A stretch of 24,334 nt of DNA, taken from the IMG/VR virus record IMGVR_UViG_3300030098_000529, positions 1 to 24,334 of that record. The stretch is one strand, 5' to 3'. The position numbers and the translations under genes are program-made. The notes below the pieces were generated by a model. That model was not told the DNA's origin. It did not search any database and saw nothing but the letters and a program-made list of their open reading frames with translations. The DNA comes from a virus. Positions 1 through 24,334 of this stretch are shown piece by piece. The stretch's first letter is position 1; every line of letters starts with the position of its first letter.

Positions 1-98
1 CACAATGTCCTAGAGAAGTTATATGCCCATATGACCCAAAAGACAAACCTCCATCTATAGGTGACATGTTAGACGCAATGAAGGATGCATTTAAGTAA
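1..98 (+). CDS. C-terminal end of an unknown late-arm protein (partial)
   Basis: An open frame enters from the left edge (codons in register with position 3) and ends at TAA 96-98. The visible tail is about 31 residues, ending PPSIGDMLDAMKDAFK, and has two cysteines in CPREVICPYD. Its stop overlaps the ATG of the next gene (TAATG), as expected for a tightly packed phage operon. The start and main body lie outside the window, so no function can be given. Confidence 0.6.
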   Translation, partial: QCPREVICPYDPKDKPPSIGDMLDAMKDAFK

Positions 99-328
99 TG
101 GAAATTAGCCCAGTTATATTTTGGAACATCATACTTACACTTGTTATAGCTCCTGCTTTCTGGACATTCAGAGGCTTGCTTGCAGAGGTAAAACGTATAG
201 ATATACTACTCAATAAAACTAGAGAAGAGTATGCCTCAAGAGAAGATGTAAAAGAAGAGATGAACAAAGTCCACGAAGCCATGCACCGTATAGAAGACAA
301 GTTAGATAGATTACTGATTAAAGGTTAA
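98..328 (+). CDS. Small membrane protein with coiled-coil tail, holin-like
   Basis: This 76-residue protein has one hydrophobic stretch near the N-terminus (about residues 5-22, VIFWNIILTLVIAPAFW), then a strongly charged helix with heptad-like spacing (KRIDILLNKTREE, then MHRIEDKLDRLL) to the end. One short N-terminal span plus a charged soluble tail is the layout of T7-type class II holins and of small tail-assembly or spanin-like proteins. It starts at an ATG overlapping the previous stop and is followed 4 nt later by a large virion gene. Holin is only an inference from topology and place in the late arm; no lysozyme or spanin pair is visible here to support it. Confidence 0.55.
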   Translation: MEISPVIFWNIILTLVIAPAFWTFRGLLAEVKRIDILLNKTREEYASREDVKEEMNKVHEAMHRIEDKLDRLLIKG

Positions 329-332
329 ATAA

Positions 333-2387
333 ATGGAAACACAGATCCCTATGCGTAAATTTGCAGGGTTTACACCACAGCAAATAGCGATGTTATTAGA
401 TAGAAAAGGCTTAGACTATGGTAGTCCTGCCGCAGCAAGATACCTTGCAGGTATGACTAGAAAAGCTGAAAAACTAGTAGGGACAAAAAACTTTCAAGAA
501 GGTGGTCAAGTCTCTGCAGGATCTCCTGCTGCTACTAAGTCTAACCTAAACTTAGCACAGTCTAAACTAGCAGAAGAACAACAAAAACTATCTACACTCC
601 AACAGCAACTAGCTGCTCTACCCACAGATGTAGGTGCAGACAAACAAAGAGAGTTAGTTGTATCCCAAATAAATCAACAAAACGCAAAGATAGCGCAAGC
701 TCAAGCAGGTTTAGCTAGTGCATCATCTTCTTTTGGTGTAGCTGCTGTTCCTACTGCAGCAGAGGCTGTAGGTATGACGGTATCTACTCCAACAGAAACT
801 ATAACACCAATACAAACACAAGAGATAACTCCATCTACAGCACAAGACATTGCTACTGACACAGGTCAAGTAGGGACTGCTACACCTATAACTACAGCGA
901 TAGGAGAAACTACACAGACTGCTGCTCCTACTATAGGTACAGCAGCACAGGCTACAACCACAGGCACAGCAGCAGATGTAGCTGCATTAGATATACAACC
1001 AGTTCAAGGACAGATTACTCCTGAAGCTGTTATTGATGCAGCACAACAAGCTCCTGAAGAATTAGCAGTACAAGACGTACAAGCTGCTGAAACACAAGGT
1101 ACACAAATAGTATCACCTGCTGCTAGACAGCTAGAGCAAGGTGAGACTGTACAAGCTGTAGCTAATGCTCAACAAGCCTCACAATTTATAGAAGGTGTAG
1201 AAGCAGCTACAGGCGCACCAAGCTCTGCTGCAACTGTCCAAGGTCAATTATCAAACTTAATGACACAGTTTGAAGGTGATCAGCCTCCTGCTTGGGCTGC
1301 AGGTGCTATTAGGGCTGCAACTACAGCTATGGCTCAAAGAGGTATATCTGCATCATCTATGGCAGGACAAGCTATAGTGCAAGCTGCTATGGAAAGTTCT
1401 TTACCAATAGCTATGGCTGATGCTCAAACGGTAGCTCAGTTTGAAACACAAAGCCTAAGTAATAAACAACAGATGGCAGTATTAGCTGCACAGCAAAGGG
1501 CTGCTTTCATTGGATTGGAGTTTGATCAAAAGTTTCAAGCTAGGGTAACTAATGCAGCAAAAGTGTCAGATATAGCTAACATGAACTTTTCTGCAGAACA
1601 GCAGATAGCATTAGAAAACGCTAGACTAGCTCAGACTGCTGATTTAACAAACTTGAGTAATAGACAAGCTGTTATAATGGCTCAAGCTGCAGCTATGTCT
1701 CAGGCTGATATGTCTAATCTAAATAATAGACAACAAGCTGCTGTGCAAAACGCACAGAACTTTTTACAAATGGACATGGCTAATTTAGATATAGCTCAAC
1801 AAGCTGATATGTTTAGAAATCAATCTATAGTGCAGTCTTTATTTAGTGATGCTGCCGCAAATAATGCAGCCTCTCAGTTCAATGCTACTAGTGATAATCA
1901 AACTAATCAGTTCTTTGAGAACTTAGCAGCTACGGTAGGGCAGTTTAACTCTGCTCAAAGCAACGCTATGGAACAGTTTAATGCAGGAGAAATAAATGCT
2001 CTACAAAAGTTTCAGGCTGAGGTTAATAATCAAAGAGATCAGTTTAACGCACAAAATCAACTAATCATAGCACAAGCCACCGCTAGATGGAGACAGCAGT
2101 TAGCTACTATAAACAATCAAATTGCAAATGAAGCTAACAGACAAAACGCTTTACAGGCTAATGGTCTTACCCAAAAAGGTTTAGATGAAGTGTGGCAGAA
2201 AGAGCGTGATCTTATGGCTTACGCATTTGCTTCTGCTGAAGCTGCTGCTGAAAGAAGACAAAGACTACTGGAAGCTAACTTAAATGCTGAACAAGCAGGA
2301 GATACAGCTTTTAGCTCTGCACTAGGACAGTTTGGTAGTGCTGTTGTAAGTGGTATATTTGGTAATTACGACAAGATATTTATATAG
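333..2387 (+). CDS. Large Ala/Gln-rich virion protein with 22-residue helical repeats (probable internal/ejection protein)
   Basis: The 684-residue protein has three parts. Residues 1-150 are mostly helical and start with METQIPMRKFAGFTPQQ. Residues about 150-255 are a low-complexity linker rich in Thr, Ala, Pro and Gln. Residues about 310-660 are a long helical Ala/Gln/Asn-rich region; from 370 to 611 it is built of eleven tandem degenerate 22-residue units (for example NLSNRQ, NLNNRQ, then several QFNA). A 22-residue period is two hendecads, typical of long right-handed coiled coils. It sits in the late arm before a LysM gene. Composition, length and place fit an internal virion protein that builds a DNA-ejection conduit, or a long tail-associated fibre; no named family is recognised. 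An AAAGG lies before the ATG. Confidence 0.65.
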   Translation: METQIPMRKFAGFTPQQIAMLLDRKGLDYGSPAAARYLAGMTRKAEKLVGTKNFQEGGQVSAGSPAATKSNLNLAQSKLAEEQQKLSTLQQQLAALPTDVGADKQRELVVSQINQQNAKIAQAQAGLASASSSFGVAAVPTAAEAVGMTVSTPTETITPIQTQEITPSTAQDIATDTGQVGTATPITTAIGETTQTAAPTIGTAAQATTTGTAADVAALDIQPVQGQITPEAVIDAAQQAPEELAVQDVQAAETQGTQIVSPAARQLEQGETVQAVANAQQASQFIEGVEAATGAPSSAATVQGQLSNLMTQFEGDQPPAWAAGAIRAATTAMAQRGISASSMAGQAIVQAAMESSLPIAMADAQTVAQFETQSLSNKQQMAVLAAQQRAAFIGLEFDQKFQARVTNAAKVSDIANMNFSAEQQIALENARLAQTADLTNLSNRQAVIMAQAAAMSQADMSNLNNRQQAAVQNAQNFLQMDMANLDIAQQADMFRNQSIVQSLFSDAAANNAASQFNATSDNQTNQFFENLAATVGQFNSAQSNAMEQFNAGEINALQKFQAEVNNQRDQFNAQNQLIIAQATARWRQQLATINNQIANEANRQNALQANGLTQKGLDEVWQKERDLMAYAFASAEAAAERRQRLLEANLNAEQAGDTAFSSALGQFGSAVVSGIFGNYDKIFI
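1440..2165 (+). repeat. Eleven tandem degenerate 22-codon repeats inside the 684-residue protein
   Basis: Cut in steps of 66 nt from 1440, the coding sequence falls into eleven gap-free units (residues 370-611). Units begin FETQSLSNKQ, FIGLEFDQKF, IANMNFSAEQ, ADLTNLSNRQ, ADMSNLNNRQ, MDMANLDIAQ, SLFSDAAANN, TNQFFENLAA, MEQFNAGEIN, RDQFNAQNQL, LATINNQIAN. Asn at position 8 and Gln at position 10 recur in the clearest units, and Phe or Leu falls in registers 11 apart. The DNA copies are diverged, so this is a protein-level repeat. Confidence 0.7.
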
Positions 2388-2394
2388 GTGACAA

Positions 2395-2922
2395 ATGGCA
2401 ATAGATCCAAGCATAAGTAGAAATAACCTTAATAGACTAAGAGAAGCGGCTATACGTTCTGCTCTTGATAACGTAGTCGATGACGAAGGTGATAAGATAC
2501 AAGCTAGTAGAACACTTATGGCAAAATCTCCTGAAGTTAAAGATACAGCAGAAATAAAATCAGCTTCTAGCGAAGTACAGCGAAGACTAGAAAGAATTTA
2601 TGCAATGGAAAAAGGTATGTTAGATCCTGATGTAGCCACAAAGGATTATGTTGTGCAAGCAGGAGATACACTTACAGACATAGCTGAAGCAACAGGTACA
2701 ACTATAGGTCAGATGATAGCTCTAAATGATTTAAAAGATAAAGATAGTTTAGCTGCAGGTCAGATTATTAAAGTAAAAAAGGTGGCTGATTTAAGCATTA
2801 TTCCTGACATACTTGATGCACTACAAGCTTTTGGTGGCTCTGGGCTAGGACAGCTAAGAGAGTTAGCTCCTTTAGCACAACCTGCCTACGATCAAATGAG
2901 AAACTTATTTAGGAAGACATAA
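2395..2922 (+). CDS. LysM-domain virion-associated protein
   Basis: In this 175-residue protein, residues about 84-130 form a LysM module: DYVVQAGDTLTDIAEATGTT, then IGQMIALNDL and a closing AGQIIKVKK. LysM domains bind the N-acetylglucosamine chains of peptidoglycan and related glycans. The flanks are charged helices (1-75) and a short Leu/Pro-rich tail (135-175). No lytic catalytic domain is present, so it more likely anchors the virion or its ejected machinery to the cell wall than cuts it. It starts 7 nt after the repeat protein and ends 2 nt before the next gene, so all are probably co-translated. The LysM call is firm; the role is inferred. Confidence 0.8.
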   Translation: MAIDPSISRNNLNRLREAAIRSALDNVVDDEGDKIQASRTLMAKSPEVKDTAEIKSASSEVQRRLERIYAMEKGMLDPDVATKDYVVQAGDTLTDIAEATGTTIGQMIALNDLKDKDSLAAGQIIKVKKVADLSIIPDILDALQAFGGSGLGQLRELAPLAQPAYDQMRNLFRKT

Positions 2923-2924
2923 TA

Positions 2925-3539
2925 ATGGAAGAAGTAAATACATTTACAGCACCTATAGCAGGACAATCACTAACTACAGAGCCTAAAGGATACTCATGGG
3001 AGCGTCCCTCTGAGATGAGTGAAGTCCCTCAAGTTATAGATTTTTATATAGACAAGCTAGGTGATCAAGCAGTAATGGATGATGTATTTACTGCGTTAGA
3101 TAACGGATTTCCTCTAAGTATTTTAGTTGATAGTATATTAGGTGTAGGTGTTATGGAGGGCTTGCACACAGTAGATATAAGTTTAATAATTTCTCCTGTA
3201 TTACATGAATATATTTTAGCTGCAGCTAGATCAGATGATGTAAATGTTAAAGAGCATCCTGTACAAAGAAAAGAGGAAGCTAATGCTAACGATGAAGAGA
3301 TACTAAAAACAATGCTTAGAGAAGCTATTGACAAAGCTAAAACTCCAGATGAAGGTACAGAGCTTCTTGAAGAAGCATTAGGTTACATGAGTAAAGAAAT
3401 GACACCTGACGAAAAAGCTACTCTTGCAAGTGGCATGGAGATGACTACAGATGAAACTGTAGATGAGGCTGAGTTTGAAGCAGAGGAAGCAGTAGCAGAA
3501 GAAGAGCCTCGCAGAGGTTTGATGGCTAGGAGAACATAG
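2925..3539 (+). CDS. Unknown virion-arm protein with acidic C-terminus
   Basis: No named family is recognised in this 204-residue protein. The N-terminal 100 residues look like a compact, partly hydrophobic domain (YSWERPSEMSEVPQVIDFYI, then LVDSILGVGVMEGL and a helix near HEYILAAA). Residues about 115-200 are highly acidic and helical (EEANANDEEIL, EAEFEAEEAVAEEE in parts) and end in a basic tip, RRGLMARRT. An acidic, probably flexible tail is common in phage assembly partners and chaperone-like proteins. The stop at 3537-3539 directly abuts the next ATG. Its place between the LysM gene and two large proteins suggests a minor structural or assembly role. Confidence 0.55.
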   Translation: MEEVNTFTAPIAGQSLTTEPKGYSWERPSEMSEVPQVIDFYIDKLGDQAVMDDVFTALDNGFPLSILVDSILGVGVMEGLHTVDISLIISPVLHEYILAAARSDDVNVKEHPVQRKEEANANDEEILKTMLREAIDKAKTPDEGTELLEEALGYMSKEMTPDEKATLASGMEMTTDETVDEAEFEAEEAVAEEEPRRGLMARRT

Positions 3540-5087
3540 ATGGGATTTGATGCAAAAGCTTTTGCTACAGCTTTTTTAGAGGGTCAGGCTGTAGATATAA
3601 AAGCAAGACTACAGGAAGCCAGAGAAGAAGGTAAGCGTAAAGCAGAGATAGCTAGAACTGCAGGTATGTCTCAGTGGAAAAAGCGTAAAGGTGTAGCTAA
3701 CGCATATAAACTTTATGTAGATTACTTAGATAATGCAGGTATGAGCCAAGAAAACTTACGTTATTTGATACAAAGCCCAAAGTCTTTAGTTGAGGCTTAT
3801 AAAGGTATTAAAAACTTTTCTGATACACACAGAGGTGAAAAACTTGATGAGGAAACTATAAACTCAATAGTAGATTTATCATCTACCTTTGTAGACGAAA
3901 AAGGTCCAGATGGTCAGCCTCTATATTCCTTAGATCAATTAATAAACAGGATGGCAGGATTATATAAAGAAAATCATAATCCTACCTCTACAGATCCTAT
4001 GAGCAAATACGAAAACTTATTAGCATCAGCCCTTAGTTTAAATGCTGATGAAAGATACAACATCAAAATGAAGTCTCAGATGGTAGGTGATAACTTTAAT
4101 ATGCTAGATTTATATGATATGGGTGCTGCAGGTGATTTTGTTCCTGAGAGTATAGCACCTGTAGACGTTAATATTGGTTTAATACCACAGCCATTAACAG
4201 ATAGAGAAATGGCTAAACAACAAGATGATTTTTTTGGTCAATTAGAGATATTAATAACACAAGAACAAGATGATTTAGTAGCTAAAGGTCAAGCATTGCC
4301 TACAGATAAACAAAAACTTCTTAATAATTTACAATCAGGACTACAAATAGATTCTACACGTATGCGTTTAAGTGAAGAATATGGAGATCAAGCCATAAAG
4401 AATTTATATGCAAAAGGTGGTTTTTACAAAAATATATTTGATAATCCGTTAGTCTGGGATGCTGAGAATAGAGCTAGAATGGAAGCAGAAATACTAGGAA
4501 GAGAAAAGCTAGGTACTACTAGTGGTGATGGAGGAGGTCAACAAGAGAATGTAAAAGCTAAGTTTAACACAGAAGAGGAGCTAAAAAACGCTATAATTAA
4601 TGAGAGTATTGGCAAGAATGATATTATAGAACTAGCAGGTAATAGAGTTGTTGTTAATGATGAGATGATTATGGAGGCTAATAAAGCTGATAGCGATGCT
4701 ATTGAATCTCAAATTAGAGGTGGAGGAGTACAAAAAGTTAGCACTGTGAGTACAGAATCACTACAAAGTATTTTCAATAATGCTTTAGTGGAGAAAAAAG
4801 ACTACGGTAGCGGTGCTGTGTTTGAAATAGCTACATTGCCAGAGTTATCTCCAGAAGAGAAGCGTGTTACTGATGCTTATATAGCCTCTATAAAAGAAGC
4901 ATATGATAGACTTCCGACTGAGCTAAGGGGAGGTTATGGTGGAACAATGGATAGAAAAGTCTATAAGGGTAAAACTTACGGAACAGGAACAGAAGAAGAC
5001 TTTAGAAGGTTTCTAAGAGTAAGACTAAAAGAAGAGTTCCCTGATGTAGCTGATAGTCTAATACAAGAACTAGTAGGAATGTATTAA
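3540..5087 (+). CDS. Unknown 515-residue probable internal virion protein
   Basis: The gene starts directly after the previous stop with AGGAG 7 nt upstream. The protein is charged and mainly helical, has no signal peptide or membrane span, and shows no catalytic motif that I recognise. The N-terminus (MGFDAKAFATAFLEGQAVDI) is followed by a basic helical stretch (EEGKRKAEIARTAGMSQWKK). A Gly-rich break (residues about 328-332, GDGGG) separates a C-terminal region that closes with the positively charged YKGKTYGTGTEEDFRRFL. It lies immediately before the largest gene of the arm. By size and order it fits one of the internal or ejection proteins that podoviruses encode next to each other; that is context only. 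Confidence 0.55.
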   Translation: MGFDAKAFATAFLEGQAVDIKARLQEAREEGKRKAEIARTAGMSQWKKRKGVANAYKLYVDYLDNAGMSQENLRYLIQSPKSLVEAYKGIKNFSDTHRGEKLDEETINSIVDLSSTFVDEKGPDGQPLYSLDQLINRMAGLYKENHNPTSTDPMSKYENLLASALSLNADERYNIKMKSQMVGDNFNMLDLYDMGAAGDFVPESIAPVDVNIGLIPQPLTDREMAKQQDDFFGQLEILITQEQDDLVAKGQALPTDKQKLLNNLQSGLQIDSTRMRLSEEYGDQAIKNLYAKGGFYKNIFDNPLVWDAENRARMEAEILGREKLGTTSGDGGGQQENVKAKFNTEEELKNAIINESIGKNDIIELAGNRVVVNDEMIMEANKADSDAIESQIRGGGVQKVSTVSTESLQSIFNNALVEKKDYGSGAVFEIATLPELSPEEKRVTDAYIASIKEAYDRLPTELRGGYGGTMDRKVYKGKTYGTGTEEDFRRFLRVRLKEEFPDVADSLIQELVGMY

Positions 5088-5091
5088 GGAG
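5086..5091 (+). promoter_or_regulatory. Ribosome binding site that fixes a TTG start
   Basis: AAGGAG lies across the stop codon of the preceding gene (TAA 5085-5087), 7 nt before a TTG at 5099. No ATG or GTG with a comparable site lies near the beginning of the 1151-residue frame; the first internal Met is about 50 codons in. The TTG is therefore the likely start. Confidence 0.7.
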
Positions 5092-5098
5092 AAACATA

Positions 5099-8000
5099 TT
5101 GGCTACTTATAGTATTTTTAAAAGCCTAAATAAAACACCAGACCCTGTAGGTTTAGTTTCAGATCGTCCTAGCCCAAGGATTAGAGATGAATTAAAATTA
5201 TCTCCTAGCGATTTAGTAGAAGATAAAGAAAGCCTAAGACGCATCAAAGAGTATATGGAATCTAGACACGGTATAGGTGTAGCTGATGACTTGTCTGACG
5301 AAGATATAGTAGACAAATTTATAAATCACATGCGTAGTTTTCAAGGCGGCAACTCCATAACAACATTAGGTGAAACTGCTTGGTTAGCTAAAGCTGACGA
5401 AGACACTAGGGCTGTTGCAGGTCAAGCCTACGGCACATTTGATAAGTTAGGTAATCTATTTGGAGATCAAAATACTTTAAGTGAAAAAGTAGACGGTGTA
5501 TTTGATTATGCTAAATCTGCAATATTAGATCCTGCTAATCTAATAGCTTTTGGTGCAGGGAGACTTGCATCAGGATTGACAGGTAAACTTGCAGGTAGGT
5601 GGGCTAGAGCTAAAGCAATAGAAGAAGTAGCTAAACTAGGTCCAAATGCAACACAAGCTGCGAAAGCAAGAACGTATAATAATTTTATAGAAAAATCTAT
5701 AAGAGGAGCTAGGATAAAAGAAGGTCCATCTGCTAGAGTTAAAAAAGAATTAGCTGCTGCTACAGGCACAGATGCTGCTTTATCTTTAGGTATAGATGTA
5801 GCTTATCAAAACGGCATGATAATGTCTATGCAGCAAGAAGATTGGAGTGAGTTTCAGTCTGGGTTAGCTGCTCTTGGTGGTTTAGTAGGTGGTGGTGTAT
5901 CCGCATTTTCTGTTGGTGTTAGAAAAACATCTAAACCTAAAGGTGTGACAGCACAATTCACTCCTGATAAAAATTTAGCTATTAAATTAGCCTCACAACA
6001 AAAAGAATTTAGAAAAAAGGCAGGTAAAAACTTACAAAAGATACTTGAAGACTCTATTAAAGTTTTTACTACATTAAAACAAAAATCAGCTTTTTATAAG
6101 CAAGAAAAAGCAGAGTTAGCAGAAAAACAAGGTTTTACAGATAAAGAAGCACTAGATGAAGTTTTATTCTGGAAATACTTTTTCTTAGGTAGTGATAGAG
6201 CAGGAGTAAAAGGGCTAGCTCAGTCTATGCGTGATGCAGGTATAAACTTTGAAAAAAGATTTGAAGGTGATGGTATAACTAACTTTGCTGCTGATGTAAT
6301 AAGAGAAAATTTAAGTGGTGCAGATTTAGATAAATTTATAGCTACTATGGAAAAAGGATTAACTGGTGCTAAAACAAAAGCTAGTTTACCAAATTTTAAA
6401 AAGGGACTAGAGGCATTACGTTTACAAAAAGGAAAAGTGTTATCTAATAGAGAGAAACTTGATTTTTTCTCTAAAAGAATGGCTAGTAATATTAGTAACT
6501 CTGGTAAATATCTAGCCATAATGAGACAATTTGGAAGGGAAATAGCAGAAAATCAAAAAAATGTAAATGCAGATGAATTAATACATAATTTACAAGATCC
6601 TGTAGAGGAAACAATTTTAAATAAAGTTACTAATGTAACTAACTACGCACAAAACGTAATAATCCGCAATATTGTTACTAATCCAGGAACTACAGCACTT
6701 AACCTAGTTGGTTGGAGTGCTTATTCTACAGCACAAACTGTTGCTGATGTTATAAAAGCTGCGCTGTATAGCGGAACAGCTTTGACTAAAATGGCACTGG
6801 GCTTAGAAACAGATAAAAAAGGTCTTTATCTTTCTAGGGTAGCACAACTTAATATAAATAAAGTAAGAAATCTGCTAGATCCTGAGACTACTTTTGAAGC
6901 TTTTGAGTCTTATTTAAAAGCTAGACCTGAAGCACAAAAAGAGTTGATGAGATATTTATCTGGTGGTGTTGATAATCTTACATTTAAAAAACAATTTGGC
7001 TTTGATCCTGAAGACAATATGTTTGGCAGATCTACAGAAAACTTTACAAATTTTATGCAAACCATGTATGCAGTTAAAGGACAAGACGTATATACTAAGT
7101 CCGTAGAATTTTTTTACAATATAGAAAAACAGTTAATAAAAAACTATGGTAAAACTTACAATGAACTTGTTAATGAAACACCTAATTTAACAGAATTTTT
7201 TAGTACGGATCAATATATAAAGGTAGAGGCAAAAGCTATAGATGATACACTACGATCTGTTTTTTCTAAAAAGTATGGTGCAAAAACATATGACTTTGGT
7301 AAAGACCCACTAGGTTCTTTTGCTAAGGCTGTAGAAGACTTTAGAAAAGTGCCTGTATTAGGTTTGGCTATGCCGTTTGGTCAATTCTTTAATAACACGC
7401 TTGCTTTTATGGCTGATTTTACTCCTCTAGGAACAGGAAGAGAAATATATAAATATTTTACCAAACAAGAAAGTGATGTAGGTGACGCTATGGCTAAAGC
7501 AGCTATAGGCATGACTACAGTTAGATACTTTGCACAAGAAGAGCTAAAAAACATAGATGAAGGACTAGCTTGGTCTGAGAAACGTGATCCTGATACAGGT
7601 ATGGTGAGAGACTTACGCTATGATTATCCCTACTCTTTATTTAAAATGGCAGGTAGAATGTTTGCCCACCTTAAAAGAGGAGAAGAGATACCTCAAGATT
7701 TAATACAAGTTGCAAGTGAAACTTTTGGTTTCCGACAATTTACTAGACAACTAGGTGAGTATGAATTTGGAATAGGTCAAATGGTTCAAGGTCTAGCATC
7801 AGGTGAGCTAAGTTTAACTAAAGAAGCAGTAGGAAAAATTGTAGGAAATGTAGCATCACAGGCTATTTCAGGTGTTACCAGACCCATAGATCCTATTAAT
7901 CAGGTTGTTGGTTTAGCTCAAGGCGAAGATTTTAAAGCTATTGACAGAAAGCAAGGTCTTAAAGTATTAAATAACTCTTTAAGATATGTAGATAATATAT

Positions 8001-8554
8001 TTGCTAGTTTAGGTGTAGAACTAGCACCAGAAAAGTTTAAAGGCACTACAGGTGAAAAAGGAAGATCACAAATATCTAAAGTGGTAGGGTTTAGAGAAGT
8101 GCCTAAACACAGTTACACACAAAGAATGTTTAATGTTATAGGAAGACCTGAGTGGAGAACAAACATATTCTCAAGAGTGCCAGAGGCTGATAACAGAGTT
8201 AATGAATTGCTATTTACTTTTTTAGAAAGAAATGCTGCTTTTGTATTTAACTCTAAGCGTTTTAAAGAAGGTAGTATGAGAACTAAAATAAAACTTGTAA
8301 ACAACGCATTAACTACATCAAAAAAACAAGTGAAAACAAGATTACAAAATTCTCCAATAATAAAAGACAGAAAGTTACAGCTTGCGTATCAAATAACTAA
8401 AGGTAAATCTAGGACTGATGTAGCAAGATATCTTAAAAACTTTGCAGGAGTTGATGATATAATGGACTTAAACTTAAATCAGTTATTTATGCTTAATGAG
8501 CTTATAAAGGGTGATGATACAGCAGCTAGAAATGCTCTTAAAAGCTACAACTAA
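5099..8554 (+). CDS. Giant internal virion (DNA-ejection) protein candidate
   Basis: At 1151 residues this is the largest gene in the window. It starts with TTG behind AAGGAG. Most of it is helical and lysine-rich, but three hydrophobic Gly/Ala-rich segments stand out: residues about 254-273 (LAALGGLVGGGVSAFSVGV), about 535-560 (NLVGWSAYSTAQTVADVI) and about 754-775 (LGLAMPFGQFFNNTLAFMAD). Very large helical proteins with scattered membrane-active segments, placed last in the structural gene run, are typical of podovirus internal core proteins such as T7 gp15/gp16, which are ejected to form a trans-envelope channel. I see no transglycosylase motif at the N-terminus, unlike T7 gp16. The function is inferred from size, composition and order. 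The stop overlaps the convergent methyltransferase stop by 4 nt. Confidence 0.6.
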   Translation: MATYSIFKSLNKTPDPVGLVSDRPSPRIRDELKLSPSDLVEDKESLRRIKEYMESRHGIGVADDLSDEDIVDKFINHMRSFQGGNSITTLGETAWLAKADEDTRAVAGQAYGTFDKLGNLFGDQNTLSEKVDGVFDYAKSAILDPANLIAFGAGRLASGLTGKLAGRWARAKAIEEVAKLGPNATQAAKARTYNNFIEKSIRGARIKEGPSARVKKELAAATGTDAALSLGIDVAYQNGMIMSMQQEDWSEFQSGLAALGGLVGGGVSAFSVGVRKTSKPKGVTAQFTPDKNLAIKLASQQKEFRKKAGKNLQKILEDSIKVFTTLKQKSAFYKQEKAELAEKQGFTDKEALDEVLFWKYFFLGSDRAGVKGLAQSMRDAGINFEKRFEGDGITNFAADVIRENLSGADLDKFIATMEKGLTGAKTKASLPNFKKGLEALRLQKGKVLSNREKLDFFSKRMASNISNSGKYLAIMRQFGREIAENQKNVNADELIHNLQDPVEETILNKVTNVTNYAQNVIIRNIVTNPGTTALNLVGWSAYSTAQTVADVIKAALYSGTALTKMALGLETDKKGLYLSRVAQLNINKVRNLLDPETTFEAFESYLKARPEAQKELMRYLSGGVDNLTFKKQFGFDPEDNMFGRSTENFTNFMQTMYAVKGQDVYTKSVEFFYNIEKQLIKNYGKTYNELVNETPNLTEFFSTDQYIKVEAKAIDDTLRSVFSKKYGAKTYDFGKDPLGSFAKAVEDFRKVPVLGLAMPFGQFFNNTLAFMADFTPLGTGREIYKYFTKQESDVGDAMAKAAIGMTTVRYFAQEELKNIDEGLAWSEKRDPDTGMVRDLRYDYPYSLFKMAGRMFAHLKRGEEIPQDLIQVASETFGFRQFTRQLGEYEFGIGQMVQGLASGELSLTKEAVGKIVGNVASQAISGVTRPIDPINQVVGLAQGEDFKAIDRKQGLKVLNNSLRYVDNIFASLGVELAPEKFKGTTGEKGRSQISKVVGFREVPKHSYTQRMFNVIGRPEWRTNIFSRVPEADNRVNELLFTFLERNAAFVFNSKRFKEGSMRTKIKLVNNALTTSKKQVKTRLQNSPIIKDRKLQLAYQITKGKSRTDVARYLKNFAGVDDIMDLNLNQLFMLNELIKGDDTAARNALKSYN

Positions 8555-9084
8555 CGTCCATAAAACTGTGTCGTTTTTTTATTCCTAGCATCAAACAGAT
8601 ACCAACAACAGTTATCTTTGCCTGTCATCTTACTATCTGGTATCCACTTAACTCTCCCAACACTGACAATCTTCACTAGCCAATCCATGTAGGGTTGGCT
8701 TTGCTTTGTGTGACACCAGTCTGCGTCAAATAAGAACCATGTTGGAGACTGCAAAGCAAAATGATCTATGGCAGGATGTAGTATACTCCTAGTCCAAGGT
8801 GGGTTTGTGATCACATAATGCTCTATTTTTGTGGGTACTACAGTCACTCTAAACATATCTTTTTGTTGTATTAGGTCAGAGCCTTGAGGATAAATATCAC
8901 TCATAGACATGAATATACCGCTTGTGTGCTTCATTATCCACGCAGCTAATGCTCCGTTACCTGCACAAGGTTCTGTAAAGTAGAACTTATTTTTAGGCAG
9001 GTGCGGTACAAGTGGCATAAAAGCTGCTTCTGGTGTAGGATAAAAGTCTCTTTCAATCCTGTCGAAGTTGCTTCTCTTGCCCAT
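8551..9084 (-). CDS. Phage N6-adenine DNA methyltransferase
   Basis: The 177-residue protein opens with the FYPTPE motif (14-19) typical of phage adenine methyltransferases. It has motif I for S-adenosylmethionine binding (EPCAGNGAL, 38-46) and the catalytic motif IV (ITNPPW, 92-97), in the order of gamma-type Dam-like enzymes. It is short, with no obvious target-recognition domain beyond the core, and has a Trp/His/Cys-rich C-terminal third (DADWCHTKQ, CCWYLFDA). It would transfer a methyl group to adenine N6 in DNA, most likely to guard phage DNA against restriction. No partner nuclease is beside it, so it is an orphan. It is the last gene of the leftward arm. The site specificity cannot be read from the sequence. 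Confidence 0.85.
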   Translation of the reverse strand: MGKRSNFDRIERDFYPTPEAAFMPLVPHLPKNKFYFTEPCAGNGALAAWIMKHTSGIFMSMSDIYPQGSDLIQQKDMFRVTVVPTKIEHYVITNPPWTRSILHPAIDHFALQSPTWFLFDADWCHTKQSQPYMDWLVKIVSVGRVKWIPDSKMTGKDNCCWYLFDARNKKTTQFYGR

Positions 9085-9205
9085 CTCTAGTCTTTCTTTT
9101 TATAAAGTTATCAGCTTCTTGTTGTAACTTACTTTTCTCTTTAGTCTCTTTGTTTTTATAAAACTGCTCGATCTCTTTTCTAAGTTTCTGCTCTTCTGGA
9201 CTCAT
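9053..9205 (-). CDS. Small highly charged helical protein
   Basis: This 50-residue frame starts at ATG 9203-9205 (MSPEEQKLRKEIEQFYKNKE...) and ends at TGA 9053-9055, overlapping the methyltransferase start by 32 nt and the upstream gene's end by 26 nt. AAAGG precedes the start. The product is almost wholly charged and predicted helical (Lys, Glu and Gln dominate), with no cysteines or membrane segment. Without it, about 95 nt between two genes would be empty in an arm that otherwise has no gaps. Function unknown; a small DNA- or RNA-binding or regulatory peptide is possible. Confidence 0.5.
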   Translation of the reverse strand: MSPEEQKLRKEIEQFYKNKETKEKSKLQQEADNFIKRKTRDGQEKQLRQD

Positions 9206-9380
9206 TGTTTTTTACCTTTTGTAGTCTTTTAAAATACGCAGTGTTAAAACCACGTTCCCACTCACGGTTAGCGTGTGTGTTGGGTTTATAAGGATTAGCC
9301 TTCAAGTTTATAATTTTATTAGCCTTATACATGTATCCCCTAGAAAAAACATCGTATCCTTTATCAAAAGGTTTCTTCAT
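9180..9380 (-). CDS. RMF-like (ribosome modulation factor fold) small protein
   Basis: The 66-residue protein has the spacing pattern of ribosome modulation factor (RMF/CrpP-like) proteins: an aromatic-glycine helix (KGYDVFSRGYMYKAN, 7-21), NPY (29-31), then a second helix with W41, GF (44-45) and a following A. E. coli RMF has the same GY...G...PY...W..GW..A layout and dimerises 70S ribosomes into inactive 100S particles. Residues 50-66 are a basic tail. The ATG follows the reductase stop (TAA then ATG), and the GGAG ribosome site lies inside the last reductase codons, so the two are translationally coupled. The family call rests on pattern alone; phage members of this fold may bind nucleic acid or other targets. 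Confidence 0.5.
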   Translation of the reverse strand: MKKPFDKGYDVFSRGYMYKANKIINLKANPYKPNTHANREWERGFNTAYFKRLQKVKNNESRRAET

Positions 9381-9381
9381 T

Positions 9382-11286
9382 TTATGCTCCTATATCTACA
9401 ATTTCACAAACATCGCCACTACAAGCAAAGGTCTGTGTACCTGCTGTAGTGTCTTCTTTCTCGTAGTCTGCAAGATGTGTCCAGTTTATGTCGTAGACAA
9501 ACTTACTGCACATATCATTGTACTCTTCTTCAGTACACTCTTGATATGGTGCTTGCTGATAAGAGTGATCTGAGTGTGGTAAGAATGACACACCTGACAT
9601 CTCATCAAAGTGTTTAAATACAAATGCACCAACCTCCATCCACTCATCGTCACGCACAGAAATAGTCACTGACGGCTTGTGTTCACACCAGTGCCTCTGG
9701 TACATCAACCATGTTTCTAACTGCTGTATGGCTGTTAAATCGGCTCTGACAACGCTTCTCTCTGGAGACTTAACAGGAAAACTAAATACAGTAGTGTCAT
9801 TAGGCTTCATCACATCAGGTTCAGACGGAACACCTTGATCTATCATAAACTGTGTTAATGGGTCTTTGTTATCACCTCTAACAGTCCTGATGTAATACTT
9901 GCTGTGTCTAGCGTGTATACCAGATGCACTGTCTACAAGTTGTGACACTGTGCCTGATGGCTTAACACATGTGATAGCAGTGGACTGTGGTATATGAAAG
10001 ATAGTAGACCATTCTCTGTTAGTCTCTACTGCAATCTCTCTTAGTGCAGATAGTGTCTTCTCTAGTCCTTGCTTTTTGCCGTTTGTTAGCTCATTGTCCA
10101 TAATACCTGTGAGTGATACACCAAGTAGTCTTTCTTCTTCTGTATTATTCTTCCACACTTTGCGTAGATAAGGGAAGTTTGTAAGTGTGGACTGTGCTGT
10201 GCCAAGTATAGTAGCCAAAACAACTTTTCTCTTTAGATCGTCAAACCTGTCGTTTTCTCTAATTACAACCTCTGTTAGATTGCAGAACTGATAAGGACGT
10301 AATATAATCTCACTACAAGGATTAGTACCAAAGTCATAGTTAGGATCTCTGCGTCCATATTTTTGTACTTGATTCTTAGCTGACACCCTGTTGAAGATGC
10401 CACGCTCACCTGATTTAGATTCAACTAAGCCAGTCCATTCTCTCAAGAATGTCTCACCGTCTGGCTTGGCTGTGTAAGCCACAGAGTTATTAGATAGAGC
10501 CATGTGTGGAGCATCCTGCCACCACTGTCCTGATTTAGCGTGTCGCATACGCAAGTCACCTAGATTAGACAAACTAATCATAGCTGACCTACGCACACCA
10601 CCCACCACAACTATCTCACCTATCTTACACATCAAAGAATGACAATCATAACTAGATAACTTACGTCCTGTATTTGCTTTAAATAAAGCCACAGTAAAGT
10701 TAAATAAATCAAGCAAAGGTGCAGGTCCACTCGCTCTACCGCCAAACGTCTTGAGCCTAGCTCCTGCAGGTCTGACACCAGACATATCCCACTTAGGTAT
10801 TTCACCCATATATAGATGTCCTACAAGTTTCCTGAAACCTTTAGCCCAACCTTCTTTGCTATCTGCAATCTTTATAACAGTGTCGCACTCTTCTAACTCG
10901 TTAGGTATGTCAGGTAATTTATTTATACAATCTCTCTCTACAGAAAAGCCTACACCTGTGCCACAAAGAAGTATATACATAGCCTCATCAAAAGACTTAG
11001 GATCATCTACAGGCAAGTAACTACAGTTGTACCCTGCAGTATTATCTCTGTCTAACGCTTTACCTGCAGTCATCAATGCTCTCATGGATGGCATAACTTC
11101 TAGGTTATATATAGCATCATAAACTTCTGCTTTAGGTAAATTGCCTTTGACCTTCTCTGCAATATAATCTACATATCTCTGAACAGTTTCATCCCAAGTC
11201 TCTCTTCTTTGTTCATCATCAAGCCACCTAGCGTACCTAGATGTAGCTATAAAGTTTTGGTAATCTGTTGGTAGTGTGTTATTCAA
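9382..11286 (-). CDS. nrdJ: Class II adenosylcobalamin-dependent ribonucleoside-triphosphate reductase
   Basis: This 634-residue enzyme reduces ribonucleoside triphosphates to deoxyribonucleotides for phage DNA synthesis. Landmark residues match the monomeric Lactobacillus leichmannii-type enzyme: C88 (AGYNCSY), the radical-site Cys C324 and Glu E326 in NPCSEI, C335 eleven residues later (FCNLTE), and a C-terminal redox pair C622/C627 (ACSGDVCEI) with the five-residue spacing of the L. leichmannii pair 731/736. In that enzyme C119 and C408 form the equivalent span; here it is about 50 residues shorter, so part of the regulatory region is probably trimmed. No second subunit or oxygen-dependent metal centre is needed, but the host must supply B12 coenzyme. 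Its start overlaps the upstream stop by 4 nt. Confidence 0.93.
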   Translation of the reverse strand: MNNTLPTDYQNFIATSRYARWLDDEQRRETWDETVQRYVDYIAEKVKGNLPKAEVYDAIYNLEVMPSMRALMTAGKALDRDNTAGYNCSYLPVDDPKSFDEAMYILLCGTGVGFSVERDCINKLPDIPNELEECDTVIKIADSKEGWAKGFRKLVGHLYMGEIPKWDMSGVRPAGARLKTFGGRASGPAPLLDLFNFTVALFKANTGRKLSSYDCHSLMCKIGEIVVVGGVRRSAMISLSNLGDLRMRHAKSGQWWQDAPHMALSNNSVAYTAKPDGETFLREWTGLVESKSGERGIFNRVSAKNQVQKYGRRDPNYDFGTNPCSEIILRPYQFCNLTEVVIRENDRFDDLKRKVVLATILGTAQSTLTNFPYLRKVWKNNTEEERLLGVSLTGIMDNELTNGKKQGLEKTLSALREIAVETNREWSTIFHIPQSTAITCVKPSGTVSQLVDSASGIHARHSKYYIRTVRGDNKDPLTQFMIDQGVPSEPDVMKPNDTTVFSFPVKSPERSVVRADLTAIQQLETWLMYQRHWCEHKPSVTISVRDDEWMEVGAFVFKHFDEMSGVSFLPHSDHSYQQAPYQECTEEEYNDMCSKFVYDINWTHLADYEKEDTTAGTQTFACSGDVCEIVDIGA

Positions 11287-11666
11287 TTTATTTTCCTTTC
11301 ATTACTTACAGGCTCAATGTGCATACAAAAGAAAAAGCTGTCTAATAGTTTAGCCATTTTTTCAAAGTTGTCTGCTTTATAGGGGTCAGGCATTTTATCA
11401 GAATCATTTAAAAGAAAAGACTCCATAGTAGGGTCATCTACTTCCGTACAAGCTAGTATGGATGTTACACTGTATAAATTATCTTTGCCCTCTACTGAAC
11501 AAAATATATGTCTTTGTTTAAAATCTTCTGGCATATCACTTAAAAAATTCTCTACATCTTTCCAAGTGTGTACCTTTTTCTTGGGAGCTAGGGGATCATC
11601 CGCTAAAGTTTTTGCTGCTTCATTAATACTTTTACCGCTAATCTGTTTAGTTTTTTCAAATTTCAT
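11283..11666 (-). CDS. Unknown 127-residue protein upstream of the reductase
   Basis: No family is recognised. The protein is acidic overall, with a basic N-terminus (MKFEKTKQISGKSINEAAKT), a central part with alternating strands and helices (HIFCSVEGKDNLYSVTSILA) and a C-terminal helix ending in FFFCMHIEP. There are three cysteines without metal-site spacing. The ATG follows a GGTGAC sequence inside the end of the previous small gene, and its stop overlaps the reductase start as ATGA. The strict coupling to the reductase suggests a related nucleotide-metabolism or regulatory role, but nothing in the sequence proves it. Confidence 0.6.
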   Translation of the reverse strand: MKFEKTKQISGKSINEAAKTLADDPLAPKKKVHTWKDVENFLSDMPEDFKQRHIFCSVEGKDNLYSVTSILACTEVDDPTMESFLLNDSDKMPDPYKADNFEKMAKLLDSFFFCMHIEPVSNERKIN

Positions 11667-11823
11667 TGCTTGTCACCTTTATATTTTTAATTTCTACACC
11701 GTCTGCATCAAACATAAGAGCCTCTATTAATTCTTGCACACTTTCTGTTTGACCTTCTTCATCAATAGATAGGACATTCTCTTCAGGGTCTACTTCTAAC
11801 GTCATATATACTTTGAACTTCAT
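11656..11823 (-). CDS. Small acidic protein between the pyrophosphohydrolase and the reductase block
   Basis: This 55-residue protein runs from ATG 11821-11823 to TGA 11656-11658. It begins MKFKVYMTLEVDPEENV and continues with two acidic segments (VQELIEALMFDADG) and a strand-like end (VEIKNIKVTSNEI). Its start overlaps the upstream stop by 4 nt (ATGA), and its end overlaps the next gene's start by 11 nt and carries that gene's GGTGAC ribosome site. The alternating hydrophobic pattern suggests a small beta-alpha-beta fold. Short phage proteins with this kind of start are common; no function is known to me. Confidence 0.65.
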   Translation of the reverse strand: MKFKVYMTLEVDPEENVLSIDEEGQTESVQELIEALMFDADGVEIKNIKVTSNEI

Positions 11824-12236
11824 GCCACTAAATCCTTTAAGTCAGGCGGCACATAGTTTGGACCTTTCATTACTTTACCATCTTCTCTATAAATAGGCTT
11901 ACCCTTGTCATCTAGTTTAGACATATTACTAGCGTGTACTCTATTAAAAGCTACCTGTAAAGGTAAACCTAGTGCTACAGCCATACCAGATATAACGTAC
12001 TGTAAGTCGCATAGCTCTTTCAATAAGTTTTCTCTTACCTCTATCTTAGGCTTTCTTCCTCTAGCTAACGCTATAGACACCTGATTTATTTCTGACATTA
12101 ACTCTGTAAACTCCTCTACTATTAAACTTCTGCGTAGCTCCATGCCATCTACGGTCATCGGTTCATCAATAGGATGTCCAAAAGCTACATGAAACTCTCT
12201 TAAACTATCTTCTCTTGATTTATAACTCATTGTCAT
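11820..12236 (-). CDS. MazG/HisE-like nucleotide pyrophosphohydrolase
   Basis: The 138-residue protein belongs to the all-alpha NTP pyrophosphatase group (MazG / phosphoribosyl-ATP pyrophosphohydrolase-like). The metal-binding acids are visible: EEFTE (E41, E42, E45) on one helix and ELCD (E74, D77) on the next, followed by the typical GLPLQVAFNRVHASNMSKL and the phage-typical tail GKPIYREDGKVMKGPNYVPP. Such enzymes split NTPs or dNTPs to monophosphates plus pyrophosphate, and in phages are thought to tune nucleotide pools or alarmones. GGAG sits 5 nt before the first ATG; a second ATG two codons on is possible. It overlaps both DUF3310 and the next gene by 4 nt. Confidence 0.85.
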   Translation of the reverse strand: MTMSYKSREDSLREFHVAFGHPIDEPMTVDGMELRRSLIVEEFTELMSEINQVSIALARGRKPKIEVRENLLKELCDLQYVISGMAVALGLPLQVAFNRVHASNMSKLDDKGKPIYREDGKVMKGPNYVPPDLKDLVA

Positions 12237-12460
12237 TTGTTCTCCTTTTCTATTATTAATTTATCTAAGTACCACTGTGCCTTTTTCAAATCCTCTACAC
12301 CACCTTTGTACCTATACCTCCATACATACTTCAATATATTCCCTTGTAAGTAATACTCATAACCGTCATCTGTAGCTGCTTGAATTGCATCTATGCACTC
12401 TATGTTAGCCTTGTTGTAGTGTGGTGGACTATTAACCATATCTGTTTCAGTCTTTTCCAT
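12233..12460 (-). CDS. DUF3310 small phage protein
   Basis: The 75-residue protein has the DUF3310 hallmarks: VNSPPHYN (9-16), IECIDAI (19-25), then YYLQGNILKYVWRYRYKGGV and a closing helix LKKAQWYLDKLI. DUF3310 is widespread in phages, often beside nucleotide-metabolism or replication genes, and is sometimes annotated as a nucleotide kinase-like protein without firm biochemical proof. Here it is directly upstream of the pyrophosphohydrolase (ATGA overlap), which fits a nucleotide-pool role. GGAGG lies 7 nt before the ATG, inside the end of the upstream gene. Confidence 0.85.
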   Translation of the reverse strand: MEKTETDMVNSPPHYNKANIECIDAIQAATDDGYEYYLQGNILKYVWRYRYKGGVEDLKKAQWYLDKLIIEKENK

Positions 12461-12806
12461 TTTTATGCCTCCAATCTACGTGAATCACGTTATCTTTTAT
12501 TTCTTTTACTAGTGGTGTGTCATTTACTTCATTTCCTTTGTCATCGTATATAGGTGCTAGTTCTCCGTCTTCAAGTAACTGTGTTCTTACTCCTCTAACT
12601 AATTTTAAAAAATCATCATCCGTTTCTAGTAGAGGTATGGTAGCAGCAACTAAGGTAGCCATCTCCAACATTAGATATCTAGTCCTTTCATCCCAGATAT
12701 TATCTTCATGGAATAGTATTTTTATATTAACACTACCATTAAAATCTCCTTGCTTTGTCTTTTGTGGTGTGAATATTATTGTATAGTCATCTGGTGATAT
12801 TTTCAT
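12447..12806 (-). CDS. Unknown 119-residue protein of the replication/nucleotide operon
   Basis: No family is recognised. The N-terminal half looks beta-rich (DDYTIIFTPQKTKQGDFNGS, then VNIKILF), followed by helices (TRYLMLEMATLVAATIPLLE) and an acidic/His-containing C-terminus (IKDNVIHVDWRHKNGKD). The ATG overlaps the endonuclease stop as ATGA, and the 3' end overlaps DUF3310 by 14 nt. It has no cysteines and no transmembrane segment. Position is the only hint: it is co-transcribed with DNA-processing enzymes. Confidence 0.6.
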   Translation of the reverse strand: MKISPDDYTIIFTPQKTKQGDFNGSVNIKILFHEDNIWDERTRYLMLEMATLVAATIPLLETDDDFLKLVRGVRTQLLEDGELAPIYDDKGNEVNDTPLVKEIKDNVIHVDWRHKNGKD

Positions 12807-13237
12807 ATCTTTAGCCTTTTCTTTTTATAGGGTAAAACACCTAGTTGTACTCGCTTTTTTCTTTCAGTCAACCATTTTTGTGGAATAATTCTATGTGCAT
12901 ATAAAAAACCATGTTTTTCACACCAGTCAGAGTATCTACTCTTTGACTTTTTATATAGTTTAGCATTAGCATTACTAAATATAAACCTTATATCTAACTT
13001 AGGGTACTGACTTTTGATACACAGATGCTTTCTTCTATCCTCTGAATCAAATATACCTTTACTTTCTATTATTATACCGTTGTCTAAAATAAAATCAGGA
13101 GTGTAATGCCTGTATCTAAGATCTTCCCACTCTATCTTCAGTAACTCGTATCGAACTTCTTTTTGACACGACTTCAGAAAAGCAGCAATCTCTTTTTCCA
13201 GACCACTCCTGTAACGAAATTTATTATGTTTACGCAT
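12803..13237 (-). CDS. T7 endonuclease I-type Holliday junction resolvase
   Basis: This 144-residue protein (T7 gp3 has 149) aligns by eye along its whole length with T7 endonuclease I. The active-site set is complete: SGLE with E14, YTPDF with D48, and ESKG with E58 and K60, equal to E20, D55, E65 and K67 of T7. After it come the shared RRKHL, LDIRFIFSN and CEKHG...IIPQKW blocks. The enzyme acts as a dimer that cuts four-way junctions and branched DNA, clearing recombination and replication intermediates before packaging and helping to degrade host DNA. It overlaps the exonuclease gene by 8 nt, and together they form a DNA-degradation pair. Confidence 0.93.
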   Translation of the reverse strand: MRKHNKFRYRSGLEKEIAAFLKSCQKEVRYELLKIEWEDLRYRHYTPDFILDNGIIIESKGIFDSEDRRKHLCIKSQYPKLDIRFIFSNANAKLYKKSKSRYSDWCEKHGFLYAHRIIPQKWLTERKKRVQLGVLPYKKKRLKI

Positions 13238-14084
13238 TAGCTACATGCGTATAGTAAACTGTTGGTGGAAACTTAGACTTAGATACTTTAGAAGGCAATG
13301 CTTGTATTTCTCCCCAACACTTTTCTTTGTATGGGCAAAAGCCACACTCTACTCCTAGCTTTCTGTTACCGCTAGGTTTACCGTAGTAAGTCTCAGGTAT
13401 GTCATCAAAGCATCTCTCAAATGGTTCATCATTTTCTAAGTAAGAAACAGTATCTTCTATCTTAATTAGTTCTTTGTCTAAATTTAAACCTTCTGCCTCT
13501 ACATACTTAAAACCTCCTGTGTTTTTATTAATGACCCACCAACCGCCTACACCTTTACCTGCTGCTTTTGCGTATCCTGCTAGTTGAGCTACATAGCCAA
13601 AACTATCTCCCGATTTAAGAGTGCCAAAGTTATCAAACTTATTATCGTAAGACCATGATGATGCAGATTTTATATCATCTACTTTGTCATCTAAAATCAT
13701 ATCGTATTCGCCTTTGATGTCGGCATGTTTTGTTTTTAATGTGACCTGTCCACTGTCTGTAAATTTAACATTAGCGGCTCTCATTATACCTTTAAATACA
13801 GCCTCAACTATATCGCCTAGCATCATGTTAATTAAAAAGTAAGGGGACATAGGTTCTTTATGTTCTGGGCTGTTTTTATCAAACCAAAGCTGACACTTCT
13901 TTCTGCCTATGTTTGACATTCTCAATCTAAAGTCTTTGCGAGATGTACCTCCTGAGAACTGACGAGACATCGCATCTTTAACATCTTCAGCTACCTTGTC
14001 AACAATAGATTTGTCAACTTTTGCTGTACCTTTAGCTGCTTTATCTAAGAAAGCTAATATCGCCAGTTCTGCAGGATGGTTCAT
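13230..14084 (-). CDS. RecB/Cas4-like PD-(D/E)XK exonuclease with probable iron-sulphur cluster
   Basis: The 284-residue protein shows the PD-(D/E)XK nuclease core: E94 in the GDIVEAV helix, GEYD (D128) and DIKSA (D137, K139), then a QLAGYA helix (167-172) like motif QhxxY. Four cysteines, C64 and C247/C250/C256 (CGFCPYKEKC), are spaced as in AddB and Cas4, where they hold a 4Fe-4S cluster that staples the fold. It should degrade DNA from ends, for host DNA salvage or recombination with the SSB-like protein encoded just upstream. AGGAG lies 8 nt before the ATG, inside the SSB stop region. The cluster is inferred, not shown. Confidence 0.85.
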   Translation of the reverse strand: MNHPAELAILAFLDKAAKGTAKVDKSIVDKVAEDVKDAMSRQFSGGTSRKDFRLRMSNIGRKKCQLWFDKNSPEHKEPMSPYFLINMMLGDIVEAVFKGIMRAANVKFTDSGQVTLKTKHADIKGEYDMILDDKVDDIKSASSWSYDNKFDNFGTLKSGDSFGYVAQLAGYAKAAGKGVGGWWVINKNTGGFKYVEAEGLNLDKELIKIEDTVSYLENDEPFERCFDDIPETYYGKPSGNRKLGVECGFCPYKEKCWGEIQALPSKVSKSKFPPTVYYTHVANA

Positions 14085-14089
14085 ACTAC

Positions 14090-14971
14090 TTACTCCTCGT
14101 CAATATCAACTATTGAGCCTACAATGTCAGAGTCTTCAGGGGATAAAGACTCTTTGTTGTTCTCTTCCCAAAAGTTGAGTATTGTAGAGTTAGTAGATTC
14201 AATCCACTCAACGAAGTTATTTAGAACCTCATTATCATCAGTGGTAACTTCAACAGATTTACCTAGTTTACCTGTGATAACACCGTAGGTTGCACCTGTA
14301 GGTATACTCTTAACTTCACCTGATAGTAAAAGCTCATAGTGTATAGGCAACCTATTCTTCTTTTGGATAGAGGAGTAAAGGGAGTCAAGGTTCTTATAAC
14401 TCTCTCTATTTTTAACATTCATAAAGAAGGGAAAAGGGTCTACATCTACAGGATTACCTTGTTCATCCATAGCTTTGTCGAGTGTACACATGCCAAATAT
14501 AGCTTTGACACGCTTAGTTTGACGCATGAGTTCCTGTGTCTTAGGAGGGAGAGCATTAAAGTCCTGCACATAACCTGATGGTCTTCCACAGTTTATACCA
14601 CCGTAGTTATCCTTCAGGTCTTGATTAAGAGACTTTGCTAAGACAGTTCTTAACATGCGTCCTTCTTTACCATCGTCACTCTTGTAAGCTCCGTCCCATC
14701 TCTGGAACTGAAACCTCTGGATAAAAGGTCTGATGGTAATTGTAGGACTGTAGTATACACTACCGTCTGGAAAAGTCACAGAGTATGATGCAGCTTTAAT
14801 AACTGCTACCTCCATATCTTCTCCGTCTACATTCTTTGTACCCATGATGGGTTGATGTAATTGTTTAACTTCAGCCAAAGCAGACTTCTTTGGGCTACTT
14901 GATTGAGATACACCCATCAAGTCAGCTAAAGCTGTAGGATTACTTTCGATTACACTTAGTTGATTTTCCAT
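14090..14971 (-). CDS. Phage single-stranded DNA-binding-like protein
   Basis: I place the start at ATG 14969-14971 (MENQLSV, 293 residues), preceded by AAAGGAG; a GTG at 15013 in frame would add 14 residues but lies upstream of the probable transcription start. The middle (about residues 50-250) is beta-rich and aromatic (TFPDGSVYYSP, RPFIQRFQFQRWDG). The C-terminus is an acidic tail ending SDIVGSIVDIDEE, the hallmark of T7 gp2.5-like and other SSBs that use it to contact the polymerase and primase-helicase. Next to polymerase and exonuclease, this is the expected place for the replication SSB. No sequence family can be assigned with certainty. Confidence 0.65.
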   Translation of the reverse strand: MENQLSVIESNPTALADLMGVSQSSSPKKSALAEVKQLHQPIMGTKNVDGEDMEVAVIKAASYSVTFPDGSVYYSPTITIRPFIQRFQFQRWDGAYKSDDGKEGRMLRTVLAKSLNQDLKDNYGGINCGRPSGYVQDFNALPPKTQELMRQTKRVKAIFGMCTLDKAMDEQGNPVDVDPFPFFMNVKNRESYKNLDSLYSSIQKKNRLPIHYELLLSGEVKSIPTGATYGVITGKLGKSVEVTTDDNEVLNNFVEWIESTNSTILNFWEENNKESLSPEDSDIVGSIVDIDEE

Positions 14972-15004
14972 ATAGTTTTTACTCCTTTTGTTAAATGATT
15001 CGTT

Positions 15005-15032
15005 ATTATACACTATACATCTTTTGTGTCAA
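15005..15032 (-). promoter_or_regulatory. Consensus sigma70-type promoter within the end of polA
   Basis: Read on the minus strand there is a perfect TTGACA (15027-15032), a 16-bp spacer and a perfect TATAAT (15005-15010). Transcription should start near 14998-15000, giving a leader of about 27 nt with AAAGGAG before the SSB-like ATG at 14971. It overlaps the last codons and stop of the polymerase gene and would drive the SSB, exonuclease, endonuclease I, nucleotide and reductase genes separately from the upstream replication operon. It implies use of host RNA polymerase. Confidence 0.75.
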
Positions 15033-17064
15033 GCCAATTATCACCTATTTTTGCTTCTAATAACATTGGCACATTAATTTGTATATCATAATACGATTCT
15101 ATTATATTATTTAAGTTATTATTTATGTCTTGTATTATTTGTAAGACACTGCTCTCCTCTGACGGATGCACATCTAATACAACAGAGTCGTGTACTGTAT
15201 TAACAAGTAAACTGTGCATCTCGTCAAATCTCAATCTGTTCTCTATCTCTAATAGTATGATAGGAACTATATCCCCTGTAGCGAAACCTTGCACAGGGTA
15301 ATTTTTAATCATAGTAAAATGTGTAGGTGCGCCACTTGCTCTTCTTTCTACATCAGGAAAAGCGTATTGTCTTCCTGACGGTGTAGTGATCTTCCCTAAG
15401 TTTAAAGCCTCATCACCTAGCTTTTTATGCCACTTAGATATGCCTTTGTACTTATCTGTAAAGTGTGTGTAATACTCAGCCTCTGCCTTACTCCTGCCGT
15501 AACCTGTAGCTCCATACAAAGGTGCAAAGGTGTGTGCTTTAGCTTCCTGTCTTGATGTAGGCTGTCCTGCGTCAGATATAACTTTAGCTGTGTAGCTATG
15601 CACATCAAACCCTGTTTCAACTTCTTTCATTGCAACTTTGTCTTGAGATAACAATGCAGCAACTCTAAACTCTAGCTGTGCAAAGTCTGCCTCAAGTATC
15701 TTACCGCCTTGCCATCTCGACACAAATACTCTTTTTACAGGGAACGTACCGCCTCTAGGCATATTCTGCATATTAGGATTTCTACCTGAGAACCTGCCTG
15801 TAGCTGTAACGTGCTGAGTAAGACCTACATGTAAGAACCCATCAGGCTTAGTAAAGTTATGTATTCCTTCAACAAAGCTAGATAGATAACTAGATACAGC
15901 ACTTTGTCGTTTTAAATCAGTTAAAAACTTGTACGCTACATCCATGTCTTTTGTCTTAGCGACTGAGATTAGTATATCTAAATAGTTTTTACTAGTTGTG
16001 AAACCGTTAGCACTTACCCACGCTTTAGATGGAGGAGCAAAACCTAGACCTGCCATCTGATTAGTGTTTGTAAATATATATCCTATAGCGTTACAGGCAG
16101 TACATTTTGATGGTCTAGCAAAAGGTGAGCCATCCTTTTTAGTTTTATATACCTTGCCTTTACCTCTACATTCCTGACAAGTGTACGCTTTAGTTTTCAT
16201 AATTAAATCACTATTAGCTTTGTAAGCTGACACAAACTCCTTTTTATCGTTGACAAACTCAAATAAGTCAGCCCACTCTTTTTTGTTGTGAACCTTTCTG
16301 GAATATATAACTTGGCTAACTTGCTCTGGTGAGTTTAAATTTATAGGTGTGTCACCCATTAAAGTCTTCACAGTAGAGTTTAGCCTAGCTTCTATATCTG
16401 TAAGCTCCTGCTCAAATTGTCTACGCACACCTGCCAGAGCTACCTTATCTATCTTAAAACCATTCATGTACATTTTAGTCAATGTCTTACACACCCTGTT
16501 AGTTATATCTCTGACACCGTGTAAAGACTGAGCCTCTGGTATAGCAAACTCCTGTTCTAATCTATGATACAGGCATTTAGTTATGTTTAAGTCTTGCTCT
16601 AAATACCCAGATAGTTCCGCTAGAGGTATTTCGTTTGTGTTGTATCCATCAGCAAAGTATTTCTTTAGTGTGTCTTGCTTTTGATAACCTAGTTCATACC
16701 TATTAGCACAAGCCTCAAGCGATACAGATTGTTTCTGTCCTCTTTGGAGCAGGTAGTCAGCTAACATGGTATCGTAAACATCACCGTCATACTTGAAGCC
16801 ACAAGACCACAACCACTGTAAATCGTGCTGTAGATTGTGACCTATCAAGAGTGTCGTTTTATCTAGCACAGCTTGTAGTTGCTTCTTTTGTGATCCATCA
16901 GTGTCTTGCTTTTCGTTGTGATCATAAGTAAATACATGCGGTTTGTTGCCCTGTGCGTTGAGTACACCTACTTGAGTTAGCGTGTTAGATGGCTCAAAAG
17001 GGTCAAGATGGGTCTTACCATCCCGTTTTGTTGTTGTGTTCTCTACGTCAAGTATTAACTTCAT
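15013..17064 (-). CDS. polA: Family A DNA polymerase with 3'-5' exonuclease and DnaJ-like zinc finger insert
   Basis: The 683-residue replicative polymerase has a proofreading domain with Exo I DVE (D6, E8), Exo II N77...D81 and Exo III Y154...D158. The polymerase domain has TATGRFSG (420-427), motif A with D460 (EADFAQLEFR), motif B with R505, K509, F513 and Y517 (F513 matches E. coli F762), and motif C HDS (H625, D626, S627) where HDE is usual. Between the exonuclease and palm, in the thumb region, lies a DnaJ-like zinc finger: C296, C299, C321, C324 in CxxCxGxG and CxxCxxxG. The same insert defines HMO-2011-type phage polymerases. T7 holds its thioredoxin-binding loop at about this place. 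It overlaps the helicase stop by 4 nt. Confidence 0.95.
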   Translation of the reverse strand: MKLILDVENTTTKRDGKTHLDPFEPSNTLTQVGVLNAQGNKPHVFTYDHNEKQDTDGSQKKQLQAVLDKTTLLIGHNLQHDLQWLWSCGFKYDGDVYDTMLADYLLQRGQKQSVSLEACANRYELGYQKQDTLKKYFADGYNTNEIPLAELSGYLEQDLNITKCLYHRLEQEFAIPEAQSLHGVRDITNRVCKTLTKMYMNGFKIDKVALAGVRRQFEQELTDIEARLNSTVKTLMGDTPINLNSPEQVSQVIYSRKVHNKKEWADLFEFVNDKKEFVSAYKANSDLIMKTKAYTCQECRGKGKVYKTKKDGSPFARPSKCTACNAIGYIFTNTNQMAGLGFAPPSKAWVSANGFTTSKNYLDILISVAKTKDMDVAYKFLTDLKRQSAVSSYLSSFVEGIHNFTKPDGFLHVGLTQHVTATGRFSGRNPNMQNMPRGGTFPVKRVFVSRWQGGKILEADFAQLEFRVAALLSQDKVAMKEVETGFDVHSYTAKVISDAGQPTSRQEAKAHTFAPLYGATGYGRSKAEAEYYTHFTDKYKGISKWHKKLGDEALNLGKITTPSGRQYAFPDVERRASGAPTHFTMIKNYPVQGFATGDIVPIILLEIENRLRFDEMHSLLVNTVHDSVVLDVHPSEESSVLQIIQDINNNLNNIIESYYDIQINVPMLLEAKIGDNWLDTKDV

Positions 17065-18287
17065 GCTGTAAACCTAGCTCTTTCTCCATCTAATTGTATA
17101 GTTATTTTACCATGCCAACCACCTTTTAACTTATTCTTGGCTATCACTAAATGCCTCTCTGTGTCTTCATTTTCTTGTCCTTCTATGGTAGGATTTTTAC
17201 TGATAAGTAACATGAGATCAGCTTCAGATGCCTTACCTGTCTTACTACCTTCCAACATAGATTGATCTACATATATTTTACCTTCAGCTTCAGCAGACAG
17301 TTGTGACATCCATAGAATAGCACACTTATATTGTTTAGCTATGTTCCTAGCATGTATAGCGGCTTCCTTTAAGTATATGTCAGATCTTTCTCCTGTTCTA
17401 GGTGCAAACTTATCGCCCATATCTAACACTACAATGTCAGGGTTCATAGCTTTAACAGCCGCCTCTACCCAATCCATGTCTTTGCCTGTTGTGTCCTTTA
17501 CATATATATTCTCTTTTATGGGTTTGTATCTAGTTGATGCTAGTGTGACGTTCTGTCGCACTTCTTCCATACTCATATTAGTTGCGGCTGAGAGATACCT
17601 AGCACCTACTCTATCATATGCTTCTTCATTACACAGTATCATACACTTTGCACCTTGCTCTGCAAACCCACCTTTGGAAGCTAACAAAGATGCGTGGAAG
17701 CTAGTTTTACCTGTATTAGGTCTAGCACCTATAACAACAAGGTGTCCACCACTAATACCCTCAACTATTCTTTGTAGTGTAGGTATGTTAAACTTCCATT
17801 GACACTGTATTGCATTAGCTTTTAACAAGGCATCTATACTCATGTCTTCCCATGTGATGTTTAAATTAGGAAGAAAGCTATCAGTGTAATCATCTAGTAG
17901 TTTTCTCAATGGCTCTAGTGTGCCTTTGTCACCATTAACGTAGTCAAAGCCTAAGTTAGCTATTTCTTCTCCTACCATCTGTTGAAACATCTTTGATAAA
18001 ACTTCAGTAGCTATACCGTTATACATAGGCTTTTCTTTTTCTAACTTAGCGAACAAATCATCATAGGAATCTTTAGTTGCTGTAGTCATTGTGCTGTTGT
18101 TAGTCATAAATAAACCTTGTAACTCCGACACAGTTAGATCTCTATCGTGTAGCTTCATAGCGTAGTCTACTGTCTGCTTAATCTTTCGTACATCTTTAGT
18201 GAATATCTTGTCTGGACAACGTACACCTTTATGATCATCATAAAAGTCTTTGTTCATCAAGCTACGGATTAATGCTAGTTCCATCAT
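17061..18287 (-). CDS. DnaB-type replicative helicase
   Basis: In this 408-residue protein, residues 1-140 form a helical N-terminal domain like that of DnaB. Residues 165-408 are a RecA-fold motor: Walker A GARPNTGKTS (187-196), catalytic acidic NEE (220-222), Walker B DIVVLDM (284-290) and SQL (328-330) with the gamma-phosphate-sensing Gln. It should form a hexamer that unwinds the fork ahead of the polymerase. Unlike T7 gp4, primase and helicase are separate genes here, with a GIY-YIG-like gene between them. Its ATG overlaps that gene's TGA (ATGA), so translation is coupled. The ring-shaped 5'-3' activity is inferred from the family. Confidence 0.9.
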   Translation of the reverse strand: MMELALIRSLMNKDFYDDHKGVRCPDKIFTKDVRKIKQTVDYAMKLHDRDLTVSELQGLFMTNNSTMTTATKDSYDDLFAKLEKEKPMYNGIATEVLSKMFQQMVGEEIANLGFDYVNGDKGTLEPLRKLLDDYTDSFLPNLNITWEDMSIDALLKANAIQCQWKFNIPTLQRIVEGISGGHLVVIGARPNTGKTSFHASLLASKGGFAEQGAKCMILCNEEAYDRVGARYLSAATNMSMEEVRQNVTLASTRYKPIKENIYVKDTTGKDMDWVEAAVKAMNPDIVVLDMGDKFAPRTGERSDIYLKEAAIHARNIAKQYKCAILWMSQLSAEAEGKIYVDQSMLEGSKTGKASEADLMLLISKNPTIEGQENEDTERHLVIAKNKLKGGWHGKITIQLDGERARFTA

Positions 18288-19252
18288 GGTGTGATTCCCT
18301 CTATTAATTCATCTACGTTTTCAGTATAGAACCATTCGTGTCTTTTTTCAACACATATTTTTTCTGCGGCTCTATGGGCTAATACTTCTGCTCTATTCCT
18401 ATCATCAGAGGTAAATATTTTTATTACTTCAAAATCCCTAAAAGGGGAAGCTGTGTTTAACTGTGCCACTCTATCTTTAGCATCAACTGCTTTTCCTATC
18501 TTATACCAATTTTTCCATGCGGGATTTGTAATAACGTATACATCACCTTCAGATCTTTTATTATAAACTTTCATCTTAGAAAAAGCTACATCTGACCAAT
18601 CATCATAACGTCCTGGTTTCCAGTCAGGGTGGCTTGTGGGTATATAGACATTATTCACCCACATTCTATCTTTATTACCTCTATCACTACAACAATATTT
18701 ACAAACGTAAACCCAGTTATTATACCTAGAGTGTGTCCAATTTACATCCTTAATTAATTTTTCTCCACAATCAATACACTTTTTCATAAGCTCCTCATTA
18801 GAAGGCTTTTGAGTAGCTTCCACGTAAGCTCTTTTAAGAGCCGTAACAGAGCTAAAGTTCTGTCTTACCGCCATCTTGCTACACTTCCTAGCTTTAGCTA
18901 ACTCAAGAAAGAACTCGTCAAGTTCAGACTGATGGTTATAGAACCATTCCCACTCTGACCGCCTTCTACGGTCAATCTTGTCTAAACTGCACTCTTTGAG
19001 CAGTTCTTGAGGAATCTGTTTAGCTTCAGGATTTACTTTACGTAAATCAGAAAGTAACTTTCCTAGCTTGTAGCCATAGCCATCAATGCTACTATCAACA
19101 GAGAACCACTTTTTCAAAGTGACATTTCGTTTGAAGTCAATCTCTTCAATCATGATAGAGATTTCAACTCCTCTGACTTGCAGAGAGTTTACCTTATCAA
19201 CAACTTCAGCTTGAGTTGGAAGGATTTTTGAAGCGGTGTTTGATTTAGCCAT
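18284..19252 (-). CDS. Zinc-ribbon protein with C-terminal T5orf172/GIY-YIG-like domain
   Basis: The 322-residue protein has three parts. Residues 1-150 are helical and basic (DRRRRSEWEWFYNH near 94-107). Residues 159-188 are a zinc ribbon, CIDC (C159, C162) paired with CKYC (C184, C187). Residues 236-320 match the T5orf172/MUG113 branch of the GIY-YIG superfamily: DVYVITN (237-243), WYKIGK (249-254), R261, E289 and EWF (306-308). Such domains nick DNA in homing endonucleases or bind DNA in other proteins. It overlaps primase by 8 nt and helicase by 4 nt, so it is a settled member of the replication operon, not a recent insert. AAGGAGG lies 6 nt before the ATG. Its job is unknown; branch cutting, homing or primase-helicase bridging are possible. 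Confidence 0.75.
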   Translation of the reverse strand: MAKSNTASKILPTQAEVVDKVNSLQVRGVEISIMIEEIDFKRNVTLKKWFSVDSSIDGYGYKLGKLLSDLRKVNPEAKQIPQELLKECSLDKIDRRRRSEWEWFYNHQSELDEFFLELAKARKCSKMAVRQNFSSVTALKRAYVEATQKPSNEELMKKCIDCGEKLIKDVNWTHSRYNNWVYVCKYCCSDRGNKDRMWVNNVYIPTSHPDWKPGRYDDWSDVAFSKMKVYNKRSEGDVYVITNPAWKNWYKIGKAVDAKDRVAQLNTASPFRDFEVIKIFTSDDRNRAEVLAHRAAEKICVEKRHEWFYTENVDELIEGITP

Positions 19253-20042
19253 AAGTTACCTCCTTAATATTACTAACATCATTTTCTCTCCTATACTTAA
19301 AATCATCCTCTAGTCTGTAAGCTAAAACAGATGTCTTATCTCCACAAAATAACTTCAACTCTTTAGTATAAGCTATTGTTTTTATTGCTGCATCTGGATC
19401 TAAAGCTATTATTATCTTTTTAAAATTAGTCAGGTACTCCTTGTGTTTGTCGTTTAGTGATGTGCCTAGTATAGCAACACCTGTAACTTTAGGTAGCTCT
19501 TTCGCTACCACTGTAGCTGATATAACATCCTCTACAACAACTGCTACATGAGATTCGCTACCCAGTAAATATGAATAGTAGTTAGCTTCCTTGTCATACC
19601 GTAGCCATTTCGGAAAAGTATTATGCAAAGCTCTGCCTATAGCTCCTATCATCTTGTTATTTTCATAGATAGGAAACACGGCTCGTCTATCCTTAACATC
19701 ATAGTAGAGTGCGACATTTTGTAGCTCCCATCTGTTGATAAATCTTTTCATAGCAGTGTTAGTTATATCTTGTGTCACATACTCAGGTAACACAAAGTCG
19801 TAGCTCCTATCTTTGATAAACTTATCTAGTTTTAATTTACGTTGTATCTGTTCACTGGACAAGGGAGTTTTGATAGCACCTTTGACATCACAACTATTCC
19901 TGTAGCAGTTGTAAACTATCGTGCCATCTAGGTTAGATACACTAAACTTTTTGTACCCACCACAGACAGGACAGTTTAAAGTTAAACTTTCTCCAAAGTC
20001 CAGTATCAACTCATTAACATATTCTCTGGCTCTGCTAGGCAT
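19245..20042 (-). CDS. Toprim DNA primase
   Basis: I choose ATG 20040-20042 (MPSRAREY, 265 residues): AGGAG lies 9 nt upstream inside the end of the integrase, while a frame extension to 20072 has no such site. The N-terminal zinc ribbon has C24, C27, C46 and C51 (CPVCGG ... CYRNSC) and should read template DNA for primer start sites. The Toprim domain shows the catalytic Glu E171 (VVVEDVISA) and the DxD pair D215/D217 (IIALDPDAA). It corresponds to the primase half of T7 gp4 as a free-standing protein. It would make RNA primers for the polymerase encoded three genes downstream. It overlaps integrase by 8 nt and the GIY-YIG-like gene by 8 nt. Confidence 0.88.
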   Translation of the reverse strand: MPSRAREYVNELILDFGESLTLNCPVCGGYKKFSVSNLDGTIVYNCYRNSCDVKGAIKTPLSSEQIQRKLKLDKFIKDRSYDFVLPEYVTQDITNTAMKRFINRWELQNVALYYDVKDRRAVFPIYENNKMIGAIGRALHNTFPKWLRYDKEANYYSYLLGSESHVAVVVEDVISATVVAKELPKVTGVAILGTSLNDKHKEYLTNFKKIIIALDPDAAIKTIAYTKELKLFCGDKTSVLAYRLEDDFKYRRENDVSNIKEVTYG

Positions 20043-20955
20043 GTTTGTATTCTCCTCGCCTAGACAGGGCATTGTTAGCTGATGTAAAGGTATGTTTGAG
20101 ATATGGTTTCATAGAATTAGGGTTTGTGTGTCCACTAACAGCCATAATCTGTGTGCTGTCTACACCTGCTTCAACCATCTCTGTAATTGCTGTCCTACGC
20201 ATATCCATCGCCTGTAACTCATCAGGAAGCCCACACACAGACTTTATCTCATTTACAATGGGTGACACTTCAATATTAGTATAGGCTCTGTAAGCACCGT
20301 TTATGGGTCTTACATGAGGTGCAACGTATTTTTGGAAGCCAAAGTCCTCGTGTTGTTGTTGCAGCATTTTGTACAGATCTTCTTCAATAGGAAGATGTAC
20401 CTCTGCCCTTTTCTTAGATTGTGTCAAGTCTAATCGTCTAGCGTCAAAGTTAATATTTTTCCACTCAAGTAGTCGCATATCGCCTACTCTTTGTGCAAAC
20501 TCATATGCCATATGCACTATTAGACCTATGCTTCTCCATTTAAACTCAGAGTATGCCATATCTAAAAATGTTCTAACTTGATCAGGTGTCCACATAACTT
20601 GTCTAGGTTTCTGTGTCATGCGTTTAACTGCTTTCATAGGATTAACTAATAGAAAGTCCATCTGCTCTGCCATGTTTAGAACCACAGATAGTGTAGTAGC
20701 AGTTATGTTAGCAGTCCTCACACCTTTGGTTAGCCAATCTTGATAAGCAAACTTACAGTCAGCTTTACCTAGTCTGTCTAGCTTTATGTCACCTAAAGTT
20801 TTAGTGTTAGACACTCTAGTTCTGGTAGCTTTGTTGAGACAATACTCATAATCTATCTGTGTTCTACTTCGTAGTGCTTTAAACTGTGGACTACGATAGT
20901 AATACTCTACCATATCGTCTAGCGTTTTTACTTTTTGTTTTTCATTATTTGCCAT
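20035..20955 (-). CDS. int: Tyrosine recombinase (phage integrase)
   Basis: The 306-residue protein has an N-terminal core-binding helical domain (about 10-115) and a C-terminal catalytic domain with R156 (FAQRVGDMR), K181 (SKKR), the box II MDMRRT with R253, H276 (SGHTN) and the nucleophile Y285 (PYLKH). Box II normally reads HxLRRT; here Met 250 takes the place of the His. It should cut and rejoin DNA at attP and attB for prophage entry and exit. ATG 20953-20955 is preferred; an in-frame TTG three codons earlier is possible. The stop overlaps the primase start, so it is expressed with replication genes. No attachment site can be recognised here. Confidence 0.9.
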   Translation of the reverse strand: MANNEKQKVKTLDDMVEYYYRSPQFKALRSRTQIDYEYCLNKATRTRVSNTKTLGDIKLDRLGKADCKFAYQDWLTKGVRTANITATTLSVVLNMAEQMDFLLVNPMKAVKRMTQKPRQVMWTPDQVRTFLDMAYSEFKWRSIGLIVHMAYEFAQRVGDMRLLEWKNINFDARRLDLTQSKKRAEVHLPIEEDLYKMLQQQHEDFGFQKYVAPHVRPINGAYRAYTNIEVSPIVNEIKSVCGLPDELQAMDMRRTAITEMVEAGVDSTQIMAVSGHTNPNSMKPYLKHTFTSANNALSRRGEYKHA

Positions 20956-21071
20956 TTTATCCAAGACTCCATGCAGTGACCTGTACCTAAGAAAAAGTCT
21001 ATGATCCAGACCAAGTTAATTTTTTTGTCCTTACTTCTCTGCCAGTTCCTAGTAGAGAATGTTTGGTGCAT
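20928..21071 (-). CDS. Small 47-residue basic protein upstream of integrase
   Basis: A strong AGGAGG lies 4-5 nt before ATG 21069-21071, starting MHQTFSTRNWQRSKDKKINL. The frame ends at TAA 20928-20930 and overlaps the integrase start by 28 nt. The frame stays open further upstream to 21215, but only this internal ATG has a good ribosome site. The product is rich in Lys, Trp and Ile (VWIIDFFLGTGHCMESWIKW) and could be membrane-attached or DNA-binding. Small basic proteins next to integrases are sometimes excisionases, but I see no helix-turn-helix, so that is only a thought. Confidence 0.55.
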   Translation of the reverse strand: MHQTFSTRNWQRSKDKKINLVWIIDFFLGTGHCMESWIKWQIMKNKK

Positions 21072-21132
21072 ATCTCCTCCTAAGATTACATTAAATAATA
21101 TACTCAAAGTAAGTCCTACTCTTTTTATGTAC

Positions 21133-21225
21133 TCAGTAAAGTATATGTAAATTAAAATACACCAAGAGTGCAACTGACAATAAGCCAACGATAGTTTTGA
21201 ATACAACTGGTTCATTTTTATCCAT
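21133..21225 (-). CDS. Possible 30-residue transmembrane peptide
   Basis: A frame from ATG 21223-21225 to TGA 21133-21135 encodes 30 residues, starting MDKNEPVVFKTIVG, then an uninterrupted hydrophobic helix LLSVALLVYF of membrane type. An AAGG-like ribosome site precedes it. It resembles the other tiny membrane peptides of this arm. A different frame also runs through this stretch, continuous with the 47-residue gene, but it has a less protein-like composition. Small size makes this call uncertain. Confidence 0.4.
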   Translation of the reverse strand: MDKNEPVVFKTIVGLLSVALLVYFNLHILY

Positions 21226-21254
21226 CCTTATTTCCTTTTGTTATTCTAATCATG

Positions 21255-21392
21255 TTAGTCCTCCTTCTCTTGTTTAATAATAGTGTTAAATTTATCTGTT
21301 AAGTCTTTAAGTATATCTATATCTTCAGCCCAATCATCAAAGTCTTCATCAAGTAGGACTGATTCGTCTAAGGTATCATATATCTCTTTCAT
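21255..21392 (-). CDS. Small strongly acidic protein (45 residues)
   Basis: ATG 21390-21392 to TAA 21255-21257 encodes 45 residues of very acidic composition (LDESVLLDEDFDDWAEDIDI, then a Lys/Thr helix ending KQEKED). GGAGAC lies about 10 nt upstream, inside the end of the overlapping upstream gene. Acidic miniature proteins in phage early regions are often DNA mimics or inhibitors of host enzymes, but nothing specific supports that here. The overlap of 17 nt with the upstream frame is typical for this region. Confidence 0.6.
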   Translation of the reverse strand: MKEIYDTLDESVLLDEDFDDWAEDIDILKDLTDKFNTIIKQEKED

Positions 21393-21501
21393 TGTCAATT
21401 TGTCTCCTATCTAGCTTTTTTGGTTTCTGTTTCTTTTTATTAGGGATAATCATAGGACTCCTTCGCTTCTGCAACATAGTTCTAGCTATAGGATTAACCA
21501 C
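21376..21501 (-). CDS. Small basic NPIAR-type protein (about 41 residues)
   Basis: The frame begins with a GTG at 21501 that overlaps the previous stop by 8 nt and ends at TGA 21376-21378. The peptide reads NPIARTMLQKRRSP, then a Lys-rich stretch (IPNKKKQKPKKLDRR). Short phage proteins that open with NPxA and end in a Lys/Arg-rich tail are frequent in marine phages; function unknown, nucleic-acid binding likely from charge. Inside the frame, ATG at 21453 has an AAGGAG just upstream and would give 25 residues, so the true start is unsettled. Confidence 0.5.
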   Translation of the reverse strand: MVNPIARTMLQKRRSPMIIPNKKKQKPKKLDRRQIDNERDI

Positions 21502-21700
21502 CCTTAATCTTTCTTTTATTTTCATCATAATCCTCTTTCCTAATTATCTCTAGGTTTCTTACGTTTCGCATCTTAGATTTAGCTTTCTTCAAGCCTTTGT
21601 AATCCTCTTCTGTACTAGCGAGTAATATCAACGGCATCCTACCTTTTGTAAACTCTCGCATTTCTTCTATTCTTTTTTTGTGTTCATCTTGTTTTGCCAC
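21494..21700 (-). CDS. Small charged protein, N-terminus shared with a second gene
   Basis: The 68-residue protein starts with GTG at 21698-21700 behind AAAGGAAT. Its first 20 residues (MAKQDEHKKRIEEMREFTKG) are repeated almost unchanged in a 25-residue frame at 22030-22107, as part of a 70-bp duplication. The rest (RMPLILLASTEEDYKGLKKA, then a basic KSKMRNVRN and EDYDENKRK) is unique. It is helical and highly charged, with a short hydrophobic LILLAS strand. Function unknown. It overlaps the zinc-finger gene upstream by 34 nt. Confidence 0.6.
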   Translation of the reverse strand: MAKQDEHKKRIEEMREFTKGRMPLILLASTEEDYKGLKKAKSKMRNVRNLEIIRKEDYDENKRKIKGG

Positions 21701-21710
21701 GATATTCCTT
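21641..21710 (-). repeat. 70-bp gene-boundary repeat, copy 1
   Basis: This 70-bp segment aligns without gaps to 22048-22117 with seven mismatches by my count. It includes the C-terminal codons of the zinc-finger gene (ending SWQNKMNTKKE), the ribosome site and the first 20 codons of the 68-residue gene. Both overlapping frames are kept in both copies. Confidence 0.85.
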
Positions 21711-21846
21711 TCCTGTTTTTATTTATATGTACAAATTTTTTGTTGCAATAACCACAGATAGCTTCTCCCTCTTTCAATCTATAATATACTCTAGGATGGT
21801 CATCCTCACATACCACTGTGTCTTTATCTACATATTCAATTTTCAT
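21667..21846 (-). CDS. Small zf-CHCC-like zinc-binding protein
   Basis: ATG 21844-21846 to TAG 21667-21669 encodes 59 residues. The core matches the CHCC zinc-finger pattern: C13, then DHP with H17 and VYY, then CGYC (C32, C35) followed by NKKF. The CHCC module is known from the mitochondrial complex I accessory subunit NDUFS6 and short bacterial proteins, where Cys-His-Cys-Cys binds one zinc. The basic tail after the finger (HINKNRKGISWQNK) is encoded by the duplicated 70-bp segment. It overlaps the upstream gene by 11 nt and the downstream gene by 34 nt. A regulator or RNA/DNA binder is possible. Confidence 0.6.
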   Translation of the reverse strand: MKIEYVDKDTVVCEDDHPRVYYRLKEGEAICGYCNKKFVHINKNRKGISWQNKMNTKKE

Positions 21847-22036
21847 TTTGTATTTCTTTTAAAACTTTTTCTATGACCTCTTCAGCAGTATGCCCAAAAT
21901 ATATAGTGTCATTGTAGGCAAGTGTAAAACTAGGTAAACCTGCATCATAATGTTTATTAAGAGTCTGGTCTTTAACTTTAGAGTATAGCTCTTGTTTTAA
22001 TCGTAACTCTCTTCTGTGTTCAAAAAAATTTACCAT
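21836..22036 (-). CDS. Unknown 66-residue protein
   Basis: ATG 22034-22036 overlaps the stop of the 25-residue frame upstream (ATGGTAA). The protein starts MVNFFEHRRELRLKQELYSK, a basic helix, followed by a strand-rich piece (PSFTLAYNDTIYFGHT) and a C-terminal helix (AEEVIEKVLKEIQNEN). The alpha-beta-alpha layout suggests a small folded domain. No family is recognised. Its last codons contain the ATG of the zinc-finger gene. Confidence 0.55.
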   Translation of the reverse strand: MVNFFEHRRELRLKQELYSKVKDQTLNKHYDAGLPSFTLAYNDTIYFGHTAEEVIEKVLKEIQNEN

Positions 22037-22107
22037 ACTGCATCCATACCTTTTGTAAACTCTCGCATCTCTTCTATTCTTTTTTTATGTTCATCTTTCT
22101 TCGCCAT
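22030..22107 (-). CDS. 25-residue frame, truncated paralogue of the 68-residue gene
   Basis: ATG 22105-22107, behind AAGGAG, opens a frame whose first 20 residues differ from those of the gene at 21494-21700 by one residue (Lys for Gln at position 4), and which then ends GMDAVW-stop. It may be a real micro-peptide, or a stub left by duplication that serves to couple translation into the 66-residue gene. The near-perfect protein identity despite third-position changes argues that the segment is under protein-level selection. Confidence 0.45.
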   Translation of the reverse strand: MAKKDEHKKRIEEMREFTKGMDAVW

Positions 22108-22117
22108 GATACTCCTT
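22048..22117 (-). repeat. 70-bp gene-boundary repeat, copy 2
   Basis: This is the second copy of the segment at 21641-21710, about 90 % identical. Here it encodes the C-terminal codons of the 70-residue membrane protein (ending SWRRKMNIKKE) and the first 20 codons of a 25-residue frame. Genes on either side of the two copies are otherwise unrelated. Confidence 0.85.
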
Positions 22118-22286
22118 GCATTATTATATATGTTACTAGGGTGCATACAATGTATATGCCTATTGCATTATTTCCCCATACTAAAAAATATTGTAACAGG
22201 TTTAGATGTTTTAGTAAACCCACTACTAATATCATTACAAAGTAACCTGCAAAAACAGTTAATAGTATTAGCCATACTGCGCCCAT
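22074..22286 (-). CDS. Small two-span membrane protein (70 residues)
   Basis: Two hydrophobic segments are clear: residues about 3-24 (AVWLILLTVFAGYFVMILVV) and about 39-58 (NNAIGIYIVCTLVTYIIM), joined by a short loop (LKHLNLLQYFLVWG) and followed by a basic tail (SWRRKMNIKKE) that would lie in the cytoplasm. The positive tail lies in the duplicated 70-bp segment. A two-span small protein could be a holin, an antiholin or a superinfection-exclusion protein. It lies in the early arm, away from the virion genes, which favours a membrane-modifying or exclusion role. The ribosome site is weak; coupling to the upstream gene (19-nt overlap) may help. Confidence 0.55.
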   Translation of the reverse strand: MGAVWLILLTVFAGYFVMILVVGLLKHLNLLQYFLVWGNNAIGIYIVCTLVTYIIMQGVSWRRKMNIKKE

Positions 22287-22363
22287 ATCATCATCCCTAA
22301 TAAAAGCACTACCAAGAGTATTATGTAATAATCATTTGGGTCTTTGTCATTCCAATAGCTCAT
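22268..22363 (-). CDS. Tiny single-span membrane peptide (31 residues)
   Basis: ATG 22361-22363 with GGAG 7 nt upstream opens MSYWNDKDPNDYY followed by a hydrophobic helix IILLVVLLLGMMIWAQYG and TAA at 22268-22270. An acidic, polar N-terminus and one span are evident. The ATG overlaps the stop of the upstream membrane gene (ATGA). The good ribosome site and the overlap on both sides support expression. No function can be assigned. Confidence 0.55.
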   Translation of the reverse strand: MSYWNDKDPNDYYIILLVVLLLGMMIWAQYG

Positions 22364-22503
22364 GTTTCTACTCCAAAATTACAACGCACTAACAGTACAA
22401 ATATAAACAATGTGGCTACTAACATCCATTTAAGGAAGGATAGGAAGCCTGTGTAAGCTATCTCTGCCTGTGCCTGTGCGTCTTGTTTTACTTTATCGTC
22501 CAT
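22360..22503 (-). CDS. Small single-span membrane protein (47 residues)
   Basis: ATG 22501-22503 to TGA 22360-22362 encodes a hydrophilic, helical start (MDDKVKQDAQAQAEIAYTGF) and one membrane helix (FLKWMLVATLFIFVLLV) with a short tail RCNFGVET. Short proteins with an Asp/Lys/Gln/Ala helix leading into one C-terminal span recur in marine phages. It begins a run of three overlapping membrane genes (47, 31 and 70 residues). The ribosome site is GGTGG-like, inside the previous gene. Confidence 0.6.
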   Translation of the reverse strand: MDDKVKQDAQAQAEIAYTGFLSFLKWMLVATLFIFVLLVRCNFGVET

Positions 22504-22661
22504 TCTACCACCTCTCCTGTGTTCCATTTATCTGCTTCTACTTGTGCTTCTTCCTTTGTGTCAAACACTTTAACAGGTGTGTCTACTGTCCACATAGCAC
22601 CACACCCATCTTTGACATACTCAAAGCCCTCAAAAGGTTCAATCATTACTGCGTACTTCAT
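22488..22661 (-). CDS. Unknown 57-residue protein
   Basis: The start is placed at ATG 22659-22661 (MKYAVMIEPFEG), because AAAGGAGG lies 6 nt upstream; earlier in-frame starts lie inside or before that site. The protein has a strand-rich pattern (KYAVMIEP, AMWTVDTPVKVFDT) then a helix (KEEAQVEADKW) and a final strand (GEVVEWTIK), a plausible small beta-alpha-beta domain like those of nucleic-acid or protein-binding phage peptides. It overlaps the zinc-ribbon gene by 23 nt and the downstream membrane gene by 16 nt. Function unknown. Confidence 0.65.
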   Translation of the reverse strand: MKYAVMIEPFEGFEYVKDGCGAMWTVDTPVKVFDTKEEAQVEADKWNTGEVVEWTIK

Positions 22662-22809
22662 CTTCATCCTCCTTTGGTAAATATACATCTACATGGCTCT
22701 GACACTTAGGACAATGTAAGTTAGTGACCATGAGCCATGTGTCATCTTCTTCGCTGATGTCATGGTCACCTCCCCAGATTAGTTGTGTGTTACAGTGCCA
22801 ACAGTTCAT
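22639..22809 (-). CDS. Small zinc-ribbon protein (56 residues)
   Basis: ATG 22807-22809 to TGA 22639-22641. Two knuckles are evident, CWHC at residues 3-6 and CPKC at 33-36, with an acidic loop between (WGGDHDISEEDDTW) and a strand after (VDVYLPKED). This is a classical zinc-ribbon arrangement, and very similar short proteins are common in marine and other phages. Zinc ribbons of this size usually bind nucleic acid or RNA polymerase, so a transcription effect on the host is conceivable but unproven. GAGGAG lies about 11 nt upstream. Confidence 0.7.
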   Translation of the reverse strand: MNCWHCNTQLIWGGDHDISEEDDTWLMVTNLHCPKCQSHVDVYLPKEDEDEVRSND

Positions 22810-22930
22810 CGTCTTCTTGCTCCTCTTCTACACAAAATCTAATCCACACTACTCCTTCAAATCTTTGCACCTCATCCCAATTATGGTCAGGGCAAGTTTC
22901 TAACCACTTTTGAAATTCTTCTTCAGTCAT
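22790..22930 (-). CDS. Small acidic protein (46 residues)
   Basis: ATG 22928-22930 overlaps the previous stop (TAATG) and has AAGGTG 7 nt upstream. The product begins MTEEEFQKWLETCPDHNWDE, continues with a strand (VQRFEGVVWIRFCV) and ends in an acidic tail (EEEQEDDELLAL). The tryptophan-rich short core and acidic tail suggest a small single-domain protein. It overlaps the zinc-ribbon gene by 20 nt. No family is recognised. Confidence 0.6.
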   Translation of the reverse strand: MTEEEFQKWLETCPDHNWDEVQRFEGVVWIRFCVEEEQEDDELLAL

Positions 22931-23208
22931 TAGTTCACCTTATCTTTCTTTTCTTTAGGTACATCTTCACTAAATATGTAGTCACTGTAGTGATTCGTAT
23001 ACCCATTATCTGATTTTGGTTGTGCAAAGTCAAACACTTTACTGATTAACCAAGAGCTATTCCTAATCTTTTCTATAGTGTTGTACTCCAATGGTACACC
23101 TTCAGATACTTGATTGTCTAAGTCTTTCATGGCATTTATAAGTTCTAAGAAATCATATCTCTGGCTTACTGTGAAAGACACTACCTTTTCTGCTTGTTTG
23201 TTTGTCAT
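22930..23208 (-). CDS. Unknown 92-residue protein
   Basis: AGGAG lies 7 nt before the ATG. The protein begins MTNKQAEKVVSFTVSQRYDF and is helical to about residue 65 (LELINAMKDLDNQVS, IEKIRNSSWLISKVF), then turns polar with several Tyr and Asp (YTNHYSDYIFSEDV) and ends in a Lys-rich tail. No cysteines or membrane segment. No family is recognised. It sits among other small early genes of unknown role. Confidence 0.6.
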   Translation of the reverse strand: MTNKQAEKVVSFTVSQRYDFLELINAMKDLDNQVSEGVPLEYNTIEKIRNSSWLISKVFDFAQPKSDNGYTNHYSDYIFSEDVPKEKKDKVN

Positions 23209-23210
23209 AT

Positions 23211-23633
23211 TTATTCTCCTCTTTCTATTACTTCTGGTTCATCTACACTTATGATAATGGAGTGTACACCACCCTTACCGTTCTCACTATACTTATATGC
23301 TTCTTGGACAGTCAGGTAATCTCCTACATCAGCATACTTGCGTAAACCTTTGATAGAAAATCTTTTGTCACCTCTGCTTTTACTTTTGTAAAACTTTAAG
23401 GTAGTCTCTGCACCAAAGATAAACTCTGCATCATACTCATCGCACTCACCTTTTTCTAGTCCATCAAAGGTACAACACAATGCTTTAGAGTACCAATCCT
23501 GTATAGGTTTAGTTGCATCCATGATAGATTTCTCTAGCATAGTCTTAGTCAGCTTGATAGTGAACCTATTGTCAGTGAATGTAGTCTCCTCTATCATGCC
23601 ATTATTAACTTGTGTTTGAATTACATTAGTCAT
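23211..23633 (-). CDS. Unknown 140-residue protein with a basic strand-rich core
   Basis: After an N-terminal helix-strand region (residues 1-75), the segment about 80-112 reads TTLKFYKSKSRGDKRFSIKG followed by LRKYADVGDYLTV, basic and strand-rich. This vaguely recalls DNA-binding pseudobarrel domains such as the N-terminal domain of EcoRII, but I hold that only as a weak suggestion. Two adjacent cysteines (CC at about 53-54) and one more occur without metal-site spacing. It starts with AAGGAT upstream, 2 nt after the previous stop. Function unknown. Confidence 0.6.
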   Translation of the reverse strand: MTNVIQTQVNNGMIEETTFTDNRFTIKLTKTMLEKSIMDATKPIQDWYSKALCCTFDGLEKGECDEYDAEFIFGAETTLKFYKSKSRGDKRFSIKGLRKYADVGDYLTVQEAYKYSENGKGGVHSIIISVDEPEVIERGE

Positions 23634-23635
23634 TA

Positions 23636-23848
23636 TTAATATCCTTCCATATAGTTATATTGATTCGATGAAAATATACTAGGTCTTTCTGGTGGAATGT
23701 CAACAAGAGTTTTAATATGTTCATAACTCACAAAGCACCCACCTTTCTCTTGTTCGTAAACTTTAGTTGCCCATGTTTCACACTGCTCAAGGCTAGCGAA
23801 TTGCATAACCATGAGCAGTCCATAAGTTGTTATAGTTTCAGTTATCAT
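23636..23848 (-). CDS. Unknown 70-residue protein
   Basis: GGAG lies 8 nt before ATG 23846-23848. The N-terminal half is hydrophobic and strand-helix-like (TYGLLMVMQFASLEQCETWA), resembling short phage proteins with a signal-free alpha-beta core; the remainder is polar (SYEHIKTLVDIPPERPS) and ends aromatic (NQYNYMEGY). It has two cysteines. It overlaps the upstream gene by 11 nt. No function can be given. Confidence 0.55.
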   Translation of the reverse strand: MITETITTYGLLMVMQFASLEQCETWATKVYEQEKGGCFVSYEHIKTLVDIPPERPSIFSSNQYNYMEGY

Positions 23849-24077
23849 TGTCTAAACTCCAATCATATTTCATGTGTTTCCTAACACCTAAGTTATCACA
23901 TAAGTAGTAGTATAAGTTATCTATCAGGTCTGCCTTACCTTTGAACAAGTCCTCATAGTTATCCATGCTCATAATCTCGTTAAGGGTAAGACTGCCCACC
24001 TTCTCCATGTGTATATGGTTTGAAGGTGTATCAGCATATTCAGTCTTACTCTTTGCGTATTCTTTTATCGGTATCAT
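23838..24077 (-). CDS. Unknown 79-residue protein
   Basis: AAGGAG lies 8 nt before the ATG, which overlaps the previous stop as ATGA. The protein starts MIPIKEYAKSKTEYADTPSN, has a His-Met containing turn (HIHMEKVGSLTLNEI), a helical part (YEDLFKGKADLIDNLYYYL) and an acidic end. Nothing diagnostic is visible. Coupled translation with the DUF932-like gene suggests they are expressed together. Confidence 0.55.
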   Translation of the reverse strand: MIPIKEYAKSKTEYADTPSNHIHMEKVGSLTLNEIMSMDNYEDLFKGKADLIDNLYYYLCDNLGVRKHMKYDWSLDNDN

Positions 24078-24334
24078 GCTACTAACTCCTTAAAGATAGG
24101 AGATGATACCCATTGTGACACTTCGTTCTCTCGCTTCCACATTGACTCAGATGCAGTATCGTAGCCAGTGTTTCTAAGAGCGAAACCATTTCTCTCATCT
24201 GCGTAAGATGAATAGTTAGTCAAAGCACTATATAAGGCAAATACATTAGCACCTCTGGTGATTCGCTCTTGATTGTATAGCTTGAGCATCTTCTCAGCTT
24301 TACGTTCAGACTTAATCATCTTCTCTAGCACCTC
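24074..24334 (-). CDS. C-terminus of a DUF932-like phage/plasmid protein (partial)
   Basis: The frame is open to the right edge, so the start lies outside; at least 86 C-terminal residues are present. The pattern ERITRGANVFALYSALTNYS followed by a SYADERNGF region and a closing KRENEVSQWV resembles the C-terminal part of DUF932 (phage/plasmid-like protein TIGR03299) proteins, which end with a similar ...YNAVTEYVDH... segment. DUF932 proteins are large early proteins of unknown function in phages and plasmids. The call is by pattern on a fragment and is moderate. Confidence 0.45.
   Translation of the reverse strand, partial: EVLEKMIKSERKAEKMLKLYNQERITRGANVFALYSALTNYSSYADERNGFALRNTGYDTASESMWKRENEVSQWVSSPIFKELVA

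Follow-up and report, generated by a model that had tools for sequence, protein, structure and literature searches.

A partial DnaJ domain lying between the exonuclease and polymerase domains is the published mark of the HMO-2011-type phages (PMC9038755, PMC6918029). Such a zinc finger has long served as a sequence tag of this dominant marine phage group without having a job assigned to it, and its presence in the window analysed here (the whole stretch of viral DNA, 24,334 nucleotides in length) raises the question of what it does within a DNA polymerase. Our searches of papers brought up no biochemical study of HMO-2011-type polymerases, and PMC9069017, which characterises viral PolAs, has no mention of HMO, zinc or the thumb.

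A preliminary description of the window had placed a polymerase ORF at 15013-17064. The ORF was confirmed, and its strand, which had been left unstated, is the minus strand (17064→15013). The following features were delimited within it:

15013..17064, minus strand: family A DNA polymerase ORF (P0001), 683 aa (Pfam, AlphaFold2 model, Foldseek)
16540..17064, minus strand: 3'-5' exonuclease domain, residues 1-175 (Pfam, invariant columns)
15793..15807, minus strand: TATGR block, residues 420-424 (sequence)

Both Pfam (DNA_pol_A, E 3.7e-51; DNA_pol_A_exo1, E 2e-8) and the AlphaFold2 model (pLDDT 89.7, pTM 0.83) identify the product as a family A polymerase with a 3'-5' exonuclease domain, matching the HMO-2011-type definition, and the exonuclease residues D6, E8, D81 and D158 are invariant in a 57-row non-redundant alignment of its relatives. 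A Foldseek search with the model gave Bst/Klenow Pol I as the closest solved folds (E about 1e-29), while T7 polymerase was absent from the 50 closest, which were mostly Bst/Klenow Pol I. Over the full length, identity to HMO-2011-type polymerases ranges from 36 to 66%; among the isolates it amounts to 65.5% for Roseobacter phage CRP-2, 58.9% for HMO-2011, 41.5% for HTVC033P and 36-38% for CRP-3, CRP-235, CRP-212 and CRP-738. The polymerases of HMO-2011, CRP-1, CRP-2, CRP-3 and HTVC033P have the same order of exonuclease, partial DnaJ-like finger and polymerase (with four cysteines in those read), and the gene order of the window (integrase, primase, helicase, polymerase, exonuclease-like gene and endonuclease I) is that of HMO-2011, barring an extra GIY-YIG-like gene. 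The window phage is a new environmental member of the HMO-2011-type group, in which the finger was already known, as the preliminary description had said: the four cysteines at 296-324 and the DnaJ_CXXCXGXG match at 291-332 fit the definition given in PMC9038755.

The cysteines C296, C299, C321 and C324 lie exactly as had been claimed, between the exonuclease and the TATGR block (420), and they form the sole CxxC pairs in the polymerase. The finger is composed of:

16069..16203, minus strand: DnaJ-like zinc finger proper, residues 288-332, net charge +8 (column statistics, profile match to DnaJ motifs 2+3)
16168..16179, minus strand: first zinc knuckle, C296-x2-C299 (CQECRGKG) (sequence, invariant columns)
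16129..16146, minus strand: conserved basic turn between the knuckles, K307-x-K309-K310-D311-G312 (column statistics)
16093..16104, minus strand: second zinc knuckle, C321-x2-C324 (CTACNAIG, a degenerate CXXCXGXG) (sequence, column statistics)

Each of the 173 full-length relatives (173/173), drawn from viral contigs and phage records, has all four cysteines, and 172 of them share the 21-aa spacing. The four cysteines are also invariant in 57/57 rows of the non-redundant alignment, as are G301, D311, G312 and G328, and none of the other cysteines of the polymerase is invariant there. Conservation on this scale (173/173 and 57/57) is far from chance. The first CXXCXGXG motif is intact and the second is degenerate through loss of its first glycine, which, besides its environmental origin, distinguishes the window polymerase from the HMO-2011-type polymerases described before. 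As this glycine is kept in only 24 of the 57 relatives, a strict rule of two CXXCXGXG motifs is too narrow for the group.

A profile built from the finger matched motifs 2+3 of the E. coli DnaJ zinc-binding domain (1exk residues 26-64, E 1.8e-4), with which it shares the C-x2-C-x-G-x-G repeat and one zinc module, and Pfam gave a DnaJ_CXXCXGXG match of 21.2 bits, below the gathering score of 32.7. Judged by these matches, the finger shows the features of a DnaJ-like zinc module, which would presumably hold zinc; the name implies no chaperone function. When the single finger sequence was used as the query, ribosomal protein eL24 was also matched (E 0.22); this was judged a chance match because it was gone with the finger profile as the query. 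Recruitment of DnaK/DnaJ had been among the first proposals for the finger. The profile match speaks for such a co-chaperone module, but the polymerase has no J domain (no HPD, no J-domain family match), the Pfam score stays under gathering, and the similarity is mostly confined to the metal knuckles. Moreover, the finger has one module (two motifs) where DnaJ has two (four motifs, two zinc sites), and its 21-aa loop carries a net charge of +7, whereas the 18-aa loop of DnaJ carries +1. Recruitment of DnaK/DnaJ is therefore disfavoured, and we consider it very unlikely.

The finger has a narrow distribution. When 50,697 phage records were searched by tblastn with the thumb segment as the query, 12 records matched significantly, all of them HMO-2011-type, and no finger was found among the records outside the group; a more distant relative in a Myxococcota MAG is also without it. 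Intact-finger HMO-2011-type polymerases occur in contigs assigned to MAGs of Euryarchaeota, Flavobacteriales, Maricaulis and Rhodobiaceae (L212-L218). Their binning is unreliable, since contigs of identical name and length recur in two MAGs (L213/L214 and L216/L217), and marine genome-bin contigs with the same polymerase are probably phage or prophage sequence.

The position of the finger was determined relative to the thumb helices, whose names (H, H1, H2 and I) were carried over from Pol I and T7 through alignment:

16357..16446, minus strand: thumb helix H, residues 207-236 (model secondary structure, alignment with Klenow)
16303..16344, minus strand: thumb helix H1 motif INLNSPEQVSQVIY, residues 241-254, equal to Klenow FNLSSTKQLQTIL and T7 FNPSSRDHIQKKL (alignments, model)
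15991..16302, minus strand: thumb-tip linker from H1 to H2, residues 255-358, enlarged and containing the finger (linker lengths, model, translation)
15952..15990, minus strand: thumb helix H2, residues 359-371 (model, alignment)

In the AlphaFold2 model the order is H (207-236), H1 (246-254), the finger, H2 (359-371) and a long helix I (375-404), and when the group profile was aligned with E. coli Pol I, the insertion fell after NLSSTKQLQTIL (H1) and before TSEEVL (H2). The model thus keeps the finger in the thumb, so that, as far as the thumb is concerned, the refuting outcome named in the preliminary description did not arise, and the profile alignment bears out the thumb location given in the preliminary description. 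The same description had put the finger where T7 polymerase holds its thioredoxin-binding loop, and this held only in part: the two share the thumb and are one helix apart, but they are different insertions, that of T7 gp5 between H and H1 and that of the window polymerase between H1 and H2. When T7 was aligned with Pol I, its thioredoxin-binding insert fell before FNPSSRDHIQ (H1). The span from the NG motif, which precedes helix H, to H1 is 40 aa here, 35 aa in E. coli Pol I and 104 aa in T7; the H1-to-H2 linker is 103 aa here and 103-127 aa in the group, against 17 aa in T7 and 18 aa in E. coli Pol I. Excision of both inserts lifted the T7-to-group alignment score from 52.6 to 61.1, the best obtained, and paired NPSSRDHI with NLNSPEQV, and with Klenow as a bridge and the inserts excised, the T7 insert and the finger came to lie at opposite ends of H1. 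An unconstrained hhalign/MAFFT alignment superimposes the T7 and HMO-group inserts, which we read as an artefact of their similar lengths. Because the T7 insert precedes H1 and the finger follows it, the alignments and the model indicate two separate insertions flanking this helix, which are thumb neighbours and not equivalents. T7 gp5 is also a family A phage replicase with a thumb insertion, although its insertion has no CxxC pair.

Relatives without the finger show what else occupies the site. In the split polymerases of the Zobellviridae type (MEP402, ICP2-like and VP41s3) the linker is 55-60 aa and forms a small basic extension (net +3 to +6) at the same H1-H2 position, which suggests that the finger may be an enlargement of a pre-existing basic thumb-tip feature. 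Length does not entail a basic charge at this site: in the finger-less relative RHph_N37 the linker has 124 aa and a net charge of -1. Unlike the window polymerase, the Zobellviridae-type enzymes are divided into an exonuclease/thumb ORF and a palm/fingers ORF (seen in MEP402, Rostov-5342, QDWS535 and VP41s3), and in MEP402 and VP41s3 a small ORF lies between the two halves. Stenotrophomonas phage StenR_269, with a linker of 25 aa, has a thioredoxin-domain gene (2388-2654) immediately upstream of its family A polymerase, which lacks the finger.

In E. coli Pol I, the equivalent of the finger site is residues 591-608 of the thumb tip, within LFEKQGIKPLKKTPGGAPSTSEEV (590-613). The Pol I thumb deletion of Minnick 1996 reportedly comprised residues 590-613. 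In the part of PMC10061031 that cites Minnick 1996, truncation of the Pol I thumb is described as leaving activity in place and lowering processivity and fidelity. In T7, peptides 346-355 and 360-373, which cover the stretch between H1 and H2 with both helices, form crosslinks with the template DNA (PMC9198812), and in plant organellar Pol I a lysine-rich thumb insertion was modelled clamping DNA (PMC7699545). The plant enzymes, also Pol I-like replicases with the insertion set against duplex DNA, are likened to the window polymerase by description, and no zinc motif is reported for them (PMC7699545).

No other 43-aa stretch of the polymerase is as basic as the finger (mean net charge +7.1 in the 57 relatives). 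Lysine or arginine is found at positions 290, 307 and 309 in 100% of the 57 rows and at 310 and 320 in 98%, so that the basic residues between the knuckles are conserved to the same degree as the glycines. This bears on a reading in which the zinc site is purely structural and staples the long H1-H2 insertion rigid, with no contact of its own. The invariance of the cysteines and of several glycines would suit a staple, as would the two strands (289-295 and 329-337) that flank the finger in the model (finger-region pLDDT about 80-89). The conserved lysines and arginines argue against it, and a staple leaves the insertion itself without a stated purpose; we regard this reading as rather improbable.

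Direct grip on DNA had been offered in the preliminary description as an alternative to partner recruitment, and of the two it fits best, being supported by the thumb-tip insertion site, the conserved positive charge and the thumb-tip data from Pol I and T7. We infer, with a probability of about one half, that the finger extends the thumb tip as a strongly basic, zinc-stabilised structure that touches duplex DNA directly. As part of the H1-H2 loop of this Pol I-like phage replicase, the finger would rest its basic turn K307-x-K-K-D-G, along with K290 and K320, against the backbone phosphates of the primer-template duplex behind the active site, and DNA affinity and processivity would be raised without a thioredoxin-type partner. 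Against this reading stand the non-basic long linker of RHph_N37 and the fact that DnaJ-type zinc modules of other proteins are often protein-binding.

Thumb insertions may also act through other proteins. The T7 and human mitochondrial polymerases draw in processivity factors by this means (PMC7699545), and the finger, one helix away from the T7 thioredoxin-loop site, might by the same logic recruit another processivity partner from the host or the phage. We consider this unlikely, as the insertion point differs from that of T7, none of the window proteins scanned was recognisable as a thioredoxin or a clamp, and the finger-bearing phages infect unrelated hosts (SAR116, Roseobacter and SAR11). 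A particular phage partner proposed earlier was the zinc ribbon/GIY-YIG-like protein of the same operon (18284-19252, minus strand), which has a T5orf172/MUG113 C-terminal domain and CxxC pairs and is encoded between the primase and helicase genes. The operon is what speaks for it. Its gene, however, is patchy (17/112 related loci), is absent from the HMO-2011, HTVC033P, CRP-2, CRP-3 and CRP-738 loci, and is missing from 86 of the 102 finger-bearing loci in which both primase and helicase could be seen; this distribution largely refutes the proposal, which we find scarcely credible. Elsewhere in the window, a 177-aa protein (8551-9084, minus strand) carries an NPPW motif and is methyltransferase-like by eye, with no Pfam match.

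A better phage candidate, unnamed in the preliminary description, is encoded directly downstream of the polymerase:

14090..15013, minus strand: candidate ssDNA-binding protein (P0002) with an acidic C-tail (homologues, AlphaFold2 model, BFVD)

The actual start of P0002 may be Met15 of the ORF. Across the whole group, homologues lie next to polymerases that bear the finger (152 loci), and in 132/132 cases the C-terminal 25 residues carry a net negative charge. P0002 has no Pfam or PHROG family and no convincing family match, but the fold of its model (pLDDT 81.8) matches BFVD viral proteins named SSB (E 4e-5, 7e-4 and 1.4e-3); PDB matches to gp32-type proteins are weak and none is significant. 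P0002 is probably the SSB of HMO-2011-type phages, an assignment that we hold with moderate confidence. It is apparently unannotated, the label in the HMO-2011 record being 'hypothetical protein, FliD_C'.

The phage's own SSB might dock on the basic finger by its acidic C-terminal tail. T7 offers precedents, since its SSB (gp2.5) contacts the polymerase by way of the TBD and of the SSB's own C-tail (PMC7699545) and gp4 attaches by its acidic tails to a basic patch close to the TBD (PMC12593628); for another family A polymerase, a prediction places an SSB at the tip of the thumb (PMC10061031). The constant neighbourhood of P0002, its uniformly negative tail and its SSB-like fold point the same way, and the basic surface of the finger suits the docking of an acidic tail and the gripping of DNA equally well. 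SSBs in general have acidic tails, however, and such a tail fails to single out the finger as its target. The charges of finger and tail are correlated across clades (rho -0.41) but not significantly within them (-0.30, p 0.06; -0.15, p 0.27), and for this reason their covariation was not used as evidence. With the SSB assignment itself moderate and the interaction hypothetical, docking of the tail is possible but doubtful.

Direct DNA grip and tail docking may also have gone together: HMO-2011-type phages might have swapped a recruited processivity factor for a built-in thumb-tip zinc finger that grips the duplex and docks the SSB tail, an idea put forward tentatively, with the odds well against it. 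Between H1 and H2, the finger occupies a segment known from Pol I to influence DNA binding and processivity, and this placement makes its role a simply testable question. If true, the built-in finger and the SSB-tail dock would represent a partner-free route to a processive family A replicase, at a thumb site other than that used by T7.
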